From: Prevotella sp.
GTDB lineage: Bacteria; Bacteroidota; Bacteroidia; Bacteroidales; Bacteroidaceae
Length of the DNA: 43,030 bases
Assembly (NCBI GenBank): GCA_017417465.1
Contig: JAFPZD010000204.1
Coordinates: forward strand, 1 to 43,030
Direction: 5' to 3'
Shown: positions 1 to 43,030 of the stretch, piece after piece
Position numbering within the stretch: the stretch's first letter is position 1
Layout of the letters: the number at the start of each line of letters is the position of its first letter
Position numbers and translations under genes: made by a program
The notes under the pieces: model-generated
Databases searched by the model: none
What the model was told of the DNA's origin: nothing
The model's input: only the letters and a program-made list of their open reading frames with translations

Positions 1-849
1 CACGCCGCTGTCGAGCGTGTTGAGGACACTGAACGGATTGTAAACGCCCTCCTTGGTGTACTCGTTGAAGTGGTAGCCGTCAAAATCGTAGCGCAGGCGT
101 TCATAGCACTCCTCCTTGGTCATTCCGTTGTTGGCTGCCAGTTCCCCGACGCTGTCGTCAAAGCATGCATACAGTTCCTTCTCCGTGATGCCACAGATGT
201 TCGAGTAGGCCGGCAACATGGAGATGTCCTTCAGGTTGTTCAGGTCGCTGAACACGCTGACCTTTCCGAACTTCGTCACACCAGTCAGGAAGGCGAAGCG
301 GATATACCGATCGCATGACTTCAGCGCGCCGTAGAAGGCTTTCAGCGTATTGCGGTATTCGGTCTGCAGCTCCTCCTTGCCGATGGCCTGCAGCAGTGGC
401 TTGTCGTACTCGTCGACGAGGATGACCACACGGGTGCCTGTCTGTTCGTAAGCGCGGCGTATGATGCCCTGGAAGCGCAGCCCAAAGCTGCGCTCTGACT
501 CTGCTCTGCCATACTTGTCCTCTTCCTTCGTCAGGAAGTCGTTGAGCATGTTGTCCAGTGCTTCCACCGTGTCGTACTTCTCCGCATTGAGGTCGAGGTG
601 CATGATGGGGTGGCGTCGCCATTCCTTCTCGTGCTCTGCGACGTACAGCCCGTCGAACAGCTCTTTCTCGCCCTCGAAATAGGCTTCCAAGGTGGAGAGC
701 ATCAGCGACTTGCCGAAGCGGCGGGGGCGCGAGAGGAAATAGTATTTCCCTTCCGTCACCATCTTGTACATCAGTGCCGTCTTGTCGACGTAGGCGTAGC
801 CGTCGCGCCTCACTTCGCCGAAGTTCTGTATACCTATCGGATATTTCAT
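1..849 (-). CDS. AAA-ATPase_like / PDDEXK-family protein, 5' part (runs off the window)
   Basis: The frame is open from an ATG at 849 down to base 1, giving 283 residues, and the C-terminus lies outside the window. The start is MKYPIGIQNF. A degenerate P-loop, SRPRRFGKSL, is at residues about 40-49 and a Walker B, VVILVDEYDKPLL, is near residue 140. A conserved FLTGVTKFGKVSVFSDLNNL block follows. These are hallmarks of the AAA-ATPase_like (Pfam PF09820) family, which normally ends in a PD-(D/E)XK nuclease-like domain (PDDEXK_9); that part is not visible here. The family is abundant in gut Bacteroidales and its biochemical role is not established. A TAACTTTGC promoter-like element lies about 150 bp upstream. 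Two related genes are at 15155-16783 and 40143-41735. Family assignment is firm; function is unknown. Confidence 0.9.
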   Translation of the reverse strand, partial: MKYPIGIQNFGEVRRDGYAYVDKTALMYKMVTEGKYYFLSRPRRFGKSLMLSTLEAYFEGEKELFDGLYVAEHEKEWRRHPIMHLDLNAEKYDTVEALDNMLNDFLTKEEDKYGRAESERSFGLRFQGIIRRAYEQTGTRVVILVDEYDKPLLQAIGKEELQTEYRNTLKAFYGALKSCDRYIRFAFLTGVTKFGKVSVFSDLNNLKDISMLPAYSNICGITEKELYACFDDSVGELAANNGMTKEECYERLRYDFDGYHFNEYTKEGVYNPFSVLNTLDSGV

Positions 850-996
850 TGCCGTTGTGGTGTTGTTATGCGGTGCAAATTTACTGTTTTTTTTGTAATT
901 CTCCAAACAAAAGTACGTTTTTTTGTTTCAGGGATGGGGTCTGTATCTGTATCTGTTATTATCCTCATTTGCTTTCGGTCATTCGAAAAGTACGCT

Positions 997-1005
997 GCAA
1001 AGTTA
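997..1005 (-). promoter_or_regulatory. Putative -7 promoter element (TAACTTTGC) for the AAA-ATPase gene
   Basis: Read on the minus strand the bases are TAACTTTGC, which matches the Bacteroides -7 consensus TAnnTTTGC. It lies 148 bp upstream of the ATG at 849. A clear TTTG at -33 is not seen, and a second weaker candidate (TACTTTTGT, 907-915) lies closer to the gene. Confidence 0.45.
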
Positions 1006-1025
1006 CGAAATCTGCTGGAATCGAT

Positions 1026-1076
1026 GTTGCGATTTGTAGCCATTCGTCGCGATTTGTCGCGATTTGTTGCGATTTC
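1026..1076. repeat. Short direct repeats of a GCGATTTGT-like unit
   Basis: The word GCGATTT occurs four times in about 50 bp, with variable short spacers. It lies just upstream of the promoter-like element of the AAA-ATPase gene. It could be an operator-like cluster or a replication-slippage product, and nothing in the sequence decides this. Confidence 0.5.
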
Positions 1077-1139
1077 CTGACGCTCTTTCTTGGCGTACTG
1101 TCTTGACATCGGCCTAGTGGTAAGGGGGGTATGGGTTAA

Positions 1140-1227
1140 AAGTCGGTGGATTACGAGGTGTAAGTCGGTGGATAACGGGGTGTAAGTCGGTGGATAGCGG
1201 TGCGTAAGTCGGTGGATTACGGAGCAT
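1140..1227. repeat. Four-unit tandem array with 22-bp period (GTAAGTCGGTGG core)
   Basis: The word AAGTCGGTGG starts at 1140, 1162, 1184 and 1206, an exact 22-bp spacing. The remaining bases of the unit vary slightly (TTACGAG, ATAACGG, ATAGCGG, TTACGGA). The array is in the gap upstream of the minus-strand AAA-ATPase gene. It belongs to the same family as the arrays near 20.1 kb, 39.9 kb and 41.8 kb, which share the 22-bp period and a GTAAG core. Confidence 0.85.
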
Positions 1228-1334
1228 CGGAGGCTGAAGGGGGGAGTGCTTGCGCTTGAACAGTTCGTTGAGTTTCATAGGGCGATGGTGCGAGTGGGGT
1301 GAAAATTTGTTGAGCCTCAACTGGGGGAGTGATG

Positions 1335-1392
1335 CCCCCTCTGTAGCATTTGGCCCCCATATAGGGGCCTAAATGCTCAAGAGGGAGGGACA
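1335..1392. other. Long interrupted stem-loop (GGCCCC / GGGGCC core)
   Basis: Three nested complementary blocks, CCCTCT/AGAGGG, GCATTT/AAATGC and GGCCCC/GGGGCC, form one imperfect hairpin with a short AT-rich loop. No T-tract follows on either strand, so it is not a classical intrinsic terminator. It may be an interspersed palindromic repeat or a transcript-end structure. Confidence 0.55.
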
Positions 1393-1600
1393 TCAGTAGG
1401 GGTGAGCGAGTGGATGACCCGGCTGTTCGTGTTTGCACCCTTCATGATGAGATGGCGATTGATAGCTTCTTTCACATGAGCTGCCCGACCACCTGCTGCG
1501 CCGTGCAACCCATGAGGAAGTCGACCTGCGGCAGAATTGTGTCGATGGTGATGCGTCGCTGGGTTTCCAGTCGAATTACTGCGGCAAAGGTACGTAGAAA
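1393..1600 (-). other. Promoter followed by a possible eroded gene start or small RNA
   Basis: A good minus-strand promoter (TACCTTTGC, 1592 to 1584, with CTTG 20 bp upstream at 1616-1613) faces a stretch with no substantial open frame. The translation just after it (DTILPQVDFLMGC and onwards) hits a stop after about 35 codons and has no upstream ATG. This may be the remnant of a deleted gene, a small RNA ending near the hairpin at 1335-1392, or a long leader for the AAA-ATPase gene. I see no recognisable protein family in it. Confidence 0.3.
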
Positions 1601-1637
1601 CGCGGGGATGGACAAGAAAAATGAGGCCATCCCCGCG
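1601..1637 (-). terminator. Hairpin after the lyase gene
   Basis: CGCGGGGATGG (1601-1611) pairs perfectly with CCATCCCCGCG (1627-1637) around a 15-nt loop. It lies about 80 bp past the stop of the minus-strand lyase gene at 1716, and a short T-run follows on that strand. This fits an intrinsic terminator placed just before the next minus-strand promoter. Confidence 0.6.
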
Positions 1638-1715
1638 TTTGACGGTGTTTTGAACAGTATTTTTACGGTGTTTTTACAGTGTTTCGCTTGCCGACTGACT
1701 TTTTGCTAATTATGT

Positions 1716-4202
1716 TTACAATTTGATGATGCTGTTGTTCGCCCTTTTGACCATTTTGCGGTTCGTCCATTTGTCATTCGTCCATTTGCGACCTTGTAGG
1801 TCGTAGAGTTGCTGGGAGTTGCCGGGAGTTTCCGGGAACTGCTGGGTGACGATGCCGGAGGCGTCGGGCTGCACGTCGATGGTGATGATCTCTTCGACCT
1901 TCTCGGCACCGTAGCCAGAGAGGGTGACGAGGAACTGGTAGGTACCAGGCGTGGTGAAGGTGCCCTCGAGAGTGATGGTCTTGTTGGAGTAGTCGATGTC
2001 CTTGGTGATGCCCTCGGGCATGCCGTTGACAGTCGTGCCTTCGGGGGCGATGTGCTTCGAGGCAGCGATGAGCGAGCAGTAGCGTGTCAGGGCCGTGTAG
2101 TGCATCTGTTCACCGACGTTGGCCGTGAGGGTGGGTGAACTGAGAACGGAGGATTGAGCATTGTCGACGATGTCGATGATACGCGGCAGCAGTGCGTCGG
2201 GCAGGTAGTAGCCCAGGTGTGGCGGCTGGTTGTAGGCCGTGTTCTGCCAGCAGATGCCCATGCGGTAGGTGTGGTCGTGCATGAGTGTCGGCATGCGATA
2301 CTTCGTCTCGGTGGTCGTGGTGTAGATGGCGAGGCAGGCGTCGCTGCCATCGATGCCGTAGAGTATGACCTCCTCGCGCCAGTCGCCCAGGATGTCGGCC
2401 TGCAGGCATGGCGTATTTTTCGAGCCGTTGCAGGTGTTGCCCGGGCCGATTTCGTAGAGCGTTGCCAGTCGGCTGGTGCCGCCGCTGCCACTCTTGAACT
2501 TGTCGATGGTGCTGCCATCGAGCAGCTCGTCCTGCAGGTCGCCGTCCCAATAGATGCGGAAGTTCTGCGAGCCACCTGAGTTGTAGGCCACGTTGCCGGT
2601 GACGGCGCTGCGCGGCTGCCCGTCGTTAGCCGACCAGAAGAGCGATCCGCGCGTCTTCGAGTCGAAGGCAGCAGCGATGCCTCGGCCGTTGTCCTTGCCG
2701 CCCGTGGCGCTGTGGATAATCTCGCCGGTGAGGGCGTCGTGGAGGTCCCAGCCGTAGCTGCCGCCCTCGTGAATCTGGAACATCTCGAGGCCAGGCCGGT
2801 CGGGACAGTGGTCGGCCAGGTGGATGGCGTCGCCGTGGCCGTAGCCCGTGCCGTAGAGCAGCGTGCCGTCGTCGTCGAGTGCTGCCGACCCCCAAATGAC
2901 CTCGTCGCGGCCGTCGCCATCGACGTCGGCAATGCTCATGTTGTGGTTGCCGTTCTGGTACATGGTGCCGCTGCCGTTGCCGCTGGTGGGCTTGCAGCCG
3001 CTGTAGCTCTTCGAAGTGCCGTTGCCGTCGGCGTCGTAGGTGACGACCGAGTAGGCACTGCCCGACTTATGGCTGCTGAACCAGCGCTGATGCAGCTGCT
3101 GGCCGTCGAAGTCGACAGCCCAGATGAAGGCGTAGTCGTAGTAGCCACGGCAGAAGATGGCGCTGGGGTTCTGGTCGGGCCCGCCCAGTGCGGCCACAGC
3201 TGCGAGGTAGCGCTCGCCACGGTTGCCGTAGCTGGCCTTGTCGTTCTTGCCGCCCACGCCCCAGTTAACGCTGCCGTCGGCAGCTCCGCCGTAGGTCATG
3301 TTGCGGTTGGGGTTATAGAAAATGGTGTGGATGGCCTTGCCCGTGAGTCCGTCGAAGACGGTGAGCCACTCCTGTCCGCCGGTGATGCGGCCGTCGGAGT
3401 TGCGGTAGAGGGCCGTGCCGCTGACGCCCTTGATGCTGTTGTCGGTGGCTGCCTGGTTGACGTAGTTGCCCTTGGCATCGAGTGAGCCAGGTCCAGTCTT
3501 GCACATCATCTCGGCGCGCCCGTCGCCATCGAAGTCGTAGACCATGAACTGTGTGTAGTGTGCACCCGAGCGGATGTTGCGTCCCAGGTCGACACGCCAG
3601 AGCATTTCGCAGTTTTTCGGCTCGGTGATGAAGCCACTTTCCCAATCGATATCTTCAGACTCGTCGTCCACAAGTTTGTAGCAGTCGATGATGGTATTGT
3701 CGGTGATGCCGCCCTGCGAGTTGTCCTTGGCGTTCGAGGGGTACCACTTGACGAAAATTTCGTACTGACCATCGCCGTCGACGTCGCCCACGGAGCAGTC
3801 GTTGGGGTCGTAGGTGCCACCATTGGGACCTGCGGGCGGGCGGTTAAGGATGAGCTTCCTGCAGGCAGTGCCCCAGGCGGTGATGGGCTCAGTGGTCTCA
3901 ACCTCCTGTCCGTTGACCTTTGTGACAATCTGGTAGGTGGCTAAGACGGGTCCGCTCTTGTCAAGATAATTGGTCTTGTAGAGATCCTTGGCGACGACTG
4001 TGCCATTGCGCAGCACGTCGAACTTAGTGTTGTCCTCGTCGTCAGTGCCGAGGAATCGCCAGCTGACGAAGTTGGCAGAGCCTGATCGCAAGGCCACAAC
4101 GCCTCGGTCGAGGCGTTCCATCTGGCTTTGAGGGGTGGTTTGAGCGCTGGCCGTGGTGAGGGTCAGCATGGCTAAAGTTAAGCTTGTGAGTAGTTGCTTC
4201 AT
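1716..4202 (-). CDS. Secreted rhamnogalacturonan lyase, PL11 family (828 aa)
   Basis: Predicted to cleave the rhamnose-galacturonate backbone of rhamnogalacturonan I by beta-elimination outside the cytoplasm. A signal peptide covers residues 1-20 (ending ASAQ). The lyase fold carries the calcium-binding DxDGDG signatures of this family: SVGDVDGDGQYE near residue 137, MVYDFDGDGRAE near 220, SIADVDGDGRDE near 420 and GDWREE near 604. MHDHTYRMGICWQNTAYNQ follows near 640. After about residue 690 there is an Ig-like segment and a degenerate secretion-tail motif (LYDLQGRKW) whose usual ending is replaced by a repeat-derived stretch, TNDKWTNRKMVK. The next gene upstream, at 4384-6765, is a paralogue on the same strand. 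No clear promoter lies in the 181-bp gap between them, so co-transcription is plausible. Family call is strong; exact linkage specificity is inferred. Confidence 0.93.
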   Translation of the reverse strand: MKQLLTSLTLAMLTLTTASAQTTPQSQMERLDRGVVALRSGSANFVSWRFLGTDDEDNTKFDVLRNGTVVAKDLYKTNYLDKSGPVLATYQIVTKVNGQEVETTEPITAWGTACRKLILNRPPAGPNGGTYDPNDCSVGDVDGDGQYEIFVKWYPSNAKDNSQGGITDNTIIDCYKLVDDESEDIDWESGFITEPKNCEMLWRVDLGRNIRSGAHYTQFMVYDFDGDGRAEMMCKTGPGSLDAKGNYVNQAATDNSIKGVSGTALYRNSDGRITGGQEWLTVFDGLTGKAIHTIFYNPNRNMTYGGAADGSVNWGVGGKNDKASYGNRGERYLAAVAALGGPDQNPSAIFCRGYYDYAFIWAVDFDGQQLHQRWFSSHKSGSAYSVVTYDADGNGTSKSYSGCKPTSGNGSGTMYQNGNHNMSIADVDGDGRDEVIWGSAALDDDGTLLYGTGYGHGDAIHLADHCPDRPGLEMFQIHEGGSYGWDLHDALTGEIIHSATGGKDNGRGIAAAFDSKTRGSLFWSANDGQPRSAVTGNVAYNSGGSQNFRIYWDGDLQDELLDGSTIDKFKSGSGGTSRLATLYEIGPGNTCNGSKNTPCLQADILGDWREEVILYGIDGSDACLAIYTTTTETKYRMPTLMHDHTYRMGICWQNTAYNQPPHLGYYLPDALLPRIIDIVDNAQSSVLSSPTLTANVGEQMHYTALTRYCSLIAASKHIAPEGTTVNGMPEGITKDIDYSNKTITLEGTFTTPGTYQFLVTLSGYGAEKVEEIITIDVQPDASGIVTQQFPETPGNSQQLYDLQGRKWTNDKWTNRKMVKRANNSIIKL

Positions 4203-4247
4203 TGTTATTTGGTTTTGTTTTTTTTCGTTATAACGTTATAACGTCAT

Positions 4248-4382
4248 GACGGGATATCGATTGCTGGCGGATCGGGATGAAGGAGTAACGACTGCTCGCG
4301 GATGGGGATGACGGGATAACGACTGCTCGCGGATCGGGATGACGGGATAACGACTGCTCGCGGATCGGGATGACGGGATAAA
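4248..4382. repeat. Tandem array with 31-bp period between two lyase genes
   Basis: CGGATCGGGATGA-like units start at 4268, 4299, 4330 and 4361, exactly 31 bp apart, with a partial unit before the first. The last unit ends at the stop codon of the upstream lyase gene (4384-4386). Units two to four are nearly identical, so the expansion is recent. The array fills the gap between the two minus-strand lyase genes. A palindromic GTTATAACGTTATAAC stretch sits next to it, near 4228-4246. Confidence 0.9.
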
Positions 4383-4383
4383 C

Positions 4384-6765
4384 TTATTTTACCATGACTT
4401 TGCGCGTGCCGTTGCCATCGCGGACGATGCGCAGGCCCGATTTCATTTGACAATTTGACGATTTACTATCTGACCATTTACGTCCTTGCAGGTCGTAAAT
4501 GGCGGTAGTGCCAGATTGCGAGTCGTTGATGGATGAACGGTCAATCTCCTCAATGCCCGTCAATCGGCCGCTGGTGTAGTCGGGCAGGTAGTAACCCAGG
4601 TGTGGCGGCTGGTTGTAGGCCGTGTTCTGCCAGGCGACGGCCATGCGGTAAGTGTGGTCGTGCATCAGCGTGGGCACCAGGTAGTTGGTGGGCGTCCACG
4701 TGGTGAAGAGCATCACCTGCGAGGAGTCGCGCTTGTTCCACATGATAAGCTCCTCGCGCCAGTCGCCTAGGATGTCGGCCTGCAGGCAGGGCGTCGCCTT
4801 GGTGTAGTTGGCCGTCTGCGGATAGTTGTAGGCCGAGGCAGAAAACGAGATGACGTTTGTAAAGCTGCTGCCGTTCCACTTCTGGATGTAAGGCTCGGCG
4901 TGCGACGTCTGTGCCCACAGGTCGTCGCCGTACTGGTAAGAGCCGTCGAAGAGCTGATCGACGTTTGAGCCGTCCCAGTAAATGCGGAAGTTGACCGAGC
5001 ACGACTTCGAGATGACCGTCTTGCCCGTCTCGGCACTGACAGGATGGCGCGCGTCGCTCGACCAGAACTGGTAGCCGCGATAGCCTGTTGAGAGTGCTGC
5101 CGCCATGCCACGCCCGTTGTCGGCGCCTGCCGATCCGCCGTGGTAGACCACCTCGCCGGTACGTGCGTTGTGGAGGTCCCATGAGCCATGTGCCGAGTTG
5201 AGCTTCTCCTCGTGGACGTCGAAGACGTAGAGGTCGTCATCGTCGGGCCGCATCTTGCCCACGTGCATGGCATCGCCGTGGCCGTAGCCTGTAGCGTAGA
5301 GCAGCGAGCCGTCGTTGTCGAGTGCTGCCGCACCCCAGATGATCTCGTCGCAGCCATCACCGTCGACGTCGGCAATAGAGATGTTATGGTTGCCGTTGGC
5401 ATAGAGCGTGTTGCTGCCCACGAGGCCTTCGCCGTCAGAGTTATTTACGCCACCGGTGTTGGTAGGAGCCGTCTTGATGCCGTTGCGCACCAGTATGTCG
5501 CCGTCGACCTCCACCTTAATAGCGGTGGTGCCTTGCGGATTGAACACCAGCGACTGCGTAGCACTGGGCGAAGCGTGGAGCCACTCCGTGTGGAGGCGTG
5601 AGCCATCGAAGCTGACAGCCCAGACATAAGCCTTTGTGTAGTAGCCACGACAGAAGATGCCACAAGGCCGTTGGTCGGCACCGTTGATGTAGGCCACGGC
5701 AGCGAGGAATCGCTCCGAGCGCCCACCGTAGTTGTCGCCCCAGAAACCGCTGGGCATGCTGCTCACCTTGCCCAGCTCTGAGCCACCCTCGGTGAGGTCG
5801 GCGCCCGTATTGGGGTTCTTTGACCCCGTGCCGGCCCGTCCGGGCAGATACCACGTGGTGTGGATGGCAGCGCCCGTCTGGCCGTTGAACACCGTCAGGT
5901 ATTCAGGCCCCTGCAGAATGTGGCCGTTGCTGTTACGGTAGTCGCGGTCGTTGGGGTGGGCGAGGATGGTTGGGTCGGTGGCCGTCTGGTTGACGAAGTT
6001 GCCCTGCCCGTCACGTGAGCCGGTGGCCGTCTTGCACATCATCTCGGCGCGCCCATCGCCATCGAAGTCGTAGACCATGAACTGCGTGTAGTGTGCACCG
6101 TCGCGGATGTTCTTGCCCAGGTCAATACGCCAAAGTAATTTACAATTTGACGATTGACTATTTACTATTTCGCTATCAATTCCATTTCCGATTTTATAGC
6201 AGTCGATGTAGGTGTTGCCCGTGTAGCCCTTGCTGTAGCTGTTGTCCTGGGCGTGCGACGACTCCCACTTGACGAAGAGCTCGTACTGGCCGTCGCCATC
6301 GACGTCGCCCACCGACATGTCGTTGGGGTAGTAGGCGTAGGGCACGTTGGTGCCACCGTCCCACGAGGCGTGGACGCCACCTTCAGGGCGATCGAGCTGC
6401 AGGGTGAGGAAGCGCTTCTCCCAAGGTGTCACTGTGGCACTCGTCTCCATGGCGCTGCCGTTGACCTTCGTCACCACCTGATACTGAGCCGTGGGCGTCC
6501 CCTGCGTGTCACTGAAGTTGCTCTTCTTCAGGTCGCTGGCGATGACCTCGCCGTCGCGCAGCAGGTCGAAGGTGGTCAGCCCCTCAGGGTCGGTGCCGAG
6601 GTAGCGCCAGCTGACAAAGTTAGTGGAGCCACTGCTGTTGGTGGGCAGTGCTACGAGTCCGCGATCGAGGTATTCCATCTGGCTGGTGGGTGTCACCTGT
6701 GCCATCATGGCCGTTGTTGCTGCCATGGCGAGTAGGGCCGTGGCCAGTGTCTTGTAGTTTGTCAT
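4384..6765 (-). CDS. Secreted rhamnogalacturonan lyase, PL11 family, second copy (793 aa)
   Basis: A paralogue of the gene at 1716-4202 with the same predicted activity. I use the ATG at 6765, which begins MTNYKTLATALLAMAA with a signal peptide ending near MMAQ. The ATG 30 bases further upstream would fall at the edge of the promoter -7 element at 6796-6804 and cannot be well transcribed. DxDGDG signatures are at residues about 155, 233 and 465, GDWREE near 668, and MHDHTYRMAVAWQNTAYNQ follows. The C-terminus is a T9SS-like sorting tail (IYDLQGRKW, then GLRIVRDGNGTRKVMVK). Two stretches derive from a low-complexity repeat: NSQSSNC in the lyase domain (plus-strand 6130-6180) and SDSKSSNCQMK in the tail. 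The gene is divergent from the large lyase gene at 6943. Confidence 0.93.
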   Translation of the reverse strand: MTNYKTLATALLAMAATTAMMAQVTPTSQMEYLDRGLVALPTNSSGSTNFVSWRYLGTDPEGLTTFDLLRDGEVIASDLKKSNFSDTQGTPTAQYQVVTKVNGSAMETSATVTPWEKRFLTLQLDRPEGGVHASWDGGTNVPYAYYPNDMSVGDVDGDGQYELFVKWESSHAQDNSYSKGYTGNTYIDCYKIGNGIDSEIVNSQSSNCKLLWRIDLGKNIRDGAHYTQFMVYDFDGDGRAEMMCKTATGSRDGQGNFVNQTATDPTILAHPNDRDYRNSNGHILQGPEYLTVFNGQTGAAIHTTWYLPGRAGTGSKNPNTGADLTEGGSELGKVSSMPSGFWGDNYGGRSERFLAAVAYINGADQRPCGIFCRGYYTKAYVWAVSFDGSRLHTEWLHASPSATQSLVFNPQGTTAIKVEVDGDILVRNGIKTAPTNTGGVNNSDGEGLVGSNTLYANGNHNISIADVDGDGCDEIIWGAAALDNDGSLLYATGYGHGDAMHVGKMRPDDDDLYVFDVHEEKLNSAHGSWDLHNARTGEVVYHGGSAGADNGRGMAAALSTGYRGYQFWSSDARHPVSAETGKTVISKSCSVNFRIYWDGSNVDQLFDGSYQYGDDLWAQTSHAEPYIQKWNGSSFTNVISFSASAYNYPQTANYTKATPCLQADILGDWREELIMWNKRDSSQVMLFTTWTPTNYLVPTLMHDHTYRMAVAWQNTAYNQPPHLGYYLPDYTSGRLTGIEEIDRSSINDSQSGTTAIYDLQGRKWSDSKSSNCQMKSGLRIVRDGNGTRKVMVK

Positions 6766-6795
6766 TGTTCCAAATTTTGTTTTAGCAATCTGCAT

Positions 6796-6804
6796 GCAAA
6801 GGTA
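6796..6804 (-). promoter_or_regulatory. Promoter -7 element (TACCTTTGC) for the second lyase gene
   Basis: Minus-strand TACCTTTGC matches the Bacteroides -7 consensus, and the ATG at 6765 is 31 bp downstream. The -33 region is only weakly TTTG-like. It is divergent from the promoter at 6888-6896, with about 80 bp between the two elements. Confidence 0.65.
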
Positions 6805-6864
6805 CGCTTTTTTTTCGAGAATGAAAGAGTTTTGATGGCTTTTTACATCTTTTTACGTCTTTTC

Positions 6865-6896
6865 TTGGCTTCTTCGCGATTTTTTTGTAATTTTGC
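6865..6896 (+). promoter_or_regulatory. Bacteroides-type promoter for the large lyase-dockerin gene
   Basis: TTGG at 6865-6868, 19 bp of spacer, then TAATTTTGC at 6888-6896. The start codon at 6943 is 47 bp downstream. The element makes an upstream ATG at 6832 unusable. Confidence 0.7.
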
Positions 6897-6942
6897 ACCC
6901 GAATTGTATATAATAGTGAACTACTTAAAATATCAACTGACA

Positions 6943-9900
6943 ATGAAAAAACTATTTTTGTGGGCCGTTGTGCTATTGATGACTATTGGTGCGCAGGCCC
7001 AGCGCGTCACTGACAAACTCGACCGTGGCCTTGTTGCCGTGAAGTCGGGCAGCGGCGTGTACTGTTCCTGGCGTATGCTTGGTGAGGAATACTACGACGT
7101 GACTTACAACGTCTATCGCGACAACACGCTGGTAGCCAGCGGACTGACGACGTCGAACTACACTGACGGAGGAGGCTCGTCGTCGAACAGCTACAGCGTG
7201 AGCGCCGTGGTGCGTGGCGTGGAGCAACAGCAGTGCACAGCCGTCAGGCCTTGGGTTGCCAACTACAAGGAAATCAAGATGAACCATGGCTCGCTGAAGT
7301 CGACCTACGTGCCCAACGATGCCTGCTGTGCCGACGTCGATGGCGACGGCCAGATGGAGATCATGCTGAAGTTCGACAACCAGAGCGAGTCCAGCAACTA
7401 CATGCAGAAGAACGGCTACTACGGCGAGCATGCCCTCTTTGAGGTGATAAAGCAGGATGGCACCGTGCTGTGGCGTGTGAACTGCGGCCCCAACATGGGC
7501 GACTTCCAGAACAACGAGCAGAACATTGTGGCCTACGACTGGGACATGGATGGCAAGGCCGAGGTGCTGATGCGCCTTGAGGAAGGCTCCACCATCTACA
7601 TGGCCGACGGCTCGACCTACACCATCGGTGCCGACGGTAAGAACGGCACGTCGTGGACCAACTACCGCGAGCCTCGCTACGTCAACAGCGGCGGCGCCAC
7701 GGTGGCCATGGCCTTCAACCTCTCTTCGTCGGCCACTGCCACCTGCTCGGCCAACTGGGTGACCACGAAGATTGAGAATGGCGTGCTCTACGTCACGGCT
7801 GCTGCCAACAGCTCCACCACGACAGGCCGCTCCACGACGATCACCGTCAAGGATGGCAGCACCACCAACAGCTACTTCTTCGGCCAGCTCTACAGCGGCC
7901 AGACCTCAGTGGAGTGGTTCACCCACTACGGCAAGGAGTTCCTGGTCTACTGCAACGGTCAGACGGGTAAGCCCTACGTCGTCACTGAGTTCCCCCTGAA
8001 ACGCCTCGAGAATGGCGAGACCGACCTTAATAAGGCGTGGGGCGACGGCTACGGCCACCGTTCGTCGAAGTACTTCTTTGGTGCGCCCTATCTCGATGGT
8101 CGCAAGCCTTACATCTTCTTGGCCCGTGGTATTTACACGCGCCACAAGATGATAGCCTACTCAGTAGACCCGACTTCCCACCAGCTGACCGAGTACTGGC
8201 GCTGGAACTGCAACGACTCGTCGAGTCCTTACTACGGACAGGGCTATCACAACTATGCTATTGCCGACGTCGACTGGGACGGCCGCGACGAGATTTGCTT
8301 CGGTTCGATGGTCATCGACGATAACGGCAAGGGCCTCTCGACTACCGGCCTAGGACATGGCGATGCCCAGCACCACGGCGACTTCAACCCCTATATCCAC
8401 GGTCACGAGATCTATACTTGTAACGAGGACCGTCCGGACAACAACTATCGCGACGCTACTACCTCGAAGATCTACTACCGCCACACCAGTGGTAACGATG
8501 ACGGTCGTGCCATGTGCGACAACTTCTGCAACGACTATCCTGGTGCCATGGGCTACTCTGGCCACGACACCCCCATCAGCTGCGTCACCAACGATCACAT
8601 CGACGGCCTCGGTAGCAATGGTGTGACGCTCAACATGCGCATCTACTGGGACGGCGACCTCTGCTCAGAGTCGTTCAACGGCAGTGGCACGCGCAATTCT
8701 ACGGGTACCATCTATAAATACGGACGGGGCTCCATCGCATCGCTCGCCGGTTCGTTGACCAACAACGACACCAAGTCGACGCCTTGCTATCAGGGCGACC
8801 TCTTTGGCGACTGGCGCGAGGAGGTCATCATGCGCACCTCGAACAACAACATCCGCATCTACACTACCACCGAAGCAACGCCTTGGCGCAACTACACCCT
8901 GTGGCACGACTTCCAGTACCGTCAGGCCATGGTGTGGCAGATGTGCGGCTACAACCAGCCGCCCCACGTCAGCTACTTCCTCGGCGAGCTGGAGGGCATT
9001 ACCATGGCTCCGCCGCCACTTACCATGACCGATCGCACTGAGATCAAGAACGGCGGTAGCATCAGCAATGACGGCCAGACGGTCATCACCTGCGAGACGG
9101 GCAACATGACCGTCAGCGTGCAGGATGGCGCTACACCTTATTTATATATAGATAATACACCGTCGTGGGTGCAGGGTACCAACAGCACCAACACCACGGG
9201 TAATCCCACCATTAACCGTACGTACTACACGCACACGCTGACCGGTGGCGCCTTCGGTGGTGCGATGCGCCTGGTGAAGCAGGGCGACGGCAAACTGGTG
9301 CTGCCCACCGTGACGCAGACCTACAGCGGCTCCACTGATGTGTGGGCTGGCACGCTGCAGTTCGACGGCACGCTGCAGAACAGCCGTCTCTGGCTGAACC
9401 GCCACACGAAGCTCATCAGCAATGGCGGTACCTTTGCCAAGGGCATCCAGGCCGACTACAATGCCACCATCTGCCCAGGCGGCGAGGGTGCTGTGGGAAC
9501 CATCAGCGCCGACTCACTCATTTTGAACTTCGGTTCACGCGTGGTTATTGATTTCAGTGGTGATCAGTGTGACCAGCTGACGGCCCGTGTGCTTTGCATC
9601 GACAATAAGGTGTGGCCGAAGGGCGGCGGTCCGCAGTACAGCACCCCCGTGCTGCAGATGGACGGCGACCTGCAGCCTGGCGACTACGTGCTGGGCCACA
9701 TCGAAGCCATCTCTGGCAACATCGAGGATTTGGTAATCGAAGGTCCTTCTGACAAGAAGTTGACGCTGACCTATCAGAACGGTACGCTCAGCATGAACGT
9801 ACAGGCCTACGAAGGTGGTCTGCTGACCTGGACAGGTGCCAAGGGCAGCAGCTGGGACCTCGACGCCACGGCTAACTTCGTTGATGCCAATGGCGAGGCT

Positions 9901-11679
9901 GCTGTCTTCGTGCCTGGCAGCAAGGTGACCTTCGACGACACGGCCAAGTCGTTCACCGTCAGTGTGAAGGACAACGTCGCTCCGGCCGAGATCGTCTTCA
10001 ACAACTCAAAGAGCTACAACATCTCTGGCAGTCCCATTCTGGGCGAGCCCACCCTCACCAAGAGTGGCACGGGTAATGTCCAGCTGAAGAGCAACAACCA
10101 GATGGGTAACACCATCATTGACGGAGGCCTGCTGACTGTCAGCGCCCTGGCCAACAACAGCGGCACTGAGTATGGCGCCCTGGGAACCGTCGACAAGACT
10201 ATCACCATCCGCAACGGCGCCATCCTGGCACTTAGCGAGACGGCTACCAGCAACCATCGCCTGCTCATTGGCAACGGTGGTGGAGCCATCAGTGTGGCGT
10301 CGGGCAAGACACTCACACAGTCGGGCAACATTGCCGGCAACGGCCAGACGCTCACCAAGAAGGGCGCAGGCACGCTGGGCACACCTGCCGGCATGGGCGT
10401 GAAGCGCCTCGTCATCCAGCAGGGCACGGTGCAGGCCACTGAGAATAATGGCGTCACCAGCCTGCCCGACACCGTGGAGTTCCAGGGTGGTACGCTAAAA
10501 GATCCCAACAGCTATGGCGGCAACGTATCCACGACAAACAGGGCTAACTTTGTTGTGCCTGCAGGCAAGACGGGAACGTTCTATAGTGACGGTCGAGCCA
10601 ACTATCAAGGCAAACTGATAGGTTCCGGCACTTTCAATGTCTATTCTACCTTTGTGCGCTGCTACTTCCAGGGCAACTGGAGCGCCTTCGAAGGCACCGT
10701 GACGGCCAACACCTTTAAGTCGGGTAGCTACGATCCGCAGTTCATCTTCGACAACACCTACGGTCTGCCCAAGGCCACGCTGAAGGTGAACAGTGGCGTG
10801 ACTTTCGAGAACAACGGCAAGAGCATGTCGATAGGCAGCGTGACGGGCGCGGGCACCCTTGGTGGCTCTGGCACCTACACGCTTGGCACCAGCGACAAGA
10901 ACATCAACGTCACCTTCTCGGCCACCACACCTATTATCAAGGCTGGTGAGGGCATTATGACTGCCAACACGGCAGGCTTGCTCACCAAGACCGTCACCGT
11001 GAAAGCTGGTGAGCTGCGCTTCGACGTTGGCGACTCCACCACACCAGTCTTTGGCGGTGCGCTTACCGCTGAGGGAACGGCCCGCATCGTTGGCAGTGGT
11101 CTACTGGCCTCGCTCGTCATGAAGACTGGCACGCAGTTCATACTGCGCTCCGTCGAACTCGAGGAGATGGGATTTGGTGACGTGGTGCCCTCGACGGTTA
11201 AGTCGACAGCGTCCATGAACTTCAATGCCGGCAGCACGCTGGTCGTTGCCATTGCCAGCAACAGCGAGTACTCAACCTTAGAGCCTAAGTTCCTGACAAT
11301 GAACGGCACTCTGCAGTTGGTTCTGTCCGACGACTACAAGCCGAAGGTGGGTGACACCTTTACGCTGTGGAACGTCACAAACACCTTCTCAGGTACACCA
11401 AAGTTTGACTTGCCTACACTGCCTCGAGGCATGGGCTGGGACACCACCGGCCTGGCTGCCAAGACGGGCGTGCTGGCCATCGTCGAGTCAGAGTTTATCC
11501 TTGGCGACGTCAATAACGACGGTGAGGTGGGCATTGGCGACATTGTGGCCATCACCAACGTCATGGCAGGCATCGAGACCAATGAGAACGTCAAGGCTGC
11601 TGCCGACGTCAATGGCGACGGCGAGGTGGGCATTGGCGATATCGTGGCCGTTACCAACATCATGGCAGGAATTAATTGA
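6943..11679 (+). CDS. Giant secreted multidomain PL11-like lyase with BACON-like insert, beta-strand repeats and dockerin (1578 aa)
   Basis: The start MKKLFLWAVVLLMTIGAQAQ is a signal peptide. ATGs upstream precede the promoter. Residues about 25-690 form a PL11-like rhamnogalacturonan lyase: CADVDGDGQME near 130, YDWDMDGKAE near 199, ADVDWDGRDE near 443, GDWREE near 623, and WHDFQYRQAMVWQMCGYNQ near 654. Between about 245 and 315 the lyase is interrupted by a segment resembling BACON carbohydrate-binding modules (CSANWVTTKIENG, then AANSSTTTGRSTTITV). Residues about 700-1500 hold repeated glycine- and serine-rich beta-strand units (LTKSGTGNVQLKSNNQ, LTKKGAGTL) like autotransporter-associated strand repeats, predicted to form an elongated beta-solenoid. 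Residues about 1520-1578 are a two-EF-loop type I dockerin (DVNNDGEVGIGDIVAITNVM, repeated). No cohesin partner is present in the window. Catalytic competence is likely but unproven. Confidence 0.9.
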   Translation: MKKLFLWAVVLLMTIGAQAQRVTDKLDRGLVAVKSGSGVYCSWRMLGEEYYDVTYNVYRDNTLVASGLTTSNYTDGGGSSSNSYSVSAVVRGVEQQQCTAVRPWVANYKEIKMNHGSLKSTYVPNDACCADVDGDGQMEIMLKFDNQSESSNYMQKNGYYGEHALFEVIKQDGTVLWRVNCGPNMGDFQNNEQNIVAYDWDMDGKAEVLMRLEEGSTIYMADGSTYTIGADGKNGTSWTNYREPRYVNSGGATVAMAFNLSSSATATCSANWVTTKIENGVLYVTAAANSSTTTGRSTTITVKDGSTTNSYFFGQLYSGQTSVEWFTHYGKEFLVYCNGQTGKPYVVTEFPLKRLENGETDLNKAWGDGYGHRSSKYFFGAPYLDGRKPYIFLARGIYTRHKMIAYSVDPTSHQLTEYWRWNCNDSSSPYYGQGYHNYAIADVDWDGRDEICFGSMVIDDNGKGLSTTGLGHGDAQHHGDFNPYIHGHEIYTCNEDRPDNNYRDATTSKIYYRHTSGNDDGRAMCDNFCNDYPGAMGYSGHDTPISCVTNDHIDGLGSNGVTLNMRIYWDGDLCSESFNGSGTRNSTGTIYKYGRGSIASLAGSLTNNDTKSTPCYQGDLFGDWREEVIMRTSNNNIRIYTTTEATPWRNYTLWHDFQYRQAMVWQMCGYNQPPHVSYFLGELEGITMAPPPLTMTDRTEIKNGGSISNDGQTVITCETGNMTVSVQDGATPYLYIDNTPSWVQGTNSTNTTGNPTINRTYYTHTLTGGAFGGAMRLVKQGDGKLVLPTVTQTYSGSTDVWAGTLQFDGTLQNSRLWLNRHTKLISNGGTFAKGIQADYNATICPGGEGAVGTISADSLILNFGSRVVIDFSGDQCDQLTARVLCIDNKVWPKGGGPQYSTPVLQMDGDLQPGDYVLGHIEAISGNIEDLVIEGPSDKKLTLTYQNGTLSMNVQAYEGGLLTWTGAKGSSWDLDATANFVDANGEAAVFVPGSKVTFDDTAKSFTVSVKDNVAPAEIVFNNSKSYNISGSPILGEPTLTKSGTGNVQLKSNNQMGNTIIDGGLLTVSALANNSGTEYGALGTVDKTITIRNGAILALSETATSNHRLLIGNGGGAISVASGKTLTQSGNIAGNGQTLTKKGAGTLGTPAGMGVKRLVIQQGTVQATENNGVTSLPDTVEFQGGTLKDPNSYGGNVSTTNRANFVVPAGKTGTFYSDGRANYQGKLIGSGTFNVYSTFVRCYFQGNWSAFEGTVTANTFKSGSYDPQFIFDNTYGLPKATLKVNSGVTFENNGKSMSIGSVTGAGTLGGSGTYTLGTSDKNINVTFSATTPIIKAGEGIMTANTAGLLTKTVTVKAGELRFDVGDSTTPVFGGALTAEGTARIVGSGLLASLVMKTGTQFILRSVELEEMGFGDVVPSTVKSTASMNFNAGSTLVVAIASNSEYSTLEPKFLTMNGTLQLVLSDDYKPKVGDTFTLWNVTNTFSGTPKFDLPTLPRGMGWDTTGLAAKTGVLAIVESEFILGDVNNDGEVGIGDIVAITNVMAGIETNENVKAAADVNGDGEVGIGDIVAVTNIMAGIN

Positions 11680-11920
11680 GAGTTAGGAGGGAGGAGTTAG
11701 GAGTTGTGGAGATGAGGAGATGGGAGGTGAGGAGGTGAGGAGATGAGGAGATGAGGAGTTGAGGAGGTAAAGTAGGATACCTCTTTCGTTCTGAGATCCA
11801 GAAAAAGGAGCGCATTGCGCATTGATAGAGGAACATATCTATCCTACTTTACCTCCTCAACTCCTCAACTCCACAACTCCTCCCTCCTCAACTCCTCAAC
11901 TCCAAACTCCTCCTTAAAGT
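11680..11920. repeat. Large inverted repeat built from GAGGAGTTGAGGAG-type minisatellite
   Basis: The left half (11682-11779) is a purine-rich minisatellite of GAGGAGT/GAGGAGAT units. The right half (11840-11915) is its pyrimidine-rich complement. The innermost 27 bases, 11753-11779 and 11840-11866, are a perfect inverted match, and GGAGTTGTGGA/TCCACAACTCC (11700-11710 and 11870-11880) pairs further out. The 60-bp loop contains the palindrome GCGCATTGCGC. It starts right after the dockerin gene's stop and could act as a transcript-end hairpin for it. Confidence 0.85.
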
Positions 11921-11984
11921 TAGCTCAAACAGGGGCATAATCAAAAAATGTAGTAAAAAGGGCAAAAAAAAGGGTCGGCTTTTC

Positions 11985-12016
11985 TTGCATAGAACCAAGA
12001 AAATGCCTACCTTTGC
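11985..12016 (+). promoter_or_regulatory. Bacteroides-type promoter for the T9SS-tailed secreted protein
   Basis: TTG at 11985-11987, about 20 bp of spacer, then TACCTTTGC at 12008-12016. The start codon is at 12082. This leaves a leader of roughly 60 nt, typical for the group. Confidence 0.65.
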
Positions 12017-12081
12017 ACCCGAACTATCAACTTACTAACGATTCGATATAATTTACATAACATTCTAACAACTAAAACAAC

Positions 12082-15069
12082 ATGAAGAAAAGACTACTTA
12101 TGCAACTACTCGCCGTAGGGTTTGCAATGAGCTCCTTCGCTGCTTACAACGTGGGAGACTACATTTATTCATCGACGGCAAAGTACAGAATCGACGGTGA
12201 GAACCTCATCACGAATGGTGACTTCACCGTTGGCGACGGCACTGAGGGCTGGACCAACGAGCTTGGCGAGACCATCGACGGTGCCACGTGGGGTATTGAG
12301 ACCGCTGCTGGCCCCAATGGCGAGAACGCCATCAAGAGCCTTGGCGCCTCAGCCGAAGAGGGCAAGATGCTGCACAACGTGTGGCAACTGCAGCCCGGTT
12401 TCTACACTGTTTCCTACTGGGTGAAGTCGCCCGAGGTTGCTGCCAGCTCTGTTGCTGATGGTGGCACCAACTACGTGAACTTCTTCCTTAACGACACTGG
12501 CGACAACACCATCACGACCGCAGTGGCAGCCGCTGCTCCGATGATGACTGAGTGGAACCAGGTGGTGATGACCGTCGAGATTCCCGCTGAGAGCTATCTC
12601 GTCTTCTTGGCTAACAATGTTGCCACCGACGTGCTCTTCACTGGTTTCGAGATTCATCAGGCTGTCGAGGTCTACGACACACGTATTGCTGAGCGCTACA
12701 TCAACCAGGTCGACAAGCTGCTCAACGAGCCCGACTTTGCCGACAAGGCTGGCGATGTCCTTGGCATGCTCGACATGCTGAAGGAGGCTCTGGCTGCTCA
12801 GCCCGAGGACGGCACTGAGCTGACGTCGCTCATCGAAGAGTTCGACATCCAGTATCAGATGTTCCTCGACCAGGTGGCCGGCAATGCCATTGGTACCAAC
12901 GTTGATGGGACAGCCATTACACGCTATCTCACCGACTGGTCAACATGGGGCTACTACAACTGGAACAACATGACGACCCGTAACACCTGGACATTCGAGG
13001 GTGGCCGCTGGGGCTTCTCGCCCAACGACGAGAGCCTGGAGCGTCCTGCTGACGATGGCTACGTGGCTTCGGCCGGTATCCAGACCAGCTACGACCTGAC
13101 CGACGTCGGCGTTCGCATTGCCGATGGCGCCTTCAACAACACCAGCATCAAGAGTGGCCGCTTCATGTTCTCCATCGAGGCACAGGCCGTCTCTGCCAGC
13201 AACAAGGCAGCTCCTTACGGTGCCAACACCAGCGTCGTCATCGCCGGTCCTCGTATGTGGATGGGCGACCGCGAGAATCCCGTCGTCTTTGAGAACGACA
13301 CTCTGAGCAACTTCTACTGGAAGACCTTCTACATCATTGGCGACATCTACGAGGGTGGCAATGTGCAGGCCGGCTTCACCTTCCCCAACATCGAGGGTGG
13401 TAAGGGTGGACGCTACAGCCTCCGTAACCCGCAGTTCCGTATCATCGGCATGTCGCAGGAGCAGGTCGATCACCTCTATGCCTTCGACCAGCTCGTCGTT
13501 CAGAAGAACGCCCTGAAGCAGCGCCTCGACTCGGCCAACATGATCAACGCCTACACTCAGGCCGCTGGCTATCCTTGGGGTCACAGCACACTGCAGGCCG
13601 CCATCGATAACTACACCTCCGTCTACAGCGCCCTGCTGAGCGTCGTCGACGAGAATGGCAACGAGGTGAATCCTGGTGGTGTCTCACTGGAGTACAAAGA
13701 CGAGATTCTGGAGGCTGTCCGTCAGATGAACAGCGCCATCAATGCCTTCTACAGCACCAACCGTGCTTACCAGACCCTCGTGGCCGACCTTGCCAAGTGT
13801 AACGCTTCGCTGAATGCTCCTAAGAACGCCTCTGGCGACAAGGCTACCTTCAAGACCGTCATCGACGAGGCTCAGGGCATGGTCAACAACACCACGACTG
13901 ATGCCGACGAGGTCGACGCCTTCAACGAGATGGACGACCGTCTGCTCACCGCCAAGGAAGAGTTCGAGAAGAGCTCCGCTTCACGCGCTAACCCTGCCAA
14001 CCTCTATGTCAAGGGTAAGAACCTGAACTTCGAGTCGTGGACGTCGAAGAGCACCTACAGCAGCGACCGCACCGTCAACGGTTGGAACATCACCATCGGT
14101 GCCGATGGTAAGCAGTGGGACATCCAGCCCTACGCCGGCTATGAGTTCGGTCATCGTGCCAGCATCTGGCGTGGCTCTTCAGTAGGCCCCAACGGACGCA
14201 TGCAGCAGACCATCACCCTCACCACGCCTGGTGTCTACGAGTTCCGTTCACGTGCCTTCTCAGCTGAGTATGGCGACGGTGCAAAGTGGGATCAGTACAT
14301 GGCTATCGCCAACATCTGCGGTTCTGACCTCGATGAAGCATTGTGGATTGATACGCCCGTCGATACCGTCTATCATCCCAACGTGCGCATCTTCTTCGGT
14401 CCTGAGGGAGCTGTCAACGACTCTGTCACGCTCACCAAGTGTGCTCCTGCCGACTACCTCCGCAACACGGAGACCGACGCTCTGGTCTACACCCGTGAGA
14501 CGGGTATGAACTACTCGGTCATCTATGTTAAGAATTCGGCCGATCCTGAGACCGTCGAGTTTGGTCTCGAGGCCTTCGAGAACGGTGCTTCAGCCGGTGC
14601 CTGCACCTTCGGATTCGGCGACAACCGCCTCTACTATCTGGGTGCTACCGACAAGTACACTGCCGACACCGATGCCGACTACAACGCTCAGGTGCAGCGT
14701 GCCAAGGACATGATTGCACAGTATGGACGTTATCACGAGACTGTCGGATGGATCGTCGTCAAGCTGATGCGCCTTGTTGGTGACAGCGAGTATCCTTGGG
14801 CTGAGGGCCTCAGCTATGTCGCTCCCACCACGCTGCAGGAGAAGCAGAACGTCTACCTCACAATCCGTGAGTACATCGACATGCTGCGCTACACCCTTGA
14901 CCCGTCGCTCGTTGCTGCCGAGAGTGGTATTCAGGAGATAGCCACTGCCGCCGAGAAGCTTAACATCAAGCGTCAGGGCACCTTCAACCTCAATGGTATG
15001 CGCATGGACGGCAAGTCGCTGCCCGCAGGCCTCTACATCATCAATGGTAAGAAGGTCCTGGTGAAGTAA
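12082..15069 (+). CDS. Large secreted protein with carbohydrate-binding-like modules and T9SS-type tail (995 aa)
   Basis: Function not recognised. A signal peptide spans residues 1-21 (ending MSSFA). Residues about 30-200 (ENLITNGDFTVGDGTEGW and following, ending in FTGFEI) look like a CBM4/9-type beta-sandwich. A helical, FIVAR-like region lies at about 470-640 (QKNALKQRLDSANMINAY, DEVDAFNEMDDRLLTAKEE). A second sandwich (NLNFESW, then GVYEFRSRAF) lies at about 645-860. The last 50 residues form a type IX secretion sorting tail: FNLNGMRMDGKSLPAG, then LYIINGKKVLVK. A cell-surface glycan-binding or structural protein is the best guess. It has its own promoter and a terminator hairpin at 15088-15120, so it is probably monocistronic. 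No catalytic motif is visible. Confidence 0.88.
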   Translation: MKKRLLMQLLAVGFAMSSFAAYNVGDYIYSSTAKYRIDGENLITNGDFTVGDGTEGWTNELGETIDGATWGIETAAGPNGENAIKSLGASAEEGKMLHNVWQLQPGFYTVSYWVKSPEVAASSVADGGTNYVNFFLNDTGDNTITTAVAAAAPMMTEWNQVVMTVEIPAESYLVFLANNVATDVLFTGFEIHQAVEVYDTRIAERYINQVDKLLNEPDFADKAGDVLGMLDMLKEALAAQPEDGTELTSLIEEFDIQYQMFLDQVAGNAIGTNVDGTAITRYLTDWSTWGYYNWNNMTTRNTWTFEGGRWGFSPNDESLERPADDGYVASAGIQTSYDLTDVGVRIADGAFNNTSIKSGRFMFSIEAQAVSASNKAAPYGANTSVVIAGPRMWMGDRENPVVFENDTLSNFYWKTFYIIGDIYEGGNVQAGFTFPNIEGGKGGRYSLRNPQFRIIGMSQEQVDHLYAFDQLVVQKNALKQRLDSANMINAYTQAAGYPWGHSTLQAAIDNYTSVYSALLSVVDENGNEVNPGGVSLEYKDEILEAVRQMNSAINAFYSTNRAYQTLVADLAKCNASLNAPKNASGDKATFKTVIDEAQGMVNNTTTDADEVDAFNEMDDRLLTAKEEFEKSSASRANPANLYVKGKNLNFESWTSKSTYSSDRTVNGWNITIGADGKQWDIQPYAGYEFGHRASIWRGSSVGPNGRMQQTITLTTPGVYEFRSRAFSAEYGDGAKWDQYMAIANICGSDLDEALWIDTPVDTVYHPNVRIFFGPEGAVNDSVTLTKCAPADYLRNTETDALVYTRETGMNYSVIYVKNSADPETVEFGLEAFENGASAGACTFGFGDNRLYYLGATDKYTADTDADYNAQVQRAKDMIAQYGRYHETVGWIVVKLMRLVGDSEYPWAEGLSYVAPTTLQEKQNVYLTIREYIDMLRYTLDPSLVAAESGIQEIATAAEKLNIKRQGTFNLNGMRMDGKSLPAGLYIINGKKVLVK

Positions 15070-15087
15070 TTTGCAAGTTATAGAATA

Positions 15088-15131
15088 GAGTAGGGGTGGG
15101 GCACCGTTTCGCCCCTACTCATTTACCTTTT
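15088..15131 (+). terminator. Intrinsic terminator after the 995-aa secreted protein
   Basis: GAGTAGGGG (15088-15096) pairs perfectly with CCCCTACTC (15112-15120) and is followed by a T-rich run. It lies about 20 bp after the stop codon and just before the next gene. Confidence 0.75.
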
Positions 15132-15154
15132 CTGGTCTATTCCATCATCAATTA

Positions 15155-16783
15155 ATGGCAGTATCTGACATCCCAAAGCGAAGCTACGCCGTTGGCGTGC
15201 AAGACTTTACGTGGATACGCGAGCGCCGTGCGCCGTATATCGACAAGACGGGCTATGTCTACAAGTTGGTGTCGTCAAACGCCACCAACTTCTTCCTTAG
15301 TCGTCCCCGTCGATTTGGCAAGTCGCTCTTGGTCGATGTGTTGCGCTGCTATTTTGAGGGAAGGAAGGAACTGTTCGAGGGATTGGCTATCTACGACTTA
15401 GAGAAAGAATGGCGCAAGTACCCCGTCATACGCCTTGACCTGTCCAACGGCAAGTACTATGAGCAGGAGCGCGTACACGGCACCATCAATGCCATCCTCA
15501 AACAACAGGAAGAGCAGTTCGGCATCACTCAGCCCGAAGAGCCTACGAACTACGACGCCCGCCTGACCAATATGATTCTGACGGCTTACCGCCAGACTGG
15601 TGAGCGCGTGGTGGTGCTTGTCGACGAGTACGACGCCCCGATGCTCGACAGCATCCACAAGCCCGAGCTGCAAGACTACATCCGCGAGCGCATCCGTTCG
15701 CTGTTCTCGCCACTCAAGTCACAGGCACAGTACTTGCGCTTCGTGTTCCTCACCGGCATTTCGAAGTTCTCGCAACTCAGCGTCTTCAGCGAACTGAACA
15801 ACTTGCAGCAGCTCACCTTCAACCCCGAGTACGAGGCCATCTGCGGCATCACCGAAGAGGAGATGCTCACACAGATGAAGCCCGACATCGAACTAATGCG
15901 TGAGAGCATCAACGAGGCCTATGCCCGCTGGGGTATCCACTATACCTACGACGAGATGGTGGCCGAGCTGAAACGCTGGTACGACGGCTACCACTTCTCG
16001 GAGCGCATGACCGACATCTACTGCCCGTGGAGCCTCATCAATGCCTTTACCGAGAAGCGTATTCAGAACTACTGGTTCTCCACCGGCACGCCTACATCGC
16101 TCATCAACATCCTGCGTACACAGGATATTGATATGCCTGAGCTGGAAGGCTACAAGGCAGCCCTGAGCCAGTTCAACGCACCCACAGAGCGTATCACCGA
16201 CCCCATACCCGTCCTCTTCCAGAGTGGCTATCTCACGCTGAAGGACTACAACCCCATCACGAGAAAGTGGAGTCTCGGCTTCCCCAACGAAGAAGTCTAT
16301 CGTGGTTTTGCTGAAAGTCTTTATCAGTACTACTGTAATCAGTATGTAGGCAGCCGTAACCGATTTGAAGACGCCTATTCATCATTCGCCAACCACGAGA
16401 CCACCATCGACGACTTCCTTCGCTACCTGCAGGAGTTTTTCTCGGCTATGCCCTACGACATTATGCGCAAGAATGAGAAGCACTACCAGTCCATCCTCTA
16501 TGCACTCTTGGCCAGCATCAATGCCGACGTCAGTGCTGAGGGGCGCACGGCAACAGGCCGCATGGACATCACCCTGCGCCTGAAGGATGCCATTTACGTC
16601 CTCGAGCTGAAATACGACAAAAGCAGCGTTGCTGCACTTGACCAGATAAAGCGTAAGAACTACGCCGCTGCCTTCGCTACCGACAATCGTCCTGTCTACG
16701 CTGTAGGCCTGAACTTCAACCCCACGACGCATACGCTCGACGACGGATGGAAGGTGGAGCGGCTTCACCATATAAGCGAATAA
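15155..16783 (+). CDS. AAA-ATPase_like / PDDEXK-family protein (542 aa)
   Basis: Full-length member of the family seen at both ends of the window. The degenerate P-loop SRPRRFGKSL is at residues about 48-57, Walker B VVVLVDEYDAPMLD is near 151-164, and the FLTGISKFSQLSVFSELNNL block follows. The C-terminal nuclease-like motif is at about 463-490: GRMDITLRLKDAIYVLELKY, with the D and the E-x-K expected of PD-(D/E)XK folds. Family members are common single genes in Bacteroidales. A role in DNA processing, mobile-element control or defence is speculative. It sits between two secreted-protein genes with no logical link to them. The next gene starts only 36 bp downstream, so read-through is possible. 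No 22-bp array flanks this copy. Confidence 0.92.
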   Translation: MAVSDIPKRSYAVGVQDFTWIRERRAPYIDKTGYVYKLVSSNATNFFLSRPRRFGKSLLVDVLRCYFEGRKELFEGLAIYDLEKEWRKYPVIRLDLSNGKYYEQERVHGTINAILKQQEEQFGITQPEEPTNYDARLTNMILTAYRQTGERVVVLVDEYDAPMLDSIHKPELQDYIRERIRSLFSPLKSQAQYLRFVFLTGISKFSQLSVFSELNNLQQLTFNPEYEAICGITEEEMLTQMKPDIELMRESINEAYARWGIHYTYDEMVAELKRWYDGYHFSERMTDIYCPWSLINAFTEKRIQNYWFSTGTPTSLINILRTQDIDMPELEGYKAALSQFNAPTERITDPIPVLFQSGYLTLKDYNPITRKWSLGFPNEEVYRGFAESLYQYYCNQYVGSRNRFEDAYSSFANHETTIDDFLRYLQEFFSAMPYDIMRKNEKHYQSILYALLASINADVSAEGRTATGRMDITLRLKDAIYVLELKYDKSSVAALDQIKRKNYAAAFATDNRPVYAVGLNFNPTTHTLDDGWKVERLHHISE

Positions 16784-16819
16784 CAAACACTTTTTTTATT
16801 AACTAACATTATTAACATT

Positions 16820-19393
16820 ATGAGAAAATTTTTATGTAAATCATTAGTCCTCCTGGCAGCAATCTGCTTCGGAACGATTAACGTGGCTGCCCAGGATTTA
16901 ATGACGGGCACCGGGACAGTGAAAATGACTGTCGTTAACTATGACGATCCAGAAATGGTCTATGGCGTACTCGACACCATCTCTGTCGGTTACAACAAGA
17001 CTCCCAGTGTTGGTGGTACCATCGGTTGGGGAAACGCCAGCTGGGGTGTCAACAAGTTCGGTATTATGAAGGCTGACGTCTCTTTTGTGCCCGGTACTGT
17101 GCAGAAAGCCACGCTGAAAATGAAGGTTTCGGGTGCCGACGACAGGCGTACCACAGGTTGGGGCGTTGCTCTTACCGACAATGAGTGGGCTGATGACCTG
17201 AGCTATGCTACAGCAGGCTCATGGACGGTGTCCGCTCTGCTGAATGGTGGTAACCTGGTTTGGTCTACAACGAAAGCAAAGGCTGTATTCGACCCAGTGC
17301 AATTAGATGTCACTGAGGCTTTCTCTGGTGGTCAGTCAACTGCTACCTTCATTATCTTCCAGACAGCTGCCGGTGTCTGCTACATGACTGAGCCCGTGCT
17401 GGAAGTAGAGTATGAGCCCTATGAGGCTACTGGAGCCGCTTACGACTTTGAGGGTGAGGCTACAAACATGTTCACTGATGCCAGCCGCATCAGCAGTGCT
17501 ATCGTTACCGACGAGCAGCTTGGTTCGAACGTGCTGCAGTTCACCGCTGCCAACAACTGCCAGAATGGCTATGGCTTCTCGTACTACAGCTTCAGCGACC
17601 TCATCAACCAGCCCGCTCTCGTTACCGCAGAGTTCGACTATTACAATGAGGCCGGCTCTCGTGCTATTCTGACTCTCGGTGACGCTGCCGTGCGTGGTGC
17701 CGACGGTGGCTGCACGAAGAACACCTACGGTTCGAAGGGTGCCATCTTCCGCATCGGTTCTGACAAGTCCAATGCTTTCATCAACGATATCATTCTGCCG
17801 CAAGCCGACAAGACCACTGTTACCAGCCAGAAGTTGTGGGACGAGACAAAAGGCGATAGCATCAGCCTCTCCGACATCTCTATTGTCTATGGTCTTTGCA
17901 ACCGTTGGTTGCACGTATTCCTGTCTGCCAACATCGACGCCCGCACCATATCCTGGAAGGTGACGGCCGAGGTGCTTGACACGCCCGAGGGCGACGTCAA
18001 CCGTGACGGCGAGGTTGGTATAGGTGACATCGTGGCCATTACCAATATCATGGCCGGCATTGAGGAAGATGCTGTTAAGATAGCCGCTGCCGATGTCAAC
18101 CGCGACGGCCAGGTGGGTATTGGCGACATCGTGGCCATCACCAACATCATGGCCGGTGCTACTGAGGGTGGCGATGAGGTGCCTGCTGCTGCCCGCAAGG
18201 CTGCTGCCAAGAAGGTTGTCGTCATCTCCGAAGGTACTGCATCTTTCTGGCAGGCTGACGCCCAGACACTGTCACAGATTGATGTCTTTGCCTGGATCAA
18301 CAACTCCATGAGCGGTAAGATTGACAACCTTTCGATTACAAACAATAAGTCGAACGCCGTATTTGCCGACTACACCGTCAAGTACGTCGATGGTGAGGGC
18401 AACGAGATTAAGGAAGCCCGCACCGGTAACGGTCAGGTCGGCAAGTTTGTCTCCCTGCTCGACAGCGACAAGGCTTCCATCGTAGTTGACTATGAGGGTG
18501 AGGACGGTATCGACGGTAAGATGAAGTACATCTATGTCAGTGATGACAGCGAGACCACATCCATCGAGGCCGAGGCTACCGTCATCACTGTAACTTACCG
18601 AAAGGCCGATGTCTATGCTGGTGTACTCAACTGCATGATTGACGGCCAGAGTGGTGCTAACGCCCGTCTGGCAATGTTCTCAGGCTTCAAGTTCTTCGAA
18701 GGCGATAATTACTATGTATATCCCCCTCGTGGCTATGGTAAGGATGGTGTCTACTACTTCACAGGCGCTACCGGCTCCTATAATGGCGTAACCTTCACCT
18801 TCCCCGGCAGCCTGAATTCACGTACTCTCAATGGTGTGGTGACTTACATCGGACAGTTGAACTATGCTGCAGTCGACTCTGTGGCTTACTACAGCGACTT
18901 CGAGCGTCTGGCACTGCCCGTCGAGGACGAGGGTAACGGCACTGGCCTTGGCTATCTCGTTGGTACTGTCAACAGCTGGTGGAGCTTCTCGGGTGGCATC
19001 TTCGATCGCTTCTCTCAGGGCCGTGGCATCCGTCTTGATGCCGGTTCGTATGTCTACACCGAGCCCATCGCTGAGGCTGCTACCTACAAGGTGACCATCT
19101 ACGGACGTAACGATGTCAGTGGCGGAGATCCCAATCCCTATGCTCTGGGCTTCATCCGTGAGGGCAGCGATATCGTTGAGCTCTTCACCGAGCTGACCAT
19201 TCCTGAGTGGGGTTCTGCCACCACCGGACCCAACGTTGTTGAGAACGTTGCCATCCCTGCCGGTGCCAAGCTCGTAGTGATGAATACCAACGCTGACGCT
19301 GCCAGCAAGATTTCGCTCGACGACATCTCGCTGACCATTACTGGCGATTTTACTGAGCCTGCCGTCAGTGTCTACGAGCCTGGCGTTGAGTAA
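16820..19393 (+). CDS. Secreted protein with internal dockerin and beta-sandwich modules (857 aa)
   Basis: A signal peptide covers residues 1-25 (ending NVAAQ). Residues about 30-195 resemble a DNRLRE/CBM96-like beta-sandwich (VVNYDDPEMVYGVLDT, then KATLKMKVSG, then EPVLEVEY); this match is by eye and weak. Residues about 390-447 are a two-loop type I dockerin (DVNRDGEVGIGDIVAITNIM, repeated), nearly identical in wording to the dockerin of the 1578-aa lyase. Here it is internal and followed by an Ala/Lys-rich linker, another 250-residue region and a final sandwich (about 700-845). There is no T9SS tail. The enzymatic activity, if any, is not recognisable. The gene ends before a strong terminator at 19445-19483. 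Confidence 0.85.
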   Translation: MRKFLCKSLVLLAAICFGTINVAAQDLMTGTGTVKMTVVNYDDPEMVYGVLDTISVGYNKTPSVGGTIGWGNASWGVNKFGIMKADVSFVPGTVQKATLKMKVSGADDRRTTGWGVALTDNEWADDLSYATAGSWTVSALLNGGNLVWSTTKAKAVFDPVQLDVTEAFSGGQSTATFIIFQTAAGVCYMTEPVLEVEYEPYEATGAAYDFEGEATNMFTDASRISSAIVTDEQLGSNVLQFTAANNCQNGYGFSYYSFSDLINQPALVTAEFDYYNEAGSRAILTLGDAAVRGADGGCTKNTYGSKGAIFRIGSDKSNAFINDIILPQADKTTVTSQKLWDETKGDSISLSDISIVYGLCNRWLHVFLSANIDARTISWKVTAEVLDTPEGDVNRDGEVGIGDIVAITNIMAGIEEDAVKIAAADVNRDGQVGIGDIVAITNIMAGATEGGDEVPAAARKAAAKKVVVISEGTASFWQADAQTLSQIDVFAWINNSMSGKIDNLSITNNKSNAVFADYTVKYVDGEGNEIKEARTGNGQVGKFVSLLDSDKASIVVDYEGEDGIDGKMKYIYVSDDSETTSIEAEATVITVTYRKADVYAGVLNCMIDGQSGANARLAMFSGFKFFEGDNYYVYPPRGYGKDGVYYFTGATGSYNGVTFTFPGSLNSRTLNGVVTYIGQLNYAAVDSVAYYSDFERLALPVEDEGNGTGLGYLVGTVNSWWSFSGGIFDRFSQGRGIRLDAGSYVYTEPIAEAATYKVTIYGRNDVSGGDPNPYALGFIREGSDIVELFTELTIPEWGSATTGPNVVENVAIPAGAKLVVMNTNADAASKISLDDISLTITGDFTEPAVSVYEPGVE

Positions 19394-19444
19394 CCAATCC
19401 TGCTAAGCGCAAGTGCACATACACACTTGTGCGTTAGTAACTGG

Positions 19445-19483
19445 AAAGGGGTTCTGGAACATCTCGTTCTGGAACCCTTTTTT
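19445..19483 (+). terminator. Strong intrinsic terminator
   Basis: GTTCTGGAAC occurs twice (19451-19460 and 19466-19475). The copies pair with each other through two G-U wobbles around a 5-nt loop. The stem is extended by GGG and AAA on the left and CC and a T-run on the right, giving an A-tract, stem, T-tract arrangement. It lies 50 bp after the dockerin gene. Confidence 0.85.
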
Positions 19484-20042
19484 CGGGGAATGATATACAA
19501 GTTGACCTGAACTAATGACTCTGTCCCCCTACATGGGATTGCCTTCTACACATCTTTTTTTAATGAAGTGGATGCCTACGGCATCGGTTGCCCAGAAACG
19601 TGTAGAAGAGTGTACAAATAGGTCAACTGCTATATCATTGCCTTTTTTCGTATAGGCCTGTCTTTGGGAATGTAGCCGATACTTAGTAGGCAAAAGTTCT
19701 GTAAGCAGAAATCTTACCGAACTGTACGGTTGAAATATATAGATATGGAGAAACGATTCTTTTTTTGAAACGAATATACTTAATTTGTTTTTAATTTTAG
19801 CCACGAATGTGGCCTTTTTAACTATTAAATAAAAATCGCGAATAGAATTAGTACTAATTAGGACAATTCGTTTCCAACACAAACATTTTCTATTCCTTTC
19901 AAAATTCATTTCAACCATTCAGGTCGAACCTTACAACCATTCACTTTTTCCGTAACCGTCTCATTGCAAGCCCGTTTCGGTGAAGGGTTCCTGTAGCTTG
20001 CTCAACGTCACATCTTTTCGATGTCGAGGCATTAGATTTCTC

Positions 20043-20108
20043 CGTAAGTATGGTGTTTCCATGTCGTAAGTATGGTGTTTTCATGTCGTAAGTATGGTGT
20101 TTTCAAAC
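20043..20108. repeat. Three-unit tandem array with 22-bp period (CGTAAGTATGGTG core)
   Basis: CGTAAGTATGGTGTTT starts at 20043, 20065 and 20087, exactly 22 bp apart and nearly identical. The GTAAG core and the period match the arrays at 1140, 39964 and 41823. Confidence 0.85.
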
Positions 20109-20184
20109 CCTTCACCGTATCTCCTTGATATATCGATATATACGCCAAAAGTGAAGGATTTAACTCTGAAGGGTAGGTTACCGA

Positions 20185-20290
20185 GCAAACCGTGAGTTTC
20201 CTCGGCGCAAACTGTGAGTTTCCTCGGGGCAAACTGCTCCCCTCTCTGCGCAAATTGTTAGCCCTCTCTGCGCAATGACTTTTCCTGATT
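20185..20290. repeat. Second 22-bp-period array, degenerate (GCAAAC core)
   Basis: GCAAAC or GCAA words start at 20185, 20207, 20229, 20250 and 20272: spacings 22, 22, 21 and 22. The first two units share GTGAGTTTCCTCGG and the later two share CCCTCTCTGCG. A unit beginning GCAAACCG also occurs in the array at 41.9 kb, linking the two by sequence as well as period. Confidence 0.75.
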
Positions 20291-20441
20291 TCACTAGACA
20301 CTTTTTCTCTTCATTAGCTGAAACAGTAGACAGTTGTCTGAGAGTCTTACTGAATCGATAGACACAAGCGAAAAAGCCGTGCTGTTTTTGTTGACACTTA
20401 GTTCATGCTGGACACGCAGAGCCCGGGCTGGTTTGTTCGGC

Positions 20442-20477
20442 AAAACTGGATGCCCCTCGATGGGGCATTCAGTTTTT
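20442..20477 (-). terminator. Hairpin after the IS3 orfB
   Basis: AAAACTGGATGCCCC (20442-20456) pairs with GGGGCATTCAGTTTT with a single wobble, leaving a 5-nt loop and T-runs on both sides. It begins 3 bp past the orfB stop and can work in both directions. It probably also shields the transposase from outside transcription. Confidence 0.75.
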
Positions 20478-20479
20478 TG

Positions 20480-21445
20480 TCAGGTGCGCTGGCATACGCC
20501 TTCGCCCGTACTGGTTGTTCGGCTGTGCAAAGATACGACATTATTTCCATTTTCTGTCCTTTTTTCAGCATAAATTTTGTTTTTCCACATTTTTTTCTGC
20601 TCGCCCTGGTCCATATGTGCTACTGCGGGCACCTTGTATCCGATGCTCATGTGCGGTCGGCGGTAGTTATAGAAATGGATGAAGCGTTCTATAACCCTGT
20701 AGGCGTGCTCGAAGGAGTTGAAGCGCGTGCGGTAGACACTTTCCACCTTAATTATACCATTGGAGCGCTCTGCGATGGCGTTGTCCGTCGGGTTGTAGTC
20801 CTCCGTCATGGAGATGGTGATGTGATGTTCCTTAAGCATCTTCACGTAGTCGTCGCAGCAGTACTGCACGCCGCGGTCGGAGTGGTGGACCAGTCCCTCA
20901 AGTATCTCGCTGCCGCACATGGCTACGGCCTGGTCGACGGCCATCTGCAGGGCCTGCATCGTGATGGCGGCCTTGAGCGTGCCGGCCAGTGCCCAGCCCA
21001 CTATCTTGTGCGAATAGGCATCGGTGATGAGGTGCAGGTAGCACACGTCACCGTCGGGCAGGGCAATGTAGGTGATGTCGGCCACCCACAGCTGGTTGGC
21101 GGCCGTGGGCACGAAGCCCCTTACCAGGTTCCTGTACTTGTGGTAGCGGTGGTTGGAGTTCGTCGTGTGGCGCGGCTTCGGCTTGGGTAGCATCATACCC
21201 TTGCGGCGAAGTAACACGAAGAAACGGTCGCGCCCTGGCATGAAGTCACGCCCGAAAAGCGCGATGAGCATCAGCCACAGCTTGAAGCAGCCTATGCCGG
21301 GATCCTCCTCGCGGATTTCCTTGACGGCAGCCACGACCTTCCTCTCATGCGTCACCTCCGTCTCAATGTCGGCCTTCGACTGGTAGAAGGCCTGACGGCA
21401 ATGGCCAAATAGCCGGACGACGCGGGCGACCTTCAGGCCGCGCAC
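20480..21445 (-). CDS. IS3-family transposase OrfB (DDE integrase, 321 aa)
   Basis: The catalytic subunit that cuts and joins IS ends. The DDE triad is visible: first D in LWVADITYIALPDG, second D in HHSDRGVQYCCDD, and E in NAIAERSNGIIK followed by FNSFEHAYRVIERFIHFYNY and the family-typical YNYRRPHMSIGY. An N-terminal HTH-like segment holds the Q-x-F-Y-Q-S-K motif (HCRQAFYQSK). The only independent start is GTG at 21445. More likely it is made as a fusion with OrfA by -1 frameshifting at 21478-21484, because its frame is open from there (IWGQVATELVGVRGLKVA). The predicted fusion is about 453 residues. The frame is intact, so the element may be active. Confidence 0.93.
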   Translation of the reverse strand: MRGLKVARVVRLFGHCRQAFYQSKADIETEVTHERKVVAAVKEIREEDPGIGCFKLWLMLIALFGRDFMPGRDRFFVLLRRKGMMLPKPKPRHTTNSNHRYHKYRNLVRGFVPTAANQLWVADITYIALPDGDVCYLHLITDAYSHKIVGWALAGTLKAAITMQALQMAVDQAVAMCGSEILEGLVHHSDRGVQYCCDDYVKMLKEHHITISMTEDYNPTDNAIAERSNGIIKVESVYRTRFNSFEHAYRVIERFIHFYNYRRPHMSIGYKVPAVAHMDQGEQKKMWKNKIYAEKRTENGNNVVSLHSRTTSTGEGVCQRT

Positions 21446-21462
21446 GCCGACCAGCTCCGTAG

Positions 21463-21840
21463 CTACTTGGCCCCAGATTTTTTTCGGATCGCAATGTCGA
21501 AATACTCCTCGGCCTTGTCAATCATCATGTCACGAGCCAGAGTCTCAAGACGGGAGAACTCAAGCGCCTTCTCCAATTCACGGATGCGCTTCTTTAGCTG
21601 CGCATTCTCGTGCTTGTAGTCATCCTTGCTGCGGTTTGCCATTTCCTCATCTATAGGTTCAGACTGCAAAGGTACAACATTTTCGACATTCTCGTGCTTA
21701 CGAAGCCAATTTCTTAACAAAGCATCACAACTTAGGCCGTATTTACGCACACAAGCCCTCTTACTCATTCCTGAAGAATAATAGTCACGAATCACTGACA
21801 ATTTGAATTCTTCACTGTACATTTGGTACTTTCTACTCAT
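21463..21840 (-). CDS. IS3-family transposase OrfA (HTH and leucine-zipper protein, 125 aa)
   Basis: The N-terminal helix-turn-helix (YSEEFKLSVIRDYY, then SKRACVRKYGLS, then LLRNWLRKH) recognises IS ends. A coiled coil (ENAQLKKRIRELEKALE) at residues about 78-100 allows multimerisation. The protein ends in RKKSGAK, just past a run of seven A residues on the coding strand that forms the heptamer A AAA AAA in the zero frame. This is the classical site at which IS3 elements shift to OrfB. The stop lies 17 bp before the first possible independent OrfB start. Confidence 0.92.
   Translation of the reverse strand: MSRKYQMYSEEFKLSVIRDYYSSGMSKRACVRKYGLSCDALLRNWLRKHENVENVVPLQSEPIDEEMANRSKDDYKHENAQLKKRIRELEKALEFSRLETLARDMMIDKAEEYFDIAIRKKSGAK
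21478..21484 (-). other. Programmed -1 frameshift site (A AAA AAA) joining OrfA and OrfB
   Basis: In the OrfA frame the codons are CGA AAA AAA TCT, so the heptamer is positioned exactly for tandem -1 slippage. Slipping back one base makes the next codon ATC, which is in the OrfB frame with no stop before the OrfB body. Confidence 0.8.
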
Positions 21841-22056
21841 AATGGTTACACATTTTAATTGTTACTAAATGTGTCTACCTATATCAGTATAAGTCACAAA
21901 CTAAAACCTCCGATCGGCCTTGAAACCCCCATCTCTACTATCTCCCTCAACAATGAACAAACGCGTCAAAACAAAAAAACATTTATGATGAAGTGCCCTA
22001 AAAAAATGCCAAATGCCTGCTATTTTTGACCTAACTCAAGAAAAGTGGAGTGAATT

Positions 22057-22089
22057 TTTGGTAGTTTCGATTTTTTTTATTTATTTTGC
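22057..22089 (+). promoter_or_regulatory. Probable promoter of the SusC/D-FAS1 operon
   Basis: TTTG at 22057-22060, 20 bp of spacer, then TTATTTTGC at 22081-22089, one base off the -7 consensus. It lies 59 bp before the first lipoprotein's ATG. No anti-sigma/ECF pair or hybrid two-component regulator is seen next to it. Confidence 0.55.
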
Positions 22090-22148
22090 ACACTCAAACT
22101 ACCATCATGATTTTATCAAAACAATCAATAACTGCTAAAAAAACATTT

Positions 22149-24938
22149 ATGAAGAAAACCGTTTTCTGTCTCATGCTCGCTCTTGTGGGCATGACGACTG
22201 CCTGCGTTGACAAGAACGAGGCAGTGGATGCTGACAGCAAGCCCTCGTGGCTTGGCGGCAGCATCTATCAGGAACTGAAGAATCCTGAGTACTTGACGGG
22301 CACCTTCAACACGTACCTGCGGTTGGTTGATGACCTTGGCTATGCCGAGGTGCTCAACCGCACGGGTTCGAAGACGGTGTTCCCCGCCAATGACGAGGCA
22401 TTCCAGAGGTTCTTCCAGTCGAACGACTGGGGGGTAAGTAGCTATGCTGGCCTTTCGGATGCCCAGAAGAAGATGCTGCTCTACACGTCGATGCTTGACA
22501 ATGCGCTGCTTGTCAACATGCTGTCGAACGTGAGTAACACGAGCAGCGCCGAGGGTACCGTGACGAAGGGCATGGCCGTGAAGCACCAGACACAGCTGAG
22601 TGCCACGGACAGCATCCAGCTCATCACGGACCAGTCGCTGATGCCCCAGAACAATGTCTACTGGGACAAGTATCGTGATGAGGGCCGCATGTACCTGGTG
22701 AGCGATGCCACGCGCCCGATGATGGTTCACTTTACGCGTGAGCACATGCTGAACAACGGCATCACCACCGACGGCGACAAGAGCGACTTTGCCATCCTCA
22801 CAGGCACACCTTACGAGGAAGGCATGGCCTACATCTTCAACGACCGCATCATCCAGAGCGACATCACCTGCCAGAATGGCTACATCCACCAGATGCAGGA
22901 TGTCATCGTGCCTCCCGGCAACATGGCACAGGTGCTGCGCAACGACAGCAAGACGAGCTACTTCAGCCGCATTCTGGACTACTTCTGCGCTCCCTTTGAG
23001 AACCCGACGGTGACGAGTCAGTTTAACGCTGCACAGCTGGAGAAGGGCCTGCCGACGGTGGACATGATCTACGAGCGCCGCTATCTGAACAACCAGTCGG
23101 CCCACGCCCAGCGCCTGGATCCCGATAACAATATCGTCTCGACGTCGTTCCTGCTCGACTTCGACCCGGGCTGGAATCAGTACAGTCCGCTGCAGGCCTC
23201 GGGTGGCGTCGACTATACCATTGCCGACATCTCGGCTATGTTCGTGCCTACCGATCAGGCCGTCATCGACTTCTTCACCGAGGGTGGCGACGGTGCCTAC
23301 CTGATCGACCTCTACGGCAAGTACACCGGCACTGAGAACAATGTGGCCCACCTGGCTGAGAATCTTGACTCGCTGCACTCGAAGCGTCCGGCCATCCTGA
23401 CGTCGTTTGTGAAGAACCTGATGAAGCCGTCGTTCACGGCCACCGTTCCCAGCAAGTTCGAGACCATCCAGAACGACGCCAACGAGTATATGGGCATCAC
23501 CACCGATCTCATCGACAAGAAGTCGGACGGCAAGTACAACATCACCATTGCCAACAATGGTGTGGTCTACAAGATGAACGAGCTGATAGCTCCCGACGAG
23601 TACCAGAGCGTCATGGCTCCGGCATCGGTCTATCCTGACATGTCGGTGATGAACTGGGCTGTGAAGGACGACGAGCAGCTGGGCGTCTCGCACCACTACT
23701 ACCTGATGGCCATGAAGGCCAACTTCGCCTTCTTCATCCCTGATGACGAGGCTTTCGAGCAGTTCTATATCGACCCCATCTACCTTGGACACAAGGAGCC
23801 GCGTGCCCTGAAGTTCAGCTACGACCCGACGAAGGCTGCCGTGCAGGCTGTGGCCTACGCTTACAACCCTGCCACGGGCGAGATTGGCGAGGTGATGAAC
23901 AACGGCGGTCTGGTGCCCATCGCCCAGTGGAAGTCGCTGTTCGTTGACATCCTGAACTACCACACCGTGGTGCTTGACGACGGTGAGACGTTTGGCACGA
24001 ACAATTTCTATAAGACAAAGCATGGCGGCGAGATCCGTGCCACGGGTGCTACCGTGGGCAGTCGCGTGATGAGCGGCCAGCAGATCGACAATGGCGTGAC
24101 CCCCTCGACCATCGAGAACGTCTACAACGAGAAGAACGGTCAGGCCTTCCGCATCGACCATGTCATCCAGGCACCTCGCAACAGTGTGAGCAAGACGCTG
24201 CAGACCTATCCGGCATTCTCAGAGTTCTACTCCCTCTGCTCAGGCTTCACGTCGAGCCGCGAGCTGATGAAGTGGGCCGGCATCAGCGACTCAACCAACG
24301 TCTTTGGCACCACCGAGCAGGACGCCTACATCATCTTCACCAGCGACCGTGGCAGTGGCAACTCAAAGGTTTCGAACAGCTGTCTGGACGAGAACGTGAA
24401 GATGTTCAACACCTTTAACTATACGCTCTATGCGCCCAACAATGCAGCCATGGAGAAGGCCTACGCCGCCGGACTGCCCCGCTGGGCTGACATCCAGGCA
24501 CTGTACGAGCAGTATGCCAACGATGTCGACGAGAACGGCCAGCCCACGACCACGGCAGCTGCCCAGGCCATGGCAAAAGCCAAGAAGGACATTGGCACGC
24601 TGTGCGACTTTGCCCGCTATCACTTCCAGAGCACCTCGGTCTATGCCGACAACGTGGTGCAGGGTAACCGCTACAACAGCCTGAGTACCGACGAGCTGGG
24701 TCTGGCCATCGAGATGCGCGTCAGCGGCGGTGGCGGCCAGCTGCAGGTGACCGACGCGACGGGTGCCACCATCACCGTCAATGCCAACGACGCCTCGAAG
24801 AAGGTGAACCTGATGGCCCGCGACTACTGGTTCGACCGTGCACGTGCCGACGCCACCTCTATCTATACGTCGTCGTTCTGCGTGGTCCACGAGATTGACA
24901 CACCGCTTAATTCCGGACAGTCGGGACTGAAATGGTAA
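22149..24938 (+). CDS. Outer-membrane lipoprotein with about four fasciclin (FAS1) domains (929 aa)
   Basis: First gene of the operon. The chosen start MKKTVFCLMLALVGMTTAC gives a lipoprotein signal peptide with the lipid-anchored cysteine at residue 19. An upstream in-frame ATG at 22107 would only lengthen the N-region. FAS1-type blocks repeat along the protein: TVFPANDEAFQRF near 80, then a GYIHQMQDVIVPPG strand near 255; a second domain with AMFVPTDQAVIDFF; a third with AFFIPDDEAFEQFY near 530; and a fourth with YTLYAPNNAAMEKAY near 760. FAS1 domains mediate adhesion or ligand binding in many proteins. A surface-exposed ligand-binding partner of the SusC/D pair is inferred from position. 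Its signal peptide is ordinary, unlike those of the later lipoproteins in the operon. Confidence 0.88.
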   Translation: MKKTVFCLMLALVGMTTACVDKNEAVDADSKPSWLGGSIYQELKNPEYLTGTFNTYLRLVDDLGYAEVLNRTGSKTVFPANDEAFQRFFQSNDWGVSSYAGLSDAQKKMLLYTSMLDNALLVNMLSNVSNTSSAEGTVTKGMAVKHQTQLSATDSIQLITDQSLMPQNNVYWDKYRDEGRMYLVSDATRPMMVHFTREHMLNNGITTDGDKSDFAILTGTPYEEGMAYIFNDRIIQSDITCQNGYIHQMQDVIVPPGNMAQVLRNDSKTSYFSRILDYFCAPFENPTVTSQFNAAQLEKGLPTVDMIYERRYLNNQSAHAQRLDPDNNIVSTSFLLDFDPGWNQYSPLQASGGVDYTIADISAMFVPTDQAVIDFFTEGGDGAYLIDLYGKYTGTENNVAHLAENLDSLHSKRPAILTSFVKNLMKPSFTATVPSKFETIQNDANEYMGITTDLIDKKSDGKYNITIANNGVVYKMNELIAPDEYQSVMAPASVYPDMSVMNWAVKDDEQLGVSHHYYLMAMKANFAFFIPDDEAFEQFYIDPIYLGHKEPRALKFSYDPTKAAVQAVAYAYNPATGEIGEVMNNGGLVPIAQWKSLFVDILNYHTVVLDDGETFGTNNFYKTKHGGEIRATGATVGSRVMSGQQIDNGVTPSTIENVYNEKNGQAFRIDHVIQAPRNSVSKTLQTYPAFSEFYSLCSGFTSSRELMKWAGISDSTNVFGTTEQDAYIIFTSDRGSGNSKVSNSCLDENVKMFNTFNYTLYAPNNAAMEKAYAAGLPRWADIQALYEQYANDVDENGQPTTTAAAQAMAKAKKDIGTLCDFARYHFQSTSVYADNVVQGNRYNSLSTDELGLAIEMRVSGGGGQLQVTDATGATITVNANDASKKVNLMARDYWFDRARADATSIYTSSFCVVHEIDTPLNSGQSGLKW

Positions 24939-24998
24939 GCGAGCGCTTCGCTAAAGAATAATGAATAATGAATAATGAATAGTGAAAAGTATTTCGAT
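24939..24998. repeat. 7-bp microsatellite (AATAATG) just upstream of SusC
   Basis: The gap between the first FAS1 gene and susC holds a small palindrome (AGCGAGCGCTTCGCT) and then four units of a 7-bp repeat, AATAATG, the last varied to AATAGTG. It ends about 20 bp before the chosen susC start and creates an upstream in-frame ATG at 24975. Unit number changes would alter spacing to the ribosome site. Confidence 0.75.
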
Positions 24999-27900
24999 AT
25001 GAATATAAAGAAACTATTGCTTACGGCCCTGACGGCCATCGTCTGCCAAGCAGTGATGGCGCAGGGTGTGCGTATATCCGGTACGGTGACCGACAACGAG
25101 GGAGCCGTGATGATGGGTAACGTGGTGGAGCGCGATGCCAACAACCGTATCGTGTCGGCTGCGCAAACCGACTTCAACGGTAACTTCTCGATGCAGATTA
25201 AGAGCACGAAGAACAAACTGGTGATTTCGTATGTGGGCGACAAGACAAAGGTGCTGCCCATTGGCAACCAGACAGTGTTCAAGGTGAAACTTGAGCCTGA
25301 GAACACCACACTGAAGGAAGTGAAGGTCGTCGGTAAGCGTACCAGCTCGGGTGGCCTGACCATTCAGAAGAAAGAGATTACGACGGCTTCGCAGACCTTC
25401 AATATGGAGAACGTCGAAGGTCTGGCCTTCACCTCGGCCGACGAGGCCCTGCAGGGTGAGATTGCCGGTCTCGACATCGTGTCGAACTCGGGTAACCTCG
25501 GTGCCGGTACGACGATGCGCTTGCGTGGTGTGACCACCATCACGGGCGATGCCAACCCGCTGATTGTCGTCGACGACAAGATCTTCGACAACCCTGATGA
25601 GAACTTCGACTTCCAGAACGCCGACGAGGAGGCCTACGCCTCGCTGCTGTCGGTGAACGTCGAGGATATTGCCAGCATCACCGTGCTGAAGGACGCCGCC
25701 GCCACCGCCGTGTGGGGTTCGAAGGGTTCGAACGGTGTGCTGATGATTACCACGAAGCACGGCTCACGCGGCAAACCCCGTGTGAACTTCTCGTACAAGT
25801 ACACTGGCACGTGGCAGCCCAAGGGCTACACCCTGCTGAGCGGTGACGACTACACCATGCTGATGAAGGAGGAGTTCTACAACCCCTCGCAGCTCTCGAC
25901 CGCCACCACCAACGTGGCCGAGCTGAACTACGACGCCTCGGGCTACAACGAGTATCAGAACTGGAACAACAACACCGACTGGGTGGACGCCGTGACACAG
26001 TTTGGCGGCATGCACGACTACAACGTCAACCTGACGGGTGGCGGCCAGAAGGCCACCTTCCGCATCTCGGCAGGCTTCAAGCAGCAGTCGGGTACCATCA
26101 TCAAGCAGAAGTTCAAGCAGTTCACCACGCGTCTGGTGCTCGACTACAACGTGTCAGACCGCATCCGCTTCTCGACCAACTTCGCCCTGACCTATACGGG
26201 CAACAACAAGAACTACGGCAACAACATCCTGTCGCTGGCCCAGAAGATTGCGCCCAACATGAGCATCTACCGCCAGGACGAGAATGGTAACGACACGGGT
26301 GAGTACTACATCATGAACCCCTACCAGAACGGGATGACACCCTACGACGGCAACTTCTCGAGCTACGAGCTGCGCGCCATCTACAATCTGGGCAACCCTG
26401 TGGCCATTGCCAACAAGGCTTGGGCCAAGGAGAACACCTACCGTCTGACGCCCGACTTCAGCATTAAGTACGAGCTGCTGGGCACGGAGGCACAGACCAG
26501 CCGACTGACGCTGAACGGCCGTGTGGACTTCGATATCTATGCCAACAGCTCGCCTGCCTACTATCCCGCCTCGCTGTCGAGCCGCAAGTGGGCCGGTAAC
26601 AACGACTACAACCTCGCCACGGGAACCGAGACCAACCGCATGAAGGTGGGTGGCCGCGTGGAGCTGGTGTTCACGCCCTACTTTAAGAACGAGGACTGGA
26701 CGGCCACCATGCTTGCCCGCTACGAGATGAACACGCAGAAGTACAACACGCAGAACATCAGCCAGAACGACCTGCCGCCGGGCATCACCGACGCCTCGGT
26801 CTTCGCCATGCTGAAGGGTATGGGCAGTGGCAACTCACGCTCAGCTTCGCAGAACCTGCTGTACAACGGTCACGTCAGCTATAAGGACGGCCGCTACTCA
26901 CTGGGCGTCTCGCTGCGTGCCGACGGTGACTCGAAGTTCGGTCCCAAGCACAAGTGGGCCTACTTCCCCGGTGTCTCGCTGCGTTACAACATCAGCGACG
27001 AGCCTTTCTTCAAGCCCATCAAGGGCAACTGGCTCTCGATGCTCGGCCTGCGTGCCTCATGGGGTATCGTGGGTAAGGCTCCCAGCTCGCTGCAATCGTT
27101 CTACAATACTTATAATACCAGTGCTGGCGACTACGGTTTCGTCACCCCGACGAAGTCACACCTGCCCACCGGTTCGCTCGACGGTCTGAAGCTCGACGAC
27201 CTGAAGTGGGAGAAGACCACCAGCTATAACCTCGGTTTCAACCTCGGTCTGCTGAACGACCGTATCGAGGTCGACTTCGACTACTACCACAAGGAGACGC
27301 GCGACCTGCTGATGTCGGGTGTGGCCATCCCCTCGATGGTGGGCTACAGCACGCTGAGCTATATCAACGCCGGCCGCATGGACAACGACGGTTGGGAGCT
27401 GAACTTCACGGCCAAGAAGGTCGTCAACGTCGGCAAGTTCTCAGTGGACGTCGGCTTCAACGTCGCCCAGAACTCCAACCTGTTGAAGGCCATGGACGAG
27501 AGCGTCCTCGACGCCCTTAACAACTACGCCACCAACTATGGCAGCGGCAAGACCGTCACCACGTGGGGCGTCACCGACCGTGGTAACTGGCCGCTGCGCG
27601 TGCAGCTGAACAACTCGCTCGGCTCCATCTACGGCTTCCGCAACCAGGGCGTGTTCCAGTATTCGTGGGACTACCTTGAGAACCTGCAGAAGGAGAAGCA
27701 GTGGGATGCCGCCACCTACGAGGCCGAGATCAACCGCATGCTCGCCGAGGGCATGACCTTCCCCATCGTCCGCGATGAGTTTGGCAAGGTGCTGATGGAC
27801 GCACAGGGTCACCCCACCAAGCTGGTCTATAACTACACCAGCAGCAACGGTACCTCGTCGTCGACCTACACCTTCCAGGGTGGTGACGCCATCTACCAGG

Positions 27901-28448
27901 ACATCAACCACGACGGCCAGATCAACGAGATGGACATTGTCTACCTGGGCAACTCGCTGCCTAAGGTGAACGGTGGTTTCAACTTCACCTTCCGCTATGG
28001 CAACTGGAGCATCAAGACGCGCTTCATGTACCGCTTCGGTAACAAGGTGGTGAACCTGGCACGCCAGAACCTGGAGAAGATGTTCGACACCTACAACCAG
28101 TGCGCATCAGTGAACTACCGCTGGCGTAAGGACGGCGACGTGACACCCATTCCACGCGCCATGTACAACACGTCGTACAACTTCCAGCCCTCCGACCGCT
28201 ATGTCGAGGACGGCGGTTTCGTACGCTTCCAGAACCTCCAGATTGCCTACAACTTCCCCAAGAAGATGATCAAGGAGTGGGGATTCAACCAGTTGCAGGC
28301 CTACGCCTCGCTGAACAACCTCTACGTGTGGACGAAGTACAGCGGCGTGGATCCTGAGATTTCTCCGCAAGGCTACGGTGTCGCCGCCGATGCGTCGCAG
28401 ACACCGCGCTCGAAGCAGTTCACCATCACGCTGAACGTCGGATTCTGA
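24999..28448 (+). CDS. susC-like: SusC/RagA-family TonB-dependent outer-membrane transporter (1149 aa)
   Basis: Energy-coupled importer that forms a barrel capped by its SusD lipoprotein. I start at MNIKKLLLTALTAIVCQAVM (signal peptide ending MAQ), because the earlier ATG at 24975 is made from the microsatellite. Residues about 23-110 are a carboxypeptidase-regulatory-like domain (VRISGTVTDNEGAVMMGNVV). The plug follows with the family signatures ADEALQGEIAGLDIVSNSG and, near residues 230-255, LKDAAATAVWGSKGSNGVL. The remainder is the beta-barrel, ending in the aromatic C-terminus TITLNVGF. The length is typical. The stop codon is followed immediately by the GC-rich repeat that pairs with the start of susD. 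Substrate is unknown. Confidence 0.96.
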   Translation: MNIKKLLLTALTAIVCQAVMAQGVRISGTVTDNEGAVMMGNVVERDANNRIVSAAQTDFNGNFSMQIKSTKNKLVISYVGDKTKVLPIGNQTVFKVKLEPENTTLKEVKVVGKRTSSGGLTIQKKEITTASQTFNMENVEGLAFTSADEALQGEIAGLDIVSNSGNLGAGTTMRLRGVTTITGDANPLIVVDDKIFDNPDENFDFQNADEEAYASLLSVNVEDIASITVLKDAAATAVWGSKGSNGVLMITTKHGSRGKPRVNFSYKYTGTWQPKGYTLLSGDDYTMLMKEEFYNPSQLSTATTNVAELNYDASGYNEYQNWNNNTDWVDAVTQFGGMHDYNVNLTGGGQKATFRISAGFKQQSGTIIKQKFKQFTTRLVLDYNVSDRIRFSTNFALTYTGNNKNYGNNILSLAQKIAPNMSIYRQDENGNDTGEYYIMNPYQNGMTPYDGNFSSYELRAIYNLGNPVAIANKAWAKENTYRLTPDFSIKYELLGTEAQTSRLTLNGRVDFDIYANSSPAYYPASLSSRKWAGNNDYNLATGTETNRMKVGGRVELVFTPYFKNEDWTATMLARYEMNTQKYNTQNISQNDLPPGITDASVFAMLKGMGSGNSRSASQNLLYNGHVSYKDGRYSLGVSLRADGDSKFGPKHKWAYFPGVSLRYNISDEPFFKPIKGNWLSMLGLRASWGIVGKAPSSLQSFYNTYNTSAGDYGFVTPTKSHLPTGSLDGLKLDDLKWEKTTSYNLGFNLGLLNDRIEVDFDYYHKETRDLLMSGVAIPSMVGYSTLSYINAGRMDNDGWELNFTAKKVVNVGKFSVDVGFNVAQNSNLLKAMDESVLDALNNYATNYGSGKTVTTWGVTDRGNWPLRVQLNNSLGSIYGFRNQGVFQYSWDYLENLQKEKQWDAATYEAEINRMLAEGMTFPIVRDEFGKVLMDAQGHPTKLVYNYTSSNGTSSSTYTFQGGDAIYQDINHDGQINEMDIVYLGNSLPKVNGGFNFTFRYGNWSIKTRFMYRFGNKVVNLARQNLEKMFDTYNQCASVNYRWRKDGDVTPIPRAMYNTSYNFQPSDRYVEDGGFVRFQNLQIAYNFPKKMIKEWGFNQLQAYASLNNLYVWTKYSGVDPEISPQGYGVAADASQTPRSKQFTITLNVGF

Positions 28449-28480
28449 AACCCACCCCCTGCCCCTCCCCAAGGGAGGGG
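28449..28480. repeat. GC-rich repeat, left arm of pair A (touches the susC stop)
   Basis: A 32-base copy starting at the first base after the susC stop codon. Its reverse complement matches 28592-28623 at 30 of 32 positions. It is also self-complementary (CCCCTCCC with GGGAGGGG). Confidence 0.93.
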
Positions 28481-28525
28481 AGACGGGATAGACTTGTAAT
28501 AGATAACACATTATTATATAAGACT

Positions 28526-30361
28526 ATGAATAAGAAAACTATTAAAGATAAATTCAGAACAGCCCTACTCTGGATCTGTGGTATCTTAGCCCCCCTCCCT
28601 TGGGGAGGGGTTGGGGGTGGGTTGTTGCTTACCTCCTGTGTTGACACGGTGATCCTGCCCGACGACAAGACTGTGGACGAAGACTTCTGGAAATCGAAGT
28701 CCGACGTGCAGCTGATGGTCAACGGTGCCTACCGCTCGATGCTGTCGCCCGACATCATCTCGCGACTGATTGTCTGGGGTGGCCTGCGCTCTGAAGAGCT
28801 GCTGCCCGTGTCGAACGTGACGGGAAGCCTCGTCGAGGACCTCACTGAGATGAACCTCGCCAACACGCAGCCCGACAACGTGTTTGCACGCTGGGCCGCC
28901 TTCTACCACGTCATCAACAACTGTAACCTCGTGCTGTCGAGAGCCGAATCGGTGATGTACGAGGACCCCTCGTACACTGAGGGCGACTATCTCTCTGACT
29001 GCTCACAGATGTTGGCCCTACGCGCCCTCTGCTACTTCTATCTGGTGCGCAACTTCCGCGACGTGCCCTACGTCACTGAGGCTTTCATGAACAGCAGCCA
29101 GGATCGTAACATCCCGCAGATGGCACCCGACTCGGTGCTCACCGCCTGCATTCGTGACCTGAAGACCGCTGAGCAGAACGCCCTTTCGGCTGCTGCCTTC
29201 AACGACTGGCGCCGTGTGGGCTACATGACGCGCGATGCCATCCAGGCCCTGCTGGCCGACATCTACCTGTGGCGTGCCAGCGTGCTCCACAGCCCGAGCG
29301 ACTATCAGGCCTGCGTCGACTACTGCGACAAGGTGATAGCCTCGAAGAAGAGCCAGCACGTCTTCAGGGGCGGTCAGCGTGAGGAGAAGGACTTCTACCT
29401 GGCTACCGGTCCCCGTGCGTTCAGCGAAATCTTCATCGACCAGAATGCCGAGGAGAGCATTTTCGAGCTGCAGTACAACGGCGTTGACTACTATAACGGT
29501 TCGGCTAAGCGTAATGAGGGCAACTTCGCACTCTGCCAGTATTACACTCACTATTCCGACCGTGGTGCACCCTACCTTTACGCTGCATCGATCTTCCAGA
29601 ACCAGGGCCTCGTCTACACCACCATCACGGGTGCTACGGGTGCTCGCGACTGGCGTGGCCTGAACAACACGTACAACACGCCGGTCACCGTTGGTAGCTA
29701 CGACGGACTGGAGCTGCGCAAGTATGTGGCCGACAACTCTGAGACGGGTGGCAACTACAACCTCATCACGTCGACGTCGTATGCCACGAAGAACCGTGTT
29801 TATGACGTGCAGTACACGCAGAACTTCATCATCTACCGCCTCACCGACGTCATGCTGATGAAGGCCGAGGCCCTGACCGCACTTGCTACGGCCGACGACG
29901 ACATCCTGCTGCGCCAGGCTTTCAACCTTGTGCAGACTGTCAACTCGCGTAGCAAGACCATCGAGTCGTCGAACGACTCCATCCACTGGGTGGCCTTCAA
30001 CACGGGCGTCACCACCATGGAGGAGCTGGTGATGAACGAGCGTCTGCGCGAGCTGGCCTTCGAGGGCAAGCGCTGGTACGACCTGATGCGCTACAACTAC
30101 CGCCACGTCGAGGGTGTCGACTACACTACGACGTTGGCCAGCCAGGACGACCGTGGTGTGGCTCCCGTGAGCAACTATAACAGTAACGCTATGATGAAGC
30201 TGGCTGTCCGCAAGCTGAGCAACGGCGACGCCGTCGCCGCCAAGATGAGCACCGAGCCGAAGCTCTACCTGCCCATCCCGCTGTCTGACATCAACGTCTG
30301 TCCCGTCCTGCGTCAGAACCCAGCCTACGGTACTAACGATAATTATAGCAAGAACTACTGA
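28526..30361 (+). CDS. susD-like: SusD/RagB-family lipoprotein (611 aa) with repeat-encoded signal peptide
   Basis: The lid and glycan-binding partner of the upstream SusC. The lipoprotein signal peptide is long and odd. After MNKKTIKDKFRTALLWICGI, residues 22-32 read APLPWGGVGGG and are encoded entirely by the right arm of the GC-rich inverted repeat (28592-28623). The lipobox LLTSC follows, with the cysteine at residue 38. The mature part has the SusD tetratricopeptide-like helices (SDVQLMVNGAYRSMLSP, YHVINNCNLVLSRAE, LALRALCYFYLVRNFRDVPY) and the C-terminal signature ERLRELAFEGKRWYDLMRYN near residue 508. The start fits an ATG 78 bp after susC. There is no obvious alternative start past the repeat that would leave a usable signal peptide. 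Confidence 0.95.
   Translation: MNKKTIKDKFRTALLWICGILAPLPWGGVGGGLLLTSCVDTVILPDDKTVDEDFWKSKSDVQLMVNGAYRSMLSPDIISRLIVWGGLRSEELLPVSNVTGSLVEDLTEMNLANTQPDNVFARWAAFYHVINNCNLVLSRAESVMYEDPSYTEGDYLSDCSQMLALRALCYFYLVRNFRDVPYVTEAFMNSSQDRNIPQMAPDSVLTACIRDLKTAEQNALSAAAFNDWRRVGYMTRDAIQALLADIYLWRASVLHSPSDYQACVDYCDKVIASKKSQHVFRGGQREEKDFYLATGPRAFSEIFIDQNAEESIFELQYNGVDYYNGSAKRNEGNFALCQYYTHYSDRGAPYLYAASIFQNQGLVYTTITGATGARDWRGLNNTYNTPVTVGSYDGLELRKYVADNSETGGNYNLITSTSYATKNRVYDVQYTQNFIIYRLTDVMLMKAEALTALATADDDILLRQAFNLVQTVNSRSKTIESSNDSIHWVAFNTGVTTMEELVMNERLRELAFEGKRWYDLMRYNYRHVEGVDYTTTLASQDDRGVAPVSNYNSNAMMKLAVRKLSNGDAVAAKMSTEPKLYLPIPLSDINVCPVLRQNPAYGTNDNYSKNY
28592..28623. repeat. GC-rich repeat, right arm of pair A (inside the susD signal-peptide codons)
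   Basis: Inverted copy of 28449-28480 with 2 mismatches in 32 and a 111-bp loop that contains the susD start codon. Codons in frame give PLPWGGVGGG. Confidence 0.93.
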
Positions 30362-30362
30362 T

Positions 30363-30540
30363 AACCCACCCCCTGCCCCTCCTCTAAGGGAGGGGGAGAG
30401 GTTAGTCCCTGCAATAGAAATCTTACATTTATTAAATAGTATAGTTATGTTTTTCACACACAAAGATATTACAGCAAAGGCTCGAAAGTGGTTTTTGTGT
30501 ATATTAACATCCCTCCCGTTGGGAGGGCTTGGGTGGGCTC
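30363..30540. repeat. Inverted repeat pair B between susD and the second FAS1 gene
   Basis: Left arm 30363-30396 starts 1 base after the susD stop. The right arm, 30511-30540, lies inside the next gene's signal-peptide codons and is a more diverged version (CCCTCCCGTTGGGAGGGC). The arms remain largely complementary, and each is itself a hairpin. Confidence 0.8.
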
Positions 30541-32561
30541 TCACTTCCTGCAATCCTGAACCCGACGAGTCGGATCTCTACACCTTCACGGGCGAGACCA
30601 TCGAGTCGTACATACAGCAGGACAGCATGCTCACGGCCTTCAACTACATCCTCTCGCGTGTCGGCTACGACCGCATGATGGCCGCCTACGGCACCTACAC
30701 CTGCTTCGCGCCTACCAACGACGGCGTGATGGCCTACTGTGACAGCCTCTATAACGATCCTGAGGCCATCATCCCTCATAACGGCATGACCGAGAACTCG
30801 CTCGAGGGCCTCTCAGACAGTCTTTGTCTGAACATCGCCCGCTACCACCTGAGCACCACTTACCGTAACATCGTCTCGCTGACGGGCAACGGTGAGGTCA
30901 CCACGCTGCTGGGCTACGAGTTTTCGTTCTCATCGACCAGCGAGGGACAAACCATCCTTGGCGACAAGGCTGTCATCATCAGTTCTGACAACGAGACCAC
31001 TAATGGCATCGTCCACATCATCGACAATGTCATTCCACGCTTCACACGCTTCATCGACGACGTGCTCGAGCGCGACGGTGGCTACACCATCTTCTCAGAA
31101 GCCCTCAGGGTGACGGGTCTGGCCGACTCGCTGCAGGCCTATACCAAGGGTACCTTCGACTACAAGCAGCTGACGCGTGAGAACTTCAGCGGCTCCATCT
31201 ATCCTGCCAACGGCACGGGTACCTCGGGCACTGTCGACTGTAAGGTGGGCTACACCGTGTTTGCCGAGAGCGACGAGGTGATGCGCGCCAACGGCATCAA
31301 CAACTTTGCCGACCTGGTAGCCAAGGCCAACGAGTGGTACGGACAGGCTCCCGACTGGTACGACTACATGAACGAGAACGGCATCACGGTGAGCACTGGC
31401 AATGACTACACCGAACGCTTCAACGCGCTGAACATGTTCGTCGCCTACCACATCATCAAGGCCTCGATGTCCATCAACCAGCTCGTCTTCGAGAAGGGTA
31501 GCAGCACCTACTGGAACTATGCGCCCGATGCCGATCCGCACGACTACTACGAGACGATGCTGCCCCACACGATGATGAAAATCTGGGAACCCGTTAACGT
31601 GGGTACAGGCAAGAGCCTCTTCATCAACCGCTATCGTCTGAACAACACGCTGACCGACGAGCTGGCATCGCAGGGCTCTGAGGCCATGCACGAGCTCATC
31701 CGTCCGGGCGTGCTCGTTGTCCGCGGCGGTTCGCTGCTGGCCTACAACGGCTATGTACACGCCATCAACGGCATGCTCGTCTACGACCGCATCGTGCCGA
31801 AGGGTGTGCTCAACGAGCGTATGCGCGTCAACTGTACGTCGCTGTTCCCTGAACTTATCACTAACCGCTTCCGCTATTGGTCGACGGGCGATGGCAACGT
31901 CCCCAGCTCGCACGACACGTCGCGCGCCGGTATTCCTTCGAAGTATTTCGACAACATGAAGCTCTACGACGAGAACATCTGCTTTGCCTACTGTCTGCAC
32001 GGCGCATGGCGCTGCTTCCAGTCAGACCAGATGCAGTTCTGGGGACAGTACGACCTGGCCTTCAAGCTGCCGTCCGTTCCCTCGGGCATCTACGAGATCC
32101 GCGTCGTCTATGCTCCCATGAGCTACGGCTCGTTCATGCAGTACTTCATTGGCACGTCGTCGAGCGTCTCGTCGATGCAGGCCTTAGGACTGCCGTTCGA
32201 TGCTACCGTGCCTGTTGAAGACCCCCGCATCGGTATGACCAATGTCAACGATGAGGAGGATATGGGCGTTTCCACTGACGTGGCCATGCACAACCGTGGC
32301 TATATGCGTGGCCCCTACAGCTATTGCGGACATGCCGAGAATGGCTGGTCGACCACTAACAACGGACGCTTTGAGTGGGGTGGCAGCATGACCGTGCGTT
32401 ACGTCCTCGGTCGCGTGCAGCTGAACCAGGGTAACGAGAACTGGCTCCGCATCAAGACGCTGAACCCTGACAAGAAGACCAACCCCGTAGGCCTCGACTT
32501 CGTTGAGCTGGTGCCTGCCAGCGTGCTCGACAACCAGCAGTACATTGAGGACTGGTACTAA
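30447..32561 (+). CDS. FAS1-domain lipoprotein with C-terminal beta-sandwich (704 aa)
   Basis: Signal peptide MFFTHKDITAKARKWFLCIL, then a repeat-derived segment TSLPLGGLGW, then lipobox ALTSC with the cysteine at residue 35. Two FAS1 domains follow: one with FNYILSRVGYDRMMAAY and YTCFAPTNDGVMAY, closing with GIVHIIDNVIPRF near residue 195; and one with YTIFSEALRVTGLADSL and YTVFAESDEVMRANG. Residues about 500-700 form a separate domain (LPSVPSGIYEIRVVY, then NWLRIKTLNPDKKTNPVG) that looks like a carbohydrate-binding or discoidin-like sandwich. Predicted to sit on the cell surface and bind the ligand handled by the SusC/D complexes. A specific function is not recognised. Confidence 0.85.
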   Translation: MFFTHKDITAKARKWFLCILTSLPLGGLGWALTSCNPEPDESDLYTFTGETIESYIQQDSMLTAFNYILSRVGYDRMMAAYGTYTCFAPTNDGVMAYCDSLYNDPEAIIPHNGMTENSLEGLSDSLCLNIARYHLSTTYRNIVSLTGNGEVTTLLGYEFSFSSTSEGQTILGDKAVIISSDNETTNGIVHIIDNVIPRFTRFIDDVLERDGGYTIFSEALRVTGLADSLQAYTKGTFDYKQLTRENFSGSIYPANGTGTSGTVDCKVGYTVFAESDEVMRANGINNFADLVAKANEWYGQAPDWYDYMNENGITVSTGNDYTERFNALNMFVAYHIIKASMSINQLVFEKGSSTYWNYAPDADPHDYYETMLPHTMMKIWEPVNVGTGKSLFINRYRLNNTLTDELASQGSEAMHELIRPGVLVVRGGSLLAYNGYVHAINGMLVYDRIVPKGVLNERMRVNCTSLFPELITNRFRYWSTGDGNVPSSHDTSRAGIPSKYFDNMKLYDENICFAYCLHGAWRCFQSDQMQFWGQYDLAFKLPSVPSGIYEIRVVYAPMSYGSFMQYFIGTSSSVSSMQALGLPFDATVPVEDPRIGMTNVNDEEDMGVSTDVAMHNRGYMRGPYSYCGHAENGWSTTNNGRFEWGGSMTVRYVLGRVQLNQGNENWLRIKTLNPDKKTNPVGLDFVELVPASVLDNQQYIEDWY

Positions 32562-32564
32562 GAG

Positions 32565-32742
32565 ACCCACCCCCTGCCCCTCCCCAAGGGAGGAGAGACG
32601 GGTTACACTTTCAAATAAATTACTCAATATAACTATAATAAAGTATGAAGAATAATAGATTTCCAGATAGATGCAAGGCTGCCCTACTATGGCTCGGTGC
32701 TATATTAGCCCCCCTCCCTTGGGGAGGGGTTGGGGGTGGGTT
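32565..32742. repeat. Inverted repeat pair C between the second and third FAS1 genes
   Basis: Left arm 32565-32595 starts 3 bases after the stop codon at 32559-32561. The right arm, 32711-32742, is inside the next gene and is identical over its 32 bases to the right arm of pair A. Confidence 0.92.
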
Positions 32743-34525
32743 CCTTTGCTCCTGTTCCGACTTTGACGACTATAACAAGGAGGTGGCCGACGCCAACGCA
32801 TCGGCAGGCCAGACCTTGTGGGAGAACATCAAGGGCAACTCGCAGCTGAGCGACTTTGCTGCCTTGATCCAGAAGGCCGGCTTCGACGATGAGCTGAACC
32901 AGACACAGTACTACACGGTGTGGGCTCCGCTGAATGGAACCTACAACGCCGCCGACTTCCAGGCCTTAGACAACAACGCTCTGGTGCGCCAGTTCGTCAA
33001 GAACCACATTGCCAGCTATGCCCACAGCGCCTCTGGCCAAATCAATGATCGCATCCTGATGCTCAACGAGAAGTCGTACAACTTTACGGGCTCACAGCCC
33101 TACACCTTCGACGACGTGACACTGCAGTCGGCCAACCTGCCCAGCAGCAACGGTCTGCTCCACACGCTGCAGGGTGTCGCCACATTCTATCCCAACCTCT
33201 ACGAGTTCATCACCGACTCGTTGCTGGCTGTCGGCAAGGACATCGACTCGCTGCGCCACTTCTACCAGAAGTACGAGACCACCTATCTCGACACCGATGC
33301 TTCGGTCTTGGGTCCCATTGTTGATGGTATGCAGACTTACGTCGACTCTGTGATGATTACCGAGAATACGCTATGGCGCGATCTCAATTCCAAGATTCAC
33401 AACGAGGATAGTACGTACACCTTCATCATGCCGACCAATCGTGCATGGACAAGCACCTACGAGCGCATCAAGGACCACTTCGTCTATCTGCCGACGACAT
33501 CGGCCCAGTATTTCAACGGCCAGTCCGTTACGAATGTGACTACCGACGTCGACAATGCTTACTTGCAGGACTCGCTGGCTAACCTCTATCTGACCAGCTA
33601 CCTCGTCTATAGCAACAACGATGCCTATAACCAGTGGATGGAGCGCAGTCCCAGCATGTTGGGCACCGACACGCTGCGCACGACGCTGCGTGACAAGCTG
33701 TCGAACCCAACTGAAATCCTTGCCCAGACACGCGAGAAGCTGAAGATGAGCAACGGTGTGGCACGTATTGTCGACAGTCTGGCGTTCTATCCCTGGGAGA
33801 CCTATTCACCGGCCCTTGTCTATCCGCCTCATTACAGCAGCATCCAAGCTCGCGTGCTCACTGGCTATCCACAGACCGTTCAGGTGACGAACCCTGATCC
33901 CACCAAGGTTGACCTGGAAGTGCTGAAGCACACATGGGGCAACAACAATTTTTCCTATCTCTATGTGGAGCCTAACGCCGGTACATCGAAGCCTGAGCTC
34001 GACGTCTACCTGCCTGATGTGCGCAGCACCACCTACGATTTCTATTGTGTCTTCGTGCCGAAGAGCGTGGAAATGGGCGACACTACCGTCCAGCTGCCTA
34101 ACCGCGTGGTGTTCACACTGAACTACTGCGACGAGAATGGCAAACTGCAGAACTACGTCTTCAAGGACGAGCGCGAAGAGAACAAGCAGTGGCTCACTGA
34201 ATACTACGAGGCCACGAAGGCCGCTATAATCGCTGCCGACCCGTCGGTGAAGATTACCGGTAACCCCGACGCAGCCACCATGACCGCCTTCACGAACGAC
34301 GTGACGAAGGTCGACACCCTCTATCTGGGTGAGTTCACCTTCCCCGTCAGCTACTATGGCCTGCGCAACAACCGCGATTACCTCTGTCCGAACCTCAAGA
34401 TCACCTCGCCCTTCTCAGTGTTCAATAAGGCACTGTTGGCAGGCTTTGAGCGCGGCATTCGTATCTCGGCTATCATCTTGAAGCCGAAAGACCTCGTCGA
34501 ATTTGAAGAATCTAAAAAGCAATGA
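32645..34525 (+). CDS. FAS1-domain lipoprotein (626 aa) with repeat-encoded signal peptide
   Basis: Signal peptide starts MKNNRFPDRCKAALLWLGAI. Residues 22-32 are APLPWGGVGGG, encoded by the right arm of repeat pair C. The lipobox FLCSC puts the cysteine at residue 37. The mature protein has FAS1-like blocks: LSDFAALIQKAGFDDEL with YTVWAPLNGTYNAADF, closed by GLLHTLQGVATFYPNLYE near 180; and a second with YTFIMPTNRAWTSTYERI near 260. The last 300 residues include a sandwich-like region (PNRVVFTLNYCDENG) that I cannot assign. Its stop codon overlaps the start of the following susC (ATGA), which indicates translational coupling of this lipoprotein to that transporter. Confidence 0.83.
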   Translation: MKNNRFPDRCKAALLWLGAILAPLPWGGVGGGFLCSCSDFDDYNKEVADANASAGQTLWENIKGNSQLSDFAALIQKAGFDDELNQTQYYTVWAPLNGTYNAADFQALDNNALVRQFVKNHIASYAHSASGQINDRILMLNEKSYNFTGSQPYTFDDVTLQSANLPSSNGLLHTLQGVATFYPNLYEFITDSLLAVGKDIDSLRHFYQKYETTYLDTDASVLGPIVDGMQTYVDSVMITENTLWRDLNSKIHNEDSTYTFIMPTNRAWTSTYERIKDHFVYLPTTSAQYFNGQSVTNVTTDVDNAYLQDSLANLYLTSYLVYSNNDAYNQWMERSPSMLGTDTLRTTLRDKLSNPTEILAQTREKLKMSNGVARIVDSLAFYPWETYSPALVYPPHYSSIQARVLTGYPQTVQVTNPDPTKVDLEVLKHTWGNNNFSYLYVEPNAGTSKPELDVYLPDVRSTTYDFYCVFVPKSVEMGDTTVQLPNRVVFTLNYCDENGKLQNYVFKDEREENKQWLTEYYEATKAAIIAADPSVKITGNPDAATMTAFTNDVTKVDTLYLGEFTFPVSYYGLRNNRDYLCPNLKITSPFSVFNKALLAGFERGIRISAIILKPKDLVEFEESKKQ

Positions 34526-37500
34526 ACATGAAGCGCACGATATTCAATCTTTTGCAGACCTGCGGCCACAGGATCGCCGTCTGCACAATGGTGTTGGGAC
34601 TCACTACCACCGTCTATGCCCAGACCGACGACTTCGAGGAGGAAGAGGTGGAGAGCGGCATCAAGCAGCCCGACCGTTCCAAGATGCGTCAGGACAACTA
34701 TCCCACGATGCTGCTCCGTGGCAAGGTGCTCGACCAGGCCACAGGCACACCTCTCGCCGGTATTCAGCTCCGTGCCTTAGGCTATGAGCGCTATACGGCC
34801 ATGACCGAGGACGATGGCACGTTCGCCATCAAGGTGCCCACGTTTGCCACCGCACTCTATGTCTATTCGCCCGAATACCTGCCTCAGCAGGTGGCCATCG
34901 TTGCTGGCGACAGCACGCAGGCGGTGCAAGTCCGCATGCTCAGCGACAAGTTTGCCGGCATGTACGGCACTGGCACCGACTATACGGCGCGTCGCACGGC
35001 CCTGATCAATCGTTTCGGCGTCACCGTTGACGACGAGGTGGCTGGCAAGCTGGGTGCCGACGTGCGTAGCATCCTTCATTCGGCATCCGCCGGTGCAGGT
35101 GCCTCGATGTTCATCCGTGGCCTCAACAGCATCACCAGCGACGCTCAGCCGCTCGTCATCGTCGATGGCGTCGAGCAGGACATGCAGCGTGACCGCTACT
35201 CGTTGCACGAGGGCCAGTTCAACAACATTCTGGCCAACATCGCCCCCGACGACATCGAGAAGGTGACGGTGCTCAAGAATGCCACCGCCCTCTACGGTGC
35301 ACGTGGTGCCAATGGCGTCATCCTCGTCGACACCAAACGCGGCCGTTCGATGGCTACGCGCATCGATGCCAACATTTCGGCCGGTGTGCAGCTCATCCCG
35401 CAGCTGCCCACGCTGATGAACGCAGCCCAGTATCGTACCTACGCCACTGAGATGCTTGGCACGCTGCCTAACATCAACGACTACCGCAACTTCTACTTCC
35501 TCGACGACGATCCCAACGGGTACTACTACCACACCTACCACAACAACACCGACTGGACCGACGAGATCTATCGTACGGCCATGACGCAGAACTATAGCGT
35601 CAACGTCCAGGGTGGTGATGATGTAGGTATGTACAATCTCTCCGTGGGTTACGTCAAAGCCGAGAACACGCTGAAGAAGAGCGACTTCGACCGCATGAAC
35701 GTTCGCTTCAATACCGATATCAGCATCCTCTGGAACCTCTCCACGAAGTTCGATATCTCTATTGCGCGTACGAATAATAATGTGTTCGACGATGGACTGC
35801 CCGCCAGCTTCGCAAAGTCGACCGTTACCGCGCCGACAGCACTGGCACTGATCAAGTCGCCACTCGTCGCACCTTATCAGTACAACGCCCTCGTGGGTGG
35901 CTTCACCAGCCTGCTGAGCAGCTTCGACGACATTCTCTCGTGCAGCGAGAGGCCCGTGTCGGGAGCCGTCAGCAATTACTCGCTGGCCAACCCGCTGGCC
36001 ATCCTCGAGAATGGTTCTGGTGACAACAAGAACAAAGCCGAGACCACCTACTTCACACTGCGCGTGGCACCTGAGTACAAGCTGAGCAACGCACTGACGC
36101 TCTCAGCCGACCTGAGCTACATGCTCAACCGCAATGCACAGCGCTACTATCGTCCGTTTGTGGGTGTGCCTTCGTTCACTGTCGACGAGATGGGCTCCGT
36201 CACCTCGATGGTCGTCTCGATGTTTGCCAAGCAGCAGAACTTCATGGGCCGTCTGCAGCTCGACTGGAAGAAGCAGATGGGCAAGCACACCGTCGACGCT
36301 TTCGTCGGTGGACGCTACAACTACTTCTCATACGACAACACCGACCTCTCGACCGAATACTCAGGCGTCAAGGACGACAAGAACCCGGCCCTCGCCACCT
36401 CGCCGTTCCCCAACGTGGAAGGTGTCAACGATGTATGGAAGAACATCCAGTGGTACGGCAATGTCGACTATAACTACATGAACCGCTACTTCGCAACGCT
36501 CTCGCTGCTGGCCGAGTCGAACAGCCGCTTCGGCGAGAATGCCGACGGTCTGGGACTCTTCGGCGTGAAGTGGGCTCTCTTCCCAAGCCTCCAGCTGGGT
36601 TGGGTGATGACCAACGAGGACTGGTTCCCCAAGCAGGGCGTTGTCAACTACCTGCGCCTGAATGCCGGCTTCGACATCAGCGGCAACGACAACATCTCTA
36701 ACTACGCCGCACGCACCAGCTTCTCGACTGTGAAGTATGAGAACACTGCCGTCGGTCTGCAGCTCACTAACATTGGTAATGATAAGATTCAGTGGGAGAC
36801 CACCAAGAAGATGAACGTCGGACTGCAGAGCTACCTCTTCAACAATCGACTGGGCCTCTCGCTCGATTTCTTCCTCCACAAGACTGACAACCTGCTGATG
36901 CTCAAGTCGTTCTCGAATCCCATCGGTGGTATCAACAACTATTGGAGCAACGGTGGCTCGCTCGAGAACAAGGGCTTCGAGGCCATGGTGACCTATAAGC
37001 CCGTCGTCCTGCGCGACTGGCGCGTCGAGGTGGGTGCCTCAGTGGGCCACTATAAGAATAAGGTGACGAAGCTGCCCGACGGCAACTTCACCTCCTCGGT
37101 CTATGGCGAGGACAACATTCTCACTGCCGTTGACGGACCCGTGGCCCAGTTCTATGGCTACCAGACGGCTGGCATCCTGGCCGACGACGCTGCCGCACGC
37201 GCTGCTGGTGGTGGCAAGTACCTCTATTTGGAGGACAATGCTGGCAATGCCTACAACTTCGTTGCTGGCGACGTGCACTTCGTCGACCGCAATGGCGACG
37301 GCAAGATCAGTGCTGCCGACAAGACCGTCATCGGTGATCCCAACCCCGACTTCTACGGCAACATCTTTGCGACTGTCAACTATAAGCGCCTGACGCTCGC
37401 CATGGGGCTCAACTACTCGCTGGGCAACGACGTATTCAACTACCAGCGCTCCATCCTCAACAGTGGCTCGACGTTCTACAACCAGCAGGTGGCTGAGTCT

Positions 37501-37839
37501 GCACGCTGGCGTTACGAAGGTCAGCAGGCAGAGCTGCCGCGCGTGGCCTACGGCGACCCCATGGGCAACAACCGCTTCAGCGACCGCTGGATCGAGGACG
37601 GCTCATACCTGCGTCTGAAGAGCGTCAACCTCTCGTATCAGGTGCCCGTGCCCGGTTCGTGGACATGGCTGCAGGGCCTCACCGTCTGGGCCGAGGCTCA
37701 GAACCTGCTGACGCTGACCAAGTATCTGGGTAGCGACCCCGAGTTCTCGGTTGCTCATAGCGTCTTCTATCAGGGCATCGACAGTGGCATGCTCGCCCCC
37801 GGTCGCACATTCATGGCCGGTGTGAAGATCAATCTGTAA
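34522..37839 (+). CDS. susC-like: SusC/RagA-family TonB-dependent transporter, second copy (1105 aa)
   Basis: Starts in a 4-base ATGA overlap with the preceding FAS1 gene; a second ATG two codons later is also possible. The signal peptide ends near residue 34 (TTTVYAQ). After an acidic linker (DDFEEEEVESG) comes a carboxypeptidase-regulatory-like domain (LRGKVLDQATGTPLAGIQLR). The plug follows with FIRGLNSITSDAQPLVIVDG and, near 250-274, LKNATALYGARGANGVILVD. The barrel ends at AGVKINL. It is clearly diverged from the first SusC in sequence, so the pair is probably not a recent duplication. Partner lipoproteins are the FAS1 protein upstream and the SusD downstream. Substrate unknown. Confidence 0.95.
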   Translation: MNMKRTIFNLLQTCGHRIAVCTMVLGLTTTVYAQTDDFEEEEVESGIKQPDRSKMRQDNYPTMLLRGKVLDQATGTPLAGIQLRALGYERYTAMTEDDGTFAIKVPTFATALYVYSPEYLPQQVAIVAGDSTQAVQVRMLSDKFAGMYGTGTDYTARRTALINRFGVTVDDEVAGKLGADVRSILHSASAGAGASMFIRGLNSITSDAQPLVIVDGVEQDMQRDRYSLHEGQFNNILANIAPDDIEKVTVLKNATALYGARGANGVILVDTKRGRSMATRIDANISAGVQLIPQLPTLMNAAQYRTYATEMLGTLPNINDYRNFYFLDDDPNGYYYHTYHNNTDWTDEIYRTAMTQNYSVNVQGGDDVGMYNLSVGYVKAENTLKKSDFDRMNVRFNTDISILWNLSTKFDISIARTNNNVFDDGLPASFAKSTVTAPTALALIKSPLVAPYQYNALVGGFTSLLSSFDDILSCSERPVSGAVSNYSLANPLAILENGSGDNKNKAETTYFTLRVAPEYKLSNALTLSADLSYMLNRNAQRYYRPFVGVPSFTVDEMGSVTSMVVSMFAKQQNFMGRLQLDWKKQMGKHTVDAFVGGRYNYFSYDNTDLSTEYSGVKDDKNPALATSPFPNVEGVNDVWKNIQWYGNVDYNYMNRYFATLSLLAESNSRFGENADGLGLFGVKWALFPSLQLGWVMTNEDWFPKQGVVNYLRLNAGFDISGNDNISNYAARTSFSTVKYENTAVGLQLTNIGNDKIQWETTKKMNVGLQSYLFNNRLGLSLDFFLHKTDNLLMLKSFSNPIGGINNYWSNGGSLENKGFEAMVTYKPVVLRDWRVEVGASVGHYKNKVTKLPDGNFTSSVYGEDNILTAVDGPVAQFYGYQTAGILADDAAARAAGGGKYLYLEDNAGNAYNFVAGDVHFVDRNGDGKISAADKTVIGDPNPDFYGNIFATVNYKRLTLAMGLNYSLGNDVFNYQRSILNSGSTFYNQQVAESARWRYEGQQAELPRVAYGDPMGNNRFSDRWIEDGSYLRLKSVNLSYQVPVPGSWTWLQGLTVWAEAQNLLTLTKYLGSDPEFSVAHSVFYQGIDSGMLAPGRTFMAGVKINL

Positions 37840-38013
37840 ACCCACCCCCTCCCCAAGGGAGGGGACATCGGTTAGACTTACAATACAGAAAAAACGTTAT
37901 AAAAACATATCATATATGAACAGCAAGACATTGAGAAAAAGAATACAAATATGGTTCCTACGTGTTTGTGCTATTATAGCCCCCCTCACTTGGGGAGGGG
38001 TTGGGGGTGGGTT
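37839..38013. repeat. Inverted repeat pair D between the second susC and second susD
   Basis: The left arm, 37839-37864, overlaps the last base of the susC stop codon and lacks six bases of the GC-rich unit. The right arm, 37982-38013, lies in the susD signal-peptide codons; one difference from pair A changes PLPW to PLTW. Confidence 0.9.
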
Positions 38014-39802
38014 ATTCTGCTCCTGCTCTGACATGCTCGAAAACGACAGCTCACGACAGCTCTTCGAGCCTGAGCTGAACCAGAAGACCGACACCATCTT
38101 CTATGCCCTCGGCATCCTCCAGGGCATACAGGAACTTGCCGACCAGTATGTGTTCCAGGGCGAGATGCGTGGCGACCTGGTGCAGACCACCATGTACACC
38201 GACAACAACCTGCGCCAGCTGGCCGACTTCTCGGCAACCACCGAGAATCGCTACGACTCGGCCTACGTCTACTACCGTGTCATCAACAACTGCAACTACT
38301 ACATTGCCCATGTCGACACCACTCTGCGCACCGGTGCCGATAACGTCATGATGCCTGAGTACGTCGCCGTGAAGGCCATCCGTGCGTGGACTTACATGCA
38401 GCTGGCCCGTGTCTATGGCCGTGTGCCCTTCTACACCGAGCCGCTGACGCAGATTTCGCAAATCGATGGTGGTAACTATCCCGAGCTCGACATGGCCGGC
38501 ATCGTCAGTGCCTTGGCCCCCGACTTGGAGCAGTATGCCGGCGAGAAGCTCTTCATGACGCCTAACTACGGCAGCACGCCCAACGGCGCCAGCTTCAACC
38601 CCGCTTACATCTTCATGCCTGTCGATGTGGTGCTCGGCGAGATGTACCTCGAGACCGGTGATTATGCCCGTGCCGCCAATCATTACATTCGCTATCTGAC
38701 GCGCGTCGCTCCCGACAACAATCGCTACACGGCCTATGTACAGCCGTACACGCCTACCGGTAATGTCATTTACTTGAACGACCTGCCCAGCGACTTCGAC
38801 CTCTCAAACCTCAGCGGCTTCAGTGGTGCCGATGGCTTGTGGGAGGACATATTCCGCACCACCACCGACATTATCACCTACATCCCCATGGCCACCAGTA
38901 AGCTGCGTGGCGCAACGACGGTGCTGCCTAAGACCTTCGGCTACGACTACTATGCTACCGACAAGTCGGGTGAGAGCCGCTACATCGACGAGGTGCAGCT
39001 CGTGGCAAGTCCCAGCTACCTCAACCTTGCCAACAGCCAGGACTTCTACTACCTCTCGTCGGCCAGCACTACGTCGAACACCATCGTCAACAGCGCCCGC
39101 CTGGGCGACCAGCGCTACCGTGCTATTATCCATGTGCGTGAGGATGCTGAGACCGACTCCACGCAGGTGTGGATCACGAAGTACAACAATGCAATGGTTC
39201 CCCTTTACCGCACCACTACCGTGTGGCTCCACCTCGCTGAGGCCTTCAACCGTCTGGGCATGCCCGATGCTGCCTTTGCCATCCTCAAGGACGGCATCCA
39301 CGAGTATCTGCCCTATGCCCTCTACATGAGTGAGGAGACCGTCAACGCGTTGACCACCACCTATCCGTTGCTGTCAAACGAGAACAGCTCGCTGTTTGCT
39401 CGCGACGTACGTTCGGCCTTCTTCGGCGTTCACATGCATGGCGCCGGCATGGTGCGCGACATCGCAGGAACGGCTTATCAGCCGGGGCTCACTGCCTATC
39501 AGATGCCCATCGTCGTAGGTGCCAAGTTGAAGGAGATTGCCGAGACTTACAATGTGGCTGTAGGCACCACCAAGCAGGACTCCATCAATGCCATGGAGGA
39601 CATCCTCTGCGACGAGTACGCACTGGAGTTCGCCTTTGAGGGCTCCCGCTTCTACGACCTCTGCCGTCTGGCACGCCATAAGAACGCCGCTGGCCTCTAC
39701 GGTGGCAACTTCGGTAGCCAGTGGCTCGCCCGCAAACTGCAGTACAAGAACCCGACGAAGGATCTTACTGACCCGCAGAACTGGTTCCTGCCGCTCAAGT
39801 AA
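37916..39802 (+). CDS. susD-like: SusD/RagB-family lipoprotein, second copy (628 aa) with repeat-encoded signal peptide
   Basis: Partner of the second SusC and last gene of the operon. Signal peptide MNSKTLRKRIQIWFLRVCAI, then APLTWGGVGGG at residues 22-32 from the right arm of repeat pair D, then lipobox LFCSC with the cysteine at residue 37. The position of the repeat-coded segment is the same as in the first SusD and the third FAS1 protein. The mature part shows SusD helices (YYRVINNCNYYIAHVD, KAIRAWTYMQLARVYGRVPF) and the C-terminal signature EYALEFAFEGSRFYDLCRLA. The C-terminus is the usual DPQNWFLPLK. A hairpin at 39816-39836 follows and may end the operon. Confidence 0.94.
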   Translation: MNSKTLRKRIQIWFLRVCAIIAPLTWGGVGGGLFCSCSDMLENDSSRQLFEPELNQKTDTIFYALGILQGIQELADQYVFQGEMRGDLVQTTMYTDNNLRQLADFSATTENRYDSAYVYYRVINNCNYYIAHVDTTLRTGADNVMMPEYVAVKAIRAWTYMQLARVYGRVPFYTEPLTQISQIDGGNYPELDMAGIVSALAPDLEQYAGEKLFMTPNYGSTPNGASFNPAYIFMPVDVVLGEMYLETGDYARAANHYIRYLTRVAPDNNRYTAYVQPYTPTGNVIYLNDLPSDFDLSNLSGFSGADGLWEDIFRTTTDIITYIPMATSKLRGATTVLPKTFGYDYYATDKSGESRYIDEVQLVASPSYLNLANSQDFYYLSSASTTSNTIVNSARLGDQRYRAIIHVREDAETDSTQVWITKYNNAMVPLYRTTTVWLHLAEAFNRLGMPDAAFAILKDGIHEYLPYALYMSEETVNALTTTYPLLSNENSSLFARDVRSAFFGVHMHGAGMVRDIAGTAYQPGLTAYQMPIVVGAKLKEIAETYNVAVGTTKQDSINAMEDILCDEYALEFAFEGSRFYDLCRLARHKNAAGLYGGNFGSQWLARKLQYKNPTKDLTDPQNWFLPLK

Positions 39803-39815
39803 CCTTAGTCCCCTT

Positions 39816-39841
39816 AGCCCCCTAAGTTAGGGGGTTGGGGG
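39816..39841 (+). terminator. Hairpin after the operon (CCCCCTAA / TTAGGGGG)
   Basis: CCCCCTAA (39818-39825) pairs with TTAGGGGG (39827-39834), 14 bp after the last gene. A GGTTGGGGGT tail resembles the GC-rich repeat of the operon junctions. There is no T-tract, so termination here is plausible rather than clear. Confidence 0.45.
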
Positions 39842-39902
39842 TCTGAACAAGCGCAAATTCCCCTCCCCCTCCAAAAGGAGAATCTACGCAATCATTCTTA
39901 AT

Positions 39903-39918
39903 GTACCGAATTCGGTAC
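39903..39918. repeat. Perfect 16-bp palindrome GTACCGAATTCGGTAC
   Basis: Self-complementary over all 16 bases. It lies directly before the 22-bp array and about 225 bp upstream of the third AAA-ATPase gene. It could be an operator or a cruciform; no family is recognised. Confidence 0.6.
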
Positions 39919-39920
39919 AA

Positions 39921-40027
39921 TTAGTCAGTAGCTGAACCCCATTCAGCCAGCAGCTGAATGCAAGTAAGACGGTTGCTGAATACGAGTAAGATGGTAGCTG
40001 AATCCAATTCAGTCGCCGTCTTACTTT
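39921..40027. repeat. 22-bp-period array upstream of the third AAA-ATPase gene
   Basis: GCTGAA starts at 39931, 39953, 39975 and 39997, and GTAAGA(C/T)GG at 39964 and 39986, all 22 bp apart. An inverted copy, CCGTCTTAC, occurs at 40016-40024 and could fold back on the array. The array ends about 60 bp before the promoter. Confidence 0.85.
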
Positions 40028-40091
40028 TTACTGAAAGCTGGATGTCGTGGCCGGTTCCCGTCTCCTAAGTTGTTAAATGTTGTATTTCTTA

Positions 40092-40122
40092 TTTGATTTC
40101 AAAAAAGAAATTGTAATTTTGC
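40092..40122 (+). promoter_or_regulatory. Bacteroides-type promoter for the third AAA-ATPase gene
   Basis: TTTG at 40092-40095, 18 bp of spacer, then TAATTTTGC at 40114-40122. It places the transcription start just before the ATG at 40143 and excludes the earlier in-frame ATG at 40077. Confidence 0.75.
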
Positions 40123-40142
40123 AAGCAAAATTATTACTACAG

Positions 40143-41735
40143 ATGGAGAATACAAGGAAATACCCTGTTGGCATACAGACATTCTCGGAGATCATCGGGG
40201 ACCGCTATGTATATGTTGACAAGACCGACTTGGTATGGCAACTGGCACACTACGCCAAGTACATCTTCCTGAGCCGCCCGCGTCGTTTCGGCAAGTCGCT
40301 GCTGTCCTCGACACTAAACAGCTATTTCAGCGGCGAGCGTGAACTGTTCGAGGGGCTGAAGATAATGAATCTGGAGCAGGAGTGGGCACAGTATCCCGTC
40401 ATACATCTTGACTTGAGTACCGCCAAGGGATGCCGAAGTGTTTCCGCCTTAGAGGACCGTCTGAAGTTCATTATCCGGAACTACAGGAATCGGTATTCCG
40501 TGTCCAATGAGTTGACACCTGGCAGTCAGTTAGCATCCATCATCGAGAGAGCCAATATAGAAGCCCAAAGGCAAGTAGTCGTAATCATCGACGAGTATGA
40601 CGCGCCTTTACTCGACGTGCTTCACCAGGACGAAAGCCTTGCAGAGTTTCGGGCGGTGATGCAGGAGTTCTATCAAGTACTGAAGCCAGCAGAGCCCCAG
40701 ATAAAGTTCTGCTTCATTACAGGCATCACGAAGTTCTCTCAACTGAGTATCTTCTCGACTATCAACAACCTGACTAACGTCACGATGGATGTCAGGTTTG
40801 GCAACATCTGCGGCATCACAGAACAGGAGCTGGTAACCACACTCAAAGAGGACATTGGCCTTTTGGCAGAGTCGTACGAGATGACATGGGACGAAATGCA
40901 TCAGAAGCTGAAACAGAAGTACGACGGCTATCGCTTTACCGAGGTTCCTATAGAAATCTACAACCCATTCAGTCTGATAAAGGCATTCCAACAGGGAAAG
41001 GTGGGCAACTTCTGGTTTGAGAGCGGTACTCCGACATTCCTCATCCGCCAAATGAAACATTTTGGGACGGACATCATGTCGCTCGACAGCATGGAAGTGT
41101 CTGCCGATGCCTTCGACAAGCCGACCGAGGCAATGGAAGACGCACTGCCCCTGCTTTATCAGAGCGGATACCTGACCATCAAGGACTACGACCGCGAGAC
41201 GGAAGCCTACACCTTGGGTATTCCGAACGGGGAAGTGCGCATTGGCTACACCCAGGGACTGTTACCTGCTTATATTGGCCTGAGGAGCAGCGATGTTCAG
41301 ATGGGCTTCGCCATGAAGTTCTGGCGCGCGCTGAAGAAGGGCGACATCGATCAGGCCATGCGCGACATGCAAGCCTACCTTGCTGGAATCCCCTACGTGG
41401 AAGGCTTCAAAGAGAAACTGAAAGACGTGGCGAACAAGGAGGGCTTCTATGAATACACGATGTACCTTATTTTCTCCATGCTCAACGTATATGCCCGCAC
41501 TCAGGTTAAATGTGCGGGTGGGCGCGTGGACATGGTGGTATGGATGTCCGATGCCATCTACGTCTTTGAGTTAAAGGTCAATGATACGGCGGAAAACGCC
41601 CTTAAGCAGATTGATGACAAGAGTTATGCCATCCCTTACACGACAGATGGTCGGAGGGTGGTAAAGGTTGGCGTCAGCATGAACGCTGACACTCGCATGG
41701 TGGAGAACTGGAGAATCTCAGTTTATCCAAAGTAG
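40143..41735 (+). CDS. AAA-ATPase_like / PDDEXK-family protein (530 aa)
   Basis: Third family member in the window. The start MENTRKYPVGIQTFSEII is chosen because it follows the promoter at 40092-40122. P-loop-like SRPRRFGKSL is at residues about 44-53, Walker B VVVIIDEYDAPLLD is near 145-158, then FITGITKFSQLSIFSTINNL. The C-terminal PD-(D/E)XK-like motif is at about 457-481 (GGRVDMVVWMSDAIYVFELK). Similarity to the copy at 15155 is clear but moderate, so these are old paralogues or separate acquisitions. The gene has its own promoter and sits between two 22-bp-period arrays. Biochemical role unknown. Confidence 0.92.
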   Translation: MENTRKYPVGIQTFSEIIGDRYVYVDKTDLVWQLAHYAKYIFLSRPRRFGKSLLSSTLNSYFSGERELFEGLKIMNLEQEWAQYPVIHLDLSTAKGCRSVSALEDRLKFIIRNYRNRYSVSNELTPGSQLASIIERANIEAQRQVVVIIDEYDAPLLDVLHQDESLAEFRAVMQEFYQVLKPAEPQIKFCFITGITKFSQLSIFSTINNLTNVTMDVRFGNICGITEQELVTTLKEDIGLLAESYEMTWDEMHQKLKQKYDGYRFTEVPIEIYNPFSLIKAFQQGKVGNFWFESGTPTFLIRQMKHFGTDIMSLDSMEVSADAFDKPTEAMEDALPLLYQSGYLTIKDYDRETEAYTLGIPNGEVRIGYTQGLLPAYIGLRSSDVQMGFAMKFWRALKKGDIDQAMRDMQAYLAGIPYVEGFKEKLKDVANKEGFYEYTMYLIFSMLNVYARTQVKCAGGRVDMVVWMSDAIYVFELKVNDTAENALKQIDDKSYAIPYTTDGRRVVKVGVSMNADTRMVENWRISVYPK

Positions 41736-41800
41736 GTCGTTATACCGAAACATTTTTTTCTAAAAACAACTCTAACAACTGGAACAACTTCAGACGGTCT

Positions 41801-41966
41801 AACGACCGTTCGAGGTTTACGTATCGTAAGTCTATTGTTTACGGATCGTAAGTCGGCAGTTCCCAGCACACCGGTAGTCCGCTCCGAGCACTCTCCCATT
41901 CCGCTCGGAGCACACCGACATTCCGCTCCGAGCAAACCGGCAGTCCGCTCCGAGCGCACCCATCGC
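41801..41966. repeat. 22-bp-period array downstream of the third AAA-ATPase gene, with graded sequence drift
   Basis: ATCGTAAGTC starts at 41823 and 41845. TCCGCTCCGAGCA-type words start at 41878, 41900, 41922 and 41944. Every spacing within each set is 22 bp. Along the array the unit changes step by step from a GTAAGTC type to a CCGCTCCGAG type while the period is kept. Flanking 41736-41800 and 41967-42059 hold nothing recognisable. Confidence 0.85.
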
Positions 41967-42059
41967 CACTCAATAACTGTTAGACAAGTTGCAGCACATG
42001 CTTGGATGTACCCTGCAATAAGCAATAAGGCGTGGCAGCAACATTTTTCCCCTGAATTA

Positions 42060-42092
42060 TTTGCGTATTTCAATTTTTTTGCGTACTTTTGC
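42060..42092 (+). promoter_or_regulatory. Bacteroides-type promoter for the structured leader and 88-aa gene
   Basis: TTTG at 42060-42063, 20 bp of spacer, then TACTTTTGC at 42084-42092. Transcription should begin near 42099, about 325 bp before the next convincing start codon. Confidence 0.7.
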
Positions 42093-42098
42093 AACCGA

Positions 42099-42422
42099 CT
42101 CGGATAGTCCGCAAGGGCGTGCGGGTCGAATCTTAGTGGAAAAAGGACGTTTACGAACGTTATCTTCTACATCCGAATCTCGCAAATTCATGTCCAGAAG
42201 ATACGCAACCGAAGCGTCCACTTTGAGTGTATTGTACCCTGTCCATGCTCTTATGGATACTGCAATATATCTCGGCGTGGGCTATCTCGAGTTGCTTATC
42301 CTGGACAAGGCAATGCGAGAGCCCGGATGTGGGATAAGCGAGCAGTAGAGCACCCACGTCTTTCCGTTTATCATCTTAACCGCTGAATCCGGGTGGCTAT
42401 AGGCAGAAAAGTTTTAATAGTT
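42099..42422 (+). ncRNA. Candidate structured leader RNA or small RNA (unknown class)
   Basis: About 320 nt between a good promoter and the 88-aa gene, with dense complementary segments. ACGTT/AACGT (42147-42160). A long hairpin 42161-42203 is made of TATCTTCT/AGAAGATA, ACAT/ATGT and GAAT/ATTC. An outer stem CGTGGG/CCCACG (42276-42281 with 42353-42358) encloses GGCT-CTCG/CGAGAGCC (42280-42289 with 42316-42323) and TTGC/GCAA. The loop and stem edge GCTTATCC (42294-42301) is perfectly complementary to GGATAAGC (42332-42339), a predicted pseudoknot or alternative pairing. I do not recognise it as tmRNA, RNase P RNA or SRP RNA, and 6S RNA cannot be excluded by eye. A riboswitch-like leader or a stand-alone RNA are both possible. 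Confidence 0.45.
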
Positions 42423-42689
42423 ATGTATAGTCAAGAAAGTAAGCTAAGACCTGTTTTGTTCGCTCTTGGTTACGAACAATTCATTCCTAACGATGACAGC
42501 GGCCAGAAAGGAAATGAGGAATCCTCTCGACAGAGGGAGGGTAGATTCTACGGATTAGCTAAAGTAGAAGAGCAAAGTGCCCAATCGGGTAGGTTCAGAG
42601 AAAAAACCGTTGCTGTAGTTGAAGATATACAAACGGGGAAATTGCATTTTGTTGATTTGGAATTAATGCACTTTACGGACAACAAATAA
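42423..42689 (+). CDS. Small hypothetical protein (88 aa) behind the structured leader
   Basis: Starts MYSQESKLRPVLFALGYEQF; the ATG at 42423 is the first good one after the promoter at 42060-42092. The protein is charged, with a low-complexity middle (GNEESSRQREGRF), and ends in a plausible beta-strand region (KTVAVVEDIQTGKLHFVDLE). There is no signal peptide and no membrane segment. I recognise no family. The segment FYGLAKVEEQ followed by a TVAVVEDIQTGKL strand pair would suit a small binding or regulatory fold, but that is a guess. If the leader is a regulatory RNA this is the gene it controls. No further gene follows before the IS66-type element. Confidence 0.55.
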   Translation: MYSQESKLRPVLFALGYEQFIPNDDSGQKGNEESSRQREGRFYGLAKVEEQSAQSGRFREKTVAVVEDIQTGKLHFVDLELMHFTDNK

Positions 42690-42793
42690 GCGAGGATATA
42701 AAGAGAGCCATCGTCGTGTCAAGAATCTATGAATTATTGACGAAAATGGCCAATGCTATGAATCAACTTATTTTGACATACCTAGGAATATAT
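42690..42793. other. Gap before the IS66-type element
   Basis: About 100 bp with no open frame, no clear promoter and no repeat. Its right boundary is the possible IS66 terminus, GTAACTACTCAGC, at 42794. Confidence 0.4.
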
Positions 42794-42795
42794 GT

Positions 42796-42825
42796 AACTA
42801 CTCAGCACCTAGTGCATGAGTAGTT
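42796..42825 (-). terminator. Hairpin after the IS66 transposase gene
   Basis: AACTACTCAGCAC (42796-42808) pairs with GTGCATGAGTAGTT (42812-42825) with one bulged base and a 3-nt loop. It follows the transposase stop codon by a few bases. Confidence 0.65.
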
Positions 42826-42828
42826 GCC

Positions 42829-43030
42829 TTACTGTTGTACGACAGCAAGAATCGCATTGAATTTGGAATTGCCATTCTTCATGGCAGTTTCTGCTATGGA
42901 GTGTAGCTTGGCAAAATCGTCAGCTCCTCCATCTGTGCGGAAGCACCCGCTGACTTTCTGTTTTATTTTAATTTTCCTCACACCTCTCTCACTTGCATTA
43001 TTCTCGTAGGGTACATGCGGGTCAGTGAGG
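42829..43030 (-). CDS. tnpC-like: IS66-family transposase TnpC, C-terminal fragment (67 codons visible)
   Basis: Minus-strand frame open from the window edge to a TAA at 42829-42831. It reads PHVPYENNASERGVRKIKIK, then QKVSGCFRTDGGADDFAKLH, then SIAETAMKNG, ending FNAILAVVQQ. The pattern VPYxNNxxERxxRxxKxxQKxSGCFR is the conserved catalytic-E end of IS66 transposases, with the catalytic glutamate in NNASERG. The N-terminal zinc-finger and first two aspartates lie beyond the window. Nothing indicates truncation at the 3' end. TnpA and TnpB partners would be further right. Confidence 0.88.
   Translation of the reverse strand, partial: LTDPHVPYENNASERGVRKIKIKQKVSGCFRTDGGADDFAKLHSIAETAMKNGNSKFNAILAVVQQ

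Follow-up and report, generated by a model that had tools for sequence, protein, structure and literature searches.

Rickettsia provides the best-known examples of coding palindromic repeats. REP/BIME repeats, with their RAYT transposases, are short palindromes in inverted pairs that often lie directly 3' of stop codons. The Rickettsia palindromic elements (RPE) are repeats of about 150 bp, and nearly half of the copies first reported from R. conorii lie within ORFs, according to the available part of PMC10969869; the same part describes the MITE BrickBuilt of Porphyromonas gingivalis, from the same phylum as Prevotella, as an inverted-repeat element that is strictly intergenic. In the mycoplasma Vpma, Vsp and Vsa systems recombination occurs at the gene start, and inversion joins silent genes to one promoter (PMC2268961, in the part available).

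The repeat that we describe here was followed up from a Prevotella window, by which we mean the whole stretch of DNA that was analysed (43,030 nucleotides). Like RPE as presented in the available part of PMC10969869, it is palindromic, of similar size, present in many copies and found in frame in unrelated protein genes. It has GC-rich arms, and the comparison with RPE is one of description. It also exists in a larger form that contains a start codon and a signal peptide, which the description of RPE in that part of PMC10969869 lacks. In contrast to BrickBuilt, the Prevotella repeat occurs in ORFs as well as between genes, and although it shares terminal inverted repeats with MITEs in general, no target-site duplication was found. 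It differs from REP/BIME repeats in often lying inside ORFs, and the Y1 genes of the same genome stand beside other repeats. The larger form, which we call the cassette, is like the mycoplasma systems in that conserved 5' untranslated and signal-peptide regions precede differing lipoproteins (PMC2268961, same part); however, in Prevotella each of the genes has a cassette of its own, and no inverted form was seen among the 25 places examined. The annotation of P. gingivalis repeats in PMC5771137 contains, in the part available, nothing comparable to the Prevotella cassette, and a search of the open-licence literature by titles and abstract starts found, among the matches listed, no report of the repeat or of mobile signal-peptide cassettes in Prevotella.

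If our reading is correct, gut Bacteroidota would contain a sizeable family of coding palindromic repeats, in frame in DnaG, LigA, RecG, Mfd and FtsY, and its lipoprotein form would make a signal peptide and a translation start movable between unrelated proteins at the DNA level, with breakpoints that are codon-precise at the loci compared. It would be much as if a protein's address label were being swapped. The origin and spread of new signal peptides, which can rarely be tested, would become comparable across many Prevotella genomes, and the cassette would affect both gene-start prediction and ortholog comparison of SusD-type proteins.

Arm pairs in the window and copies across the genome

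The window is contig C80 of genome G000, which comprises 4.42 Mb in 278 contigs. The contamination estimate for G000 is 5.5%, and many of the genomes compared with it are fragmented, incomplete assemblies. The features of the four junctions (cassettes A to D) and of one counter-example are as follows.

28449..28480, + strand: cassette A, left arm, directly 3' of the susC stop codon TGA (28446-28448)
28526..28639, + strand: cassette A, start codon and putative signal peptide of SusD (MNKKTIKDKFRTALLWICGILAPLPWGGVGGGLLLTSC; Pfam SusD), its lipobox identified by eye and regular expression only
28592..28623, + strand: cassette A, right arm, encoding PLPWGGVGGG of the signal peptide
28449..28633, + strand: cassette A, gap in BLAST homology to orthologous cassette-free loci; homology restarts at 28634, at the lipobox Ser-Cys codons, in four of five orthologs
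30363..30396, + strand: cassette B, left arm, 1 nt past the SusD stop codon
30447..30551, + strand: cassette B, start codon and putative signal peptide of the first Fasciclin lipoprotein (MFFTHKDITAKARKWFLCILTSLPLGGLGWALTSC; Pfam Fasciclin)
30510..30541, + strand: cassette B, right arm of a second sub-family (SLPLGGLGW)
32564..32595, + strand: cassette C, left arm, 2 nt past the stop codon (32559-32561)
32645..32755, + strand: cassette C, start codon and putative signal peptide of the second Fasciclin lipoprotein (Pfam Fasciclin)
32711..32742, + strand: cassette C, right arm
37840..37864, + strand: cassette D, left arm, shortened, directly 3' of the second susC stop codon
37916..38026, + strand: cassette D, start codon and putative signal peptide of the second SusD (Pfam SusD)
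37982..38013, + strand: cassette D, right arm
22086..24938, + strand: armless Fasciclin lipoprotein gene of the same cluster, the counter-example (Pfam Fasciclin; palindrome scan)

Eight palindromes were found in the window, where 0.12 were expected, and all of them lie at the four junctions. An earlier note on this DNA had reported inverted arm pairs at these places, and for three of them the pairing is well above chance: 30 of 32 positions are complementary in the pair 28449/28592, just as it had counted, 27 of 29 in the pair 32564/32711 and 22 of 24 in the pair 37840/37982, and none of 500 shuffles equalled any of the three. The fourth pair (30363/30511) is degenerate, its left/right score being reached by 12 of 500 shuffles; the right arm belongs to the second sub-family (SLPLGGLGWAL), and each arm is still identifiable as a copy of the repeat despite the degenerate pairing. 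The left arms do begin 0-3 nt past stop codons, with the start codon between the arms, at all four junctions, and the spacing, given as about 110-115 bp, was measured as 111-119 nt for the three pairs returned by the repeat finder. The generalization that every junction before a lipoprotein gene bears arms fails within the cluster, where four of five lipoproteins have them and the Fasciclin lipoprotein at 22086-24938 does not, and fails again across the genome, where 12 of 32 SusD genes have the cassette. The converse statement, that junctions before susC genes have no arms, holds for 24939-24974, which contains nothing of the kind (495 of 500 shuffles score at least as high); after 34525 there is likewise no recognisable arm, although a gapped match with seven gap positions in that stretch was reached by only 5 of 500 shuffles.

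We searched G000 with the nearly self-complementary palindrome CCCTYCCNNNGGGAGGGG, which gave 66 forward and 65 reverse exact matches, while its reversed control gave 0 and 0. The oriented arm, with up to 3 mismatches allowed, had 57 + 61 matches compared with 6 + 8 for its control. From places among the matches listed, 48 surrounding stretches were fetched, and in these and the window a criterion of at most 2 mismatches in a 19-nt arm core yielded 63 clusters. Lipoprotein signal peptides contain 11 of these, and another 10 are pairs within ORFs; 16 have arms in a single ORF that were not counted as pairs, and the remaining 26 are intergenic or other. In this division the script undercounts signal peptides, as the carriers L041 and L062 went to the third class and the window arm at 30365 to the fourth. 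In each of the 24 clusters that have both arm types, the left arm comes before the right arm, and the repeat units have terminal inverted repeats.

Both arms are read in the same frame in all ten of the pairs inside ORFs, where they encode PTPxPSP and (P)WGGxGGG-like peptides. The host proteins scoring above the curated cut-off are RecG, LigA, Mfd (with two units), FtsY and DnaG; proteins like MetH, UvrA and hybrid histidine kinases fall below it, and one host (L053) has no NCBIfam match. Some of the single arms inside ORFs are read in other frames (L039, L052 and L073). The DnaG and LigA inserts are present at these sites in G000 only, being absent from 11 of 11 aligned orthologs in each case, and the sites are loops whose length varies among relatives; in two of the eleven DnaG orthologs (G022 and G023) the repeat is present at other sites in the same frame. 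The arms are members of a GC-rich palindromic repeat family in Prevotella that resembles RPE in its behaviour.

Lipoprotein cassettes in place of native leaders

The lipoprotein-type unit is larger, measuring 185 bp at the first window junction, and consists of the left arm after the upstream stop codon, a leader, the start codon, and a signal peptide ending in the right arm (PLPWGGVGGG). Judged by inspection of the sequence, the cassette is apparently a lipoprotein signal peptide with the right arm as its last part. The signal peptide contains a right arm, either intact or degenerate, in 12 of the 32 SusD genes that the union of two SusD models gave for G000, and none in the other 20; in two of the twelve (C49a and C49b) the right arm is present and the left arm absent. 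Besides these SusD genes, the cassette is carried in G000 by the window's two armed Fasciclin genes, an S41 peptidase lipoprotein, a 660-aa lipoprotein and two further lipoprotein ORFs of L041.

The distance from the ATG to the arm is exactly 22 codons in 22 of 34 cassettes. This set came from a script run on 25 loci in eight genomes with filters for mismatches, lipobox, start and length, which excluded the carriers C27a, the first Fasciclin gene of the window, C232c, L162 and a cut-off gene in L161; L116 (C27b) and L176 lay outside its input. Within G000, the signal-peptide DNA of 12 armed leaders has a mean identity of 0.52 (65 pairs), or 0.48 when the last 12 nt are removed, compared with 0.32 (lipobox-aligned) or 0.37 (ATG-aligned) for 19 armless lipoprotein leaders, a control set in which the C67 leader is shortened by the lipobox expression and from which C270 and C141 are excluded.

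Two paralogous susC-susD loci of G000, C163 with a cassette and C67 without one, share 83% DNA identity as far as the susC stop codon and 85% from the lipobox TCCTGC onward, and the intervening 191 and 136 bp respectively gave no BLAST match to each other at E 1e-3. We also searched for the first SusD of the window in 398 genomes of the genus (its own included), 119 of which matched at E <= 1e-100, and inspected the best 30 of these 119. Among the 28 readable loci from other genomes, the left arm and a cassette whose right arm has decayed are present in G163 and a doubtful remnant in G096; the leaders of the remaining 26 are different ones and in many cases short (e.g. MKKYISMIVASLMAVSC). The window and G163 have the cassette in common at one locus, where their DNA is continuously 80% identical. 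When the window was compared with five cassette-free orthologs, homology stopped at 28446-28450, i.e. at the susC stop codon. In four of the five it restarted at 28634, where the Ser codon preceding the lipobox Cys lies, and in the fifth at 28651. The break is not merely the result of fast divergence, because several of the cassette-free ortholog leaders resemble each other, as judged by eye. At the loci compared, the cassette therefore occupies the place of the native interval between the upstream stop codon and the lipobox.

Probable copying between genes and rival explanations

In G153, three adjacent lipoprotein genes have the complete unit in common, starting with CCCACCCCC, which follows the upstream stop codon, and extending through the right arm; 60 nt of their signal-peptide DNA are 90-97% identical, whereas the mature parts gave no BLAST match to each other below 1e-5. 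The unit is shared in the same way by three genes of G065 (77-83% identity in signal-peptide DNA) and by two of G125 (77%). Homologous cassettes thus stand in front of unrelated mature lipoproteins. We compared homologous lipoproteins across two genomes, and in four of six pairs their leader DNA was less alike than that of unrelated lipoproteins within one of the two genomes; the six pairs were picked by hand, and two of the four supporting ones have a mature identity of only 42% and 56%. For example, the C27a lipoprotein of G000 and its G153 counterpart are 80% identical in the mature protein and 45% in signal-peptide DNA, while the same G153 copy is 87% identical in signal-peptide DNA to an unrelated G153 lipoprotein. 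In the other two of the six pairs vertical descent fits as well or better. Across the 34 cassettes, non-homologous pairs have a mean identity of 0.52 within a genome (93 pairs) and 0.51 between genomes (319 pairs), compared with 0.27 for shuffled sequences. Because these means are nearly equal, recent copying is clear only locally, within some operons, and most of the cassettes seem to be of old common origin.

The explanation that we favour, and consider likely to be right in its main lines, is that of a palindromic repeat family with a larger form that serves as a portable 5'-end cassette for lipoproteins. In the basic unit, a spacer would be bracketed by a left arm and an inverted right arm, and such units would be tolerated in intergenic DNA and, with both arms in one reading frame, within proteins; in the cassette the spacer would hold a leader with a presumed ribosome-binding site, a start codon and, usually, 22 codons. 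Recombination or gene conversion, mostly between junctions that lie next to one another, would spread and homogenise the cassette, and the homology at its ends would be supplied by the arms and by the conserved TCCTGC codons of the lipobox. A recombination step is proposed because plain insertion should leave the old leader behind; by an alternative route, the larger form may transpose and the old leader then be lost. The cassette would be retained as a working lipoprotein signal and not for the pairing of its arms. The suggestion in the earlier note that a mobile repeat has been copied along with the 5' ends of lipoprotein genes is backed by the replacement breakpoints, by the cassettes common to non-homologous lipoproteins and by four of the six ortholog-pair comparisons. 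A bolder version, which we offer tentatively and think may well be wrong, is that a selfish palindrome took up a start of translation together with the signal peptide of a lipoprotein and moves through surface-protein operons, perhaps served by a dedicated arm-recognising recombination system that exchanges the expression and export signals of polysaccharide-utilisation lipoproteins. This would be a bacterial analogue of exon shuffling, with the repeat translated as a part of the export signal.

We looked for traces of transposition. No target-site duplication was detected in 24 units (mean score 1.79, compared with 1.92 for permuted flanks; p = 0.74). An arm was found near one of 19 Y1 loci (L246, at about 240 bp), the arm at L232 being more than 1 kb away, and two Y1 transposase genes of G000 adjoin other repeats. 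No Y1 gene was found in 4 of 14 arm-bearing genomes, these four being only 56-91% complete. A Y1 (RAYT) transposase was rejected as the mobiliser for lack of association, in a search that covered Y1 enzymes only.

The alternative reading in the earlier note was a long-range mRNA stem that may set the expression or stability of the SusD and Fasciclin lipoproteins relative to SusC. In the form considered here, the two arms would base-pair in the transcript, enclosing the leader and start codon, and would either set lipoprotein output relative to SusC or stabilise the 3' end of the susC part, selection for this function having placed the pair at lipoprotein junctions. For junctions A, C and D the predicted folds do join the left arm to the right one (-91, -85 and -62 kcal/mol respectively), and arms from the same locus have a slight predicted pairing advantage over arms exchanged within a genome (-70.2 compared with -69.0 kcal/mol, 25 loci, p = 0.06; with exchange over all genomes p = 0.005). 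However, such a stem is not needed as an explanation: identical arm pairs are also present within housekeeping ORFs and in intergenic positions, and single-arm loci exist: C49a and C49b have the right arm only, and the right arm of G163 is decayed. At junction B the arms match poorly and the predicted fold consists mainly of local hairpins, 20 of the 32 SusD genes lack a right arm in their signal peptide, and the window between 24000 and 40000 has no Rfam match at the gathering score. We therefore regard the stem as an unlikely explanation of the arrangement, while an effect of the arm pair on translation is possible, the predicted folds arguing for it weakly. Less probable still is that left arms inserted independently after stop codons, by a general preference, and right arms in signal peptides, where PLPWGGVGGG in that frame does no harm, the likeness between leaders being one of n-region and hydrophobic-core composition. 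Lone left arms do lie near stop codons elsewhere (e.g. L042, L055 and L076), and right arms in lipoprotein signal peptides use the PLxWGG frame, but independent insertion would not account for the arm-to-arm homology of spacer DNA between adjacent genes whose mature proteins are unrelated, for the fixed 22-codon spacing in 22 of 34 cassettes, or for the replacement of whole intervals at orthologous and paralogous loci, and it is already contradicted for the operons of G153, G065 and G125. The start codon is also flanked by inverted repeats, and some Bacteroides switch surface genes by DNA inversion (PMC2268961, in the part available), which would suit arms acting as recombination sites, the segment between them, with start codon and signal peptide, being inverted to switch lipoproteins on or off. 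Yet in the assembled loci examined, 23 of the 25 places where the cassette's flank stands upstream of the right arm continue into lipoprotein ORFs, neither of the remaining two reads as an inverted lipoprotein leader, and single-arm cassettes persist, so that we consider a switch of this kind very improbable.

Distribution across genomes

Counting G000 itself, the arm is present in 12 of 60 genomes, all of the same genus, in 1 to 77 copies. The lipoprotein-type flank, with up to 3 mismatches, occurs in 34 of 398 genomes of the genus (again including G000), and not all of these occurrences are lipoprotein cassettes. Assembly artefact was rejected as the sole cause of the pattern, the lipoprotein-type arm being present in five named assemblies, the cassette being shared with G163 and the arms being only about 32 nt long. 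In the named genome collection, the exact lipoprotein-type pattern was found at seven loci in five assemblies, six of the loci being from Prevotella sp. and one from an uncultured Prevotellaceae bacterium; according to the titles, five of the seven come from the rumen or abomasum of roe deer or sheep.

Repeat copies inside core genes

In the genome to which the window belongs (G000), the GC-rich palindromic repeat is present in-frame in the core genes RecG, LigA, Mfd, FtsY and DnaG, and in-frame copies are also found in MetH-like, UvrA-like and hybrid-histidine-kinase-like genes and in an unnamed gene (stretch L053). Some of these copies have tandemly repeated arms, the UvrA-like gene carrying three right arms. 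The fetched stretches concerned are as follows:

L034, L036, L040, L048, L050, L053, L054, L057, L059 (G000): in-frame repeat copies in core genes

The DnaG genes of two other species (L210 and L212, from G022 and G023) both contain the repeat, at sites that differ from the site in G000 DnaG and in the same reading frame as elsewhere, i.e. PTPxxSP / PLPWGG.

Gene ends and a two-domain ORF

A single ORF (L076:9551-10486) joins two domains, DUF559 and YgbB (IspF), through a linker that contains a right arm of the repeat; this ORF is possibly a gene fusion created by the repeat element. In another genome, G065 (L166, ~2600-2750), the upstream gene apparently takes its stop codon from the left arm (TAA within CACCCCTAACCCC), the frame being judged by eye.

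Other arms and neighbouring genes

A second arm sub-family, translated as SLPLGGLGWAL/SLPSGGLGWAF, occurs in lipoprotein signal peptides (window 30510-30541, L041 and L116). This arm is duplicated in tandem in the cassette-bearing lipoprotein gene C27b, and in a second such gene, C27a, it adjoins a first-family arm. Downstream of the lipoprotein cluster lies the following gene:

window 40077-41735: AAA-ATPase_like / PDDEXK_9 gene

G000 also has two Y1 (RAYT-like) transposase genes, at L001 and L002, each surrounded by its own, different repeat family (translations ALKGRQNTGGG and VGAGLVPARWP).
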